Part shown: positions 1 to 60,809 of the stretch, in pieces
Position numbering within the stretch: position 1 is the stretch's first letter
Layout: every line of letters starts with the position of its first letter
Origin: Thiohalobacter sp.
Lineage (GTDB): Bacteria > Pseudomonadota > Gammaproteobacteria > Thiohalobacterales > Thiohalobacteraceae
Reading direction: 5' to 3'
Length of the DNA stretch: 60,809 nt
Assembly (NCBI RefSeq): GCF_027000115.1
Contig: NZ_JALTON010000023.1
Span: forward strand, 1 to 60,809
Notes under the pieces: generated by a model
What the model saw: the letters and a program-made list of their open reading frames with translations, nothing else
Database searches by the model: none
Told to the model about the DNA's origin: nothing
Position numbers and translations under genes: made by a program

Positions 1-9
1 GCCCCTGCC

Positions 10-555
10 TCACGCCTCACGCCTTACGCCCCAACCCCACCGCTCCAGCACCCGATACTGCACGCCATCGGGCATCGACACCGACTCGCACAGGCAGAAG
101 TCGCGCACCGGCCAGACCACCGGCCTGACCGGCTGCAGGGCGGGCAGCCGCCGGGCCTTGCGGCGCAGCGTGACGTGGGGTGCGAAGGGACGCGAGTCGG
201 GGGTGAAGCCGCAGGGCAGCAGGGCCGCGCCCAGCGCCTCGACCAGCCGCCCGAGCGCTGCCGGCGGCCGGCTGCTGCCCAGCCAGAGCACGCGCGGGCG
301 CGGAAAGAAGCCGAAGCGGTCCAGCACCAGCTCGAAGGGCTCGCCCTGCACCCCGGCCGCGGCCCGGGTGAAACAGGCCTGGCGGTCGGCCGGCGTGGCC
401 CCGAGGAAGACCAGGGTCAGGTGCAGGTTGTCCGCGGCCACCCGCCGGCCCTCGCGGCCCAGCCGGCGGTCCGCCGCCACCAGGGCACGGCGGACGTCCT
501 CGTCGGGCCAGAGGGCGAAGAACAGGCGTCGGGCCGGTTCAGGGGTCGAAGGCAT
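10..555 (-). CDS. thpR: RNA 2',3'-cyclic phosphodiesterase (2'-5' RNA ligase family)
   Basis: About 181 residues. Two HxTx motifs typical of the 2H phosphoesterase superfamily are visible, HLTL in the N-terminal half and HVTL in the C-terminal half; together they supply the two catalytic histidines. ThpR-type enzymes open 2',3'-cyclic phosphates on RNA and can reverse 2'-5' ligation in vitro; the physiological substrate is not settled. I chose the ATG beginning [15 protein letters not shown] because the family starts just before the RLFFAL strand; an upstream in-frame codon would add 16 unrelated residues. The start overlaps the end of pncC by 17 bases, so the two are probably translationally coupled as the last genes of a PilZ-pncC-thpR unit. 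Confidence 0.85.
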
Positions 556-1042
556 CCAGCAGCCCACGCAGGGCATGGCCGACCGCCTGCAGCCGGACGG
601 CATTGCGGTCGCCGATGAAGTACTCGGTTTCGCTGTGCAGCCAGCCGCCCTCGCGGGCCCAGCCGAAGCAGACCATGCCCACCGGCTTGCCCGGCGTCGC
701 TCCGCCCGGCCCGGCGATGCCGGTCACCGCCGCCGCCAGCCGGGCACGGCTGTGCGCCAGGGCCCCGGCCGCCATCTCCCGGGCCGTGGCCTCGCTCACC
801 GCACCCGCGGCCAGCAGGGTGTCCCCGGACACGCCCAGCAGTTCCTGCTTGGACTCGTTGCTGTAGGTGACGAAGCCGCGGTCGAACCAGCGCGAGCTGC
901 CGGGGATGTCGGTGATGACCTTGGCGATCCAGCCCCCGGTGCAGGACTCGGCCACCGCCACCCGCAAGCCGGCGGCCTCGGCTGCCTCGCCCAGCCTGCG
1001 GCTGAGCGCCTCGATGTCGCGTTCACGTGCCGAGAGATCCAT
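539..1042 (-). CDS. pncC: Nicotinamide-nucleotide amidohydrolase (CinA C-terminal domain, PncC)
   Basis: A 167-residue stand-alone CinA C-terminal domain, the usual length for PncC. It hydrolyses nicotinamide mononucleotide to nicotinate mononucleotide and ammonia in the pyridine nucleotide cycle. Recognisable family signatures are [12 protein letters not shown] (active-site serine region), the FVTYSNESK segment and [10 protein letters not shown]. The ATG follows a GAGGG Shine-Dalgarno about 8 bases upstream. It sits 30 bases downstream of the PilZ gene and overlaps thpR, so a three-gene minus-strand operon is likely. Its proximity to mutS recalls the mutS/cinA/recA neighbourhood of many gammaproteobacteria, although recA is not in the window. 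Confidence 0.92.
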
Positions 1043-1072
1043 GTCTGTTGCCCTCGCACCGTCGATCCGCTG

Positions 1073-1372
1073 CTAGAGGTATTCGAGAATGCGCGCGCCG
1101 ATGCGGAAGCTGCGTCCGCTGACGTCGGGCTCGACCCGCACCACCTCGACCCGGGCATGCAGCGGCGGCACGACCGATTTCTCGGGCCGGATGCGGACCT
1201 CGAGCCTCTTGCCGGGCTCGTAGGCCCGGTCCAGCACGAAGGCCACGCCCTTGCTGCTGAGATCATGAGCCTGACCGGTGAGGGTCTCGCCCGTGCCCGG
1301 ATCCTTGCAGTGCAGCGGCACGTCCAGCAGCATGCGGATGAAGTCGCGCTTTTCGTCGAAGTCCCGGCTCAT
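1073..1372 (-). CDS. Single-domain PilZ protein (cyclic-di-GMP receptor candidate)
   Basis: A 99-residue protein that is almost entirely one PilZ domain. The c-di-GMP-binding signatures are both present: RxxxR at residues 9-13 (RDFIR) and D/NxSxxG at 37-42 (DLSSKG). Intact motifs imply ligand binding; the output partner cannot be read from sequence. A GAGGGGG Shine-Dalgarno lies about 10 bases before the ATG. It opens the PilZ-pncC-thpR unit and is divergent from mutS, with 117 bases between starts. Its coding frame is easily missed because the strand opposite mutS is open in the same frame for a long distance upstream. Confidence 0.88.
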
Positions 1373-1489
1373 CGAATCCCGTCCCCCTCGGTCTGTTGTG
1401 CCCGGCTGCGGCCCTTGCCCGTGGTACCAGAGCCCTGCCGCCGGCGCAAGTGCTCGCGCCCGCTGCCGCCCATCAGTAGACTTGCGCCG

Positions 1490-4066
1490 ATGTCCACCCG
1501 GCGCAGCCAGACAGAACACACGCCCATGATGCAGCAGTACCTGCGCATCAAGGCAGAGCACCCGGACATCCTGGTGTTCTATCGCATGGGCGACTTCTAC
1601 GAGCTCTTCTACGAAGATGCGCGGAAGGCTGCGCGCCTGCTCGAAATCACCCTCACCACCCGTGGCCAGTCGGCCGGCGAACCCATCCCCATGGCCGGGG
1701 TGCCGGTCCATGCCGTGGACCAGTATCTGGCCCGGCTGGTGCGGCTCGGGGAGCCGGTCGCCATCGCCGAGCAGATCGGCGACCCGGCAAAGTCGAAAGG
1801 GCCGGTGGAACGGCAGGTGGTGCGCATCGTCACCCCCGGCACCGTCACCGAGGACAGCCTGCTCGAGGCGCGCCGTGACACCCTGCTCGCAGCCGTGATC
1901 GGCGACGGCCAGGGCCATTTCGGTCTGGCCGCACTGGACCTGGCCGGCGGCCGCTTCGCGGTGCAGGAACTCGAGGGCAACGAGGCGCTGGCCGGCGAGC
2001 TGGAGCGCCTGGACCCCGCCGAGCTGCTGCTGCCCGAGGACCGGCCGCTGCCGGCCGCCATCCCCGAGCGCCCCGGCCAGCGCCGGCGACCGCCCTGGCA
2101 TTTCGAGACCGACACCGCGCGCCGCCTGCTCTGCGAGCAGTTCGGTACCCGCGACCTGGCCGGCTTCGGCTGCGAAGAGCTGACGCTCGGCATCGCCGCC
2201 GCCGGGGCGCTGCTGCAGTACGTGCAGGAGACACAGCGCGCCGCCCTGCCCCACCTGCGCGGGCTCGCCCACGAGCGTCGCGACGATGCCCTCATTCTCG
2301 ACGCCGCCAGCCGCCGCAACCTGGAGATCGACCGCGCGGTCTCCGGGCGCAGCGAGCACACCCTGGCCGGGGTTCTGGACAGCACCGTCTCCGCCATGGG
2401 CAGCCGGCTGCTGCGGCGCTGGCTGAACCGCCCCCTGCGCAATCATGACCTGCTTCGGGCGCGCCACCAGGCCGTCGAGACCCTGCTGGAGAACCTGAAT
2501 TTCGAGCCCCTGCGCGAGCAGCTCGCCGGTATCTGCGACCTGGAACGGGTACTGGCCCGGGTCGCCCTGCGCTCGGCCCGTCCGCGCGACCTGGCCGGCC
2601 TGCGCGAGACCCTGGGGCGGCTGCCCGCGCTGCGACAGGCGCTTGCGGCCCTCGACGATCCGCTGTTGGGCCGGCTGGCGAGCGATCTGGGGGAACACCC
2701 GGCCCTGCATCAGCGCCTGCTGGCGGCGCTGGAAGACAACCCGCCGCAGCTGATCCGCGACGGCGGAGTGATCCGCAGCGGCTACGACGCCGAGCTGGAT
2801 GAACTTCGGCGGCTGTCGCAGGACGCCGACCAGTACCTCGCCGACCTGGAGACCCGGGAACGCGAGCGCACCGGCATCACCACCCTCAAGGTGCGCTACA
2901 ACCGGGTGCACGGCTACTACATCGAGGTCAGCAAGGCACAGTCGGCGCAGGTGCCCGAGGACTACCAGCGCCGGCAGACCCTGAAGGCGGCCGAGCGCTA
3001 CGTGACGCCGGAGCTGAAGGACTTCGAAGACCGGGTGCTGAGCGCGCGGGAACGCGCCCTGGCGCGGGAGAAGCTGCTCTACGAGGGGCTGATCGATGCC
3101 GTGCTGGCGGAGCTGGCGCCGCTGCAGGCCTGTGCCGCGGCCCTGGCCGAGGCCGACGTCCTGGCCGCCTTCGCCGAGCGCGCCGACCGGCTCGACCTGC
3201 GCCGCCCGGAACTGGATGACATCCCCGGCATCGACATCCGCGGCGGCCGCCATCCGGTGGTGGAACAGGTCAGCGACGCCCCCTTCGTGCCCAACGACGT
3301 GCGCCTCGACGAGCTGCACCGGATGCTGATGATCACCGGCCCCAACATGGGCGGCAAGTCCACCTACATGCGCCAGGCCGCGCTCATCGTGCTGATGGCC
3401 CATGCCGGCTGCTTCGTCCCTGCCGAGTCGGCGCGGATCGGGCCGGTGGACCGCATCTTCACCCGCATCGGCGCCTCCGACGATCTCGCCTCCGGCCGCT
3501 CGACCTTCATGGTGGAAATGACCGAGACCGCCAACATCCTCCACAACGCCACCGACCGCAGCCTGGTGCTCATGGACGAGATCGGACGAGGCACCAGCAC
3601 CTACGACGGCCTGGCGCTGGCCTGGGCGGTGGCGGTGGACCTGGCCACCCGCATCCGCGCCTTCACCCTGTTCGCCACCCACTACTTCGAGCTGACCCGG
3701 CTGCCCGAGCAACACCCGGACATCGGCAACGTCCATCTCGATGCCATCGAGCACGGCGACCGCATCGTGTTCCTGCATGCCGTACGCGAAGGCCCGGCCG
3801 ACCGCAGCTACGGCCTGCAGGTGGCGGCGCTCGCCGGCATCCCCGGCGAGGTGCTGGCCCGCGCCCGGGCCCGGCTGGCTGAGCTGGAAAGCCAGGCCCT
3901 GACCGCGCCCGCGCCGCCGCCGGAAGACGGCCAGCTCGCCCTGTTCGGCCGCGACGAGCACCCGGTTCTGGAGGCCCTGGAAGGCATCGACCCGGATGCC
4001 CTCTCCCCCCGCCAGGCCCTGGACATCCTGTTCAAGCTCAAGGACCTGCTGAACGACGCGGGCTGA
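1490..4066 (+). CDS. mutS: DNA mismatch repair protein MutS
   Basis: An 858-residue MutS of normal length. The N-terminal mismatch-recognition motif is intact ([11 protein letters not shown], with the Phe-x-Glu used to probe mispairs). The C-terminal ABC-type ATPase has Walker [10 protein letters not shown], Walker [14 protein letters not shown] and the FATHYFEL segment. It recognises mispairs and recruits MutL. I chose the ATG giving [18 protein letters not shown] because the HTPMMQQYL segment matches the start of family members; the open frame upstream is unrelated. No strong Shine-Dalgarno precedes it. A GC-rich hairpin 28 bases after the stop probably terminates it before the Wsp operon. 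Confidence 0.98.
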
Positions 4067-4094
4067 CGACGGAAAACCGTCGGCGTAACCCCCT

Positions 4095-4123
4095 GGCGGC
4101 AGCCCCATCTCTGCCGCCTCTTT
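4095..4123 (+). terminator. Probable mutS terminator hairpin
   Basis: GGCGGCAG (4095-4102) pairs with CTGCCGCC (4111-4118), an 8-bp stem with an 8-base loop, followed by a short TCTTT. The weak U-tract makes efficiency uncertain. A second short dyad, CGACGG/CCGTCG, lies at 4069-4084. Confidence 0.55.
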
Positions 4124-4188
4124 ACGAACATCCCATAACACACTGATCCAAAAGAACGATCCCGAATCTCCAGTGGACCCTCCACGAC

Positions 4189-4204
4189 TGGCACCCTTCT
4201 TGCC
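4189..4204 (+). promoter_or_regulatory. Sigma-54 (RpoN) promoter of the wsp operon
   Basis: TGGCAC (4189-4194), five bases, then TTGCC (4200-4204) matches the -24/-12 consensus with correct GG-to-GC spacing. Transcription would start near 4214-4216, about 68 bases before wspA. A small dyad GTGGA/TCCAC at 4173-4185 abuts the -24 box. No clear enhancer site for a bacterial enhancer-binding protein was identified. Confidence 0.72.
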
Positions 4205-4282
4205 TCACCCCTCGGGCAATGCGTCCGTCGTCCGGAAGGCGACGCCGGCGGTCCTGTGCCAACCGAGAAAGCGGAATCGTCC

Positions 4283-6331
4283 ATGAAATCGGAAAAGCTC
4301 TCCCTCAAGTCGCTGACCCTCGGCATCCTGCTGCTGCTCAGCCTGTCGGCCATCGGCCTGTCACTGTTCTCCAGCCAGCGTTACCAGCAGGCCGCGCTCA
4401 GCGGCCAGAGCCGGACGCTGGAACGGCTGCTGGAGGTGGGCGCCCGCCAGGCCGAGGCCCGCATGCACGAGGCCACGGTGGAACTCGGCCAGCGGCTGGA
4501 AAAGGAAGCGGTACGGCCGCATGTCACCGCGGCGCTGGCCGGTGATCCCGATGCCGGCCACCGGCTGGTGGCGGCCCTGGACCGGCCCTTTCACGGCAGC
4601 TTCGTGACCTCGGGCCTGCTGGAACCGGTCAAGCTGCGCCTGTTCGACACCGACCTGCAGCCGCTGGCGGCCAGCAGCGAGGGCACCGCCCTGCCGCCGG
4701 CACTGGAAATCAGCCTGCAGGAGCGCGCCCGCGCACGCCAGGGCGCGGACCGGGCCAAGCCACTGAACGCCTGGTGGGTGCATGACGACCGCCCCCTGTA
4801 CTCTGTGCTGGTGCCGGTCGGCGGCCTCCGGCCCATGGCCTATCTGGAGGTGATCGTCGATCCGGTGAACAACCTGCGCCGCATCGAGACCAGCCTCGAC
4901 CTGCCCCTGCGCCTGGGCAGCCCCGGTGGCAGACCCCTGTACCGCAGCGAAGGCTGGCAGGACGACAATCCCGAACTGCTGGCCGTCAGCCACGGTATCG
5001 CCAATGCCGCCGGCCAGCCGGTGATGTCTCTGTCCATTCTCGAATCGGTCGGCGGGCTGCTGGCCGACATCAACCAGGTCCGCACCTGGACGGCGCTGGC
5101 CTTCCTGCTGCTGGCCGTTGCGGCCCTGCTCGCGGCCCTGTGGCTGTTCAACCGCCTGGTATTCCGGCCCGTGGACCGGCTGGCCTCGGACATGGCGCGC
5201 GCCGCCGAAGGGGATCTGGACGTGCACGCCGAGCCTGGCGGCGTGCGCGAACTGGGGGTGCTGGCGCAGGGCTTCAACGTCATGGCCGAGCGGGTCAAGG
5301 AAATGGTCGAGCGCGAGCGCCAGCAGGCCGAAGACGTGACCGGCAAGGTGGAGTTGATCGAGGAGGTGGTGGAAATGGCCGCCCGCGGCGACCTCACCGG
5401 CCAGCTCATGATCTACCGCGACAATGACATCATCTCCGAACTGGCCAACGGCATCCAGGGCATGCTGGACAGCCTCAACGCTCTGGTCGCGCGCATCCAG
5501 CAGTCCGGCATCCAGGTCACCTCCAGCGCTACCGAGATCGCTGCCACTGCCAAGCAGCAGGAGGCCACCGTCTCCGAGCAGGCCGCCACCACCAACCAGA
5601 TCCGTGCGACCGTGACCGAGATCTCGGCCACCGCCAAGGAGCTGGTGAACACCATGCACGAGGTCACCGATGTCGCCCTGCGCACCTCCGAACAGGCCAA
5701 CGCGGGGCGCAGCTCGCTGTCGCGCATGGAACAGACCATGCAGAACATGCAGGAGGCGACCGCCAACATCAATTCCAAGCTGGCGGTGCTGAGCGAAAAG
5801 GCGGCCAACATCAACAGCGTGGTCACCACCATCAACAAGGTCTCCGACCAGACCAACCTGCTGTCGCTGAATGCCGCCATCGAGGCCGAGAAGGCCGGCG
5901 AGTACGGTGTCGGCTTTGCCGTGGTCGCCACCGAGATCCGCCGTCTGGCCGACCAGACCGCAGTCGCTACCTGGGACATCGAGCAGATGGTCAAGGAAAT
6001 GCAGTCGGCGGTATCGGCCGGCGTCATGGGCATGGAGAAGTTCTCCACCGAGGTACGCCAGGGCGTCGAGGACGTGCGCCAGGTCGGTCAGCAACTGGCC
6101 CAGATCATCGAGCAGGTGCAGGCGCTGATTCCGCGCTTCGAGGAGGTGCACGAGGGCATGCAATCGCAGGCCCAGGGCGCGCACCAGATCTCGGATGCCA
6201 TGGTGCAGCTGGCCGAGTCCGCCCAGCAGACCGCGGAGTCGTTGCGCCAGTCCAATGGTGCCATCGCCCAGCTCAACGACGCCGCCCGGCAGCTGCAGGA
6301 AGGCGTCTCCCACTTCAAGGTCAATACCTGA
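4283..6331 (+). CDS. wspA: WspA-like methyl-accepting chemotaxis protein
   Basis: A 682-residue transducer. It has one N-terminal membrane segment (about residues 10-28), a large periplasmic region to about residue 275, a second membrane segment (about 280-300, hydrophobic [18 protein letters not shown]), a HAMP domain, and a second HAMP-like block ([11 protein letters not shown] onward). The cytoplasmic hairpin reads [20 protein letters not shown], with Glu where chemotaxis receptors usually carry Arg, a pattern I associate with WspA. WspA senses surface contact and drives the WspE kinase. It is longer than my recollection of the Pseudomonas protein (about 540 residues), mostly in the periplasmic part. 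The ATG at 4283 is preferred over an in-frame GTG nine codons upstream. Confidence 0.9.
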
Positions 6332-6336
6332 CCCCG

Positions 6337-6795
6337 ATGCTGTTCCTGGTGCTCCAGTTGGGTGAAGAGCGCTACGCGATCGAGGCGGGGGACATCGTGG
6401 AAATCGTCCCTTTCCTGCGCCTGCGCGCCCTGCCCCAGGCGCCACCCTATGTCGCCGGCGTGTTCGACTACCGCGGCGAACTGGTGCCAGTGATCGACAT
6501 GCAGGCGCTGGTACGCGGCGAACCAAGCCGGCCACTGATGACCACCCGCATCGTGGTGGTCCGGTATGTCGACGAACAGGTCGGGGAACGCCGCCTGGGC
6601 CTGCTCACCGAGGAGGTGGTCGAAACCCTGCGCCGCGACCCCGGTGAATTCCAGCCAGCCGGCATCGAGGTCGGCGAGGCACCCTACCTGGGCCCCATGA
6701 CCCGCGATGCACAGGGTCTGGTGCAGCAGATCCGCATCGAGCAGCTGCTGCCGGCGCCGGTGCGGCGCCAGCTGTTCCCGGAGGCCGCTTCATGA
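6337..6795 (+). CDS. wspB: WspB-like CheW adaptor
   Basis: A 152-residue CheW domain beginning five bases after wspA. Family features include VAGVFDYRGELVPVID, the conserved strand that contacts receptor and kinase, and the early GEERYAIE segment. It should couple WspA to the histidine kinase WspE. It is the first of two CheW proteins in the operon, the arrangement found in Wsp systems (WspB and WspD). Its stop overlaps the start of wspC in an ATGA arrangement, indicating translational coupling. Confidence 0.88.
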   Translation: MLFLVLQLGEERYAIEAGDIVEIVPFLRLRALPQAPPYVAGVFDYRGELVPVIDMQALVRGEPSRPLMTTRIVVVRYVDEQVGERRLGLLTEEVVETLRRDPGEFQPAGIEVGEAPYLGPMTRDAQGLVQQIRIEQLLPAPVRRQLFPEAAS

Positions 6796-8045
6796 GCCTG
6801 GAACGCATCACCCGGCTGCTGCAACGCACCATGGGCCTGAATGCCGCCTCGGTGGGCCGGCTGGCGATCGCCCGCCCTGCCGAAACGCGCATGCAGGCGC
6901 TGGGACTGCCGAACCTGAGCGCCTATGCCGACCGGCTCGAAAGCGACGGCGCGGAACTGGAGCGGCTGATCGAGGCGGTGGTGATCCCGGAGACCTGGTT
7001 CTTTCGCGACAGTGCCCCGTTCGAGGCGCTGGCCAGGCTGCTGCAAGAGCGCATTGCCGCCCACCCCGGACGCGCGCAGCGCATTCTCAGCCTGCCCTGT
7101 TCCACCGGCGAGGAACCCTACAGCATCGCCATGCTGGCCACGGACCTCGGCCTGCCTGCCAGCAAGGTGACCATCGACGCCGTGGACATCAGCGAACAGA
7201 ATCTCTGCAACGCGCGTCGCGGCCGTTACCGGGACAATGCCTTCCGCGTCGATGACCTGTCGTTTCGCGACCGCCATTTCCGCGCGGTCGAAGACGGTTA
7301 CGAACTCGACGCCGCAGTGCGCGCCCGGGTGCGGTTCCGGTGCGCCAACCTGTTCGACCCGGACTTTGCGCGCGACCGGGAGCGCTATGACATCATCTTC
7401 TGCCGCAACCTGCTCATCTATTTCGACCGTGAAACCCAGGCGCGCGCCATCACCATCCTGGAGTCGCTGCTACTCGAAGACGGGCTGCTGTTCATCGGCC
7501 ATGCCGAATCGGGGGCGCTGGCGCGCCGGGCCTTCGTGCCCCTGAAACATCCCCGTTCCTTCGCCTTCCGGCGCGGCACGGCACCGACGAGGGACAGCTC
7601 GCCGCCGGTGCCGGCAAGGCCTCGTCCCTGGAAGCCCTGGAAACCACGACGGCAGCCGACACCGCCCGCGACCCTCGCACAGGCGGCACACCCTCAGGCG
7701 ACACGAGCGGCCGCCCCGCCCGCGCCCGACGAGCGCCTGGCCGATGCGCGGGCACTGGCCGACGAAGGCCACCTGGCCGAGGCAGCGCAACTGTGCGAAG
7801 AAGTGTTGGCGGAACGGCATGACGCCGTGGACGCCTATCTGCTGCTGGCCGTGATCCGCAACACTGCCGGCGAGCCGGATGACGCCGAAGCGCTGTTGCG
7901 CAAGGCACTTTACCTCGATCCTGGCCACTGCGAGGCACTGGCCCTGCTGGCACTGCTGCTGGAACGCGGACAACGGCATGAAGAAGCGCTGGGCGTGCGT
8001 CGGCGCCTCGAACGCAGCCAGCGGCGCAGACCGGAGGCCTCATGA
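6792..8045 (+). CDS. wspC: WspC-like CheR methyltransferase with C-terminal TPRs
   Basis: A 417-residue protein. Residues 1 to about 260 form a CheR S-adenosylmethionine-dependent glutamate methyltransferase, with the SAM-binding segment LPCSTGEEPYSIAML and the IIFCRNLLIYF motif. A Pro/Ala-rich linker (about 265-310) is followed by two or three TPR-like helical repeats (EGHLAEAAQLCEEVL, EPDDAEALLRKALYLDPGH). TPR-bearing CheR is typical of WspC, where methylation of WspA sets kinase activity in opposition to WspF. It overlaps both neighbours by ATGA junctions. Confidence 0.92.
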   Translation: MSLERITRLLQRTMGLNAASVGRLAIARPAETRMQALGLPNLSAYADRLESDGAELERLIEAVVIPETWFFRDSAPFEALARLLQERIAAHPGRAQRILSLPCSTGEEPYSIAMLATDLGLPASKVTIDAVDISEQNLCNARRGRYRDNAFRVDDLSFRDRHFRAVEDGYELDAAVRARVRFRCANLFDPDFARDRERYDIIFCRNLLIYFDRETQARAITILESLLLEDGLLFIGHAESGALARRAFVPLKHPRSFAFRRGTAPTRDSSPPVPARPRPWKPWKPRRQPTPPATLAQAAHPQATRAAAPPAPDERLADARALADEGHLAEAAQLCEEVLAERHDAVDAYLLLAVIRNTAGEPDDAEALLRKALYLDPGHCEALALLALLLERGQRHEEALGVRRRLERSQRRRPEAS

Positions 8046-8731
8046 GCGAAGCGCCTCTCATCGCAATGCAGGTCGAGGACTGCTGGAACCGCATCGGCAT
8101 CTGGCGCCGTGGCGACACCCGCTGCGAACGTCTCGACGAGGTGATCCACTGCCGCAACTGCGAGGTCTACGCCCGGGCCGGGCGCATCATCCTCAAGCGG
8201 CCTCTGCCCGAGACTGCCCGTGACGAGTGGACCCGGATCTATGCGGAAACCAAGCAGACCGAACAGGCCGCCGACGAAACCGCACTGGTATTCCGGCTCG
8301 GCGACGAATGGCTGGGGCTGCCCAATGCCGTAGTCAACGAGGTCACCTCCGCGCGCCCCATCCAGCGTCTGCCGCACACCACCTCCCGAGTATTGAAGGG
8401 TCTGGTAAACATGCGCGGCGAACTGCAGATCTGCGTATCCCTGGGCGGCGTGCTTGGTCTGGACAAGGGCGAGTCGCCGATCCGCTTCGGTTCGGTCGGC
8501 ATCAGTGATCGCATGATCCACATCGAGCGTGACGGTCATCGATACGTGTTTCCGGTCACCGAGGTACAGGGCCTGGTTCGGTTTCGCGCCGAGCAGCTTG
8601 CCCAGCCCCCGACGACCGTTGTTCATGCCCGCAACAACTACATCCGCGGCGTACTCGGCCACGGCGAGCACAGTGTGGGCATGCTCGACGACGAACTGCT
8701 GTTCCACACCCTGGGCAGGAATCTCAAATGA
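8042..8731 (+). CDS. wspD: WspD-like CheW adaptor with N-terminal Cys motif
   Basis: A 229-residue protein whose C-terminal about 150 residues are a CheW domain (LVNMRGELQICVSL). The N-terminal extension carries the segment DCWNRIGIWRRGDTRC followed by HCRNCEVYARAG. This four-cysteine pattern is characteristic of WspD-type CheW proteins and absent from ordinary CheW. The cysteines could bind metal or respond to redox; that is inference. It overlaps wspC and wspE by ATGA junctions, so the whole wspB-wspE block is tightly coupled. Confidence 0.9.
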   Translation: MSEAPLIAMQVEDCWNRIGIWRRGDTRCERLDEVIHCRNCEVYARAGRIILKRPLPETARDEWTRIYAETKQTEQAADETALVFRLGDEWLGLPNAVVNEVTSARPIQRLPHTTSRVLKGLVNMRGELQICVSLGGVLGLDKGESPIRFGSVGISDRMIHIERDGHRYVFPVTEVQGLVRFRAEQLAQPPTTVVHARNNYIRGVLGHGEHSVGMLDDELLFHTLGRNLK

Positions 8732-11469
8732 GCAGCGGCGACTTCTCCATGGTCGATCTGTTCCGCAGTGAGGTGGAGACCCAGATCCGGGTCATCACCG
8801 AGCGGCTGATGGATCTCGAGGCCCTACCGGATGCCGAGGCCGTTACCGCCATGATGCGGGCAGCCCATACCATCAAGGGTGCGGCACGCATGGTCGATCT
8901 GGAACCGGTGGTGCAGCTCGCGCACGCCCTGGAGGACCGTCTGGTCACCCTGCAAAACGGCAGCCGGCCGCTGGATCCCGAGGCCGTGGATGCACTGCTG
9001 GCCGCCAGCGACCTGATACTCCAGCTCGCCACCGACGCCGAGGACGCTGCCCGCATCGAGGCTGCCGCCGACGAGGTGGCCGCGCGCATCGCCGATCTTT
9101 CCGCCCCTGCGGATCAGCCCAGCGAAGCGGCAACCGCCCCCGCACCGCCGGCCGGAACCTCGGTCAAAGCGGCCGAGACCGAGAGTGCGCCGAAGGCCGC
9201 AGAGCCGGAAGCGGCCCGGCCCGATGCCACCCTGCTCGAACTCTTCCGCAACGAAGCCGAAGCCCAGATCGCCATCATCAGCCAGGGTCTGCTGGGACTG
9301 GAGGCGAACCCCGGTGACCTGTCCGACGCCGAGGCCCTGATGCGCGCCGCCCATTCCCTGAAGGGCGCGGCGCGCATGCTCAAGCTGGATGCGCTGGTGG
9401 CCCTGACCCATGCCATGGAGGATGTGTTCGTCGCCGCGCAGGGCGGCAGCATCGTTATCGAGGGCGATGTGGTGGACCTGCTGCTGGCCGCCACCGATCT
9501 GGTCGGTGGTGTGACCCGGACGGCGGACATACCCGCCTGGTGCCGGCAGCACGCCGAGGCCATGCTGACACTCGGCAGGCAACTCGCCGATGTCGCCGCA
9601 GGCAAGGGTCCGGCTGCACCGCCGCCTCCACCTGCTCCGGCACCGGAAACGGCAGCGGACCACACCGGAACCGCAGAATCCGCCGCCGCGCCCACAGCCA
9701 CGCCTCCGAGCGGCTCCGGCGCTGTCACCGAAAACGCCATCCGCATCTCCGCCGACAGCCTCAACCGGCTCATGGGTCTGGCGGGCGAGGTACAGGTCGA
9801 GGCGCGCTGGGTACGGCCCTTCACGGAGTCTCTGCTGAACGTCAAATACCGCCAGACCGAGCTGGTCACCCTGCTCGACCGGCTGCGTGACCGCCTGGAA
9901 GAGGAAACCTCCAGCGAATACCTGCTCGAACTGCTCAATGACGCCCGGCGACGGGCCGGCGACTGCCGCCAGCAACTGGCCGAACGGCTGGGCGAGCTCG
10001 ACGAGTTCGACCGCCGCAGCCACAACCTGGCCAGCCGGCTCAACCGCGAGGTCATCGCCAGTCGCATGCGGCCCTTTGGCGACGGGGTCCACGGCTTCCG
10101 ACGCATGGTGCGCGACCTCGCCCGGCAATTGGGCAAGCAGGTGCGCTTCGAGATCGAGGGACTGAATACCCGGGTCGACCGCGAAATCCTGGAAAAGATA
10201 GAGGCGCCGCTCAATCACATCCTGCGCAATGCGCTCGACCACGGCATCGAGACACCGGAGGAACGCCGCGCCGCCGGCAAGCCCGAACAGGCCACCCTGC
10301 GGCTGGAGGCCCTGCACAGCGCCGGCATGCTGTCGATCATGGTCAGCGACGACGGCCGCGGCATGGATCTCGAGGAACTGCGCGCGAGGATCGTGCGCAA
10401 GAAGCTGGTCAGCGAGGAAATGGCGCGTGACCTGACCGAGGCCGAGTTGATGGAGTTCATCTTCCTGCCCGGTTTCTCCACCCGCGATTCGGTGACCGAG
10501 ATTTCCGGCCGCGGCGTCGGCCTGGATGTGGTGCACAGCGTGGTGCAGGAGATGCACGGCATCGTGCATGCCACCTCCCGTCCGGGCCAGGGCATGCGTT
10601 TCCATCTGCAACTGCCGCTGACCCTGTCGGTGATGCGCACCCTGATGGTGGAGATCGCCGGCGAGCCCTACGCCTTCCCGCTGGGCCAGATCAACCGTAC
10701 CCTCAAGCTGGACCGGGGCCAGATAGAGACCATGGAGGGTCGCCAGTACTTTACCCTCGGCAACCAGCACGTCGGCCTGTTGCCGGCAAACCAGCTGCTC
10801 GGCCTGCCCGAGCCGCCACCGGAAAGCGACGAGGTCTGCGTGGTGGTACTGGGCGAGCGCCTCGAACGTTACGGCTTTGCCGTCGACCGCTTCCTGGGCG
10901 AACGCAGCCTGGTGGTGCATCCGCTGGATGCCCGCCTGGGCAAGGTCCAGGACATCGCCGCTGCCTCGATTCTGGAGAATGGCGACCCCTGCCTGATCCT
11001 GGACGTCGACGACATGCTGCGCTCCGCCGACATCCTCGCCGCGGGCGGCCGCATCGACAAGCTGGGTCAGACGCCCGCCAGGTTCTCCAGCCGCAAGGGC
11101 AAGCGCATCCTGGTGGTGGACGACTCCATCACCGTGCGCGAAGTGGAGCGCAACATGCTTGCCAACCGCGGCTACGAGGTCGAGGTCGCCGTGGACGGCA
11201 TGGACGGCTGGAACGCCGTGCGCACCGGCGAGTACGACCTGGTGATCAGCGACATCGACATGCCGCGCATGAACGGCTTCGAGTTCGTCAGCCTGATCAA
11301 GCAGGATCCCCTGCTGAAGAAGCTCCCGGTGATGATCGTCTCCTACAAGGACCGGGAGGAGGACCGCCGGCGCGGCCTCGAGGTCGGCGCCGACTACTAT
11401 CTGACCAAGGGCAGTTTCCATGATGAGACGCTGCTCGAGGCCGTGGCCGATCTGATAGGTGATGCCTGA
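8728..11469 (+). CDS. wspE: WspE-like hybrid CheA kinase with tandem Hpt domains and REC
   Basis: A 913-residue hybrid kinase. Two Hpt domains lie at the N-terminus, each with an intact phosphoacceptor His: AAHTIKGAARM (His47) and AAHSLKGAARM (His209). Low-complexity Ala/Pro linkers follow. The CheA core comes next, with N-box HILRNALDHGIE near 497, G1 SDDGRGMD near 540 and G2 GRGVGLDVV near 594. A CheW-like regulatory domain (about 630-770) and a C-terminal receiver complete it, with DDS at 798-800 and phosphoacceptor Asp842. In Wsp systems WspE phosphorylates WspR and WspF. The second Hpt domain is unusual as far as I recall. It stops 22 bases before the chosen wspF start. Confidence 0.93.
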   Translation: MSSGDFSMVDLFRSEVETQIRVITERLMDLEALPDAEAVTAMMRAAHTIKGAARMVDLEPVVQLAHALEDRLVTLQNGSRPLDPEAVDALLAASDLILQLATDAEDAARIEAAADEVAARIADLSAPADQPSEAATAPAPPAGTSVKAAETESAPKAAEPEAARPDATLLELFRNEAEAQIAIISQGLLGLEANPGDLSDAEALMRAAHSLKGAARMLKLDALVALTHAMEDVFVAAQGGSIVIEGDVVDLLLAATDLVGGVTRTADIPAWCRQHAEAMLTLGRQLADVAAGKGPAAPPPPPAPAPETAADHTGTAESAAAPTATPPSGSGAVTENAIRISADSLNRLMGLAGEVQVEARWVRPFTESLLNVKYRQTELVTLLDRLRDRLEEETSSEYLLELLNDARRRAGDCRQQLAERLGELDEFDRRSHNLASRLNREVIASRMRPFGDGVHGFRRMVRDLARQLGKQVRFEIEGLNTRVDREILEKIEAPLNHILRNALDHGIETPEERRAAGKPEQATLRLEALHSAGMLSIMVSDDGRGMDLEELRARIVRKKLVSEEMARDLTEAELMEFIFLPGFSTRDSVTEISGRGVGLDVVHSVVQEMHGIVHATSRPGQGMRFHLQLPLTLSVMRTLMVEIAGEPYAFPLGQINRTLKLDRGQIETMEGRQYFTLGNQHVGLLPANQLLGLPEPPPESDEVCVVVLGERLERYGFAVDRFLGERSLVVHPLDARLGKVQDIAAASILENGDPCLILDVDDMLRSADILAAGGRIDKLGQTPARFSSRKGKRILVVDDSITVREVERNMLANRGYEVEVAVDGMDGWNAVRTGEYDLVISDIDMPRMNGFEFVSLIKQDPLLKKLPVMIVSYKDREEDRRRGLEVGADYYLTKGSFHDETLLEAVADLIGDA

Positions 11470-11491
11470 CATGCCCCCGAAGGACCAACCG

Positions 11492-12550
11492 ATGCGCGTG
11501 GCGCTGGTAAACGACTCCCGCATGGCCCTGATGGCCCTGCGGCACGTGATCGAGCGCAGCGAGCGCTACTGCGTCGCCTGGGTGGCCGAGAACGGCGCAC
11601 AGGCCGTGGTCCGCTGCACCGAGAGCCTGCCCGATATCCTGCTCATGGACCTGAACATGCCGGTGATGGACGGGGTGGAGGCCACGCGGCGGATCATGGC
11701 GGCAACCCCCTGCGCCATCGTGGTGGTCACGGAGAGTGTGGAGGACAAGGCCACCCAGGCCTTCGCGGCCATGGGTGCAGGCGCCCTGGATGCCCTGAAC
11801 ACGCCGGTACTGGGCATGGGCGGCGACACCGAGGGCCAGGACGTGCTGCTGGCCAAGCTGGACACGGTGGCACGGCTGGTCAGTGCCAATCGGCGCATGG
11901 TACCCGAGACTGCCCCCGCGGCGGCCGCCACGCCCCGGCCACCGCGGCGCAGCGAGGAGCGGCTGATCGCCATCGGCGCCTCCACCGGCGGGCCGGCCGC
12001 CCTGCGCACCCTGCTCTCCGGCCTGCCCGCGGAGCTGCCCGCGTCCATCGTCGTCGTCCAGCACGTGGACGAGCAGTTCGCCCGCAGTTTCGCCAACTGG
12101 TTGAATGAAGAGGTCTGTCTGCCGGTTCGCCTGGCCCGCACAGGGGACTTCCCTAAAGCCGGGGAGGTTTTGGTCGCTGGTAAGGAGGACCATCTGGTCC
12201 TGCAGCGGGACCAGAGGCTTGGCTATACCCCGGAGCCGGCGGACTATGCCTACCGGCCTTCGGTGAACGCCTTTTTCGACAGCGTGGCGGCCCACTGGGG
12301 CGGTCACGCCGTCGGGGTGCTGCTCACCGGCATGGGCCGCGACGGCGCGACCGGCCTAGCGGCACTGCGCCGGCGCGGCTGGACGACCATCGCCCAGGAC
12401 CGCGACACCAGCGCCATCTACGGCATGCCCAGGGCGGCAGCCGAACTGGACGCGGCAAGCCGGATACTGCCGCTCGACGAGATCGCCCCGGCCCTGATCG
12501 AGGCGATGGAAACCACCACCATGGACAAGGCGGGACAGGAAACCGGATGA
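11492..12550 (+). CDS. wspF: WspF-like CheB methylesterase
   Basis: A 352-residue CheB: receiver domain with phosphoacceptor Asp53 (LLMDLNMPVMDG), a linker, then the methylesterase. The catalytic triad is visible as Ser in IGASTGGPAALR, His in VVQHVDEQF and Asp in LTGMGRDGATG. It demethylates WspA and resets signalling; loss of WspF in pseudomonads locks WspR on and gives wrinkled colonies. The ATG at 11492 is chosen over three earlier in-frame codons because GAAGGA at 11479-11484 is ideally spaced. Its stop overlaps wspR in an ATGA junction. Confidence 0.92.
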   Translation: MRVALVNDSRMALMALRHVIERSERYCVAWVAENGAQAVVRCTESLPDILLMDLNMPVMDGVEATRRIMAATPCAIVVVTESVEDKATQAFAAMGAGALDALNTPVLGMGGDTEGQDVLLAKLDTVARLVSANRRMVPETAPAAAATPRPPRRSEERLIAIGASTGGPAALRTLLSGLPAELPASIVVVQHVDEQFARSFANWLNEEVCLPVRLARTGDFPKAGEVLVAGKEDHLVLQRDQRLGYTPEPADYAYRPSVNAFFDSVAAHWGGHAVGVLLTGMGRDGATGLAALRRRGWTTIAQDRDTSAIYGMPRAAAELDAASRILPLDEIAPALIEAMETTTMDKAGQETG

Positions 12551-13614
12551 CCGGCTCGGACACCAGGACCGACAGCATTCCGGAACGCTTCGTCGTTCTG
12601 CTGGTCGACGACCAGGCCATGGTCGCCGAGGGGGTGCGTCGTGAACTCGAATCGGAAAGCGACATCGAGTTCCACTACTGCCCCGACCCGCGCGAGGCAC
12701 TGGACCGGGCAGCGGAAATCGAGGCCACGGTGATACTCCAGGACCTGGTCATGCCCGATGTCGACGGGCTGATGCTGCTGCGATTCTATCGTGCGAATCC
12801 CGCTACCCGTGACATTCCGGTCATCGTGCTGTCGTCCAAGGAAGACCCCGTGACCAAGAGCGAGGCCTTCAGCCAGGGCGCCAACGATTACCTGGTCAAG
12901 CTGCCGGATCGCATCGAACTCATCGCCCGCATTCGCGCCCACTCGCGCAGCTACATGGCCCAGAAGGAACGCGACGCGGCCTATCAGGCCCTGCGCGAGA
13001 TGCAGGCGCAGCTCGAGCGCAGCAACGAACAGCTCGAAAAGAGCAACCGGGAGCTGCAACGCCTCAGTTCCCTCGATGGCCTCACCGGCATCGCCAACCG
13101 GCGCCAGTTCGACAAGGCCCTGGAGCGCGAATGGCAGCGCGCCCTGCGCAACTGCACCGAGGTCGCGCTGGTCATGGTCGACATCGACTATTTCAAGCGC
13201 TACAACGACACCTACGGCCACCAGGCAGGCGATGATTGCCTGCGCGCCGTGGCCCATGCACTGGATCACGTGGTCTATCGGCCGTCCGACCTGGTCGCCC
13301 GCTACGGCGGCGAGGAATTCGGCGTGATCCTGCCGGACACCGACCTCGCAGGCGCGCGCCAGGTCGCCGAGAAAATGGCCGAGGCAGTAAAACGTCTCGA
13401 ACTGGAGCACCGCAACTCCAGGGTCGCCGACCGCGTGACCCTGTCCATCGGCATTGCCTGCGCTGCACCGCGCGGCCAGGGCGAAGCCGAACTGCTCCTC
13501 TCCGCCGCCGACCAGGCCCTGTACGCGGCCAAGCACAACGGCCGCAACCGCATCGAGGCCGTGCACCTGGCCGAGCCCGCCCCGATGCCCGCCGCCGAAA
13601 CCTCGACCTCCTGA
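12547..13614 (+). CDS. wspR: WspR-like response-regulator diguanylate cyclase (REC-GGDEF)
   Basis: A 355-residue protein, close to the length of known WspR. The receiver has phosphoacceptor Asp66 ([11 protein letters not shown]). A coiled-coil linker at about 138-172 ([15 protein letters not shown]) precedes a GGDEF domain with catalytic GGEEF at 254-258. RPSD at 245-248 is an intact RxxD inhibitory I-site, so product inhibition by c-di-GMP is expected. Phosphorylation by WspE should promote oligomerisation and c-di-GMP synthesis. It is the terminal gene of the operon; the next start (fdxA) is 91 bases away. Confidence 0.94.
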
Positions 13615-13705
13615 CCCCTCGCCAAAGCCGGTTGGAGACCCTATCATGGTGCCCGTTGCGCACGGGCGCGGCCGATCATGCGTTGCCATCGTTCAGGAGT
13701 CGATC

Positions 13706-14029
13706 ATGACCTTTGTCGTCACGGAAAACTGCATCAAGTGCAAGTACACGGATTGCGTGGAAGTCTGCCCTGTCGACTGCTTCCACGAAGGACCGAACTT
13801 CCTGGTCATAGATCCCGAGGAGTGCATCGACTGCACCCTGTGCGAGCCCGAGTGCCCGGCCGAGGCCATCTTCCCCGAGGACGACCTGCCGCCCGGTCAG
13901 GAGAAGTTTCTGGAACTGAACGCCGAGCTGTCCCAGGAATGGCCGGTGATCACCCAGAAGAAGGACGCGCCGCCCGATGCCGACGAATGGAACGGCGTAG
14001 CCGACAAGCTCAAGTACCTGGAGCGCTGA
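13706..14029 (+). CDS. fdxA: Seven-iron ferredoxin FdxA
   Basis: A 107-residue ferredoxin with the FdxA cysteine arrangement: [17 protein letters not shown] for the [3Fe-4S] side and [12 protein letters not shown] for the [4Fe-4S] side, followed by the usual C-terminal tail. It carries low-potential electrons in the cytoplasm; the partner is not indicated. AGGAG at 13695-13699 is well placed for the ATG at 13706. In pseudomonads fdxA follows mutS directly (from memory of Pseudomonas gene order), so the wsp operon looks inserted between the two. The AddB-like gene starts 13 bases downstream. Confidence 0.95.
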
Positions 14030-14042
14030 GCCTGCCTGCCAG

Positions 14043-16937
14043 GTGATCGACGCCAGCCCGCCCCGACTGATCCGGCTGCCCTGCGCGGCCGATCCCTGCG
14101 CCGAAGCCGCCCGGCTGCTGATCGACACCCCCACGCTGCCGGACCTGGGTGCTTGCCTGGTCTGGGTACCCGACCCGCGACTGCGCGCACCCCTGCTTGC
14201 GGCCCTGGAAGCGACGGCCCGGGCGGCAGGCCACAGCGCGCTGCTCGCCCCGGAAATCACCACCCTTGGCGACTGGGTGTCCCGCCAGCCGCTGGAAGTC
14301 GACGCGCCGCTGCCGCTGCCAGCCTGCGAACTGCTGCTGGTCGAGGCCCTGCGCGGCTTCGAGCGCCTGTTCGGCGATGCCGATCCCTGGTTCGCCGCCG
14401 ACAGCCTGCTGGCCCTGTTCCAGGAACTGACCCGCGAGGGTGCACGGCTGGGGGACAGCGAGGATGGCTGGCAACAGCAACTCGCCCGCGCCTACGGCAT
14501 TCTCGGCGAGGCACCGGTCCCCATGGGCCGCGAGGCGGCCATCGTCCACCGCCTGTGGCAGGCCTGGCACCAGCAGCTCGCCGACAGCGGCCGCATCGAC
14601 CCGGCCACCGCCCACGTGCAGCGCATCGACCGGCTGGTGGCCGAGCCCCCCGCCATCGACCGGCTGCTGATCCTCGGGCAGGCCCGCTTCACGCGACCGG
14701 AACGGCGGCTGATCGAGGCCCTGGCGGAGCACACGCCGGTCACCTGGCTGGTGCAGGACACCGGCGTCGCGCTGCCCTGGCTGCCCGACTGGACTGCGGC
14801 CGCCCTGCCGGCGGACATCGCCCCGACCGGGGAGAGCCTGTTCGACCGGCTGTTCCCGGACGACGACCCTCTGCTCGCCCGGGCGGAAACGCTGCGCAGT
14901 CAGACCCCGGCACCGCCACCGGACACGGCATTCGCGATATACGCGGCGGCCGACGCCGAACAGGAGGCCCGGGCGGTCGATCTCGCCGTGCGCCGCTGGC
15001 TGCTTGCCGGCTGCCGCAACGTTGCCGTGGTCACCGAGGACCGACGGCTGGCGCGCCGGGTGCGCGCGCTGCTGGAACGCGCCGGCATCGAGCTGGTGGA
15101 CAGTGCCGGCTGGGCCCTGTCCACTACCAGCGCCGCGACCGCCGTGGAGTGCTGGCTCCAGTGCGTGGAGGAGGATTTCCCGCACCAGGCACTGTTCGAT
15201 CTGCTCAAGTCGCCCTTCTTTCCCGCCGCCGACCGCGAGGCGCACCTGGCCACCGTGTACCGGCTGGAGGAAGACCTGGTGCACCGCGAGGGCGTCGGCC
15301 GCGGGCTGGATCGCTACCGTCGCCACCTCGGCTACCGCAGCCGACGGCTGGGCACTGGCGCCGAGCGCAGCCATGGCGCACAGCTGCGCCTGCTCGACCG
15401 GCTGGACAGCGCTGCAACGCCCCTGCGCCCGCTGATCAGGGGCGCGCATCCGCCGCACACCCATCTGGCGGCCCTGCTGGCCTCTCTGGATACCCTCGGC
15501 CTCACCGACATCCTTGCCGCCGACGCTGCCGGCGAGTGCCTGTTGCACTGCGTGCAGGGACTCATGGGAAGCGACGAGGCCGGCGGTATCCGGCTCGCCT
15601 GGCCGGAGTTTCGCGCCTGGCTGGGACGTCGCTTCGAACAGACCTACTTCCGTCCCGGCAGCAGCAGCGGGCCGGTGCAATTGCTGAGTCTGGAGCAGAG
15701 TGCCGGCCTGCGTTGCGATGCGCTGGTACTGGCGGGCTGCGACCAGGAGTCGCTGCCGGGGCCGCTGCCGCGCAACCCCTTCTTCAACGATGCCGTACGC
15801 GCCGACCTGGGCCTGCCCACCGGGCACGACCATCGCCTCGCCCGGCGCGCCGCATTCCGCACCCTGCTTTCGGCAGCGCCCCGGCGGCTGCTGACCTGGC
15901 ACCGCGAGGCCGACGGCGAGCCACGCCTGCCCAGTCCCTGGCTCGCAGGCCTGCTGGCACTGTACCGGCAGGCCTGGGGCAGGGAACCGGGTGACGATGG
16001 TCTGGACGGCCTGCTGACCCATCCCGGCAGCCGCGTCGCCGCGCCGGAACCGGCTCCCCTGCCCGAACCGCCCCGGCGTCCGGACCCTCCGCTGTCGCCG
16101 GCCCTGTGGCCCGAGCGCCTGTCACCCACCGGGCACCAGACCCTGATCGACTGCCCCTATCGCTTCCGGGCCGCGGTCGGCCTGCGGCTGACCGCCCCCG
16201 AACCCATCCGCGAGGCGCTGACCAAGGCCGAGTATGGCGAGCGGGTGCACCGCTGCCTGGAGGCCTTTCACATTGATCTGCCCGGCCTGCCCGGCCCCTT
16301 CCGCGAACCTCTGGACGAAAATCACCGCGAGGCGGCCATCGCCCTGCACCGAGCCATTGCCGAGACCGTGTTCGCCCGCGATCTGGAGGACAACTTCGAA
16401 CACCGCGGCTGGCTGCATCGCTGGCTGGAGCGCATCCCCTCGCTGGTCGAGTGGGAAATCGAGCGCCACGCGGCGTGGCGAGTGAAGGCGGTCGAACAGA
16501 AACTGGCATCCACGCTTGCGCCCGGCCTGGTGCTGGCCGGGCGACTGGACCGGCTGGACACCTCGGATGCGGGAACCGCCATCATCGACTACAAGACCGG
16601 CCGCACACCGGACCAGGCCGACGTTGAGTCGGGCGAGGCGGTGCAGCTGCCGAGCTATGCCCTGCTGGCACCGGATGTGACCGGGGTGGCCTACCTGCTG
16701 CTCGACGGCGAGCGGGTAAAGACCGGGGCACTGCTGGAAGGGGACGCGCTGGCGGAACTCACCACCGACGTCCGCGAGCGGCTGGTCCAGCTTGCCGAGG
16801 ACATTCGCGCAGGGGCGGGACTGCCCGCCTGGGGGGATGCCGCGACCTGCCGCTACTGCGAGATGGATGGCCTGTGCCGGCGGCCGGTCTGGGAACAGGC
16901 CGGCGCGGAGGGAGCGGCGATCGATGGCAAAAAATGA
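14043..16937 (+). CDS. AddB-like PD-(D/E)XK nuclease / inactive helicase-like repair protein
   Basis: About 964 residues from a GTG start. The N-terminal two thirds resemble a degenerate superfamily 1 helicase without a clear Walker A motif. The C-terminal third is a RecB-type nuclease with AIIDYKTGR as the catalytic Asp/Lys motif. An AddB-style iron-sulfur cluster is suggested by one Cys near residue 702 (LIDCPYRFRAAV) and CRYCEMDGLC near the end. With the following helicase-nuclease it should form an AddAB-type double-strand-break end-resection enzyme, the role of RecBCD elsewhere. The family is often annotated only as probable DNA repair protein (TIGR03623, from memory). The GTG is 13 bases after the fdxA stop, with no strong Shine-Dalgarno. 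Confidence 0.85.
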   Translation: MIDASPPRLIRLPCAADPCAEAARLLIDTPTLPDLGACLVWVPDPRLRAPLLAALEATARAAGHSALLAPEITTLGDWVSRQPLEVDAPLPLPACELLLVEALRGFERLFGDADPWFAADSLLALFQELTREGARLGDSEDGWQQQLARAYGILGEAPVPMGREAAIVHRLWQAWHQQLADSGRIDPATAHVQRIDRLVAEPPAIDRLLILGQARFTRPERRLIEALAEHTPVTWLVQDTGVALPWLPDWTAAALPADIAPTGESLFDRLFPDDDPLLARAETLRSQTPAPPPDTAFAIYAAADAEQEARAVDLAVRRWLLAGCRNVAVVTEDRRLARRVRALLERAGIELVDSAGWALSTTSAATAVECWLQCVEEDFPHQALFDLLKSPFFPAADREAHLATVYRLEEDLVHREGVGRGLDRYRRHLGYRSRRLGTGAERSHGAQLRLLDRLDSAATPLRPLIRGAHPPHTHLAALLASLDTLGLTDILAADAAGECLLHCVQGLMGSDEAGGIRLAWPEFRAWLGRRFEQTYFRPGSSSGPVQLLSLEQSAGLRCDALVLAGCDQESLPGPLPRNPFFNDAVRADLGLPTGHDHRLARRAAFRTLLSAAPRRLLTWHREADGEPRLPSPWLAGLLALYRQAWGREPGDDGLDGLLTHPGSRVAAPEPAPLPEPPRRPDPPLSPALWPERLSPTGHQTLIDCPYRFRAAVGLRLTAPEPIREALTKAEYGERVHRCLEAFHIDLPGLPGPFREPLDENHREAAIALHRAIAETVFARDLEDNFEHRGWLHRWLERIPSLVEWEIERHAAWRVKAVEQKLASTLAPGLVLAGRLDRLDTSDAGTAIIDYKTGRTPDQADVESGEAVQLPSYALLAPDVTGVAYLLLDGERVKTGALLEGDALAELTTDVRERLVQLAEDIRAGAGLPAWGDAATCRYCEMDGLCRRPVWEQAGAEGAAIDGKK

Positions 16938-16969
16938 AAATGAAGAAAAGGGCGGCCCGAAGGCCGCCC
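16929..16969 (-). terminator. Orphan intrinsic terminator with UUCG tetraloop (minus strand)
   Basis: Read on the minus strand, GGGCGGCC, loop TTCG, then GGCCGCCC (stem arms 16950-16957 and 16962-16969) is followed by a T-rich tract (complement of 16929-16949) that overlaps the addB-like stop codon. The C(UUCG)G tetraloop is exceptionally stable. On the plus strand there is no U-tract, so it does not serve the addB-like gene. No minus-strand gene upstream of it was found. Confidence 0.75.
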
Positions 16970-17189
16970 AGGTCCTCGCGGGCAGTCCCGCCCGACCCGG
17001 CATCCCTGCGGGTGAGCCTTCCCTGCGCCAGTCCCGACGCTTCCTCACGCCAATCGTTTGCCGAACCGGAAATACGGCCGTCACGCTACCAGCTTTTTCC
17101 ATGGAAATCGTGACGCATTCAGCACCTGGGCGTGAAACTGACACCGGTTTCAGAAAATGCTTACACAGCGGACGGGAGGCGCTGAACCA

Positions 17190-20100
17190 GTGAGCCATCC
17201 CCTCGACGCCACCCGCCCGGAGGTCAACGCCACTGTCCATGCCGCCGCCGGCACGGGCAAGACCTACCTGCTGGTGAGCCGGCTGATCCGGCTGCTGCTG
17301 GCCGGCGCCGAACCGGCGCGCATCCTCGCGGTGACCTTCACCCGCAAGGCCGCTACCGAAATGCTGGACCGCCTCGCCGAACGGCTGGCCGAGCTCGCAA
17401 GCCTGCCGGATGCGGCACTCGACGACGCCCTGCGCGCGCTGGGTGAAACACCGGACCCCGCCCTGCGCGCGCGGGCACGGCGGCTCCACGACCGACTGCT
17501 GTTCAGCGACCAGCCACTGCGGGTGACCACCTTCCACGCCTTCTGCCAGGAGATCCTGCAGCGCTTTCCGTTCGAGGCCGGGGTGCCGCCCGGTTTCGAA
17601 CTGGCCGAGGCCGAGACCGAGCTGCGCCGTGCCGCCTGGGACGCACTCCAGGCCGAGGCCACGGCCGCACCCGACGGACCGCTTGGCCGCTGCCTGGACG
17701 CACTGCTGACCGCCTGCGGCAGCCTGCACAACCTGAAGGACGCCCTGGGTGCCTTCGTCGACCACCGCATCGACTGGTGGGCCTTCACCGCCGGGGCCGA
17801 CGACGTGCTGGCACAGGCAAGCGAGCGCGCGACGGCCTTCTTCGGCATCGGCCCGGAAGAGGAACCCCTGGCGGCGCTGGCCGACCCCGAGCTGACCGTG
17901 ATGCTGCGCGAGTTCGTCGAGCTGCTGGGCCGCCACCCCACCGACACCTTCAAGCAGCGTGCTGCAGACATCGACCGGGCCCTGCGCCCCGGCGTCGATC
18001 TCGCGGGCCGGATGGAACTGCTGTGCCCGGTGTTTCTCAAGACCGATGGCAAGCCACGGCTCTACAAGACCAGCAAGCGCCTGCTCAGCAAGCTGGGCAG
18101 CGAGGGCGCCGAACGCCTGCTGGAACTGGCCGATCTGCTGGCCGAACGTTGCCTCGAAATGCGCGACCGCCAGGCGCGCCAGCGCAATCTCGCCACCACA
18201 CTCGCCTGGTACCGGGCCGGCCAGCGCCTGCTCGACCACTACCAGCGCATCAAGCGCGAACAGCGTCTGCTCGACTTCGCCGACCTCGAGTGGCACGCCT
18301 ACCGGCTGCTCAACCTGGACGAACATGCCCACTGGGTACAGTACAAGCTGGACGCCCGCATCGACCACCTGCTGGTGGACGAATTCCAGGACACCAGCCC
18401 CACCCAGTGGCGCCTGATCCGGCCGCTGATGGAGGAACTGATGGCCGGCAACGAGGAACGCCGGCGCTCGGTATTCCTGGTCGGTGACGCCAAGCAGTCG
18501 ATCTACGGCTTCCGCCGTGCCGATGCGCGCCTGTTCGCGGCCGCCGCCGACTGGCTGGCGCGGTTCCCCGGCACCGAGGCCCACGGCCTGAGCCGCTCGC
18601 GGCGTTCGGCGCGCGCCATCATCGACTGCGTGAACCGGGTATTCGAACATCCGGAGCAGACCGGCCTGCTGGCCGACTTCGAGCACCACGACACCTTCCA
18701 TGGCGATCTGTTCGGCCGGGTGGAACTGCTGCCGCTGGTCGAACCCGCCGAGGCCGAAACGGAGTCCGCCGCAGCACTGCGCGATCCCCTGCGCCGCCCC
18801 CGCCCCGAACGGGCGGACGACCCCCACTACCGCGAAGGGCAGCTCATTGCGCATCGCATTCGCGTACTGCTCGACTCGGGCATGGTGATCGGCAGCGGCG
18901 AGGCGGCCCGCACTCTCGATGCCGGCGACATCTGGATCCTGCTGCGCAATCGCACCCACGCCGAGAGCTACGAGCGCGCCCTGCGGGATGCCGGCATCCC
19001 CTACCTGGGCACCGCGCGCGGGGCCCTGCTCGACAGCCTGGAGGTGCGCGATCTGGAGGCCCTGCTCACCACCCTGGCGACCCCGTTCGACGACCTTGCC
19101 CTGGCCCAAGTACTGCGCTCGCCCCTGTTCGCCGTGACCGATGCCGATCTCGAGGCCCTGGCCGTCGGCGAGGGCCGCTGGTTCGACCGCCTGCTGCGGC
19201 ATGACTGGCCGGCGGATTCGGCGCTGGCGCGAGCCGCCCGCCTGCTCGGGCGCTGGCATCCCCTGGCGGGTGCCCTGCCGGTCCACGATCTGCTCGACCG
19301 CATCTACCACGAGGGCGAGGTACTGGCCCGCTACGATGCCGCGTCCCCGGACAGCCTGCGGCCACGCGTGCTGGCCAATCTGGAGCGGCTGATGGACCTG
19401 GCACTGGAAGTGGACAGCGGTCGTTACCCCAGCCTGCCCCGCTTTCTGCTGCGCCTGGGTGAGCTGCGCGAACGCGCCGGGGAGGGGCCGGACGATGCCG
19501 TTGCCCAGGCCGGCGCCCGGGTGCAATTTCTTACCGTGCACGGGGCCAAGGGGCTGGAGGCGCCGGTGGTGTTCCTGGCCGATGCCGCCGGGACGGCGAA
19601 CAGTCGCCGCGCCTGGCAGGCACTGGTCGACTGGCCACCCGATGCCGAGCGGCCGCGATGGCTGCTGCCCGACCCGGGCGGCAAAGGGCGCGACTCGGCC
19701 CTGTCCGGGCTGCTCGACCGGCAGCGCGAAACCGAACGGCGCGAGGACGCCAACCTGCTCTATGTCGCCCTCACCCGCCCGCGGCAGATGCTGGTGGTCA
19801 GCGGCTGCCGGCCGCGTCGGGGCGACGGGCTCGGCTGGTATGGCATGCTGGCCCGCGCACTGGACGCCACCGACACCCTCGACGCGGGCGAGGCATGGCA
19901 CTGCGAAACGGGCATCCCGGCTCATCCGGCTGCCCGCCAGGCCCCGCCCGAGCCCGAAGCCATCGCGCCGGACCCGGCGCTGTCACGCCCGGTAGCGGCG
20001 CCGCCGACCCTGGTGCGGCTCGCGCCCAGCCGACAACTCGACGAATGGGCGGCCGAGGCGGGCGACGCCGACGGGCGGGTGCGCGGCCTGGCACTGCACC

Positions 20101-20555
20101 GGCTGCTGGAACTGCGGACACCGCCCGCACCGGTGGAACCGGGTCCCGCGCGTCGCCAGCTGGCCGCGGAACTCGGGCTGGCACCCGGGCATCCGTTGCT
20201 GGACGAATGGTCGCAGGAGGCAGGTGCGGTCCTGGCGGATCCCGCGCTCGCCTTTCTGTTCGATCCGGCGGCCAGCCGCCGGGCATGGAATGAGTGCCCG
20301 TTGACCTGCCGCACCGACGACGGCCGGCTGGTGGACGGCGTGGTGGATCGCATGCTGCTGTTCGACGACCGGCTGCTGATCGTCGACTACAAGACCCATC
20401 GGGTGGACGCCGCCGGCGCGGAGGCGCTTGTCACCAGATTTCTGCCCCAGATGCGGCTGTATCTCGAGGCCGGCCGGCGCCTCTGGCCGGAGACACCCGT
20501 GGAAGGCGCCCTGCTATTCACCCATTGCCGCCGGCTTGTCCCCTGCACGCCTTGA
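17190..20555 (+). CDS. AddA-like UvrD-family helicase-nuclease
   Basis: About 1121 residues. Superfamily 1 motifs are present: Walker A AAAGTGKT near residue 18, LLVDEFQDTSPTQW (motif II), VFLVGDAKQSIYGFRRAD (motif III) and late helicase segments (FLTVHGAKGLE). LLIVDYKTHR near the C-terminus is a RecB-type nuclease motif, so both activities are predicted. It would pair with the preceding AddB-like protein in an AddAB-type complex for recombinational repair. I chose the GTG at 17190 (VSHPLDATRPEV), 10 bases after GGGAGG at 17174-17179, over an ATG 33 bases upstream that lacks a Shine-Dalgarno. Confidence 0.88.
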   Translation: MSHPLDATRPEVNATVHAAAGTGKTYLLVSRLIRLLLAGAEPARILAVTFTRKAATEMLDRLAERLAELASLPDAALDDALRALGETPDPALRARARRLHDRLLFSDQPLRVTTFHAFCQEILQRFPFEAGVPPGFELAEAETELRRAAWDALQAEATAAPDGPLGRCLDALLTACGSLHNLKDALGAFVDHRIDWWAFTAGADDVLAQASERATAFFGIGPEEEPLAALADPELTVMLREFVELLGRHPTDTFKQRAADIDRALRPGVDLAGRMELLCPVFLKTDGKPRLYKTSKRLLSKLGSEGAERLLELADLLAERCLEMRDRQARQRNLATTLAWYRAGQRLLDHYQRIKREQRLLDFADLEWHAYRLLNLDEHAHWVQYKLDARIDHLLVDEFQDTSPTQWRLIRPLMEELMAGNEERRRSVFLVGDAKQSIYGFRRADARLFAAAADWLARFPGTEAHGLSRSRRSARAIIDCVNRVFEHPEQTGLLADFEHHDTFHGDLFGRVELLPLVEPAEAETESAAALRDPLRRPRPERADDPHYREGQLIAHRIRVLLDSGMVIGSGEAARTLDAGDIWILLRNRTHAESYERALRDAGIPYLGTARGALLDSLEVRDLEALLTTLATPFDDLALAQVLRSPLFAVTDADLEALAVGEGRWFDRLLRHDWPADSALARAARLLGRWHPLAGALPVHDLLDRIYHEGEVLARYDAASPDSLRPRVLANLERLMDLALEVDSGRYPSLPRFLLRLGELRERAGEGPDDAVAQAGARVQFLTVHGAKGLEAPVVFLADAAGTANSRRAWQALVDWPPDAERPRWLLPDPGGKGRDSALSGLLDRQRETERREDANLLYVALTRPRQMLVVSGCRPRRGDGLGWYGMLARALDATDTLDAGEAWHCETGIPAHPAARQAPPEPEAIAPDPALSRPVAAPPTLVRLAPSRQLDEWAAEAGDADGRVRGLALHRLLELRTPPAPVEPGPARRQLAAELGLAPGHPLLDEWSQEAGAVLADPALAFLFDPAASRRAWNECPLTCRTDDGRLVDGVVDRMLLFDDRLLIVDYKTHRVDAAGAEALVTRFLPQMRLYLEAGRRLWPETPVEGALLFTHCRRLVPCTP

Positions 20556-20662
20556 AAGGCCGCCGACCGGCCCCATGTCTACGGCCGGGTGCCCGCAGCC
20601 CTTGAACCGCTCGCGACATTGCCTTGAACACGACTATGCATGGACTGTACGAGAACAGAGTG

Positions 20663-21526
20663 ATGAGCAATTCCCCCCACGTCATCGAAACGGGCCAGCA
20701 CGACTTCGAACAGGCCGTGATCGCCCGCTCGCACGAGGTACCGGTGTTGGTGGACTTCTGGGCCGAATGGTGCGGCCCCTGCAAGATGCAGCTACCCATC
20801 CTGCTGCGGCTGGCGGACGCCTACCAGGGGCGTTTCGTCCTGGCCAAGGTCAACACCGATGTCGAGCAGGAACTGGCCGCACGTTTCGGGATCCGCAGCA
20901 TTCCCACCATGAAACTGTTCGTGAACGGCGGGGTGGTGGAGGAGATCACCGGCGCGCAGACCGAGTCTGCGCTGCGCGAACTGCTGGATCGCCATATCGA
21001 ACGCGAATCCGACATGCTGCGCCACCAGGCGCTGGAGAAGGCCGCCGCGGGCGACCGCCAGGAGGCGTTGCGCCTGTTGCGCGAGGCCGGCCGGCAGGAC
21101 CCCGACAATCCGCGTATTGCCCCGGACTTCATCCGCGTGGCCATTGACGCCGGCGAGCTGGAGGCGGCCCAGCAGGCGCTGGCCGCCCTGCCCATAAGCC
21201 GGCGCGAGGACGATGACATCCGTGCCTTGCGCGCCTCGCTGGAACTGGCGCGCCAACTGGCGGACGCGCCGCCGCTGGAAGAGCTGGAACGCAGGGTTGC
21301 GGACCAGCCGGACGATCTGCAGACGCGCGAGGCGCTGGCGGCACGCCTCGCCGCAGACGGGCGGTACGAGGAAGCCCTCGACCAGTACCTGGAAATCCTC
21401 AAACGGGATCGCGACTACAACGAGGGCGCGGCGCGCAAGGGCATGCTGGCCATCTTCGAACTGCTCGGCAACCAGGGCGATCTGGTTAGCCGCTACCGGC
21501 GCCGCCTGGCCATGTATCTCTACTGA
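20663..21526 (+). CDS. cnoX: CnoX/YbbN-like thioredoxin-TPR protein with CGPC site
   Basis: About 287 residues: a thioredoxin fold (1-110), then TPR-like helices to the C-terminus (ALEKAAAGDRQEALRLLREA, DGRYEEALDQYLEILKRD). CnoX (YbbN) is a holdase that hands oxidised clients to GroEL and DnaK. The active site here is WCGPCK, a complete redox motif, whereas E. coli CnoX has a degenerate site; disulfide reductase activity is therefore possible. The ATG of MSNSPHVIETG fits the family N-terminus best; in-frame ATGs lie 9 and 13 codons upstream and none has a strong Shine-Dalgarno. It is convergent with dsbC and overlaps its end by 7 bases. Confidence 0.88.
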   Translation: MSNSPHVIETGQHDFEQAVIARSHEVPVLVDFWAEWCGPCKMQLPILLRLADAYQGRFVLAKVNTDVEQELAARFGIRSIPTMKLFVNGGVVEEITGAQTESALRELLDRHIERESDMLRHQALEKAAAGDRQEALRLLREAGRQDPDNPRIAPDFIRVAIDAGELEAAQQALAALPISRREDDDIRALRASLELARQLADAPPLEELERRVADQPDDLQTREALAARLAADGRYEEALDQYLEILKRDRDYNEGAARKGMLAIFELLGNQGDLVSRYRRRLAMYLY

Positions 21527-22242
21527 GGCGCGGCTGCGGTCTGATCGAGCATCTGCTCCAGCCGGGCCGCCGGCACATAGCCGGGAATGATCCGGCCGTT
21601 CTCGAGAACGATCGCAGGCGTGCCGCGCAGGCCCAGTTCCTGCACCAGGCGCAGGTGGCGATCGACGGGGTTGTCGCACTGTGCCGGTTCGGGGTCCTTG
21701 CCCTGCTTGGCGGCGGTCAGGGCCGCGCGACGATCCTTGGCACACCATACCGAGCGCGCCTTGTGGTAGGACGGGGTATCCGGCCCGCTGCGCGGGAAGA
21801 ACAGGTAGCGCACGGTGATGCCGCGGCGGTTCAGTTCCGGCACCTCGGCATGCAGCTTGCGGCAGTAGCCGCAGTCGATATCGGTGAATACCGTGATGAC
21901 ATGCTTCTGCTTCGGTGCCGGGAACAGGATCATGTTGTCCTCGCCCAGCTCGCGCAGCTCGGCCAGCAAGAGCTGCGACCGCCGCTCGGCGGTCAGGTTG
22001 CGCTGCGAACCCAGTTCCATGATGGCCCCCTGGATCAGGTAGCGGCCGTCGCTGCTGACGTAGACCACCTGCGGCCCGAAGGTCACCTCGTAGACCCCGG
22101 GCACGACCGATTCGGCAATGCTGTCGGGGCTCATCCCGGGCAGGGCCCGGGAAAGTGCCTGACGCACCTGGTCAGGTTGGGCGTGGGCAAGAGTGAGCGC
22201 GGAGAGCAGCAGGAGAAAAAACAGTTTCTTGACGAGATGCAT
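21520..22242 (-). CDS. dsbC: Periplasmic protein disulfide isomerase DsbC
   Basis: A 240-residue precursor. A signal peptide (KKLFFLLLLSALTLAHA) ends near residue 21. An N-terminal dimerisation domain (about 25-80) precedes a thioredoxin-fold catalytic domain with active site DCGYCRKLH. A second cysteine pair (VWCAKD and AQCDNP) matches the structural disulfide of DsbC. It isomerises wrong disulfides in secreted proteins and is kept reduced by DsbD, which is not in the window. A GTG immediately precedes the chosen ATG. It lies 118 bases downstream of xerD on the same strand. Confidence 0.95.
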   Translation of the reverse strand: MHLVKKLFFLLLLSALTLAHAQPDQVRQALSRALPGMSPDSIAESVVPGVYEVTFGPQVVYVSSDGRYLIQGAIMELGSQRNLTAERRSQLLLAELRELGEDNMILFPAPKQKHVITVFTDIDCGYCRKLHAEVPELNRRGITVRYLFFPRSGPDTPSYHKARSVWCAKDRRAALTAAKQGKDPEPAQCDNPVDRHLRLVQELGLRGTPAIVLENGRIIPGYVPAARLEQMLDQTAAAPQ

Positions 22243-22360
22243 CACAAGGTTTCCCGGAGTCGGTGGCGTCAGGGACGGCGGCCATTGTGCGCCATGAACG
22301 GCGGTCCGGCAAACAGTGCCGGCGGCAGGACAACAGACCACGGAAAGGCGGGAAAGTTGC

Positions 22361-23320
22361 TCAGCCGCGCGGATGATGGCTGGCATGCAGTTCGCGCAAC
22401 CGCTCGCGGGCAATGTGGGTGTAGATCTGGGTGGTGGACAGGTCGCTGTGGCCCAGCAGCATCTGCACCACGCGCAGGTCGGCGCCGTGATTGAGCAGGT
22501 GGGTGGCAAAGGCATGGCGCAGGGTGTGCGGCGACAGGGTGCTGCCGATACCCGCAACACGCGCGTAATGCTTGATGCGATGCCAGAAGGCCTGCCGGGT
22601 CAGCGGCGCGCCGCCGCGTCCGGGAAACAGGTACTCGCTGTCGCGACCGTTCAGCAACGTGGCGCGGGTATCCTCGAGGTAGCGCACCACCCAGGCCAGC
22701 GCCTCCTCGCCCAGCGGCACCAGTCGTTCCTTGCTGCCCTTGCCGGTGATACGCAACACACCCTGGCGCAGGTTCACCTGATCGAGCCGCAAGCCCACCA
22801 GCTCGGATACCCGCAGGCCGGCAGCATAAAGCACCTCGAGCAGGGTACGGTCGCGCACACCCACCGGGGTCGAGGTGTCCGGCGCCGCCAGCAGGGCATC
22901 CACCTCGGCCTCGCTCAGCGATTTCGGCAGCGGACGACCCAGCTTGGGGGATTCTATGTTGAGGGTCGGGTCGACCTCGACGCCCCCCTCGCGCAGGCGA
23001 TGGCGATAGTAGCGCCGCAGGGTGGACAGCAACCGTGCCACGCTGCGTGCGCTGCGCTTGCGCTCGCCACACAGCTTGAGATAGTCCAGTACGTGGACGC
23101 GTGACACCTCGTCCAGGGAAAGATCGCCGGCGGCCAGCCAGCGCGCGAAACCGTTGAGGTCGGACCGATAGGCGGAGAGTGTATGAGGGCTGAGTCCTTC
23201 CTCGATCCATAGTGCATCGAGAAAGGATTCGATTCGGGACAGGTTCGTCCCGGTCAGGCTGGCGAGCTCGGAAGCCGCTGCTGCTGGTTCCTGCAAGACG
23301 GATTCGGACTCCGATTGCAT
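22361..23320 (-). CDS. xerD: Site-specific tyrosine recombinase XerD
   Basis: A 319-residue recombinase with a SAM-like N-terminal core-binding domain and a C-terminal catalytic domain. Catalytic residues are visible: Arg in AAGLRVSEL, Lys in TGKGSKER, HxxR in SPHTLRHAFA, His/Trp-position His in LLGHSDLSTTQ and the nucleophile Tyr in IYTHIARERL. The TGKGSKERLVPLG and LLNHGADLR segments favour XerD over phage integrases. With XerC it resolves chromosome dimers at dif; no dif-like site was recognised here. The N-terminus is about 20 residues longer than usual. It is divergent from the ACP-ligase fusion gene, 84 bases between starts. Confidence 0.93.
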   Translation of the reverse strand: MQSESESVLQEPAAAASELASLTGTNLSRIESFLDALWIEEGLSPHTLSAYRSDLNGFARWLAAGDLSLDEVSRVHVLDYLKLCGERKRSARSVARLLSTLRRYYRHRLREGGVEVDPTLNIESPKLGRPLPKSLSEAEVDALLAAPDTSTPVGVRDRTLLEVLYAAGLRVSELVGLRLDQVNLRQGVLRITGKGSKERLVPLGEEALAWVVRYLEDTRATLLNGRDSEYLFPGRGGAPLTRQAFWHRIKHYARVAGIGSTLSPHTLRHAFATHLLNHGADLRVVQMLLGHSDLSTTQIYTHIARERLRELHASHHPRG

Positions 23321-23404
23321 CAGGGAATGGTGCTACCTTACTCACATGCACTGGGGCAACGCAAGTCTTTCCTGGCCCGCGCAAACCGGAACGGAAGCGA
23401 CCCG

Positions 23405-26227
23405 ATGAACGAAACCGCCTCACACCAGGCCGTACTCGACATCCTGCGCGATCTGCTCGCCGAACTGCACGGCGACCGCATACCGCCCGATGTGACTCTT
23501 GCCAGCCATCTGGAACAGGACCTGGGCATCGACAGCCTCGGCCGCGTGGAACTGCTGATGCGGATTCGCACGCAACTCGGCCTCGATGTTGCCGAGGATG
23601 AAATCTTCGAAGTGGTGACCGTCGGCGACCTACTGTCGCGCCTTGGCGTTGCAGCGGACACGCGCGCAGAAACACCGCTGCCGACGCCAACGGCTGCACC
23701 CGACGGGCAAGTGCGGTGGCCGGCTCAGGCGGAAAGCCTCAATGCGGTGCTGGCGTTTCATGCCGAGCGACTCGGCGACCGACCCTATCTCACCTTCCTT
23801 GCGGGCAGCGGGGTGCAGACGCTGACCCATGCACAGCTCTTCGAACGTGCCGGCCGGGCGGCCGCAGCGCTGCGCGCCCACGGCGTGGAACCGGGCGACC
23901 GGGTGGCACTGATGCTGCCCTCGGGCTTCGAGTTCTTCGACGCCTTCTACGGCACGCTGTGTGCGGGCGCCGTGCCGGTCCCCCTGTACCCGCCCGCCAG
24001 CAAGGCCCGGATCGAGGCCTTCCTGCTGCGCCAGGCGGGCATCCTCGACAACGCCGGCACACGGGTATTCGTGACCAGCGAGCAGATACGGCCCTTTGCC
24101 CACGCCCTGCGCCAGCAGGTGGCCGCGCTGGAGCACATCCTGCCGGCCTCGGTGCTGACCCGGGAACGCGGTCACGTCTGCCTGCCGCGCAAGGCCGACG
24201 ACCTTGCCTTCCTGCAGTACACCTCGGGCAGTACCGGCCAGCCCAAGGGGGTGATGCTCACGCATGGCAATCTGCTGGCCAACGTGCGCGCCATGGGCCA
24301 GGCTGCGCGGGTGGATCCGGGCGAAGACCTGTTCGTGAGCTGGCTGCCCCTGTATCACGACATGGGCCTGATCGGCGCCTGCCTGGGCTCGCTCTACCAT
24401 GCCCTGCCGCTGGTACTGATGTCTCCGCTCAGCTTCATCAGCCGGCCGCAGCGCTGGCTGCAGGCGCTGCACGACTATCGCGGCACGCTGTCGGCAGCGC
24501 CCAACTTCGCCTACCAGCTCTGCGCCAGCCGGCTCGAGGACAGCGACATCGAGGGCCTGGACCTGTCCCGCTGGCGACTCGCGTTCAATGGCGCCGAACC
24601 GGTGCATGCGCAGACCATCGAACGCTTCTGCAGCCGCATGCAGCGCGCAGGTTTCCGGCGCGAGGCCATGACCCCGGTGTACGGCCTGGCCGAGAACGCC
24701 GTTGGCCTGTGCTTCCCACCGCCGGGACGCGGACCACGTTACGACACCGTCGACCGGCAAAGGCTGGTGTCGGAAGGCATCGCCGAACCGGTGGAGGCCC
24801 GCGCGGAGGATGCCACCGAGATCGTGGGCTGCGGTCTCGCCCTGCCCGATCACGAGATTCGGGTCGTGGATGCGCAGCGACGGCCCTTGCCCGACCGGCG
24901 GGTGGGCGAGATCCAGTTCCGCGGGCCTTCAGCCACGCAGGGCTATTTCCGCAATCCCGAGGCGACTGCTGCCCTGGTCGACGGTGAATGGCGCAACACC
25001 GGCGACCGCGGCTACCTGGTCGAGGGTGAGATCTTTCTCACCGGCCGCATCAAGGAAATCATCTTTCGTGCCGGTCGCAACCTGTACCCCTACGAACTGG
25101 AACAGGCCATCGGTGATCTCGAGGGCATTCGCAAGGGCGGAGTGGCCGTGTTCGCCGCCATGCCGCCGCAGGGCGGCGAGGAAAGGCTGGTGGTGGTGGC
25201 GGAAACCCGGGAACGCAGTACCGAACGGCGCAAGGCACTGGTCGAGCACATTCGCGAGCTGTCGATGACGCTGCTCGACACGGCGCCCGACGACATCCTG
25301 CTGACCCCGCCACGCACGGTACCCAAGACCTCCAGCGGCAAGATCCAGCGCGCCGAGTGTGCGCGCCGCTACCGGGAAGGCAGGCTGCTGCCGGACGGCC
25401 GCGGCGGCGGTTCGCTCCGCGTGCGGCTGGCGCTCGGGGTTCTGCTGGCGGCGGGCCGGCGCGGACTACGCCGCGGCGGCCGGCTGCTCTATGCCGGCTG
25501 GGCCTGGCTGGCGGCGATCGCGGTCGCGCTGCCGAGCCTGCTGCTGGTCCTGCTCGCGCCCGGACGGCGCACAGCGCAACGCGTGGCTCACGTCGGAGCG
25601 CGCGCCCTGCTGTGGCTCGCCGGCCTGCCGCTGCGCGTCGAGGGGGAAAACCGGCTGCCGGCAGGACGGCCCTTGGTCCTGGTCGCCAACCACGCCAGCT
25701 ATCTGGACGCGCTGGTGCTGATCGCGGCACTCGACCACCCGCTGCACTTCGTGGCCAAACGCGAGCTGGCGAATCACCCGCTGCTGCGCGCCTTCCTGCG
25801 CCGACTGGGCACCGAATTCGTGACCCGCAGCGACGTGCGCGCGAGTGTTGCCGAGACCGAGGCACTGGTCGCTCGGGTGGCGGCCGGCGACGCGGTGGTG
25901 TTCTTTCCCGAGGGCACCTTCACCGAGGCCAGCGGCCTGCGCCCCTTTCGTCTCGGCGCCTTCCGCATCGCCGCCGATACCGGGACGCCGGTCGTTGCGG
26001 TGGCCCTGCGCGGCACCCGAGAGGTGCTGCGCGGCGACCGCTGGCTGCCCCGCCATGGCCGGCTGGAGGTCATCGTCGGCAAGCCGCTGGAGCCCGCCGG
26101 CAACGACTGGGCCGCGGCAATCGCCCTGCGTGATGCCGCCCGCCGCTTCATCCTCGAACACACCGGCGAACCCGATCTGGCCGGCTCGGCCAGCATTGCC
26201 CTGCCCGCGGGTACGTCGGACCCGTAG
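23405..26227 (+). CDS. Trifunctional ACP / fatty-acyl-AMP ligase / PlsC acyltransferase
   Basis: A 940-residue fusion. Residues 1-85 are an acyl carrier protein domain with the phosphopantetheine serine in GIDSLGRVEL (Ser44). Residues about 110-670 form an AMP-binding enzyme (YTSGSTGQPKG near 275) whose SWLPLYHDMGLIG segment is typical of fatty-acyl-AMP ligases. A basic, then hydrophobic segment (about 680-725) looks membrane-embedding. Residues about 740-925 are a PlsC-type acyltransferase with NHASYLD (HX4D near 763) and FFPEGTF. I infer that fatty acid is activated, loaded on the built-in ACP and passed to a membrane lipid acceptor, an ATP-driven acylation in one chain. E. coli Aas has the opposite domain order and no ACP domain. 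It appears to stand alone, divergent from xerD. Confidence 0.88.
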   Translation: MNETASHQAVLDILRDLLAELHGDRIPPDVTLASHLEQDLGIDSLGRVELLMRIRTQLGLDVAEDEIFEVVTVGDLLSRLGVAADTRAETPLPTPTAAPDGQVRWPAQAESLNAVLAFHAERLGDRPYLTFLAGSGVQTLTHAQLFERAGRAAAALRAHGVEPGDRVALMLPSGFEFFDAFYGTLCAGAVPVPLYPPASKARIEAFLLRQAGILDNAGTRVFVTSEQIRPFAHALRQQVAALEHILPASVLTRERGHVCLPRKADDLAFLQYTSGSTGQPKGVMLTHGNLLANVRAMGQAARVDPGEDLFVSWLPLYHDMGLIGACLGSLYHALPLVLMSPLSFISRPQRWLQALHDYRGTLSAAPNFAYQLCASRLEDSDIEGLDLSRWRLAFNGAEPVHAQTIERFCSRMQRAGFRREAMTPVYGLAENAVGLCFPPPGRGPRYDTVDRQRLVSEGIAEPVEARAEDATEIVGCGLALPDHEIRVVDAQRRPLPDRRVGEIQFRGPSATQGYFRNPEATAALVDGEWRNTGDRGYLVEGEIFLTGRIKEIIFRAGRNLYPYELEQAIGDLEGIRKGGVAVFAAMPPQGGEERLVVVAETRERSTERRKALVEHIRELSMTLLDTAPDDILLTPPRTVPKTSSGKIQRAECARRYREGRLLPDGRGGGSLRVRLALGVLLAAGRRGLRRGGRLLYAGWAWLAAIAVALPSLLLVLLAPGRRTAQRVAHVGARALLWLAGLPLRVEGENRLPAGRPLVLVANHASYLDALVLIAALDHPLHFVAKRELANHPLLRAFLRRLGTEFVTRSDVRASVAETEALVARVAAGDAVVFFPEGTFTEASGLRPFRLGAFRIAADTGTPVVAVALRGTREVLRGDRWLPRHGRLEVIVGKPLEPAGNDWAAAIALRDAARRFILEHTGEPDLAGSASIALPAGTSDP

Positions 26228-26261
26228 CTATTAACCCGGCAACCAAAATATATCGTGTTCA

Positions 26262-26358
26262 GGATGCAGAGAAAGCCGCTGAACAAGGCGTGGCTCGCCG
26301 GCAATGGCCCAGCCCTTGGCAAGCGCCACAACGCAGTGCAGGGGCTTTCTCTGCATCC
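26262..26358. repeat. Small inverted-repeat element (MITE-like) or bidirectional hairpin
   Basis: GGATGCAGAGAAAGCC at 26262-26277 is matched exactly by its reverse complement at 26343-26358, and the arms extend about seven more bases with two mismatches. About 65 bases separate the arms. The element lies between the convergent ends of the ACP-ligase fusion and the SIMPL gene. It may be a miniature transposable element or serve as a shared terminator; no target duplication is evident. Confidence 0.55.
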
Positions 26359-26420
26359 CTGACAGGTTCAAGATCAAGGGAAAGGCCGGGCTGTGCCGTC
26401 CCGCGCTGCGTACCTCCGGA

Positions 26421-27098
26421 TCAGGGTTCGAGGACGATGCTGCCCGACACCGTGACCTGCACCCTCGATTCGCCTGCCTCCAGACCGGGGGCGGCGACAT
26501 CGGCTTCCATGGCCAAGGCCCGTGCCCGCACCATGGGCACTGCCGCTTGCGGCGCCGTGATCACCTGCGCCTCGTACAGCCGGTGGCCGGCTGCGCCGAA
26601 GGCGCGGGCGAGCTGTGCGGCACGGGCGCGGAACGCGGCCACGGCGCGATCGATCAGCCGGGACTCGACCTCGGCCCGCGTGGCATCCGACAGCAGAAAG
26701 CGGGTGGAACGCACCTGCAGGCGACCCTGCAGCGTCGCCATCAGGCCCGCGATCGCCGCGACATCGCCGCCTTCCAGCCAGAGTTGCTGGCTACCGCGCC
26801 AGCGCAGCGGGCGATCCTTGTAGCGCATCGGGACGATGCTGTACTCGCCGGTCTGCACCGTCACCCCGCTCACCGCCCGCGCACGCTCCAGCGCCCAGGT
26901 CATGGTGCGGTTGATGGCGTCGGCCACTTCGTCCGGCGTGCCCTGTTCGGCCTCGGCCTGGAGCATCACGCGCAGGCGGTCATTGGCAACCGCCTCTGTC
27001 TCGGTCACCTGGAACTGAATGCGCCCGTCCGCAGGCGCTTCCTCGCCGGCCACCAGCGGAGCGGCCCATAGGCCCAGTAGAAGCAACAGTATCCTCAT
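26421..27098 (-). CDS. Periplasmic SIMPL (DUF541) domain protein
   Basis: A 225-residue exported protein. A signal peptide (ILLLLLGLWAAPLVAG) is followed by a SIMPL/DUF541 domain. Family features are the ANDRLRVMLQAEAEQGTP strand, the VQTGEYSIVP segment and the C-terminal VQVTVSGSIVLE strand. The biochemical role of periplasmic SIMPL proteins is not well defined; some are linked to oxidative stress. The start was moved to the ATG of MRILLLL because AGGGG lies 7 bases upstream and it begins exactly at the signal peptide. It is divergent from mobA. Confidence 0.82.
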   Translation of the reverse strand: MRILLLLLGLWAAPLVAGEEAPADGRIQFQVTETEAVANDRLRVMLQAEAEQGTPDEVADAINRTMTWALERARAVSGVTVQTGEYSIVPMRYKDRPLRWRGSQQLWLEGGDVAAIAGLMATLQGRLQVRSTRFLLSDATRAEVESRLIDRAVAAFRARAAQLARAFGAAGHRLYEAQVITAPQAAVPMVRARALAMEADVAAPGLEAGESRVQVTVSGSIVLEP

Positions 27099-27250
27099 CT
27101 CTATCCCCTGCCTTGCGATCCAATGCCTCCACCGTGGGCCACCGCTTCTCCCCCTGTCAAGCGTCATGGCCCTGCCGGCCCGCTTCCGCCTTGGCGCAAC
27201 ATGCGGGTGGGCGGGTAGAATGCACCTCCTCCGACGCAACGAATTCACCC

Positions 27251-27856
27251 ATGGGCACAGAGGCAATACAAGGCGCCGAACGACCGCTGGGCCTGATCCT
27301 GGCCGGTGGCCGGGGCCGGCGCATGGGCGGCCGGGACAAGGGCCTGATCGAATACCGGGGCCGCGCCCTGGTGACCTGGCCGCTGGCCGCCCTGGCCGCG
27401 GTTACACCCGATGTCGTCATCAGCGCCAATCGCAACAGCGAAGACTACGCCCGCCTCGGTCATCCGGTGATCGCGGACCGGCTGACCGACTTCCAGGGAC
27501 CGCTCGCCGGCATCGCCGCGGCACAGGCAGCATGCCCTGGCCGCAGCCTGCTGGTGGCACCCTGCGATGCACCCGCCGCGACGCCCGAGCTGTTCGAGCG
27601 ACTGCTGGCAGCGCTGGCAGGGGGCGCGACGGCCGCGGTCGCCCATGACGGAGAGCGCCTGCAACCGACCTTCGCCGCACTGGCCGCGGACAGCGCAACG
27701 GCCCTGCAGGACTGGCTGGCGCGCGGCGAACGCGGACTGGGCGCCTTTTTCGAACACATCGGCGCGGCGCACTGCGACTGCAGCGACCATCCCGAATGGT
27801 TCGACAACCTCAACCGCCCGCAGGACCTGCATGCCGGGACCGGAGTCTCCTCGTGA
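27251..27856 (+). CDS. mobA: Molybdenum cofactor guanylyltransferase MobA
   Basis: A 201-residue nucleotidyltransferase. The GTP-binding N-terminal motif LAGGRGRRMGGRDKGL is complete, and VAPCDAP supplies the metal-binding aspartate. MobA attaches GMP to molybdopterin to give the bis-MGD cofactor of DMSO-reductase-type enzymes. It starts the mobA-mobB-moeA operon, with overlaps at both junctions, so the host very likely uses Mo-bisMGD enzymes. The ATG giving MGTEAIQGAERPLGLIL is chosen on homology; no strong Shine-Dalgarno is visible. Confidence 0.92.
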   Translation: MGTEAIQGAERPLGLILAGGRGRRMGGRDKGLIEYRGRALVTWPLAALAAVTPDVVISANRNSEDYARLGHPVIADRLTDFQGPLAGIAAAQAACPGRSLLVAPCDAPAATPELFERLLAALAGGATAAVAHDGERLQPTFAALAADSATALQDWLARGERGLGAFFEHIGAAHCDCSDHPEWFDNLNRPQDLHAGTGVSS

Positions 27857-28389
27857 ACATGGACACGCCCCTGCCCCTGCTCGGCTTCGCCGCCTTCAGC
27901 GGCACCGGCAAGACCACGCTGCTCGAGCGGCTGATCCCGTTGCTGCGCGAACAGGGCCTGCGCATCGCGCTGGTCAAGCACACCCACCATGACTTCGACA
28001 TCGACCGCCCCGGCAAGGACAGCTACCGGTTGCGCGAGGCCGGGGCGGAGCAGGTGCTGCTGGCCTCGAACCGGCGCTGGGCACTGCTGGTGGAAACACC
28101 CGGCCAGGACGAGGCCGATCTCGGCGAACTGCTGCGGCACATCGACGCCGGCCGTGCCGATCTCGTTCTGGTGGAAGGCTTCCGCCACCTCGCCATCCCC
28201 AAGATCGAACTGCACCGCGAGGCCACTGGCAGGCCCTGGCTCCATCCCGACGACCCGAACATCATTGCCGTGGTCAGCGACCGGCCGCCGCAGGCCGCGC
28301 TGCCCTGGTTTTCCTTCGATGACCTGCCCGCCATCCGTGACTTCGTGATGGCACAGGTCGCCCGACCCACGGAGAACGACCGCTCATGA
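27853..28389 (+). CDS. mobB: Molybdopterin-guanine dinucleotide biosynthesis adapter MobB
   Basis: A 178-residue P-loop protein with Walker A FSGTGKTTLLE and the MobB segment LVKHTHHDFDIDRPGKDSYR. MobB binds GTP and assists MobA or loading of apo-enzymes. Translation probably begins at the GTG overlapping the mobA stop (GTGA), with GGAG at 27842-27845; the ATG two codons later is an alternative. It overlaps moeA by four bases. Confidence 0.92.
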   Translation: MNMDTPLPLLGFAAFSGTGKTTLLERLIPLLREQGLRIALVKHTHHDFDIDRPGKDSYRLREAGAEQVLLASNRRWALLVETPGQDEADLGELLRHIDAGRADLVLVEGFRHLAIPKIELHREATGRPWLHPDDPNIIAVVSDRPPQAALPWFSFDDLPAIRDFVMAQVARPTENDRS

Positions 28390-29642
28390 CTTCACCCAGC
28401 CCCAGCGATCCCTGTGCCGCGCCCGGCGGCCTGCTCACCGTCGACGAGGCCCGGGCCCGCCTGCTCGACCTTGCCCGGCCCGTCGGCGGCGTGGAACAAC
28501 TGGCCATTCGCAGCGCCCTGGGCCGGGTGCTGGCCGAGCCGGTGATCTCCACCCTGGATGTCCCGCCCTACGTCAATTCCGCCATGGACGGCTATGCGGT
28601 TCGCGGTGCCGATCTGCCGGTCGAGGGCGAGGTGCGCCTGCGCCTGGTCGGCAAGGCCATGGCCGGGGCGCCCAGCGATCGCGCCGTGGGCGAAGGCGAG
28701 TGCATCCGCATCATGACCGGCGCCATGATGCCCGAGGGGGCCGATACCGTGCTCATGCAGGAAGCGGTGAAGGTCGAGGAGGAGACGGTCGTCGTCGGTC
28801 CCGGTCACCAACCCGGCGAGAACGTGCGCCACAAGGGCGAGGACATGGCCATCGGCGATTGCGTGCTGGAACCGGGCCGCCGCCTGCTGCCGGCCGACAT
28901 CGGCCTGCTGGCCTCGCTGGGCATCCCCGAGGTACGGGTCCATCGCCGCCTGCGGGTCGCCTTCTTCTCTACCGGCGACGAGCTGGTACCGCTGGGCCGC
29001 CCGCTGGCACCCGGCCAGATCTACGACAGCAACCGCTATACCCTGCACGCCATGCTCACCCGGCTGGGCGTGGTGCTGCTGGACATGGGCATCATCCCCG
29101 ACGATCGAGAGGCCGTGCGTGCAGCCTTCCACGATGCCATGACCCAGGCCGACGTGGTGATGACCTCCGGCGGCGTGTCCGTGGGCGAGGCCGACTATGT
29201 CAAGCAGACGCTGGACGAGCTGGGCAAGGTGGACTTCTGGCGCATGAAGATGAAGCCCGGCAAGCCGCTCGCCGCCGGCCGCCTCGGTGATGCCCTGTTC
29301 TTCGGCCTGCCGGGCAACCCGGTCTCGGTAATGGCCACCTTTTACCAGTTCGTGCAGCCGGCGCTGCTGCGCATGGCGGGCGCGCTGCCCGAGGAACCAC
29401 TGATCCTGAAGGTACGCGCCGCCGAACGCCTGAAAAAAAGCCCCGGGCGGCTGGAATACCAGCGCGGCCGCCTGCGGCGCGGCGCCGACGGCGAATGGGA
29501 AGTGGTGTCTACCGGCCGTCAGGGTTCGCACGTGCTCACCTCCATGAGCCGCGCCGACTGCTTCATCATCCTGCCCGCCGAGTCCGGCGACGTGGCCGCG
29601 GGTGAAACGGTCGAGGTCCAGCCCTTCGCAGGCCTGGTCTGA
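28386..29642 (+). CDS. moeA: Molybdopterin molybdenumtransferase MoeA
   Basis: A 418-residue MoeA of normal size. Signatures include PPYVNSAMDGYAVRG in the N-terminal domain, GECIRIMTGAMMPEGAD, TGDELVPLG, the MPT-binding TSGGVSVGEADYVK and LPGNPVS. It inserts molybdate into adenylated molybdopterin. It is third in the mobA-mobB-moeA operon, coupled to mobB by an ATGA junction. The lon gene follows after 91 bases and has its own candidate promoter. Confidence 0.95.
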   Translation: MTSPSPSDPCAAPGGLLTVDEARARLLDLARPVGGVEQLAIRSALGRVLAEPVISTLDVPPYVNSAMDGYAVRGADLPVEGEVRLRLVGKAMAGAPSDRAVGEGECIRIMTGAMMPEGADTVLMQEAVKVEEETVVVGPGHQPGENVRHKGEDMAIGDCVLEPGRRLLPADIGLLASLGIPEVRVHRRLRVAFFSTGDELVPLGRPLAPGQIYDSNRYTLHAMLTRLGVVLLDMGIIPDDREAVRAAFHDAMTQADVVMTSGGVSVGEADYVKQTLDELGKVDFWRMKMKPGKPLAAGRLGDALFFGLPGNPVSVMATFYQFVQPALLRMAGALPEEPLILKVRAAERLKKSPGRLEYQRGRLRRGADGEWEVVSTGRQGSHVLTSMSRADCFIILPAESGDVAAGETVEVQPFAGLV

Positions 29643-29671
29643 GCATGCTGGAGTGGCCGGCGTGGCGGGAT

Positions 29672-29700
29672 CCTGAATCCCTGCCCGTCCGCAGCCATAT
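29672..29700 (+). promoter_or_regulatory. Candidate sigma-32 promoter of lon
   Basis: CCTGAA (29672-29677) and AGCCATAT (29693-29700), spaced 15 bases, resemble the heat-shock consensus CTTGAA / CCCCATNT with 5 of 6 matches in the -35 and about 6 of 8 in the -10. A strong GGAAGGAAAGG Shine-Dalgarno precedes the lon ATG. Confidence 0.4.
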
Positions 29701-29733
29701 GCGAACATTGGATTAGCGGAAGGAAAGGTCTTC

Positions 29734-32145
29734 ATGGACATCGAAAACGACAACAATGGCGTGGACGCCGAACGCATCGACGACCCGGACGCGGCCCATG
29801 GCGAGCTGGCGCGCGCCGAGGACGTGCTGCCGACCACGCTGCACCTGCTGCCACTGACCGAACGCCCCTTCTTTCCCGCCCAGGGCGTACCCATCCTGAT
29901 GAACGACACGCCCTGGATCGAAACGGTGGAGGCCATCGGCGAGACACCGCACCATCTGGTGGGTCTGGTGCTGGCCGATGCCGCGGAGGCCGATCACGCC
30001 AAACCCATCGATTTCCATGGTGTCGGTACCGTTGTGCGCATGCATCACCCGGTACGCAATTCGGGCAAGATCCAGTTCATCGCCGAGGGGCTGAAGCGCT
30101 TCCGGATCCTGGAATGGCTGTCGGAACGACCGCCGTTCGTGGCCCGGGTCGAGTATCTGGAAGACATCCTCGGCAACGAGGACGAGCTCAAGGCCTACGC
30201 GATTGCCATCATCAACACCCTCAAGGAGCTGGTTCCCATGAACCCGCTCTACAGCGAGGAACTCAAGTTCTTCCTCAACCGCTTCAATCCCAACGAGCCC
30301 TCGGCGCTGACCGACTTCGCCGCCAGCCTGACCACTGCGGCGCGGGACGAACTGCAGGAAATCCTGGAGACGGTACCGGTACTGGACCGCATGAAGAAGG
30401 TGCTGATCCTCATCAGGAAGGAAGTCGAGGTCGCCAGGCTTCAGACCAAGATCCGCGAACAGGTCGAGGAACGCATGAGCGAGCAGCAGCGCAAGTTCTT
30501 CCTGCGCGAGCAGCTCAAGGAGATCCAGAAGGAACTGGGCATCGCCAAGGATGATCGCACCGCCGACCTGGAGCGGTTCCGCGAACGCATCGAGGGACTG
30601 GAGGTGCCGGAAGCGGCCATGGCGCGCATCGAGGAGGAGATGGACAAGCTCTCGGTGCTGGAGTCGGGCTCACCCGAGTATGCGGTCACCCGCAACTACC
30701 TTGACTGGATGACAGCCCTGCCCTGGGGCCGGCTGTCCGAAGACAATCTGGACCTGGACCATGCACGCAAGGTGCTCGACCGCGATCACGACGGCCTTGA
30801 GGACGTCAAGCAGCGCATTCTGGAATTTCTGGCCGTAGGTCACCTCAAGGGCGAGGTCGCGGGTTCGATCCTGCTGCTGGTGGGCCCACCCGGTGTCGGC
30901 AAGACCTCCATCGGCCGCTCGGTGGCCGAGGCCCTGGACCGCAGGTTCTACCGCTTCAGCCTGGGCGGCATGCGTGACGAGGCCGAGATCAAGGGCCATC
31001 GCCGCACCTACATCGGCGCCATGCCCGGCAAGTTCATCCAGGCCATCAAGGAGGCCGGCGTCGCCAATCCGGTGATCATGCTCGACGAAATCGACAAGAT
31101 CGGCGCATCCTACCAGGGCGACCCGGCCTCTGCGCTGCTGGAGGTTCTGGATCCGGAACAGAACAGCGAGTTCCTCGATCACTACCTGGACGTGCGCTTC
31201 GACCTGTCGAAGGTGCTGTTCATCTGCACCGCCAACCAGCTCGACAGCATTCCCGGACCCCTGCTGGATCGCATGGAAGTGATCCGCCTTTCCGGCTACA
31301 TCACCGAAGAAAAGCTGGCCATCGCCAAACACCATCTGGTGCCGAAGCTGCTCGGCCAGGCAGGCGTGCCGCGCGGCGCCATCCAGTTCACGGATGCCGC
31401 GCTGCGCCGCATCATCGAGGGCTATGCGCGCGAGGCCGGCGTGCGGAATCTCGAGAAACAGATCCGCCGGATCATCCGCAAGCTGGCCATCGGCATCGTA
31501 CGCGCCGGCGGCAAACCGGGCCGGCAGCGGGTGTCCGCATCCGAGGTCGAACGGCATCTGGGCAAACCGCTGTTCAGCCGCGAGAAGCCCTTCAGTGGCG
31601 TGGGCATCGTCACCGGCCTGGCCTGGACGCCCATGGGCGGCGCCACCCTCAACATCGAGGCGACGCTGGTGCACACCAAGAACCGGGGCTTCAAGCTGAC
31701 CGGCCAGCTCGGCGACGTGATGCGGGAGTCGGCGGAAATCGCCTACAGCTATGTCGCCAGTCACCTCGAGGACTATCAGGGCGACCCGGCCTTCTTCGAC
31801 GAGGCCTTCGTGCACCTGCATGTCCCCGAGGGCGCCACACCCAAGGACGGCCCCTCGGCGGGCATCACCATGGCCACCGCCCTGCTGTCACTGGCGCGCC
31901 GGCGGCGGGTACTGCGCAATCTGGCCATGACCGGGGAGCTGACACTGACCGGGCAGGTGCTGCCGGTGGGCGGCATCAAGGAGAAGGTGATCGCCGCACG
32001 CCGCTCGGGCGTGAAGACACTGATCCTGCCCGAGGCCAACCGCGGCGACTACGAGGAAGTGCCCGAGCACATTCGCAAGGGTCTGACGGTGCACTTCGCG
32101 AAGCACTATCGCGACGTCGCGGCTATCGCCTTCGACAAGAACTGA
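29734..32145 (+). CDS. lon: ATP-dependent protease Lon (paralogue-type N-terminus)
   Basis: An 803-residue Lon with all domains: N-terminal LAN domain, coiled coil (about 230-290), AAA+ module with Walker [10 protein letters not shown] near 385 and Walker [12 protein letters not shown], and the serine protease domain. The catalytic dyad is Ser708 in KDGPSAG and Lys751 in IKEKVIAA, with the standard 43-residue spacing. The N-terminus ([20 protein letters not shown]) differs from the LPLRDVVVFPHMV type of housekeeping Lon and resembles the second Lon of some pseudomonads (AsrA-like); that subgroup call is inference. It degrades misfolded and regulatory proteins. Confidence 0.95.
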
Positions 32146-32189
32146 TTCCGGTCGTCCGGCGACCTCTGCGTTACAGCCGCGCGGGCCGG

Positions 32190-32305
32190 TAGGATGGGTA
32201 AAGCGAAGCGTGCCCATCAATCGGCCCGCTTTACGCTCGTGTTGTGCCGCGGCCGGAACCCTGAAGGGCAATGGGCACGGTCCTGCGGGCCTTTGCCCGC
32301 CCTAC
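32190..32305. repeat. Inverted pair of a common intergenic repeat
   Basis: GTAGGATGGGTAAAGCGAAG begins at 32191, and a related sequence in reverse orientation ends near 32303 (its complement begins GTAGGGCGGGCAAAGG). Both inner ends contain GTGCCCAT. This GTAGG(A/G)TGGGTA..GCG pattern is a widespread intergenic repeat in proteobacteria. The pair forms a potential long hairpin between the convergent lon and trx genes and may act as a transcript end. Confidence 0.55.
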
Positions 32306-32359
32306 GGCACTGCGTCACTGCTCGGCGTTACACCTTCATGGCCGGGATGACAGGGTCCC

Positions 32360-32731
32360 TCAGCCCTGCTGTTGCTGCTGTGCCTCGATGTCCTTGCGCA
32401 CCTGATCCATGTCCAGCTCCTTCGCCTTGCCGATCAGTTCCTCGAAGGCATTGGCGGGCAGCATGCCGGGCTGGGCGAAGATGATGATGCGATCGCGGAA
32501 GATCATCAGGGTGGGGATGGAACGGATCTGGAAATGGGCCGCCAGCTCCTGTTCCTTTTCGGTGTTGATCTTTCCGAAGACGATGTCGGGGTGCTTCTCC
32601 GAGACCTCCTCGAAGATGGGCGCGAAGTTCTTGCAGGGTCCGCACCAGTCGGCCCAGAAATCGATGATCACGAAATCGTTGTTGGTGATGACGTCTTCAA
32701 AGTTTTCCTTGGTCAGTTCGACAGTGGCCAC
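32360..32731 (-). CDS. Thioredoxin
   Basis: A 123-residue thioredoxin with active site WADWCGPCK and the cis-proline motif RSIPTLMIF. It reduces cytoplasmic disulfides. The C-terminal about 15 residues form an unusual extension ending in five glutamines. Its start is a GTG, with GGAG seven bases upstream. The final helix (LDMDQVRKDIEAQ) is longer than in TrxA of E. coli, so this may be a specialised or second thioredoxin. It is transcribed in the same direction as the diguanylate cyclase upstream. Confidence 0.93.
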   Translation of the reverse strand: MATVELTKENFEDVITNNDFVIIDFWADWCGPCKNFAPIFEEVSEKHPDIVFGKINTEKEQELAAHFQIRSIPTLMIFRDRIIIFAQPGMLPANAFEELIGKAKELDMDQVRKDIEAQQQQQG

Positions 32732-32809
32732 AAATCTTCTCCAGTCGGCCTGAAGGGCCTTGCATGAGAGGGTTGGGGAAACGTCGCCGGAGGGCGATGG
32801 CGAAGGGAT

Positions 32810-34333
32810 TCAGCCCTTCTCGCCACCGTTGTCGGCGGCAGGCGGCTTTTCGGGCGCCAGATAGGTGGTGTCCAGCTCGATGCGGTCACGGCCCATCCGC
32901 TTGGCACGATACAGGGCTTTGTCGACGCGTTCAACGAAGGCACTGCTGGTTTCGCCGGGCTTGTACAGCGCCAGCCCGGCGGAGAAAGTGGGCATGGAAT
33001 AGACCTGGCCGTTGAGGTGCCAACGGATCTCGGCGCAGCGCTGGCGCACCTTCTTCAGCGCCCGCATGGCACCCTCGGCATCGGTGTTCGGCAGCAACAC
33101 GGCGAATTCCTCCCCGCCGTAGCGGGCCACCAGGTCATGGTGGCGGAAGATGGAGAGGATGCTCTTGGCATATACCCGCAACACCTCGTCGCCGGCGGCG
33201 TGACCGAACTTGTCATTGATCTCCTTGAACTTGTCGAGGTCGATCAGGGCCAGAGACAGCGGGAAACCGTAGCGCTGCACACGCGCCACCTCGTCTTCCA
33301 GGCGACGCAGGAAGGCGCGGCGGTTGGACAGGCCGGTGAGTTCGTCGGTCAGACTGAGCAGGCGGACCCGGGTCAGCTCGTCGGTGAGCTGGCGGCTGTC
33401 CGACTCCACCATCTGCAGGTACTGGTAGGTCTTGTCGAGCTTGTCGGCCAGTTCGTGGTGGCCTTCCATCAGGCGCTCGATCTCGTGGACCAGGGTTGAG
33501 CGCAAGGTCTCCAGATCGGTGACGTCCGAGGCCTGGCGGACCTCGTTGAGCACCACCTCGAGCAGAACGCCGAATTCCTGGTTCTGGCTGATGGTGTCCA
33601 GCACCCGGTGCGCCAGCCCGGCCTGGATCTCCTCGATGTCCCGACGGCGGGCATCGATCTCGTGCTGTACCACCGAGGAGGACACCAGTTCCTCGCCCAA
33701 TTCCTCGGGACTGAGCGGCTCGTAGTCCAACACCGTCTCGCGACGCAGGGTGGCCGGCTCGCGGCCTTCCTCGACTTCCATGGTCGGCGATTCGAGCCGG
33801 TCGGCAGTCGTGTCCCTGATCGCGGCGGATGGGTCCACCTTTTCTTCCGGCTCCGCCGGCTGCTGGGCCGAGGATCCGACGGCCGGCTCCGCAGCCGGCG
33901 CCGTACCGGTTTCCAGGGGTGCCTCGACGATACCGAAGGCGGCCAGCAGGGGGCGCACCGCGTCACGCAGAGTGGATTCCTGCACCCGGTCGAGGCGGGA
34001 GATCTGGTCGGCGTAGACGTCGATGTAGTCGCGCAGGGCGTGCAGGTCCGGTAGGCTCAGCGGCGGCTGCAGACGCCCGGCCAGCAGCTTGACCTGCACC
34101 TGGAGCGGCGAACCGGGATGGAGGTGCTGGGCATAGACATCGAGCAGGCTGTTGGCGATACCGGCGTAGGCCTGCTGCACGCCGAGATGGGTCTCGGTCA
34201 TCTCGCGCAGCATGCGTTCCACCTGGCGATAGATCACGGCGCCCGCTGGCGACTGGCGCAGGGCATCCAGAAGCCGCAGGAGCTTGCGCGCCGAAACGGC
34301 CTCGAACGAATCTGTATCTCCTGAACCAGCCAT
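32810..34333 (-). CDS. GGDEF diguanylate cyclase with uncharacterised helical N-terminus
   Basis: About 507 residues. The N-terminal about 150 residues are mostly helical with no recognised domain. An acidic, Pro/Glu-rich linker (about 150-200) and a long helical segment (about 220-325, including EIERLMEGHHELADKLDKTY) lead to a C-terminal GGDEF domain. The catalytic motif is GGEEF near 405, with RHHD just upstream forming an intact RxxD I-site. It is predicted to be an active, product-inhibited c-di-GMP synthase in the cytoplasm; no membrane segment is seen. The ATG at 34333 follows GGGAG by about 14 bases; a GTG 13 codons upstream is possible. Confidence 0.88.
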   Translation of the reverse strand: MAGSGDTDSFEAVSARKLLRLLDALRQSPAGAVIYRQVERMLREMTETHLGVQQAYAGIANSLLDVYAQHLHPGSPLQVQVKLLAGRLQPPLSLPDLHALRDYIDVYADQISRLDRVQESTLRDAVRPLLAAFGIVEAPLETGTAPAAEPAVGSSAQQPAEPEEKVDPSAAIRDTTADRLESPTMEVEEGREPATLRRETVLDYEPLSPEELGEELVSSSVVQHEIDARRRDIEEIQAGLAHRVLDTISQNQEFGVLLEVVLNEVRQASDVTDLETLRSTLVHEIERLMEGHHELADKLDKTYQYLQMVESDSRQLTDELTRVRLLSLTDELTGLSNRRAFLRRLEDEVARVQRYGFPLSLALIDLDKFKEINDKFGHAAGDEVLRVYAKSILSIFRHHDLVARYGGEEFAVLLPNTDAEGAMRALKKVRQRCAEIRWHLNGQVYSMPTFSAGLALYKPGETSSAFVERVDKALYRAKRMGRDRIELDTTYLAPEKPPAADNGGEKG

Positions 34334-34917
34334 CAGAGAAATGGTTCTCCCGCACACCACATCCCTGTGCACAGAACGCGGACCCGGGGCCCGTTCCTTG
34401 TTTGAATGGCGTTGCGCTGTCGGTTGCTGCCGCGGGATGGGCCGTCGAACGGCACCTGTCCCCCCACTCGCCTCTCTCGCCTGCGAGCCGCCCGCTTGTT
34501 ATCGGGATCGTCCGGGCTCGTCGCAAAACCTGTGGTGTTGTTGCTTGTCATGACCGCACCCCGCGATATGCGCGGAGACAGGTACCGTTAAGGTACCCCG
34601 AAGCGGCGCGCCACCACAAACCGGGAACGCCACTGTAAACAATCCCGACACATCTGCCGACCGGAAGCGGACAAGGGCCGCAACCGCCGCGGCCGACCGC
34701 CCCCCTTACCCGATGAACGTGAATTTTTTAATATATTTCAAATATTTATTCATTTTCCATTACTACGCTCGAGCGGTTGGAAAAGACGGGCAAAGCAGCA
34801 TCTTGTAAGCCTATTCTTACAGAAGATGACTGAAATTCAGGAGGGTTGATATGTGAAAAACGATGGGAAGGTCGGCAAAAAGTGCCGGTTTTTTGGCGAC
34901 GAAATGTCGGCGGCAGA
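34334..34917. other. Intergenic region between the HDOD and diguanylate cyclase genes
   Basis: A 584-base gap. It holds a dyad GGTACC-gttaa-GGTACC (34581-34597), a strongly A+T-rich stretch (about 34720-34775), an inverted repeat TGTAAG/CTTACA (34804-34821), a strong AGGAGGG (34839-34845) and a plus-strand terminator-like hairpin (34873-34894). A 72-codon minus-strand frame ending on the cyclase start was judged weak. Confidence 0.6.
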
Positions 34918-34936
34918 TCAGTCGGCAGCGAGTTGA
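34839..34936 (+). other. Strong Shine-Dalgarno followed by ATG-TGA and a GTG mini-ORF
   Basis: AGGAGGG (34839-34845) is followed by ATGTGA at 34851-34856, so an ATG start would be directly followed by a stop. The overlapping GTG at 34853 opens a 27-codon frame to 34936. A terminator-like hairpin lies inside that frame, and the end overlaps the HDOD gene. It could be a leader or non-functional; no protein family is recognised. Confidence 0.25.
34873..34894 (+). terminator. Terminator-like hairpin, plus strand
   Basis: CGGCA (34873-34877), five-base loop, TGCCG (34883-34887), then G and six T (34889-34894). The stem is short. The T-tract marks plus-strand orientation, although the neighbouring genes are on the minus strand. 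Confidence 0.45.
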
Positions 34937-35847
34937 CGGGCCATGAAGTCGAGCGCGGCCACGTCCTCGAGCAGGGCATCGAGCTGACCCTCGACCGCGC
35001 CGGCATCCAGGCCGAGTACCTTGAGACTCTCGGACGGCAGCTCGCCAGACGGGGCATCGCCAATCTCCTGCCGCTTGAGCAGGTGGTCGGCCAGCAGCAC
35101 CAGATGGGGGTAGACCTCGTGTTCGCCCCGGTAACCGGGATTGTGGTGCTCGCGCAGGGTCACAATGATCTCGTCAGGCATCTTCCAGGCCGCCATCAGC
35201 CAGGCACCGATCTGGCTATGGCCCATCTCCATCAGGTTCTGCGCCTGCCCCATGCCCAGCACACAGCGCTCCAACGCGGTTACCGGCGTACCCGGCTGGG
35301 CGGCAACCAGCTTGTTGAGCAGCTTGAACTCGGGCGGAAACAGATGGCCGAGCAACAGGAAACCGAAGTTGTGCAGCAGGCCAGCGAGATAGGCCATGCC
35401 GGGTTCGGGCGCCCGGCCAGGATCCATGCGCCTGGCCAGCGTCTGGACCAGCGCCGCACTGTAGACGGCATGACGCCAGAAGGCATGCAGGCCCAGCGGA
35501 CCGTCCGCGGGGTTGCGAAAGGACTTGCCCGTGGCCAGGCCCAGGGCCATGTTCATCACCAGGTCGAAGCCCAGCACCCGGGTGATGGCGTCATGGATGG
35601 AGCTGATCTTGCCCCGGTACCCGTAGAGCGGGGATGAGGCGTAACGGATGACCTGCGCCGCAAGGCTGGGATCGAGTTCCACGACGGCTGCCAGGTCGGC
35701 GATGTCGGCATCCGGATCGCTGCGGAGTTCCAGCACCCGCCGCGCCATCTCCGGCATGGGCGGCAGCTCGTAGACTTCCTCGATGCGGCGCCGGATCTCG
35801 TCAGCCAGCGTCGGCTGGTTCCTGGCTTCTGCCATTGCTCCCGCCAT
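34918..35847 (-). CDS. HDOD domain protein
   Basis: About 309 residues, mostly one HDOD domain. Typical features are the N-terminal LPPMPEMARRVLEL helix, DIADLAAVVELDPSLAAQVIRYASSP split over two helices, the HAITRVLG-like segment (HDAITRVLGFDLVMNMALG) and AGLLHNFGFLLLGHLFP. HDOD proteins resemble HD-GYP/HD phosphohydrolases but usually lack the metal residues, acting as signalling scaffolds in motility or c-di-GMP networks. The start is the ATG at 35847, eight bases after GGGAGG. It appears monocistronic. Confidence 0.88.
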   Translation of the reverse strand: MAGAMAEARNQPTLADEIRRRIEEVYELPPMPEMARRVLELRSDPDADIADLAAVVELDPSLAAQVIRYASSPLYGYRGKISSIHDAITRVLGFDLVMNMALGLATGKSFRNPADGPLGLHAFWRHAVYSAALVQTLARRMDPGRAPEPGMAYLAGLLHNFGFLLLGHLFPPEFKLLNKLVAAQPGTPVTALERCVLGMGQAQNLMEMGHSQIGAWLMAAWKMPDEIIVTLREHHNPGYRGEHEVYPHLVLLADHLLKRQEIGDAPSGELPSESLKVLGLDAGAVEGQLDALLEDVAALDFMARQLAAD

Positions 35848-36068
35848 GCGTCTTGCCTCCCGTCAGGGGGCGACGCCTCATGGCCACGCCCCATTCTGGA
35901 AAGGCCCTACAGGATTTTGATCCTATTACGGATTTCCCTGTGCCGCAATCATCCTGAAGAACCGTGCCCCGATACGCCGGGATGGTCGTATCCAAACCGG
36001 TTAGCGGCCCGGCGCCCGGCGTCTTGAGTCCCGCACCGGCGAAACGCAAAACCGGTCGCGCCACGCGC

Positions 36069-37286
36069 TCAGTTGAGCTGCACCCGTTGTCCCCAGGGCA
36101 CGGGCGCCTTGCCCTTGACCAGCCAGATCACCGGGAAGGTCGGCGCCTGCTTCGGGAACTCGCCCTCGGCGTCGGTGAAATACACCAGGAGATCCGGCGC
36201 ACGGTCCCGGCGCGCCGCCCACTCGAACACGGGCGTGAAGCGGGTACCGCCCCCGCCACGGAAATCCTGGGGCAGCCGGAACTCGTCCCAGGGCTCGAAC
36301 TCCCAGGGTCCTTCCGGCGCGAGCTGGGCATCGCAGGCAAGCAGGGTGATGCGGGCACGCACCTGGCCCTTGATGGCATCGATCTCGGACACGAATTCGG
36401 CCATCTCCTCCGGCGACACCGAACCCGAGGTGTCGAGTGCCACGATCACATCCACCTGCGCGCTGCGCAGGCTGGGGAGGATGGCACTGCCCTCCCGCCG
36501 CGACGGCCGCGAGTAGTTGTAGTCATCACGCGCCACCGTGGTCATGTACTTGGCCAACAGCATGCGCCAGGGCAGCCTGGGGGCGAGCAGATGGTCCACC
36601 AGCCGGGCCATGCCACCGCCCAGCTTGCCCGCCTGCTGGGCCTGCTGGGCCGCGCCAGCCAGTCGCTGCTGCCACTGGATCTGCAGCTGTTCCTTCTCGG
36701 CCTCGGTCAGCGGCTTTGGCTGGGGCGCGCCGCCCAGATTGGGGTCGATCTCGGCCTCCGAGTTGTCGCCGCCCTGCCCGCCTTCGCCACCGCTGCTGTC
36801 GCCGCCACCGCCGCCGCTGCCTGCATCGGCATCGTCATTGTCGTACATGTGCTGGTCGAGGGTCTCGGGTTCCTCGTCCAGATCGTCGATCGCGGGATAG
36901 ATTTCCTCGGCGGTCATGCCATCGAACTCGGCCATGTACAGCGCGCCCGGGGGTGGCTTGAGGCCGTCCTTGATCAGCAGCGGATTGATGGCCAGGTCAC
37001 AGGCCACGTCCCAGCGGTGCTTGACCCGGTGCTGCCGACGCACGAAGTGCGACAGCGCGCAATGCAGCGCCTCGTGGGCAAGCATGAACTGGGTCTGGTC
37101 CAGGCTCAGACTTTCTATGTAGCGGGGGTTGTAGTAGAACTTGCGGGCATCGGTAGCGGTCGTCTTGCACCACTTGGGGTCGGCCGCCACCATCGGCAAC
37201 CGCAGTACCAGCGCCCCCAGAAAGGGCTTGTCCAGGATCAGCCGGGTGCGTGCCGCGCTCAGCTTGGTTTCGACATCGGTGCTCAA
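36069..37286 (-). CDS. VWA-domain protein with HExxH metallopeptidase-like domain (COG3864 type)
   Basis: A 405-residue protein. The N-terminal half contains HEALHCALSH near residue 70, an HExxH-type zinc motif within a DUF2201-like domain. A low-complexity Gly/Ser/Asp region (about 145-180) separates it from a C-terminal VWA-like domain with the MIDAS-type VALDTSGSVSPE. Such proteins are encoded with MoxR ATPases and may be assembled or activated by them; the client is unknown. It starts at a TTG, 11 bases after GGAGG, and 18 bases downstream of the MoxR gene. Confidence 0.85.
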   Translation of the reverse strand: MSTDVETKLSAARTRLILDKPFLGALVLRLPMVAADPKWCKTTATDARKFYYNPRYIESLSLDQTQFMLAHEALHCALSHFVRRQHRVKHRWDVACDLAINPLLIKDGLKPPPGALYMAEFDGMTAEEIYPAIDDLDEEPETLDQHMYDNDDADAGSGGGGGDSSGGEGGQGGDNSEAEIDPNLGGAPQPKPLTEAEKEQLQIQWQQRLAGAAQQAQQAGKLGGGMARLVDHLLAPRLPWRMLLAKYMTTVARDDYNYSRPSRREGSAILPSLRSAQVDVIVALDTSGSVSPEEMAEFVSEIDAIKGQVRARITLLACDAQLAPEGPWEFEPWDEFRLPQDFRGGGGTRFTPVFEWAARRDRAPDLLVYFTDAEGEFPKQAPTFPVIWLVKGKAPVPWGQRVQLN

Positions 37287-37304
37287 GTCCGGGCAAGCCT
37301 CCGC

Positions 37305-38351
37305 TCAGACGTCGAACAGCATCACGTCGGCGACCGCCTTCGCCCAGTTCGCGAACTGCGGCACCTGGAACAGCTCCTGGCCCACCGCGCGGTGCATGTC
37401 GGAAATCAGCATCACGCCCATCTCGCGATCCGGGAAGTTGCCGGCATAGTCGATGATGCGGCCGAACACCGCCTGCGCCTCCGGCTGCTCGCGGTAGCGG
37501 ATCGCACGCCCGACCAGGGCACTGGCAACGGCGTACTGCAGGTCGGTCTCCGAAGGCACGGGCACATCCTCGCCGCGCACGATGGCATCGACGTCGGGCA
37601 GCTTGTCCAGGTTGTCGACGAAGGCGGCCAGCTCGATACCCGCTGCAGGTCCCACGCAGGCCTGCAGCGTCTCCACCAGCAGCTTGGGCTGGTCGTGGAA
37701 CTTCTGCAGTGCCCGGTGCGCGAACTCCCAGGAACGCGGCGAGGGAAAGGCCACCGGATTGTGCGCGGGATCGAAATCGAACAGCAGCTCGGGCCGGAAA
37801 CGCAGGAAGGCGATCAGCCGGTCATCAATGCCGTGCTCGTAGGCCCAGGCCACCCAGTCGTCGAGATGGGTTTCCAGCTCGAAGTGCGAGAAGCGATTCG
37901 CCAGCGGCGCGGGCATGGTGTAGGTCACGCCACGGTCGCCCTGGCGGTTGCCTGCCGCGAAAATGGCCCAGCCCTCCGGCACCTTGTACTCCCCCAGACG
38001 ACGGTCGAGGATGAGCTGGTAGGCGGCCGCGGACACGCTGGGCGGCGCCGAAGTGATTTCATCCAGGAACAGGATACCCCGGGGACCATGGCGCTCGGCA
38101 TCGGGCAGGATGGCCGGAACCGACCATTCCACGAATTCCCCGCTGCGGAAGGGAATGCCGCGCAGGTCGCTCGGTTCCATCTGCGACAGCCGGATATCGA
38201 TGACCGGCGCATCATGGCGTTCGGCGATCTGGGCGATCATCTGCGATTTGCCCACGCCGGGCGGTCCCCAGACCATGACCGGGGTGTGCTGCCCCGCCTC
38301 GGTGCTCAGGAACTCCCGGTCCAGGACAGCCATCAAGTGTGCTGGGCGCAT
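37305..38351 (-). CDS. MoxR-family AAA+ ATPase
   Basis: A 348-residue AAA+ ATPase with Walker A WGPPGVGKSQM, Walker B GILFLDEITSAPP, sensor GNRQGDRG and arginine-finger region PLANRFSHFEL. MoxR ATPases work as chaperone-like partners of VWA proteins, commonly in metal-centre or complex assembly. The start is well defined by GGAGG four bases before ATG. The next gene encodes the VWA/HExxH protein, a recurrent MoxR-VWA pair. An orphan minus-strand terminator lies about 200 bases upstream and may insulate this operon. Confidence 0.9.
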   Translation of the reverse strand: MRPAHLMAVLDREFLSTEAGQHTPVMVWGPPGVGKSQMIAQIAERHDAPVIDIRLSQMEPSDLRGIPFRSGEFVEWSVPAILPDAERHGPRGILFLDEITSAPPSVSAAAYQLILDRRLGEYKVPEGWAIFAAGNRQGDRGVTYTMPAPLANRFSHFELETHLDDWVAWAYEHGIDDRLIAFLRFRPELLFDFDPAHNPVAFPSPRSWEFAHRALQKFHDQPKLLVETLQACVGPAAGIELAAFVDNLDKLPDVDAIVRGEDVPVPSETDLQYAVASALVGRAIRYREQPEAQAVFGRIIDYAGNFPDREMGVMLISDMHRAVGQELFQVPQFANWAKAVADVMLFDV

Positions 38352-38547
38352 TCTGCCTCCGTGGATTCAAACCGTTTATGCGCCCGCCCGGGGCGCGGAA
38401 CAGCCCGTCATCTTACGCAAGTTGCCCGCAAATTTCATGACGACAAGCGCTTGAAATCCATGACCTCTCCACGGAAATGCGCCGCAACCCCCAGGGCGAC
38501 CCGCGTGACCCGGATCACAGGGCAAGACAGCCGTATCAGGATTCGCT

Positions 38548-38590
38548 AAAAAAAACGCCCGGGGAGTCGATACCTCGGGTAAGCCGGGCG
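38548..38590 (-). terminator. Intrinsic terminator on minus strand upstream of the MoxR operon
   Basis: On the minus strand CGCCCGG (complement of 38584-38590) pairs with CCGGGCG (complement of 38556-38562) and is followed by eight T (complement of 38548-38555). The nearest minus-strand gene upstream is the PEP-CTERM gene over 1.1 kb away, so the hairpin may stop antisense read-through. Confidence 0.6.
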
Positions 38591-38644
38591 GGAGGACTGC
38601 CGCACCAACGGCTGCGACAGGATCACCGGTCACCACACAAGAAG

Positions 38645-39454
38645 ATGCACAACATGATGGGGTACACGATGGGGCACTGCCCGCGCATTCTGGTCTGCGA
38701 GCACGATCATTCCGTCCGTCAACAGCTCTACCGCAAGTTCCAGGCCACCGGCTTCTGGGTCGACACCGCCGCCACCGCCGGTGAGGCATTGGCCAGGCTC
38801 GAGCAGCGACGCTTCGACGCCATGACCATCAGCCTGGTGCTGTCCGACCAGGACAGCCTGACCTTCATCCAGGACCTGCGCACCCTCGCCATCGAGCTGC
38901 CGGTGCTGGTGACCTCCATCCGTGCCACCCGCGGCACCCTGCCACCGGCCATGGCCGCCGCGCTGGGCGAGGAACTGGGGCTGGACGACGGCCCCGAACC
39001 CGAGTGGGTACGCAAGGCCGCCGACCAGGCGCGCATCATCTTCGCCGTCAAGACCGCCTGCCAGCAGGCGCCCGAACGCCGACCGCGCATCCTGCACCTG
39101 GAACCCGACGGCTTCAGCGCCGGTCTGGTCAACGCCGCACTCGGCAAGCACACCGACCTGCGTCAGGTACGCGCCCCGCAGCACCTCGACGACGCCCTGT
39201 GCCAGGGACCCTACGACTTCGTGCTGTTCAATCCGCTGTTCGAGGACGACATGGGCGAGGCCCTGCTGCACCGCGTCGCCTCGGTGTACCCGCGCACGCC
39301 CATCGTGCTGCACACCCAGTACCAGCTCCGCCACGACGAGCCCGATCTGTGGCCTCTGGACCACGACATGAGCCCCGCCGGTTTCGGCCTGATCCAGGCC
39401 CTGCGCAACCTGGTCCTGCACGGCGCCGAACTGCCGCAGCGCGCGCACGCCTGA
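38645..39454 (+). CDS. Tandem degenerate receiver-domain protein
   Basis: About 269 residues. Residues 13-90 look like a receiver fold (ILVCEHDHSVRQQL), but the phosphoacceptor position is Ser63 (TISLVLSDQDS) instead of Asp. A second receiver-like module occupies about 147-235 (ILHLEPDGFSAGLV), with Asn196 at the equivalent position (FVLFNPLFEDD). Neither should be phosphorylated in the normal way. No DNA-binding or enzymatic output domain is seen, so it may be a protein-protein adaptor. The start is uncertain: ATG codons at 38645, 38654, 38657 and 38669 are in frame and Shine-Dalgarno evidence is weak. Confidence 0.7.
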   Translation: MHNMMGYTMGHCPRILVCEHDHSVRQQLYRKFQATGFWVDTAATAGEALARLEQRRFDAMTISLVLSDQDSLTFIQDLRTLAIELPVLVTSIRATRGTLPPAMAAALGEELGLDDGPEPEWVRKAADQARIIFAVKTACQQAPERRPRILHLEPDGFSAGLVNAALGKHTDLRQVRAPQHLDDALCQGPYDFVLFNPLFEDDMGEALLHRVASVYPRTPIVLHTQYQLRHDEPDLWPLDHDMSPAGFGLIQALRNLVLHGAELPQRAHA

Positions 39455-39734
39455 TCAACCGCCGATCCCCCGCTGGTAGGGCGGCCCGTTCCTGATATCT
39501 CAGATAGCCTGGCGGAACAAATGCTGCGAAATGCCGCGGGCACGGCGCCACACCTCTGGACAACCACCTGATGCCCGGGGCTTCCCCGATCGCTTTCCGA
39601 TCAGTGAAGTAGATCAGCTCCAAGTCCGACAGCTGCTCTCAATCCGGATAAAGTACGCCGGAAACCAGCCAGGAATGCGCCATTATCCATAACCTCTCGC
39701 GGTATCGACCACTCAGGCCCAGCCTTGCAACAAC

Positions 39735-41318
39735 TCAGCGCCGCTCGTCCCGACGACGACCGACTCCCAGTATCCCGATCAGACCCGAGCCGAACAGCCA
39801 TACTGCGGGCGGAAGCGGGACCGGAGAGGTCGTTGATACTCCGTCACTGAGTGCAAACACCGTAAAGCTGCTACTGTTGCTTCCCAACTGGTAAGCAAAG
39901 CCGGGTTCGAGACCCAGAATATTCACGGTGGCCAACTCCAGGCCGCTCACCGATGCAGCATTGATGAAACTGAACCCATCGTATTGTTGTGGCGCAAATC
40001 CATTGATGAAGCTGATATTGATCACGCTGTCCTGACCGAACACGACGTTCCCCCATACATCGAGCACGTCATACTCACCGTTAGCCGTGCCGGCGACCTC
40101 CAGATCCAGTATGCCCGAGGACAGATCGAGATCACCCGCCACAGTCATCTGCCCCGGGGAATTGCCAGGCGCAAGGGTGCCTCCCGCCAGGACCACATTC
40201 GCATTCACAATCCCATCGCCACCATTCAGGATTCCCCCTTCCTGCACGATCACCGAGTTCGCCTGTACCACGCCGCCAGCACGCACGGTGAGCGTCCCGG
40301 AGGTACCCGTCTGCGAGACCACCAGATCCCCGATCACCGTCAGTTCACCGTCGTTCTCCACCACCAGGGTGCCATGCGCCGGCACATCGGCGAACTGAGA
40401 ACCTCCGTTGGGATCCTGGACAACGATACTTTCTGTGCCTCCGATCCGGGCATTGTATGCAACGAATGCCTGGGAGCCCGGACCCGACACCGTCAGGCTG
40501 GCCGCCCCATCCGCGCTCGCGATCACAAGGCCGTCGAAGGTCCCCGGGCTGGAAACGGGGTAGGGATTGTCCTGGATCAGAAGCCCCCCATTGGACACGT
40601 CGATACTTCCCCGATTATACACCTGGAGGTCGAAACGCAGCTGACCACCATCGGTCACAGTCACCGTATCACCCTGTTCCAGCCGAACGTCGCCACCGAC
40701 ATAGCCATCCGAATAATCGTTGTCCCATGCGGCTGCGATTCCTCCATTCCGAATGGTCAGCGAACGGCTCAGGCCGGTACCATCACCGGAAAAGAACAGC
40801 GAGCCACCCGCCGCTTCCAGGTAGGCGTTGAAGCCATCGACAAGAATGTCAGCATCATAATTCGTTGAGCCGAGCTGGATATCCCGTGCAGTGGCGTAAC
40901 CGCCATCGTACAACTCCATCACGCCATCGCCCCCGATGCCTACCGCGATGCTGTCGGCTGCCTCAGCCGTAGCGGACTGCCAACTACCATCCCCGACAAT
41001 GCGCAGATAACCAGGATTGTTGTCTGGATACGTGGTGGTGCTTCCACCCACCTGAATCTGACCGTCCGACCACATGCGAGTGTACTGGTTCGGATAGAAG
41101 GGACTGCTGTTCACCTCGACGGCGCCGGATCCCCCGTAGCCGATAAGGATCAGCGGCCGGCTGGTCACGAGCGGGGGATTGGTAGCAATGTCATTGGGCC
41201 AGACGTTGGTCCACCCCCAGTTGTCCGGATCGAGCACAACGGACGCGGCAACCTGACCCGGCAACGACGCTGTGCCCAGTACGCAGGCCGATAATGCAAG
41301 GTTCTTGAAGTTGTACAC
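39735..41318 (-). CDS. PEP-CTERM sorting-domain protein with beta-helix-type repeats
   Basis: About 527 residues, secreted. I set the start at a GTG (41318), nine bases after GGAGGA at 41328-41333, giving a clean signal peptide (NLALSACVLGTASLPGQVAAS). The body is rich in Gly, Asn, Asp and Ser, with repeated short strands such as VTDGGQLRFDL, VENDGELTVIGD and VRAGGVVQANSV, resembling autotransporter/PEP-CTERM-associated repeats. The C-terminus is a sorting signal: VPLPPAVWLFGSGLIGILG followed by RRRDERR. It should be processed by an exosortase and delivered to the envelope or exopolysaccharide; no exosortase is in the window. Base composition is visibly lower in G+C than neighbouring genes. 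Confidence 0.9.
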   Translation of the reverse strand: MYNFKNLALSACVLGTASLPGQVAASVVLDPDNWGWTNVWPNDIATNPPLVTSRPLILIGYGGSGAVEVNSSPFYPNQYTRMWSDGQIQVGGSTTTYPDNNPGYLRIVGDGSWQSATAEAADSIAVGIGGDGVMELYDGGYATARDIQLGSTNYDADILVDGFNAYLEAAGGSLFFSGDGTGLSRSLTIRNGGIAAAWDNDYSDGYVGGDVRLEQGDTVTVTDGGQLRFDLQVYNRGSIDVSNGGLLIQDNPYPVSSPGTFDGLVIASADGAASLTVSGPGSQAFVAYNARIGGTESIVVQDPNGGSQFADVPAHGTLVVENDGELTVIGDLVVSQTGTSGTLTVRAGGVVQANSVIVQEGGILNGGDGIVNANVVLAGGTLAPGNSPGQMTVAGDLDLSSGILDLEVAGTANGEYDVLDVWGNVVFGQDSVINISFINGFAPQQYDGFSFINAASVSGLELATVNILGLEPGFAYQLGSNSSSFTVFALSDGVSTTSPVPLPPAVWLFGSGLIGILGVGRRRDERR

Positions 41319-41874
41319 CGTGGAACATCCTCCGTTCACAAGCGCCGTGGCAGCTCCGACCGGAGCGGCCCAGTCTGGCTACGTTTGTACTCGGGACCCG
41401 AGATCTCGGGACCAGGCAACCCATACACCTCCCGGCGCCTGCCGCAATCGGCCAAACGCCGTGCTCCGGTTATGCCTCGCCGATACCAAGCCGGATCCTA
41501 CCCCGGGCCTTGATGCATCCCTTGACTGCCGAGCTCCCGATATTCCTTATCGACCCGTCAGCGATGGAACCATGCAAACCCTGGACCAATGCATGTAAAT
41601 TACGCATTCACATGAGAATTAAGACTCTTTATGTCACTCCCCTGTCGAACACATGTAAAATATATTGACACCTTCCGTGTCAGTTCGACGCACAGAGGTC
41701 ACGACTGACGCGGCAGCACACAATCTGGCCAATCCACCCTGCATGTTGCAGAAGACGGAAGGAGGGTAGTCACAAACCGTACTCGGGAAGATGGCGCCAG
41801 TGTTCGGTTTGTTCTCTACGGCGCTAGGAATTGCCTGCGGCCTGTGTCCGCCCTGGTGCAGTGCAATATGCGGG
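41319..41874. other. Long regulatory intergenic region upstream of the PEP-CTERM gene
   Basis: A 556-base gap without a convincing gene. It contains a perfect 14-bp palindrome CCCGAGATCTCGGG (41397-41410), two CATGTAAA copies exactly 60 bases apart (41592, 41652), nested dyads between 41644 and 41689, and a short repeat shared with 54984-55004 near 41848. An A+T-rich block at 41590-41670 is the most likely promoter area. Confidence 0.6.
41644..41689 (-). promoter_or_regulatory. Nested dyad operator candidate upstream of the PEP-CTERM gene
   Basis: Outer arms GTCGAAC (41644-41650) and GTTCGAC (41683-41689) enclose inner arms TGACAC (41666-41671) and GTGTCA (41677-41682). Such nested symmetry suggests dimeric regulator binding. 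The A+T-rich centre could hold a -10 element. No specific regulator is recognised. Confidence 0.4.
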
Positions 41875-42312
41875 TTAATGAGGCGGGAGCGGACCCCGCG
41901 CCCCGGTTTCCAGATAACGGCGATAGTCCGCCAGAATCAGATCGTGATCGAAGGCCAGCGGGGGCAATGCCTCGGGCAGGAACAGGCCGATGTTGCGGGC
42001 ATCGTCCGCCGCCCGGGGTTCGCCCTCGGCATCGGCGATGTAGACAATGCTCACAGTGTGGCCGCGGGGATCGCGGTCCGGGTCTGAATAGACACCCAGC
42101 AGATCGACCAGCCGAACATCGAGGCAGGTTTCCTCGCGTGCCTCGCGGATCGCCGCTGCTTCCACCCGCTCGCCGACATCGACGAAGCCGCCGGGCAGGG
42201 CCCAGCCGGGCGGGGGATGCGCGCGCTCGATGAGTACCAGGGGTGCGGGATCGCGGTCGCGCAGGCGGATGATGACATCGACAGTCAGCAGCGGCGTGAC
42301 CAGGCGCGGCAT
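41875..42312 (-). CDS. Nudix hydrolase
   Basis: A 145-residue Nudix protein. The Nudix box is complete ([15 protein letters not shown] followed by REAREET), so pyrophosphohydrolase activity is expected. The substrate cannot be assigned; the ADP-ribose/NADH-type box context is common for house-cleaning enzymes. It starts three bases after the hslR stop and is the distal gene of the htpG-led unit, consistent with a stress-related clean-up role. Confidence 0.88.
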
Positions 42313-42315
42313 GAC

Positions 42316-42705
42316 TCAGCGACCGGTGAGGCGCCGCCATTGCCGGCGTGCCCGCTTGTCGGGGCGGCCTGCACTTTCGGGATTGGCCACGGCAGCCAGC
42401 CGGCGCTGCTCGGCCGCGGCGGTGCGGGCGGCGAGACTTTCGGGCGTTTCGCGATAGAGCGTCCGGGCGATGCTGGCCGGTCCCCGGCGTTCGGACAGGG
42501 CCAGCACCTCCACTTCCCAGCGCTCGTGACCGCGGCGGATCTCCAGCCTCTCGCCACCGCGCAGGGCACGCGAGGGCTTGATCCGGGCACCGTCCACATG
42601 CACCTTGCCGCCCTCCACGGCCTCCGCGGCGAGCCTGCGGGTCTTGAAGAAGCGCGCGGCCCACAGCCACTTGTCGATGCGCACGCGCTCGGGCAGCTCA
42701 GCCAT
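42316..42705 (-). CDS. hslR: Heat-shock protein 15, S4-domain RNA-binding protein
   Basis: A 129-residue Hsp15. The S4 domain at the N-terminus (VRIDKWLWAARFFKTRRLA and the HVDGARIKPSR loop) is followed by a basic tail. Hsp15 rescues 50S subunits carrying stranded nascent tRNA after heat stress. Its start overlaps the stop of the DsbA-like gene, placing it downstream of htpG in an apparent heat-shock operon, as its function would predict. Confidence 0.93.
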   Translation of the reverse strand: MAELPERVRIDKWLWAARFFKTRRLAAEAVEGGKVHVDGARIKPSRALRGGERLEIRRGHERWEVEVLALSERRGPASIARTLYRETPESLAARTAAAEQRRLAAVANPESAGRPDKRARRQWRRLTGR

Positions 42706-43333
42706 GCGCCCCCCCCGCGCGCAGGGCCGCCTCGGCCGCGCTGCGCAGCAGGTCCTCGGGCACGACGCCATTGATGCGCCGCTCGCCGATGAAACAGGTC
42801 GGCGTGGCCTGCACCCCCAGCTCGGCTGCCGCAGCCCGGTACCGGGCCAGGCGCTGTTCGTAGACCGGTTCATTCCAGGCCGCCTCGATTCGCGCCTCGG
42901 GCACACCGGCCTTCAGTGCCAGCTCGCGCAACACCTCCGGATCGCCAATGTTGCGGTTCTCCTCGAAAAAGGCGCGAAACAGTGCACGGTGCAGGGGATA
43001 GAAGACCTCCGCGCCCTCCAGCTTGGCGGCCTCGGCCAGCAGCAGGGCGCGGTGGGAGTTGGTGGTCCAGTCATGTTCGGCCATCTGCAGGCCATCGCTG
43101 GCACTCATTTCCGCCAGCGACTGCATCAGTGCCTGCCAGCGTTCCGGCGCGTAGCCCAGCGATTCGATGGGCGCGCCCTCGGCCGGCGTCTCCGGGTGGA
43201 TCTCCAGCCAGCACCAGTTGATGCGCAGGTCGAAACTGTCACGCAACCGCAGCAGACGCTGGTCGGCCACGTGGCAGAAGGGACAGATGTAGTCCGAGAA
43301 GACAGTGATCCTGAGCTGCGGGCGCTCAGGCAT
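42698..43333 (-). CDS. DsbA-family (FrnE-like) cytoplasmic oxidoreductase
   Basis: A 211-residue DsbA-fold protein with active site [10 protein letters not shown] near residue 16 and the cis-proline loop [10 protein letters not shown]. It has no signal peptide, placing it in the cytoplasm with FrnE-like/2-hydroxychromene-2-carboxylate isomerase relatives. A role in stress-related thiol chemistry or as an isomerase is possible. The start codon overlaps the htpG stop by eight bases and the end overlaps hslR, indicating co-translation with htpG. Confidence 0.88.
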
Positions 43334-45224
43334 GCCCGCCCTTCCCGGCCAGGCCCACCAGCAGACCGTTGAGCCTCGCCACGTAGCTGGCCGGATCCTC
43401 GAGCTGGCCGCCCGAGGCGAGCAGCGCCTGATCGAACAGCACCTGGGTGAGATCGGCGAAGCGCTGCTCATCGTCCATGTCGCGGGCCATGGCCACCAGC
43501 GGGTTGTCCGGGTTGATCTCGAGCACCGGCTGCGACTGCGGCAGCTCGTGGCCGGCCTGGCGCAGCATCTTCTGCAGGTGCACCGCCATGTCATGCTCGT
43601 CCAGTACCAGGCAGGCCGGCGAGTCGGTCAGGCGATGGCTGACACGAACCTCGCGCACCCGCTCGCCGAGCACCTGCTGCATGCGCTCCAGCAGCGGCTT
43701 GAACTCGCTTTCCACCTGCTCCCGCTTCTTCTTCTCTTCCGCGTCCTCCAGCTTGCCGAGATCCAGATCGCCCTTGGCGACGGAGACCAGCGGCTTGCCG
43801 TCGAACTCGGTCAGGTGCGAGACCATCCACTCGTCCACGCGATCGGACAGCAGCAGCACCTCAATGCCCTGCTTGCGGAATACCTCGAGGTGGGGGCTGT
43901 GCCGGGCCGCGGCCGGCGTCTCGGCGGTGATGTAGTAGATCTTGTCCTGGCCTTCCTTCATGCGCGCCACGTAATCGGCCAGTGACACCGTCTGTTCGTC
44001 ACTTTCGTTGCGGGTGGAGGCAAAGCGCAGCAGGCCGGCGATGCGTTCGCGGTTGCCGAAGTCCTCGGCCACGCCCTCCTTGAGCACATTGCCGAAGGCC
44101 TTCCAGAAGGTGGCATACTTCTCCGGCTCCTTCCCTGCGAGCTTCTCCAGCAGAGCCAGTACCTTCTTGACCGAAGCAGAACGAATCCTGTCGATCAGCT
44201 GGTTGTGCTGGAGGATCTCGCGGGAAACATTGAGCGGCAGATCGTCCGAATCCACCACGCCACGCACGAAGCGCAGATAGTGCGGCATCAGGTGCTCGGC
44301 ATCGTCCATGATGAATACCCGGCGCACATACAGCTTGATGCCATAGCGGCGGTCACGATCCCAGAGGTCGAAGGGCGCGTGACTCGGAATGTAGAACAGG
44401 GTGGTATAGGACTGTTTGCCCTCGACCTGGTTGTGGGTCCAGGCCAGGGGCGGCTCGAAGTCGTGGGCGATGTGCTTGTAGAACTCCCTGTACTCGTCGT
44501 CACTGATTTCCTTGCGCGGGCGCGTCCACAGTGCCTGGGCATCGTTGACGCGCTCGAACTCGCCATCGGGCTTGCCCTCCTTGCGCATCTCGATGGGCAG
44601 CGGGATGTGGTCGGAGTACTTGCGGATGATGGCACGCAGGCGGAAATCGTCGAGGAACTCGTCCTCGCCCTTGCGCAGGTGCAGGGTCACCGAGGTACCG
44701 CGCTCGGCGCGCTCTATGGTCTCCAGGGTGTACTCGCCTTCACCCTTCGACTGCCAACGCACGCCATGTTCCGCACCCAGGCCGGCACGGCGGGTCTCGA
44801 CGGTCACCTTGTCGGCAACGATGAAGGCCGAGTAGAAGCCGACACCGAACTGCCCGATCAGGCGCGCGTCCTTTGCCTGGTCGCCGGTGAGGGACTCGAA
44901 GAACTGGCGGGTACCGGAGCGGGCGATGGTGCCGATATTGTCCACCACCTCCTGGCGGCTCATGCCGATGCCGTTGTCGCTGACGGTGAGGGTGCGCTTC
45001 TTGCGGTCGAAGGTGACACGAATGCGCAGCTCGTTGTCACCCTCGTAGAGGGCGTCGTCGGCCAGCGCCTCGAAGCGGAGCTTGTCGCAGGCATCGGCGG
45101 CATTGGAAATCAGCTCGCGCAGGAAGATTTCCTTGTTGGAATACAGTGAGTGGATCATCAGCTGCAGCAGCTGACGGACCTCGGTCTGGAATTCCAGGGT
45201 CTCCTTGTGCGCATCGACGCTCAT
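43326..45224 (-). CDS. htpG: Molecular chaperone HtpG (Hsp90)
   Basis: A 632-residue HtpG of standard length. The GHKL ATPase motifs are clear: [14 protein letters not shown] (N-box with catalytic Glu), VSDNGIGMS and [11 protein letters not shown]. The middle domain has [11 protein letters not shown] and LNVSREILQ, and the C-terminal dimerisation domain is intact. It is the ATP-dependent cytosolic Hsp90 chaperone. GGAGGA lies 10 bases before the ATG. A near-perfect sigma-32 promoter sits immediately upstream, so this gene with the DsbA-like, hslR and Nudix genes should be heat-inducible. Confidence 0.97.
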
Positions 45225-45267
45225 GACGATTCTGTCCTCCGGAAGTTGGATCCAGTGCTCCGGGGAA

Positions 45268-45296
45268 GGATGGGGACTGGCGTGCCGGCATTCAAG
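45268..45296 (-). promoter_or_regulatory. Sigma-32 heat-shock promoter of htpG
   Basis: On the minus strand CTTGAA (complement of 45291-45296), a 15-base spacer and CCCCATCC (complement of 45268-45275) match the RpoH consensus closely. The -35 box contains the ogt stop codon. The start would be about 7 bases downstream of the -10, giving a leader of roughly 35-40 bases. Confidence 0.8.
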
Positions 45297-45762
45297 CCCG
45301 GGTCCGCTCGTGCTCGAGCAGACGGCGCTTGAGGGCCGCCACCGGACCGTCGCGATGGCCGCCGAAGCCGCCGGCGCCGTCGGCGGCCACCACCCGGTGA
45401 CAGGGCACGAACAGCGGCAGCGGGTTGCGCCGGCAGGCCTGGCCCACGGCCCGCGGGGCACTGCCCAGCACGGCGGCCAGCTCGCCATAGGTCCGGGTCT
45501 GGCCCGGGGGTATGGCCAGCAGCGCCGCCCGCACCCGTGCCTGAAAGGCGGTCGGGGCCGCGGCCAGTTCGACCCCCTCTGGCTGCCGGGCCGACTCGAA
45601 ATAGGCCGCCAGCGCCTGTGTCACGGGATGTCCGGACGGCAGGTCGGGCCAGGGCGGTGGCCGGCCATGGAGAAAGTCCACCGCGGACAGCCGATCCCCG
45701 GCATCCAGCCCGATACCCAGCCAGCCGATGGGCGAGTCGATGCGATAGCGGCGCGCGGTCAC
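45292..45762 (-). CDS. ogt: Methylated-DNA-protein cysteine methyltransferase
   Basis: A 156-residue O6-alkylguanine-DNA alkyltransferase. The suicide-acceptor motif PCHRVV is present, preceded by the helix-turn-helix [24 protein letters not shown] region (arginine finger in the last helix). It repairs O6-methylguanine in one turnover. It lacks the AraC-like N-terminal domain of Ada. The GTG start overlaps the TGA of the TPR gene (GTGA), so the two are coupled. Its stop lies within the -35 box of the htpG promoter. Confidence 0.92.
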
Positions 45763-47636
45763 GGCGCCGCCTCCGTCGCTGCCAGCCGCGCCTGCTGCCG
45801 ATAGCGCTGCAGCTCCTGCATCAGCACCCGCCGGCGGCCCGGGTCGCGGGTCGCCCGCAGCAGGATCTCCAGCACCCCGGCGGCATCGCCGGGCAGACCG
45901 GCCTCGGCCAGTGCCCGGGCCGCATGGTAACGCGCGGTCTGCGACCAGGGATCCAGGGCATGGGGATCGAGGGCCATGGCCGACTCGAGATACAGCCGCG
46001 CCGCCTCGCGCGGATTCCCGAGCCGCTGCTCGGACTCGGCCATCCAGAACAAAAGCTCGCGCCGCCGCGTCGCCTCTGTCTCCCGCGCCAGCAGGCCCCG
46101 CAGCAGCGCCACGGCGGACGCGTCGGCGCGCAGCTGCTGGAGATCGAAGATCACCTGCACCAGCCGGTCACGCCGATCGGCATCATCCAGGGCTGCGGGT
46201 CCCTCGACCAGCCCACGCAGCAGGGTCACGCCGTCCTGCTGCCGTCCGCCGAGGATGAACACCCGCGCGCGGCGCAGCTGCCAGTCGACCAGGGCCGCAC
46301 CGGGCGGCGGCTCGGGAATGCGCGCGAGGCGCGACGCGGCCTCGCGCAACCGGCCGCGGGCAATGAGCCGGTCGACGATGCGATAGTCGACACTCGCCGG
46401 GACGGCACGGCCATGATCGAACCGGTCGCTCTCCAGGTACAGTGCCAGCAGCAGGTTGCCGGCGTTGGGATGGCCCTCCAGCGAGGCAGTCAGGTAATCG
46501 TGCGCCAGCGCCCGGCGGCGCGGCTCGCTGGCGGTCTCGGCCAGCACGGCGAAGAAGGCACGGGCCCGTACGGGATGGCGGTCCAGTGCTTCGGTGGCAG
46601 CGAAATACCACCGGTCGTCCTCGCCCATCAGCAACTGCTGGCTGTTGCCCAGCCTCCGCCCCAGATCCAGCCACGCCTGCCACAGCCGGTCGCCATCCAC
46701 CCGGGCGAAGGGCGAGCGCCGCGCCCGGGGCACCAGGGCGCGTTCCATGGCATCGACCAGGGCCTCGTCCGGCTCGCCCGCGTGCGCCTGAACCAGGATG
46801 TCCCAGTACAAGGAGACCATTGCCGGATCGGCCTTGTCATGTATCGCCAGCCTGCGGGCACTGCGGGCAACCTCCCTCGCGGGCAGGCGGCCGCTGCGCA
46901 GACCGGCGAGCAGCCGCAACGCGGCCGATTCGCTGTCCGTGGCCTCGCCAATCAGTTCGAAGGCCTCGGCGGCACCGTCGGCGCGCAGCAACACCTCTGC
47001 GGCCAGCCGCCGGCTGTCGGCGCCGCCGTCTCCGTAGTCCTGGTGATAGCGCTGCAGTGCCATACGCGCATCCCTGACCTCGCCCAGATCGAGATAGAGC
47101 CGTATCAGCAGCGCCCGCCAGCGCTGGCGGGCCAGCGCATCCGCAGCCCCGGCTGGCGCCTGCCACAGCAGCCGCCGCAGCGCATCCACCGCCTCGTCCC
47201 TGCGCCCCAGCGCACGCAGGGCCAGTACCCGCTGTTCCTGCAGCCAGACCCGGAAGGCCTCGGGCACGCCATCCGGTGCACCGTCAATGCGCTCGAGCAG
47301 CGCCTGCCAGCGCCGCGCCTCCGTCAGCAGCCGGATACGCCGGCGTTCCCAGCGCAGCCAGTCGACCGGGTTGTCGGCAAACGCGGGTTGCCGGGCATCG
47401 GTCAGCGCCAGCGCCAGCCCGTTGGCACCGGCCTGGGCCAGGCGCTCGACCTCGACCAGCGCCGCCGCCACGGCATCCGCCGCTGCGGGCGCGCCGTGGC
47501 TCACCTGCACGCCGGCCTCTTCGGCCCCGTCGACGACGGGCGAAAGCAGCAGCACCGCCGGCAGCAGCAGGCCAAAAAAAACGCCATGCCGGGCGGCATG
47601 GCGCTTGACGATCGAGACCGGCGAAGCGGCGGACAC
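45759..47636 (-). CDS. Exported TPR-rich protein of unknown function
   Basis: A 625-residue protein with a basic N-terminus and hydrophobic segment (GVFFGLLLPAVLLLSPVVDG) likely to be a signal peptide or anchor. The rest is alpha-helical, with many 34-residue TPR-like units (WQALLERIDGAPDG, NPREAARLYLESAMALDPH, LPGDAAGVLEILLRATRDP). No catalytic motif is seen. It starts 23 bases after rplS and is coupled to ogt, an unusual place for an envelope scaffold. I cannot name a specific family. Confidence 0.75.
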   Translation of the reverse strand: MSAASPVSIVKRHAARHGVFFGLLLPAVLLLSPVVDGAEEAGVQVSHGAPAAADAVAAALVEVERLAQAGANGLALALTDARQPAFADNPVDWLRWERRRIRLLTEARRWQALLERIDGAPDGVPEAFRVWLQEQRVLALRALGRRDEAVDALRRLLWQAPAGAADALARQRWRALLIRLYLDLGEVRDARMALQRYHQDYGDGGADSRRLAAEVLLRADGAAEAFELIGEATDSESAALRLLAGLRSGRLPAREVARSARRLAIHDKADPAMVSLYWDILVQAHAGEPDEALVDAMERALVPRARRSPFARVDGDRLWQAWLDLGRRLGNSQQLLMGEDDRWYFAATEALDRHPVRARAFFAVLAETASEPRRRALAHDYLTASLEGHPNAGNLLLALYLESDRFDHGRAVPASVDYRIVDRLIARGRLREAASRLARIPEPPPGAALVDWQLRRARVFILGGRQQDGVTLLRGLVEGPAALDDADRRDRLVQVIFDLQQLRADASAVALLRGLLARETEATRRRELLFWMAESEQRLGNPREAARLYLESAMALDPHALDPWSQTARYHAARALAEAGLPGDAAGVLEILLRATRDPGRRRVLMQELQRYRQQARLAATEAAP

Positions 47637-47659
47637 GGAGTCGGGCGCCTCGCGGGATG

Positions 47660-48004
47660 TCAGATCTTTTCCTTGATGCGTGCAGACTTGCCGGAACGCT
47701 CACGCAGGTAGTAGAGCTTGGCCCGGCGCACGTCGCCGCGACGCTTGACCTTGATGCTCTCGATCTGGGGGCTGTAGGTCTGGAACACGCGCTCCACGCC
47801 CTCGCCATGCGAGACCTTGCGCACCGTGAAGGCGGAGTTCAGACCGCGGTTGCGGCGCGCAATGACCACACCCTCGAAGGCCTGGGTACGCTCGCGGTTC
47901 CCTTCCTTCACCTTGACGTTGACCACCACGGTGTCACCCGGACCGAAGTCGGGAACCTCGCGGTTCATCTGTTCCTTCTCGATTTCCTGAATGATGTTGC
48001 TCAT
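47660..48004 (-). CDS. rplS: 50S ribosomal protein L19
   Basis: A 114-residue L19 with the conserved [20 protein letters not shown] and [13 protein letters not shown] segments and a basic C-terminus. It sits at the 30S-50S interface. It closes the canonical rpsP-rimM-trmD-rplS order and follows trmD by 16 bases. Confidence 0.98.
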
Positions 48005-48020
48005 GATCTTGCGCCTCAGT

Positions 48021-48782
48021 TCAATCCGGTGATTCCGAATCCAGTTGTAAATCCCGTTCCCGCCGATACTCGTCCAGCAGTTCCGCCTCTTCCGCCGTCA
48101 GCGTCCGTCCGGCCAGCAGATCCGGCCGCCGCTCCCAGGTCCGGCCCAGCGCCTGCTTCAGCCGCCAGCGCCGGATGGCCTCGTGGTTGCCGCCCAGCAG
48201 CACCTGGGGCACCGCCCGGCCCTCGAACACCTCGGGCCGGGTGTAGTGCGGGCAATCCAGCAGGCCGTCCATGAAGGAGTCCTGCTCGGCCGAGTCCGCA
48301 TCGCCCAGCACCCCGGGCAGCAGTCTCGCCACCACGTCGACCACCACCATGGCCGCCAGTTCGCCGCCGCTGAGCACGTAGTCGCCGATCGAGAGTTCCT
48401 CGTCGACGGCCAGATCGACGAAGCGCTCGTCGATGCCCTCGTAGCGGCCGGCCACCAGGATCAGTCCCGGCTCGGCCGCCAGCTCCCGGGCCACCGCCTG
48501 GTCCAGGCGTCGTCCCTGCGGCGAGAGCTGGATCACCCGCCCGCTCGCGCCGGCGGCGCGGGCCGCGGCCAGGCTGTCCAGCAGCGGCTGGCACTGCATC
48601 ACCATGCCGGGGCCGCCGCCGTAGGGCCGGTCGTCCACCGTGCGGTGGCGGTCCCGCGCCTGGTCGCGCGGGTTCCAGGTGTGCAGTTCCAGCAACCCGC
48701 GCTCGATCGCGCGCCCGGTCACGCCATGGGCGCCGACCTGGGCGACCAGTTCGGGAAACAGGGTGAGGACGTCGATTCTCAT
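48021..48782 (-). CDS. trmD: tRNA (guanine37-N1)-methyltransferase TrmD
   Basis: A 253-residue SPOUT methyltransferase with [13 protein letters not shown], the knot region [26 protein letters not shown] and [15 protein letters not shown]. It methylates G37 of tRNAs reading CNN and CGG-type codons to prevent frameshifting. The ATG of [11 protein letters not shown] is supported by the family N-terminus and a GGAAGG upstream. It is third in the ribosomal operon. Confidence 0.98.
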
Positions 48783-48828
48783 GTCCGCTGCCCTGCCTTC
48801 CCTGCCGCCGCCCCGCGCGCCGGCCGTT

Positions 48829-49371
48829 TCAGAATTCCGGATCCCAGTCCACCCGGATGCGCCCCGCATCCGTGTCCACGTCCTTCACCACCTGGCCGGT
48901 CACGAAGGGTATCAGTCGCCGCCGATCGCCCTTCACCACCATCACGTCGTTGGCCCCGGTGGCGAACAGGTGGTCCACCAGGCCCAGGGACTGGCCCTGT
49001 TCGGTGACCACCTCCATGCCCTCGAGGTCGGTCCAGTACCAGCTGCCGGCCTCCAGTGGCGGCAGCTGCGAGCGCCGTACCGCGATCTCGCGCCCGATCA
49101 GGGCCTGGGCGGCATCGCGATCATCGCAACCGGCGAGGCGCGCTATCACGCCCTTGCCGTGCCGCCTGCCTTCCAGTACCCGCATCGGCCCCCAGCCCGA
49201 GGGACCCGCCACCAGCCAGTCGCGGTAGCGGACGATGTTCTCGCGCGGCTCGGTGTGCGAGAACACCTTGACCCAGCCACGCACGCCGAACACGCCGTTG
49301 ATCTGCCCCAGGACCACCAGCGGATCCTGCGACCTTTCACTGCTGGACACCGGCGTCGTCGCGGGCGTCAC
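48829..49371 (-). CDS. rimM: Ribosome maturation factor RimM
   Basis: About 180 residues: N-terminal RimM domain ([18 protein letters not shown]) and C-terminal PRC-barrel ([22 protein letters not shown]). It assists 16S rRNA head-domain maturation through contacts with S19. I chose the GTG at 49371, eight bases after the rpsP stop, because it is the only plausible initiator before the conserved region; no clear Shine-Dalgarno supports it, so coupling to rpsP is likely. Confidence 0.93.
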
Positions 49372-49378
49372 GTCGCGA

Positions 49379-49630
49379 TCAGGCCGACTGCGCAGCGTCC
49401 TGCTTGATGAGCGCGGCAACGCGATCGGACAGCTTGGCGCCATGACCCTGCCAGTAGGCAACGCGCTCGCGGTTCACGCGCAGGCGTTCCTCTTCGCCAC
49501 CGGCGACGGGGTTGAAGAAGCCGAGACGCTCGATGTAACGGCCGTCACGACGGTTGCGGCTGTCGGTGACGACAATGTGGTAGAAGGGCCGCTTCTTAGC
49601 GCCACCACGTGCCAGGCGGATGGTAACCAT
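49379..49630 (-). CDS. rpsP: 30S ribosomal protein S16
   Basis: An 83-residue S16 ([20 protein letters not shown], then [18 protein letters not shown]). It is required for 30S assembly. AGGAC lies five bases before the ATG. A sigma-70-type promoter and an attenuator-like hairpin are visible in the leader, so the rpsP-rimM-trmD-rplS operon has its own start downstream of ffh. Confidence 0.98.
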
Positions 49631-49674
49631 TTTCGTCCTGTACCTCGGAAAATTGCGTGTTCGTTGCCCAGTCG

Positions 49675-49698
49675 AAAAGCCGCCCGGCGAGGGGCGGC
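49675..49698 (-). terminator. Attenuator-like hairpin in the rpsP leader
   Basis: On the minus strand GCCGCCC (complement of 49692-49698), six-base loop, GGGCGGC (complement of 49679-49685), then four T (complement of 49675-49678). It lies between the promoter and the rpsP start. Confidence 0.5.
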
Positions 49699-49713
49699 CA
49701 TGGGAAAGGGGGC

Positions 49714-49741
49714 ATTGTACGGAAATCGCGGGAAAAGTGAA
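49714..49741 (-). promoter_or_regulatory. Sigma-70-type promoter of the rpsP operon
   Basis: TTCACT (-35, complement of 49736-49741), 16-base spacer and TACAAT (-10, complement of 49714-49719) on the minus strand. The expected start near 49707 gives a leader of about 77 bases. Confidence 0.55.
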
Positions 49742-50031
49742 GCGTCCCGCACGCTTGCGGGCGATGCCCCGGGGACGCAAGGGACGGGCCGCGGGTTAGG
49801 GAAATCCGACAAGGCCCGGCAATCCTGTCGGCGATTCTTACATTCCCGCAAAAACCCTGAACACTGTGGCAGACATTCATTAAAACAACGAGTTGAAGCC
49901 CCACCGGGGCGCTCGACGATCCTGACGGCAGGGTCCATCTCGTCGGGATTCATTACAGTTCTGTGGCCCACGTTCGGCGTCCATCATCCGACCTGTCAGC
50001 AACCCACTGATCAACAAGGGATTCGAAAAAC

Positions 50032-50047
50032 TGGCACGCCCCTTGCT
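50032..50047 (+). promoter_or_regulatory. Sigma-54 promoter of a candidate small RNA
   Basis: TGGCAC (50032-50037), GCCCC, TTGCT (50043-50047) is a full match to the -24/-12 consensus with correct spacing. Predicted transcription start is near 50058. Confidence 0.72.
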
Positions 50048-50057
50048 CCACCCTGTC

Positions 50058-50231
50058 GCAACGCACCGCGGCGGTGCCGACAAGAATAGCGCGTTGGAGG
50101 AGTCACCCGGCAACATCGAATAACAACCAAAGGGTCGAGCTGGCCGGATGCCGACAACAACAGCAACAGGCAATGTCCAGCATCTGAAATTGAACGGCGG
50201 TTCCGGTGGAGGAGTCCGCCGTTTTTGTTTT
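50058..50231 (+). ncRNA. Candidate sigma-54-dependent small RNA with GGA loops and A-rich motifs
   Basis: About 174 nt between the sigma-54 promoter and an intrinsic terminator. Visible structure: hairpin GCACC/GGTGC (50063-50077); GTTG (50093-50096) with CAAC (50111-50114) exposing GGAGGA; a GGC-CGGAT-GCC stem-loop (about 50142-50152); and the terminator hairpin whose loop also exposes GGAGGA. A-rich tracts AATAACAACCAAAG (50119-50132) and ACAACAACAGCAACA (about 50154-50168) resemble Hfq-binding ARN/Crc CA motifs. The design recalls either CsrA/RsmA-titrating RNAs or sigma-54-dependent CrcZ-type RNAs. No ORF with a ribosome-binding site is present. Expression is inferred, not shown. Confidence 0.6.
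50193..50231 (+). terminator. Intrinsic terminator of the candidate small RNA
   Basis: AACGGCGG (50193-50200) pairs with CCGCCGTT (50216-50223); 15-base loop; tail TTTTTGTTTT (50222-50231). The stem also lies 36 bases beyond the ffh stop on the opposite strand and may serve both transcripts. Confidence 0.8.
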
Positions 50232-50259
50232 CAGGGAGTCGTCCGGCCCACGGGCCAGT

Positions 50260-51618
50260 TCAGAACGGCAGGCCGGTGGGCATCCGCCCCTTCAGGCCCT
50301 TGAGCATCTTGCCCATCCCGCCCTTGGAGAACTTCTTCATCATCTTCTGCATCTGGGTGAACTGCTTGAGCATGCGGTTCACCTCTTGCACCTGGGTGCC
50401 GGAACCCTGGGCGATACGGCGCTTGCGCGAGCCCTTGATGATCTCGGGCCGCCGGCGCTCCTCTGGGGTCATGGAGTTGATGATGGCCACCATGCGCACC
50501 AGCTCGCGATCATTGACCTGACTCTTGACGTCCTTCGGCAGCTCGGCCATGCCGGGCAGCTTGTCCATCATGGCCGACAGGCCGCCCATGCCCATCATCT
50601 GCTGGAGCTGATCGCGGAAGTCCTCCAGATCGAAGCGCTTGCCCTTCTTGAGCTTGGTGGCGAGCTTCTGCGCCTTTTCCTTGTCGACCTTGCGTTCGGC
50701 CTCCTCGACCAGCGTGAGCACATCGCCCATACCGAGGATACGCGAGGCCAGGCGGTCGGGATGAAAAGGCTCCAGCGCCGCGGTCTTCTCGCCGACGCCG
50801 AGAAACTTGATCGGCTTGCCGGTGATGGCACGAATCGACAAGGCCGCGCCACCACGGGCATCGCCATCGATCTTGGTCAGCACCACGCCGGTCAGCGGCA
50901 GGGCGTCGTTGAAGGCCCGGGCGGTATTGGCGGCATCCTGGCCGGTCATGCTGTCGACCACGAACAGGGTCTCGACGGGCTCGACCGCGGCATGCAGGCG
51001 CCGGATCTCGTCCATCATCTCATCGTCGATGTGCAGGCGACCGGCGGTATCCACGATGAGGACGTCGAAGCCACCCTTGCGCGCCGCCGCGCGCGCGGCC
51101 TCGGCGATGGCCACCGGATCCTGGTCCGCGGTCGAGGGAAACCACGCCACGCCCACCTCGCCGGCCAGCGTCTTCAGCTGCTCGATGGCTGCGGGACGAT
51201 AGACGTCGGCACTGACCACCATGACCTTCTTGCCCCGCGATTCCTTCAGCCAGCGGGCCAGCTTGGCGGTGGTGGTGGTCTTGCCCGAACCCTGCAGGCC
51301 GGCCATCAGCACTACCGCCGGCGGGGCGGCGCGCAGGTCGAGATCCTCGTTCGCGGCGCCCATGGTGGCGACCAGCTCGTCGTGGACCACCTTGACCAGG
51401 GCCTGTCCCGGGGTGAGGCTCTTCAGCACCTCCTGGCCGACGGCCCGGCTGCGCACCCGGTCGATGAAGTCACGCACCACGGGCAGGGCGACATCGGCCT
51501 CCAGCAGCGCCATGCGCACCTCGCGCAAGGCGTCCTGGATGTTGTCCTCGGTCAGGCGGGCCTGGCCGCGCAGGCGCCGCACCGTACTGGTGAGGCGTTC
51601 ACTGAGATTCTCGAACAT
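50260..51618 (-). CDS. ffh: Signal recognition particle protein Ffh
   Basis: A 452-residue Ffh. N domain, then G domain with GLQGSGKTTTTAKLA (G1), DTAGRLHID (G3), TKIDGDARGGAAL (G4 region) and LGVGEKTAALEPF. A methionine-rich M domain carries the RNA-binding SRKRRIAQGSGT motif. It binds 4.5S RNA and signal sequences of nascent membrane proteins; the 4.5S gene is not in the window. Order ffh then rpsP operon matches E. coli. Confidence 0.98.
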   Translation of the reverse strand: MFENLSERLTSTVRRLRGQARLTEDNIQDALREVRMALLEADVALPVVRDFIDRVRSRAVGQEVLKSLTPGQALVKVVHDELVATMGAANEDLDLRAAPPAVVLMAGLQGSGKTTTTAKLARWLKESRGKKVMVVSADVYRPAAIEQLKTLAGEVGVAWFPSTADQDPVAIAEAARAAARKGGFDVLIVDTAGRLHIDDEMMDEIRRLHAAVEPVETLFVVDSMTGQDAANTARAFNDALPLTGVVLTKIDGDARGGAALSIRAITGKPIKFLGVGEKTAALEPFHPDRLASRILGMGDVLTLVEEAERKVDKEKAQKLATKLKKGKRFDLEDFRDQLQQMMGMGGLSAMMDKLPGMAELPKDVKSQVNDRELVRMVAIINSMTPEERRRPEIIKGSRKRRIAQGSGTQVQEVNRMLKQFTQMQKMMKKFSKGGMGKMLKGLKGRMPTGLPF

Positions 51619-51670
51619 GCGTATTGCCTGTATGCAGCGGACGGCTGCCCGCCCCGCGGGCCGGCAGCGT

Positions 51671-51700
51671 ACTCGGGGGACCGAGTATAAATCGATTATA
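51671..51700 (-). promoter_or_regulatory. -10-rich promoter candidate for ffh with adjacent dyad
   Basis: TATAAT (complement of 51695-51700) and TATACT (complement of 51684-51689) occur on the minus strand; the first overlaps the stop codon of the MBL gene. A dyad ACTCGG/CCGAGT spans 51671-51686. No good -35 is visible. Confidence 0.35.
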
Positions 51701-52460
51701 ACTGGATGACGTCGCCGCCGGACAGGCGATGCAGGGAGCGGTCGGGCACCCGGGCCCGGATCTCGGCGAAGATCCGGTCTTCGGCACCGGGCTTGAGGTG
51801 GGTCACGTAGATCTCCGGCCGGTGCCGCAGCTTTTCGAGATCGGCCGCCAGCATGCTGGGGCAGTAGTGGTGGGCCTTGCGGCTCAGTTCCAGGTCCTGG
51901 TCGCCGAAGGCACATTCGACCACCAGCACGTCCAGCCGGTCGGCCGCGTTGAGTGCCTCCCACAGGCTGTCGTTGGTCATGGTATCGCCGGAAAAGGCGA
52001 CGGCATGCCCATTGGCGGCGATCCGGTAGCCGACCCCGGGCACCACATGGTTGACCGGAATCATCTCGATGCGCCGGCCGTCGAGTTCCACCGCACGGCC
52101 GGGTTGCATTTCCTCGAACCGGATCACCGGGCGCTCGGCCAGCGGCAGCACGCTGAAGTCGGGCCAGATCACCCAGTTGAAAATGTGTTCGCGCAGTGCG
52201 GCCAGCGTCTCCGCCGAGGCATGCACCACGACGGGCTCGGCCAGGTCGCTGAACACCGAGTCGATCATCAGCGGCAGGCCGGCGACGTGGTCGAGATGGG
52301 AATGGGTGAGAAAGATGTGGCGAACGCCGCGCATCTGCTCCAGCGACAGGGCGGACAGGCCGGTGCCGGCGTCGATCAGTATGTCATCGTCGACCTGGAA
52401 ACAGGTCGTGTCCAGCGGGCTTCCGATGCCCCCGCTACAGCCCAAGGTCCTTATGCGCAT
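51696..52460 (-). CDS. Metallo-beta-lactamase-fold hydrolase, class II cyclic-nucleotide phosphodiesterase-like
   Basis: A 254-residue MBL-fold enzyme. The metal motif THSHLDHVAGLPLMIDSV fits the class II phosphodiesterase pattern (HxHLDH followed by G and Ser). Later metal ligands are plausible in NHVVPGVGY, FSGDTM and the YVTHLKPG segment. It may hydrolyse cAMP or another cyclic nucleotide; substrate assignment is inference. The ATG of MRIRTLGCSGG fits the family N-terminus. It is divergent from ccsA/ypjD, 215 bases between starts. Confidence 0.82.
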   Translation of the reverse strand: MRIRTLGCSGGIGSPLDTTCFQVDDDILIDAGTGLSALSLEQMRGVRHIFLTHSHLDHVAGLPLMIDSVFSDLAEPVVVHASAETLAALREHIFNWVIWPDFSVLPLAERPVIRFEEMQPGRAVELDGRRIEMIPVNHVVPGVGYRIAANGHAVAFSGDTMTNDSLWEALNAADRLDVLVVECAFGDQDLELSRKAHHYCPSMLAADLEKLRHRPEIYVTHLKPGAEDRIFAEIRARVPDRSLHRLSGGDVIQL

Positions 52461-52606
52461 CAGTCCGGTTTCCCTGCCCCGTTCACGCTCGATGGTCACG
52501 TTTCGCTTTCGATCCTGCCAGCGCGCTCCGCTGTACCCAGCCGATCCCGTCACACTTTCGCCAGCCCGGCACTTTCGCCGAGTGACTGTTTTCCCGCAAG
52601 ATTGCC

Positions 52607-52639
52607 GTTCCCCGAGCATGTGGGTATGCTCCCGGGAAC
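52607..52639. promoter_or_regulatory. Hairpin in the leader of the CcsA/YpjD gene
   Basis: GTTCCCC-GAGCAT and ATGCTC-CCGGGAAC flank a GTGGGT loop, giving a 12-bp stem with one bulge, 37 bases upstream of the plus-strand ATG. No T-tract follows. Role unknown. Confidence 0.4.
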
Positions 52640-52675
52640 GTCGCCACGGGCACGCCTGCCCCTTTCGCTCAGAGC

Positions 52676-53494
52676 ATGCATACGCACTTCATCGGCATCC
52701 TGTCCCTGCTTCTTTACCTGACCGCCGGCGCGCTGCTGGCGGCCCGCATGTCCCGGCGCGGGGAGGCCGGCCGGCTGCCCCTGCGCGGGCTGGCACTGGC
52801 GAGCGGATTTGCGGCCGCGGCCCTCCATGCCTGGATCCTCTACCCCCGGATGGTCACGCCCGAGGGGCTGGACCTGGCCTTTTTCAACGCGGTGTCGCTG
52901 ATCGGCGTCATCACCGCCCTGATTCTGCTGCTCGCGGCACTGCAGCGACCGCTGGAAAACCTGGGCGTGGCGGTATTCCCCTTTGCCGGCCTGACGCTGG
53001 CGCTGATGTACGCCTATGCCGGCGCCTCCCATCTGCGCACCCCCGGCAACTGGCAGCTGGACCTGCACATCCTCATGTCCATCCTGGCCTACAGCGTCCT
53101 CGCCATCGCCGCTGTGCAGGCGGTGCTGCTGGCGGTACAGGACCACCAGCTCCATGCCCGCCGTCCCGGCGGCCTGGTCCGGGCCCTGCCCCCGCTGGCG
53201 GTGATGGAAAGCCTGCTGTTCCAGCTCATCGGCATCGGCTTCGTGCTGCTCAGTATCGCGCTGCTCACCGGCGTCTTCTTCCTCGAGGACATCTTCGCCC
53301 AGCACCTGGTGCACAAGACCATTCTCTCCTTCCTGGCCTGGTTCGTGTTCGCGGTGCTGCTGTGGGGCCGCTGGCGCTTCGGCTGGCGCGGCCGCAAGGC
53401 CATTCGCTGGACGCTGACCGGCTACCTGTTTCTCATGCTCGCCTATCTGGGTACCAAGCTGGTACTCGAGCTGGTCCTGCGCACGGCCGCATGA
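52676..53494 (+). CDS. CcsA/YpjD-like cytochrome c assembly membrane protein
   Basis: A 272-residue integral membrane protein with about eight hydrophobic segments. It resembles the CcsA/CcmC-related YpjD family, usually encoded beside ffh and a CorB-like gene in gammaproteobacteria. Conserved polar features include LHAWILYPR, WQLDLHILMSILAYS and LVHKTILSFLAW, with His residues that could bind haem. The true WWD motif is not evident. Function in cytochrome c maturation or as an inner-membrane protein is unproven. The CorB-like gene follows after 48 bases. Confidence 0.85.
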   Translation: MHTHFIGILSLLLYLTAGALLAARMSRRGEAGRLPLRGLALASGFAAAALHAWILYPRMVTPEGLDLAFFNAVSLIGVITALILLLAALQRPLENLGVAVFPFAGLTLALMYAYAGASHLRTPGNWQLDLHILMSILAYSVLAIAAVQAVLLAVQDHQLHARRPGGLVRALPPLAVMESLLFQLIGIGFVLLSIALLTGVFFLEDIFAQHLVHKTILSFLAWFVFAVLLWGRWRFGWRGRKAIRWTLTGYLFLMLAYLGTKLVLELVLRTAA

Positions 53495-53542
53495 CCGTCG
53501 CCCCTGCAATGCCGCTGCCCTGAACACCCGACGGAGCCGATC

Positions 53543-54829
53543 GTGGACGAGATCCCCCTGAGCGTGCTGTTCGGTGCCCTGCTGGTACTGATCCTGCTGT
53601 CGGCCTTCTTCTCCGGGTCGGAGACGGGGCTGATGACGCTCAACCGCTACCGTCTCCGCCACCTGGCCCGCGACGGACACCGGGGGGCGCAGCGGGCACT
53701 GCGGCTCCTGGAGCGCCCCGACCGGCTGATCGGCCTGATCCTGCTGGGCAACAACTTCGTCAACATTCTTGCCTCGTCGCTGTCCACCATCATCGCGCTG
53801 CGCCTGCTGGGCGAGGCCGGCATCGCCATCGCCGCCGGTCTGCTCACCCTGGTGATCCTGATCTTCGCGGAAGTGGCGCCCAAGACCCTGGCTGCGCTGG
53901 CCCCGGAACGCATCGCCTTCCCGGCAGCCTTCGTCTACGGTCCGCTACTGAAACTGCTGTATCCGCTGGTCTGGGCGGTAAACATGGTGGCCAACGCCCT
54001 GCTGCGCCTGATTGGCCTGCGTCCCGAGGAAAGCACCAACGACTCGCTCTCGCGCGAGGAACTGCGCACCGTCGTACTGGAAGCCGGCGCCATGATTCCC
54101 AAGCAGCACAAGAGCATGCTGCTGAACCTCATCAACCTCGAGGAAATCGCGGTGGAGGACATCATGATCCCCCGCAACGAGATCGTCGGCGTGGACCTGT
54201 CCGATGACATGGAAACCATCGAGAACCTGCTTGCCCACACCCACTATGCGCGCATGCCGGTATACGAGGAATCCATCGATCAGGTGATCGGCATCCTGCA
54301 CATGCGCAATGTACTGCCACTGCTGCGCCGCGGAGAACTGACACACGAGAATCTGCGCAAGGTACTGCGCGAACCCTACTTCGTGCCCGAGGGCACACCG
54401 CTCACCCGCCAGCTTCTGAACTTCCAGCACGAACAGCGCCGTACCGGGCTGGTGGTCGACGAGTATGGCGACATCCTCGGCATGATCACCCTGGAAGACA
54501 TCCTCGAGGAAATCGTCGGCGAATTCACCACCGACCCCTCCGAGCTGACGCGTGGCGTGGTTTGCACCGATGATGGCGCCTTTCTGGTCGACGGCACCGC
54601 CAGCATCCGCGAACTCAACCGGAAGCTGAAGCTGACGCTGCCGACCGACGGCCCGAACACCCTCAACGGACTTATACTGGAGCACATGGAGACCATTCCC
54701 GAGCCGGGCACCAGCCTGCTGCTCGCCGGCCATCCGGTCGAGATCGTGCACATCAAGGACAATGTGGTCCGCACGGCCAAGATCTATCCCAAGCTGGAGG
54801 GACGGCAACCGTCCGAAACCGCGCACTGA
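53543..54829 (+). CDS. CorB/YfjD-like DUF21-CBS domain membrane protein
   Basis: A 428-residue protein: DUF21/CNNM transmembrane domain with about four membrane segments (FFSGSETGLMTLNRYRLR and GNNFVNILASSL), a tandem CBS pair (MIPRNEIVGVDL through LVVDEYGDILGMITLEDIL) and a C-terminal CorC/HlyC domain (TLNGLILEHMETIPEPG). Family members export magnesium or sodium-coupled divalent cations. The GTG start is supported by GGAG seven bases upstream. Confidence 0.92.
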   Translation: MDEIPLSVLFGALLVLILLSAFFSGSETGLMTLNRYRLRHLARDGHRGAQRALRLLERPDRLIGLILLGNNFVNILASSLSTIIALRLLGEAGIAIAAGLLTLVILIFAEVAPKTLAALAPERIAFPAAFVYGPLLKLLYPLVWAVNMVANALLRLIGLRPEESTNDSLSREELRTVVLEAGAMIPKQHKSMLLNLINLEEIAVEDIMIPRNEIVGVDLSDDMETIENLLAHTHYARMPVYEESIDQVIGILHMRNVLPLLRRGELTHENLRKVLREPYFVPEGTPLTRQLLNFQHEQRRTGLVVDEYGDILGMITLEDILEEIVGEFTTDPSELTRGVVCTDDGAFLVDGTASIRELNRKLKLTLPTDGPNTLNGLILEHMETIPEPGTSLLLAGHPVEIVHIKDNVVRTAKIYPKLEGRQPSETAH

Positions 54830-55146
54830 TACGGCGCAGCCGCCATGCGTCTCCGCAGACCGTGATTCGCTGACCGCCTTGCCGGACCCGCCGAACATGA
54901 CCGGCATCACAAGTCGCGACCACCAACACGATGAACCCCCTCAATAAATCGCTGACCATGCCGATTTCGTCCTTAGCCCGCTTCCGCCCTGGTGCAATAG
55001 CGGGCCAGCGGCGGGCCTGCATTGGGTGCCTGCTCGCCTATACTCGGAGCAGACGGCCGTCCGTCTGTGTCCGGATGGGGACACCTTTTAAATTCAATCA
55101 GTTGCTGCAGAACAGCGGCAGCCGAGAACACGGAACCCAGGTATCC
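54830..55146. other. Intergenic region upstream of the FHA-PilZ gene
   Basis: A 317-base gap. It contains a small hairpin repeat (54977-55004, CCCGCT/AGCGGG) related to one at 41848, a -10 box TATACT at 55039-55044 and an inverted repeat CAGACGG-ccgt-CCGTCTG at 55050-55067 over the predicted start site. No gene was found. Confidence 0.55.
55039..55067 (+). promoter_or_regulatory. Promoter and operator candidate for the FHA-PilZ gene
   Basis: TATACT (55039-55044) is followed by a perfect 7-bp dyad (55050-55056 and 55061-55067) that would cover the +1 position, a typical repressor location. The -35 is weak. Confidence 0.4.
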
Positions 55147-56133
55147 ATGGCCAAGCTCACCCTGTCATTCCGGGACAAGAAGCTGAAGATCTACCCCCTC
55201 ACCGGGCGCGATCTGCATGTCGGCCGGGATCCCGCCTGCGGCATCCACATCGACAGTCTTGCGGTAGCACCCGAACAGCTCGTGCTGCGGCGCGACGAGC
55301 ATGGCTACCGCGTCGAGCCGGCACCGGGCATCGAGGCGGTGATGGTCAACAACGAGCGCTTCGAATCGCGGCTGCTGCGTGATGGTGACCGCATTCAGGT
55401 CGGCAAGCACCAGCTCACCTATACCGAGGACGAGGCCACCTTTGCCGCGCTGTTCGACACCCGCCCGCGACGGGCCACGCCCGAGGGCTGGCTGCAGATC
55501 ATGAGCGGTTCCCATCTCGGCCGCACCATCCGCCTGAACCGCGCCCTCACCCGCGTGGGCAAGACGGGGAAGCGCTCGGCCATGATCGCGCGGCGTGACC
55601 ACGGCTACTTCATTTCCCACCTGGAAGGCGATGCCCCGCCCGAAGTCAACGGCGAATCCATCGGCAACCAGACGCGCAAGCTGGCCGACGGTGACGAGAT
55701 CCGCCTGGGCAAGCTGGTCCTGAACTTCTTTTTGGAGAAGGACGAATCCGGGCAGGCCGCGCCCGAGCCCATACCGGCCGGCGAGCGCGAGCAGCGCCGC
55801 TTCAGCCGTATCCCCTTCGACACTCATGCCGTGCTGGCCGACGACAGTCATCGCTGGGAGTCGAGACTGCTCGACCTGTCACTCAAGGGTGCGCTGATCG
55901 CCCTGCCCGAGAACTGGCAGGAAAACGCCGACGGCTGCTACCAGTTGCAGGTGGCACTGGACGAGCAGACGGTGATCCGCATGGACGTGCGCGTGTCGCA
56001 CATCGAGAACGAGCGTATGGGCCTCGAATGCATCGACATCGACCTCGACAGCATCACCCACCTGCGCCGTCTGGTCGAACTCAATCTCGCCGACGAACGG
56101 CTGCTGGAACGGGAACTGGCGGCGCTGGGATAG
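55147..56133 (+). CDS. FHA-FHA-PilZ signalling protein
   Basis: A 328-residue cytoplasmic protein. Two FHA-like modules (about 1-95 with HVGRDPACGIHIDSLAV, and 110-200 with LTRVGKTGKRSAMIARRD) precede a PilZ domain (about 212-320) with intact RxxxR (217-221, RRFSR) and DLSLKG (243-248). The PilZ should bind c-di-GMP. The FHA phosphothreonine-binding Ser/His residues are not clearly conserved, so phosphopeptide binding is uncertain. The ATG at 55147 begins at the FHA strand. It is convergent with radA. Confidence 0.85.
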   Translation: MAKLTLSFRDKKLKIYPLTGRDLHVGRDPACGIHIDSLAVAPEQLVLRRDEHGYRVEPAPGIEAVMVNNERFESRLLRDGDRIQVGKHQLTYTEDEATFAALFDTRPRRATPEGWLQIMSGSHLGRTIRLNRALTRVGKTGKRSAMIARRDHGYFISHLEGDAPPEVNGESIGNQTRKLADGDEIRLGKLVLNFFLEKDESGQAAPEPIPAGEREQRRFSRIPFDTHAVLADDSHRWESRLLDLSLKGALIALPENWQENADGCYQLQVALDEQTVIRMDVRVSHIENERMGLECIDIDLDSITHLRRLVELNLADERLLERELAALG

Positions 56134-56163
56134 CGCCTGGCTGTATTCGGTACTCGGTGAGAA

Positions 56164-56345
56164 AGAGCGCCACGGAATCCACTGAATCCACGGAAAGGGG
56201 ATTGGTCGGTTCGTGGGGCACCACGCTGTTCCGAGGCCCTGGATTCTCCGCCGCGACAAGGGTTCGAACCCGTAGGGTGCACCATGCGCACTTTTCGCCC
56301 CATCCCTTTTCCTTTCCGTGGATTCAGTGGATTCCGTGGCGCTCT
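56164..56345. repeat. 182-bp element with perfect 33-bp terminal inverted repeats
   Basis: The left arm (56164-56196) and right arm (56313-56345) are exact reverse complements. Each contains a duplicated half, ATCCACTGAATCCACGG-like. The interior holds a GTAGGGTGCACCATGCGCAC motif like common proteobacterial intergenic repeats and a short tRNA T-loop-like GGTTCGAACCC. It has no coding capacity. It looks like a MITE, and lies between the convergent FHA-PilZ and radA genes, where it may act as a terminator. Confidence 0.75.
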
Positions 56346-56350
56346 ACTTG

Positions 56351-57706
56351 TTAGACCCGCTCCATCACCTCGGCCAGGCGCTTGACGGGGGTAATGTCCA
56401 TCCCGGGGATGCCCTTGCGGGGGACGTTGGCTGCCGGCACGATGGCCTGGCGAAAGCCGTGCTTGGCGGCCTCGCGCAGGCGCTCCTCGCCGTTGGGCAC
56501 CGGGCGCACCTCGCCGGCCAGCCCAACCTCGCCGAAGGCAATGAGGTCGGTCGGCAGCGGCCGGTCGCGGAAGCTGGACAGCACCGCCAGCAGCACGGCG
56601 AGGTCGGCCGCCGTCTCGGCGACGCGCACGCCACCGACCACGTTCACGAACACGTCCTGATCCCCCACCATCACCCCGCCATGCCGGGCGAGCACGGCCA
56701 GCAGCATGGACAGCCGGTTCTGCTCCAGGCCCAGGGTCACTCGGCGTGGATTGGACAGATGGCTTTCCGCCACCAGTGCCTGGACTTCCACCAGCAGCGG
56801 CCGGGTACCCTCGCGAGTGACCATGATGACGCTGCCGGGCACCGGGCTGTCGTGGCGGGACAGAAAGATGGCCGAGGGATTGGCGACCTCGCGCAAGCCT
56901 GTCTCGGTCATGGCGAACACGCCCAGCTCGTTGACCGCACCGAAGCGGTTCTTGATGGCACGGATGACCCGGTAGCGTCCACCGGGATCGCCTTCGAAGT
57001 AGAGCACGGTGTCGACCATGTGCTCCAGCACCCGCGGACCGGCCAGGGTCCCCTCCTTGGTGACATGGCCGACCAGGAACAGGGCCGTCTGCGACTGCTT
57101 GGCGAAGCGCACCAGCCGGGCTGCGGCTTCGCGCACCTGGGCCACCGAACCCGGGGCCGACTGTAACTGTTCGGTGAACACCGTCTGGATGGAATCCACC
57201 ACCAGCACCCGCGGCCGTTCGCGCGCGGCCAGCTCGAGCACGGCCTCGACCCGGGTTTCCGCCAGCAGCGACAGATCGTCAGCCGCCAGGCCGAGCCGCC
57301 GGGCACGCATCGCGACCTGCTCGGGCGATTCCTCGCCAGTGACATAGAGCACGCCCAGCCGGCCTGTGAGCGCCGCCAGGGTCTGCAGCAGCAGAGTGGA
57401 CTTGCCGATGCCCGGATCGCCACCGAGCAAAACCGCTGATCCGGCCACCAGGCCGCCGCCCAGCACCCGGTCCAGTTCCCCGAGCCCCGTAGCCTCGCGC
57501 GTTTCCTCGCCCGGCGCCACCTCGCCCAGCGCTCGCACCGCGCTGCGGGCGCCGGCATAACCGGCGAAGCGCCCCTCGCCGCCCACTGCCGTCGCCACCG
57601 CCTCGACCAGCGTGTTCCAAGCCCCGCAATCCGGGCACTGCCCCGCCCACTTGGGCGACTGCGCCCCGCAGGCGCTGCAGTTGTACAGGGTCTTCACCTT
57701 GGCCAT
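56351..57706 (-). CDS. radA: DNA repair protein RadA
   Basis: A 451-residue RadA. N-terminal zinc finger (YNCSACGAQSPKWAGQCPDC), RecA-like ATPase with Walker A GGDPGIGKST, the RadA signature KNRFGAVNELG, and a C-terminal Lon-like domain. It is a branch-migration helicase that processes recombination intermediates. Its stop codon lies five bases from the 33-bp inverted repeat of the adjacent element. Confidence 0.97.
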   Translation of the reverse strand: MAKVKTLYNCSACGAQSPKWAGQCPDCGAWNTLVEAVATAVGGEGRFAGYAGARSAVRALGEVAPGEETREATGLGELDRVLGGGLVAGSAVLLGGDPGIGKSTLLLQTLAALTGRLGVLYVTGEESPEQVAMRARRLGLAADDLSLLAETRVEAVLELAARERPRVLVVDSIQTVFTEQLQSAPGSVAQVREAAARLVRFAKQSQTALFLVGHVTKEGTLAGPRVLEHMVDTVLYFEGDPGGRYRVIRAIKNRFGAVNELGVFAMTETGLREVANPSAIFLSRHDSPVPGSVIMVTREGTRPLLVEVQALVAESHLSNPRRVTLGLEQNRLSMLLAVLARHGGVMVGDQDVFVNVVGGVRVAETAADLAVLLAVLSSFRDRPLPTDLIAFGEVGLAGEVRPVPNGEERLREAAKHGFRQAIVPAANVPRKGIPGMDITPVKRLAEVMERV

Positions 57707-57789
57707 GGCGCCTATCCTACCTCAGCACCCGTCCGCGTGCGTCATACACCATACAGCCCCGTCTGTTGGGCACCTGAGGTGGATCCCGA

Positions 57790-57922
57790 AACCGGGCATG
57801 CTGCCAACTTAACAAGAGTTTGTTTGTGTCGGGTCGGGATAGGGGCGGTCAGGACACCTGACCGAGCCCCTCCCACACCGCCCGGCATGCGGGTCCGTAC
57901 CGGGCGGTTCGGTAAGTTGAGG
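57790..57922 (-). mobile_element. Group II intron 3' RNA segment (remnant)
   Basis: Directly after the maturase stop on the minus strand, the RNA has the typical hairpin ACCGCCCGG ... CCGGGCGGT enclosing TACGGACCCGCATG, then GTGTGGGAGGGG. This pattern follows the reverse-transcriptase ORF in many bacterial group II introns. The left boundary is approximate. Confidence 0.6.
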
Positions 57923-58042
57923 TCATGAGAGCCGAGGCACACCCAGCCGGTCGAAGAAGGCGATCGGCATGACGGCGTTCAGCAGGTAGCGGCTGTTACG
58001 CCACCACCGCCGGCTGTTCGCCGCAATGCCCGCCGGATCTAC
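57923..58042 (-). pseudogene. Group II intron reverse transcriptase/maturase, C-terminal fragment
   Basis: Forty codons at the end of an intron-encoded protein remain: AGIAANSRRWWRNSRYLLNA, then MPIAFFDRLGVPRLS and stop. The RRWWRNS and FFDRLGVPRLS signatures are typical of the maturase/X-D/En end of group II intron proteins. Upstream sequence is unrelated, so the reverse transcriptase domains are lost and no mobility is expected. Confidence 0.72.
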
Positions 58043-58260
58043 ACCGCTTCGCCTTGGCCACGAGCGCTTCGCGGTTTTTGGCCCGCTCGCCCTACCCGGC
58101 AGTGCCTTGTATCCGGTTCCTGTTCGTCGGCTCGCGGTTTACGCCCCACGCCTCCTCCCCACGGTCAGTCACCCTCCCGCAGTTGCGCTTCGCTTCACTC
58201 GCCGTGACCAGCTCGTGGCGGGACTTGCACCCGCAGGGGTGCGCCCATGCTGGGCGCACC

Positions 58261-58287
58261 AAAAAAAGCGGCGCTTGCGCGCCGCTT
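58261..58287 (-). terminator. Intrinsic terminator of the 5'-nucleotidase gene
   Basis: On the minus strand AAGCGGCGC, loop GCAA, GCGCCGCTT (arms 58266-58274 and 58279-58287) is followed by a run of T (complement of 58261-58267). It lies 50 bases beyond the stop codon. Confidence 0.85.
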
Positions 58288-58337
58288 CCAGAGGGCCCTT
58301 GCCGAAGACATGGGCCGTTTCACGTGGCCGGTTTCCC

Positions 58338-60449
58338 TCAGTCGTTCAGCAGGCCATAGTAGAACTTCGGGCCCGCCCCTTCTGGCGGCTGGATGAGGGT
58401 GGGATCGATCTCGGAGACCGGGGCCGGCACCGGCGGGTTTCCGGCCTGGGTCGAATCCACCGTCTGCACCCGGCCGACCGCCACCCTGTCGCCCGTCACC
58501 GTGCGGCCGGGCAGGCTGTCGAGGTAGAGGCGCATCAGGTGCACGGCGTGCACGAAGCGGTCCGGCGCCACCTGCTTCACCCGCGGGCCGTTGACAATGC
58601 CTTCGCTGTTGAGCGGCGGCACCAGGCTGATGCCGCTGCGGTAGTCGTCGGCGTCGGCGAGTTCAAAGAACATGTGGTTGGTGCCACCGCTGGTGCGGCA
58701 GATGCGGTCCAGTGCCTCGCCGTGTGGGAAGCAGGAAGCGAACAGGTAGCGCTTGCTGGGGTCGAGCTTCACCCCGCCGATGGTGGTTTCCACGATGCGC
58801 CCGCCGGAGCTGCTGAAAGGCCGGTTGTCCAGATCGATCTTCTGGGTCATGTTGGCCATACCCACGTACCAGCCGCCACGCTGCAAGAAGGGGTTGCGGT
58901 CATACACGGCGGTGAGCACGGTTTCCATGCTGTCCAGGATGGATTTGCCGGAGAACTCGGCCACGGCTACGGCCGGCGTGATGGGGAACAGGGTGTAGAG
59001 ATCACGCAGGGTGATGTCGCCAGGGTTGCGGCCATCGCGGAAGCCCTGGCCGGGGGCGACCACGTCGGCCGAGAGAATGGCGTGGCCGAAGCGGAAGCCG
59101 TTGGTCATGGACAGGTCCACGCCGGTGGGGACAACGGTGTTGGCGACGTTGAAGATGGCGTCGGCGATGAAGTTGTTGATCTCGTCCTCCAGCGCATTGC
59201 CGCGGTGCAGTATCACTTCGGTGTGTCCGACCACTGTGTCCAGGCTCTCGGTGAGCTGCAGGCCGCGGGTGGTGATGTCGCCACAGTCGTTGCCGGGGCA
59301 GTAGCCGCCGGGCATGAAGGTGTGGCGCACCACCGTGTCACCGATGAAGGGCGCCTCAGCGTGGTCCACCAGGGCCTTGATCTCGGGATCCTCCGGTACT
59401 TCGTCGTCCACGGGGATGGCATTCCATTCGAAGCCGGTCACCTGGCCGCCGCGCACGACCAGATCGAGCCGCCCGAGGAAGAGATCCTCGGTGGTCTCGA
59501 CCACCACGGTCTCATCGTGCTCCAGGTAGTGCACGCGGCGGGGCGCCTTGGGCCGGATGCGGTGTTCATCGGCCACCAGGGCATTCAGGGTGACTTCGTG
59601 GGTGTGGGCGGAGAGCACCACATCCACATCCTCGAAGCGGCGGCCGATCTCCAGATTCTGGGCCAGGCCGAGTTCCGACTGGACCACGATCACCGTGGCG
59701 CCCTGCATCTTGGCCTCTTCGATAATACCCGGCAGTTCCTGGATGCCCTGGGTGAAACGCAGGCCGATGTTGAACACCTTGGGTTGCTGCGGGACGATGG
59801 CAGCGGTGATGCCGATCACGGCCACCCGCACCCCGTCCACGTCGAAGAGCTTGTAGGGCGGCAACACCCGCTTGTTGTGGAGCTGCGGTGGCAGCGGGGC
59901 GCTGTCCGCGTCGTTGTACAGGTTGATGGCGATGGTGGGGAAGGCCGCCGGCGTCACCCCCGGGCCGTCATAGGCGTCTGCCATGACCCGGATGTTGGCG
60001 GGCAGCGGCGGCTTGGGCCCGAAACTGGCGAAGCGGTTGCGGAACACGGCGGGGCCATAGCCGAACTCCCAGTTGCCGGGGGTGTAGGCGTCGATGCCCA
60101 TGGCATTCAGGGCTGGCATGATGGCATCGCCCACGGTGAACATGACCTCGGGCGTCCCGTGCACCGTGTCGCCCACGGCGAGCAGCAGACTCGCCGGGTT
60201 GTCGGCGCGGATTTCGTCGATCAGGGTCTTGGCCTTGGCCAGACCGCCGCCCTGGGTCACGTAGCGCTCGCCGTCGGCCGTCTTTAGGATGCCGGCATGG
60301 GGCACCAGATTGCCATGCACGTCGGATAGCTGGATCAGGGTGATGGTCTTGCCGTGGTGCGGGCCGGCCTGCGCCTGCAGGCCCAGCAGGGCCAGGCTCA
60401 TCGCCAACGCGGCCGCGCCCAGGCGGCTCGTCAGATTGCTGGATTTCAT
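58338..60449 (-). CDS. Secreted 5'-nucleotidase/SoxB-like metallophosphoesterase
   Basis: A 703-residue exported protein with a signal peptide (LGAAALAMSLALLGLQAQA). Residues 34-330 form a metallophosphoesterase: LSDVHGN (Asp43, His45), AVGDTVHG (Asp94) and SAHTHE. The usual GNHE motif reads GNWEFGYG with Trp127 instead of the catalytic His; I recall a Trp at this position in SoxB. The C-terminal 5'-nucleotidase domain (about 390-620) includes MTNGFRFG. It may be a nucleotidase-like or thiosulfohydrolase-like enzyme. It has no other sox genes nearby. GGAGGAG is well spaced before the ATG. Confidence 0.85.
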   Translation of the reverse strand: MKSSNLTSRLGAAALAMSLALLGLQAQAGPHHGKTITLIQLSDVHGNLVPHAGILKTADGERYVTQGGGLAKAKTLIDEIRADNPASLLLAVGDTVHGTPEVMFTVGDAIMPALNAMGIDAYTPGNWEFGYGPAVFRNRFASFGPKPPLPANIRVMADAYDGPGVTPAAFPTIAINLYNDADSAPLPPQLHNKRVLPPYKLFDVDGVRVAVIGITAAIVPQQPKVFNIGLRFTQGIQELPGIIEEAKMQGATVIVVQSELGLAQNLEIGRRFEDVDVVLSAHTHEVTLNALVADEHRIRPKAPRRVHYLEHDETVVVETTEDLFLGRLDLVVRGGQVTGFEWNAIPVDDEVPEDPEIKALVDHAEAPFIGDTVVRHTFMPGGYCPGNDCGDITTRGLQLTESLDTVVGHTEVILHRGNALEDEINNFIADAIFNVANTVVPTGVDLSMTNGFRFGHAILSADVVAPGQGFRDGRNPGDITLRDLYTLFPITPAVAVAEFSGKSILDSMETVLTAVYDRNPFLQRGGWYVGMANMTQKIDLDNRPFSSSGGRIVETTIGGVKLDPSKRYLFASCFPHGEALDRICRTSGGTNHMFFELADADDYRSGISLVPPLNSEGIVNGPRVKQVAPDRFVHAVHLMRLYLDSLPGRTVTGDRVAVGRVQTVDSTQAGNPPVPAPVSEIDPTLIQPPEGAGPKFYYGLLND

Positions 60450-60481
60450 CTTGTTCTCCTCCGATGCCTCGAATGCTCCAG

Positions 60482-60497
60482 CGGCGGTTGGCCGCCG
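60482..60497. promoter_or_regulatory. GC hairpin in the 5'-nucleotidase leader
   Basis: CGGCGG, loop TTGG, CCGCCG: a 6-bp dyad about 33 bases upstream of the start. It has no T-tract. Role unknown. Confidence 0.3.
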
Positions 60498-60573
60498 GAT
60501 TCCAGAGTAGAACTGGGGACGGGAGGCAGGAATAGGGAAAATCCTGATGCGGCCTCGGCAGAATGCCGATTTC

Positions 60574-60809
60574 TCAGGGGGAAACGATGCCCAGGCGGAT
60601 CGCCATGCGGGTGAGTTCGGAGGCGTTGCTCACGCCCAGTTTCTGCTTGACCCGGGTGTTGTGGTGTCCGACTGTCTTGGGACTGACGTTCAGCAGCTCG
60701 GCGATGTCGTTGACCGACATGCCTTCGGCACGCAGCCGGAAGACCTCGAACTCCCGTGGAGAGAGATCGGCGATCAGGCGGTTGTCGTCGGAGGCCTTGC
60801 GCCCGACCA
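60574..60809 (-). CDS. LuxR/NarL-type response regulator, 3' part only
   Basis: The last about 78 codons of a gene running off the window. They encode a GerE/LuxR helix-turn-helix (LSPREFEVFRLRAEGMSV, DIAELLNVSPKTVGHHNT, VKQKLGVSNASELTRM), the output domain of NarL/FixJ response regulators. The receiver would lie beyond the edge. It is 124 bases upstream of the 5'-nucleotidase on the same strand, so regulation or co-transcription is possible. Confidence 0.85.
   Translation of the reverse strand, partial: VGRKASDDNRLIADLSPREFEVFRLRAEGMSVNDIAELLNVSPKTVGHHNTRVKQKLGVSNASELTRMAIRLGIVSP

Follow-up and report, generated by a model that had tools for sequence, protein, structure and literature searches.

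A conserved sigma-54 transcription unit beside ffh in Thiohalobacter: a probable PrsR-controlled RNA and candidate Hfq decoy

A predicted small RNA gene between rpsP and ffh

The window analysed here is a stretch of 60,809 nucleotides from a Thiohalobacter sp. contig (NZ_JALTON010000023.1). It contains a predicted RNA gene of ~170 nt, flanked by rpsP (PF00886) and ffh, both on the opposite strand. The RNA converges with ffh, ends ~34 nt short of its stop codon and overlaps no gene. The features of the locus are as follows.

49826-49842 (+): distal PrsR-type box TGTCGGCGATTCTTACA at -232, matching the 17-nt motif of Haft 2006; position kept in relatives
49941-49957 (+): proximal PrsR-type box CGTCGGGATTCATTACA at -117, backed by its kept position and the strict pattern counts
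50000-50011 (+): IHF-like site CAACCCACTGAT at -58
50032-50047 (+): sigma-54 promoter, -24/-12 element TGGCACGCCCCTTGCT, perfect consensus, kept in relatives
~50058-50231 (+): small non-coding RNA; start predicted from promoter geometry, end set by the end of the terminator; unit kept in relatives
50096-50104 (+): GGAGGAGTC element with the conserved GGAGGA
50105-50135 (+): tentative ACCC...GGGT hairpin with an A/C-rich loop
50119-50132 (+): A-rich tract AATAACAACCAAAG with one AANAANAA inside, a single copy that is not significant by itself
50153-50169 (+): A-rich tract GACAACAACAGCAACAG, of AAN/ARN type by sequence
50192-50226 (+): intrinsic terminator, -20.7 kcal/mol (z -4.0), with CGGCGG..CCGCCG kept in most members

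An earlier note on this DNA had described a full -24/-12 match followed by a strong terminator with no coding frame between them, and all of this is borne out. The promoter is the only exact sigma-54 match in the window, and its strict form, TGGCACGN4TTGCW, occurs four times in the whole 2.65-Mb genome, against none for the reversed control. Taken alone, such a match is only suggestive and no proof, since matches with at most one mismatch are no commoner in the window than expected by chance (2 against 2.3); it is the conservation and the upstream boxes that make this promoter convincing. None of 200 shuffled sequences folded as well as the terminator. A hidden coding frame was considered and rejected, as the relatives share no ORF with a ribosome-binding site inside the RNA. 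The genome itself encodes rpoN, and from these sequence features the region 50032-50231 is almost certainly a real sigma-54 transcription unit.

Conservation of the unit

Within the family (Thiohalobacter group), nine genomes gave the full ffh locus. In eight of them the rpsP-ffh interval has the sigma-54 element, no ORF and a terminator; next to the ffh of the remaining one, G010, no rpsP was detected. The earlier note had staked its reading on the conservation of promoter and terminator in relatives, and such conservation is what was found. Among 80 ffh loci of titled genomes the unit is present at four, namely those of Thiohalobacter thiocyanaticus Hrh1 (L054) and of the three MAGs FCS_Gamma_055 (L045), SZUA-226 (L050) and ES_M_Gamma_051 (L075). 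It was not seen at the remaining ones, where rpsP was located in only about half, so that their absence is only partly covered. The unit also adjoins ffh in G367, from another family, while look-alike units, which could be convergent rather than homologous, lie away from ffh in G090, G375 and G176, genomes of three further families. Outside the conserved elements the RNA diverges quickly among members. The family-level counts given below are pooled over 15 members, which are related and are not independent trials.

Several other matches were discarded. The first DNA search gave one further match, in G004; it is a pilin gene's sigma-54 promoter, so the likeness is between promoters and this is no homologue. 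When 369 genomes were scanned for sigma-54 plus GGAGGAGT, matches at glutamine-synthetase leaders in one genus were judged a chance combination of promoter and Shine-Dalgarno sequence, and the weak model matches L177, L185 and L188 lack the architecture.

Upstream boxes of the PrsR type

Two copies of a 17-bp imperfect palindrome, YGTCGRNATNNYTTACA, lie upstream of the promoter, at -117 and -232. The proximal box is found at -115 to -119 in 13 of the 15 members and at -104/-105 in the other two, and the distal one at -229 to -243 in 10 of the 15 and at -219 in G004. G375 and G176 have a single box each, the L050 contig ends too soon to show a distal box, and a count by eye puts the second box of G090 ~102 bp further up. 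The distance between boxes is usually 114-117 bp, or ~11 helical turns. The left half reads TGTCG, with the C kept in 27 of 27 boxes and the G in 26 of 27. Across 11 family genomes the strict box pattern has 26 occurrences and, read backwards, none; the combination of box and promoter is found 28 times among 369 genomes of the class (control 0). Between the boxes and the promoter, YAANNNNYTGWT is found at -57/-58 in 6 of the 15 members, against 0.3 in shuffles, for a pattern that was picked after looking.

A motif found before proteobacterial PEP-CTERM genes has been described as 17 nt long, ending in TTTACA and sometimes repeated, with a sigma-54 site 32-92 nt past it; the response regulator PrsR matched its phylogenetic profile (Haft 2006, PMC1569441). 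In Aquincola, a PEP-CTERM gene has been shown to depend on RpoN (PMC9850573). The boxes of the window agree with this description, being 17-nt motifs that end in TTTACA/TTACA, the proximal one 74 nt before TGGCAC. In related genomes, several of the box sites are followed by a sigma-54-like promoter and a gene for a secreted protein; PEP-CTERM models match six proteins encoded next to boxes, and three of the six exceed the VPLPA-CTERM cut-off. PrsR itself passes the curated cut-off in each of the 12 carriers tested (the family's eight, G090, G375, G176 and G367), and the present genome has two paralogues with 710 and 703 bits for TIGR02915 (cut-off 502.6). Their positions are C21:60147 and C61:6671, and two above-cut-off copies are likewise found in most family genomes.

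Because of the box match, the boxes at PEP-CTERM genes and the presence of PrsR in the carriers, the RNA appears to belong, as a non-coding member, to the exosortase regulon of PrsR and sigma-54, and its control by PrsR, through predicted binding at this locus, is highly probable. The boxes thus name a likely regulator that the earlier note did not have, and they are of the PEP-CTERM/exosortase type, so the nutrient status proposed there as the input is not indicated. The RNA genes have the box, the spacer and the sigma-54 promoter in common with PEP-CTERM genes (pepA of Aquincola and those of Haft 2006), but their product is non-coding, most have two boxes 114-117 bp apart, and their spacer is 73-76 nt, whereas that of PEP-CTERM genes is mostly 61-64 nt. 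PrsR-box promoters (L193-L220) form these same two spacer classes, about one helical turn apart, and the A-rich RNAs found by the box plus promoter pattern all fall in the 73-76 nt class. Two PrsR-box transcripts, those of L207 and L216, are short, meet a terminator-like hairpin early and are not A-rich; they are further candidate small RNAs. At L138, L139 and L142, a small conserved ORF (MNTSVRKEIKGQRVTARPVFKGGVRPAYWLGAVNDHTLP..., ~55 aa) stands behind a PrsR box and a sigma-54-like promoter and is possibly a small protein of the exosortase regulon.

The only other strict PrsR-type box in the genome, the perfect TGTCGGGATTGTTTACA, is also in the window, at 34634-34650 (-). A GGDEF diguanylate cyclase gene (32810-34372, -) begins ~260 bp downstream of it, and the stretch between box and gene shows no convincing sigma-54 site. 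Nearby, at 34840-34900 (+), AGGAGGG precedes a start-stop ATGTGA, after which comes a terminator-like GCCGGC..GCCGG-T6 hairpin; this is a possible short transcript or minimal ORF.

A-rich tracts and comparison with CrcZ

The six pockets on the distal face of Hfq take up AAN/ARN repeats, and CrcZ, which is RpoN-dependent, uses motifs of this type to sequester the protein (PMC8266614). The A-rich tracts that the earlier note had likened to such motifs are present and stand up at the level of the family. The Hfq distal-face motif AANAANAA occurs 47 times over the 15 members, against 6.7 +/- 3.0 in dinucleotide shuffles, none of 1000 reaching the observed count. In control DNA downstream of ffh from genomes without the promoter it occurs 8 times, with 6.9 expected. 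The window copy alone has one AANAANAA, which is not significant (124 of 1000 shuffles). In the 11 members that were folded, 61-92% of the AANAAN bases are predicted to be unpaired, and the repeats are most numerous in the cross-family look-alikes G375 (11) and G176 (7), which lack GGAGGA. A gene for Hfq is present in the genome. AAN enrichment was also used to look for possible targets among PEP-CTERM leaders, and the result (7 against 3.5, 38 of 500 shuffles) was not convincing.

With CrcZ, CrcY and CrcX of the Pseudomonadaceae, the RNA has in common a sigma-54 promoter paired with an NtrC-type response regulator (here probably PrsR), an ORF-less, terminated transcript and several AAN-type Hfq motifs; several unpaired AAN/ARN motifs are found in the family, not in the window copy alone. 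It differs in its regulator sites (palindromic PrsR boxes instead of the non-palindromic CbrB subsites of CrcZ), its locus (rpsP-ffh or others instead of downstream of cbrB), its length (~170-250 nt against ~400) and its added, conserved GGAGGA. Rfam, at gathering and relaxed thresholds, gave nothing meaningful for the window copy, which has no match to the CrcZ model (RF01675) up to E 5, and the best scores in relatives (L211 21.2, L075 19.6 and L217 19.5 bits) are far below the cut-off of 95. Given these scores, the regulator sites, the locus and the roughly halved length, the RNA is not a member of RF01675 as judged by sequence. Elsewhere in the window, at 58006-58178 (-), there is a match to a group II intron domain (RF02001, 71.9 bits).

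The GGAGGA element and alternative functions

Of the internal elements, GGAGGA is the best conserved, present in 12 of the 15 members with 15 copies against 1.1 expected. Its conservation is not explained by an Hfq decoy, and together with the other strict box of the genome, which has no adjoining sigma-54 site, and the single boxes of G375 and G176, it counts against that function. It could be accounted for if the RNA were an Hfq-dependent base-pairing sRNA under the same PrsR/sigma-54 control, in which the A-rich tracts load Hfq, also encoded in the genome, and GGAGGAGUC or another segment seeds on CU-rich mRNA sites. Against this stand G375, G176 and L045, from which GGAGGA is absent but where the AAN repeats are retained, and the fast divergence of the rest, and we regard base pairing as rather unlikely.

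The same element might be read as a target of CsrA, which is encoded, and the RNA as a CsrA-titrating molecule of the RsmX/Y/Z type, or a dual CsrA/Hfq sponge, within the matrix regulon. RsmA contacts with CrcZ have been reported in Pseudomonas, and GGA is somewhat frequent (59 against 47.6 expected in 11 members). The earlier note had seen GGA exposed in loops; GGAGGA is indeed there, but its sites are only partly unpaired (mean 0.56) and the GGA of the terminator loop is not conserved. The RNA as a whole is not unusually structured (z -0.63), and the ACCC...GGGT hairpin is missing from the minimum-energy fold of the window copy, although a similar CCC...GGG clamp is seen in alignment A3 and, by eye, in others. 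Small size, a terminator and GGA motifs are shared with RsmX/Y/Z and CsrB/C, but the RNA has no repeated ANGGA hairpins, is AAN-rich and has a sigma-54 promoter. The CsrA core ANGGA is absent from the window copy and rarer than expected over the 15 members (11 against 18.3), which disfavours the RsmX/Y/Z-type titration put forward earlier. The GacA upstream box of such RNAs is TGTAAGN6CTTACA; no box of this kind was found here, where the boxes read TGTCG and belong with a sigma-54 promoter. A CsrA sponge is therefore improbable.

Still less probable is a leader-like relic, that is, a PEP-CTERM promoter and leader whose gene was lost, or a short-peptide gene. The promoter type is shared and GGAGGA stands where PEP-CTERM mRNAs carry their ribosome-binding site (L135, for example), but the unit is kept over several families without a common ORF, always terminated, and its AAN pattern is far above chance. 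It is hardly credible that the RNA works in cis on the convergent ffh transcript, whose stop codon is so near, as an antisense or read-through element, since the ffh ORF is not overlapped and the units of G090, G375 and G176 lie away from ffh. The antisense orientation to the ribosomal block given in the earlier note is correct, but an action on that block is unlikely because the look-alikes at other loci keep the architecture.

A possible RNA arm of the exosortase regulon

The function that we favour, by a modest degree, is that of a CrcZ-like Hfq decoy wired to the control of the surface matrix. It is built on the observed promoter, boxes, terminator, conservation, AAN enrichment and genes for PrsR, RpoN and Hfq, from which we infer transcription, PrsR binding, Hfq sequestration and the effect on targets; the weak scores of three relatives with the CrcZ model also speak for it. 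PrsR, the response regulator of the PEP-CTERM/exosortase system, would bind the boxes 117 and 232 bp upstream, and sigma-54 RNA polymerase would transcribe the RNA when PrsR is bound, possibly assisted by IHF bending the DNA. The AAN/ARN triplets in the unpaired tracts would then occupy the distal face of Hfq, as those of CrcZ do. Induction of the exosortase regulon would in this way lower free Hfq, and the Hfq-dependent control of other mRNAs would be relieved or rewired.

CbrAB-CrcZ has been described only in Pseudomonadaceae (PMC8871633). The wider proposal, that the exosortase surface-matrix regulon has a dedicated RNA arm in several gammaproteobacterial families, in the form of a PrsR/sigma-54-driven, CrcZ-like Hfq decoy whose wiring is separate from CbrAB-CrcZ, is a tentative one, which we hold to be nearly as probable as not. 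No PrsR-controlled RNA was found in the open-access literature on PEP-CTERM and small RNAs.

To our knowledge, only protein genes have been assigned to the PrsR regulon, and CrcZ-type decoy RNAs have been described for Pseudomonadaceae and carbon control alone. A direct test of the idea is possible, as one carrier, Thiohalobacter thiocyanaticus, is an isolate. If true, the exosortase system would gain a regulatory RNA, A-rich and driven by PrsR, which would suggest how post-transcriptional control is reset by matrix formation, and the combination of sigma-54 with an A-rich decoy would be a design that is paired with different sensors.
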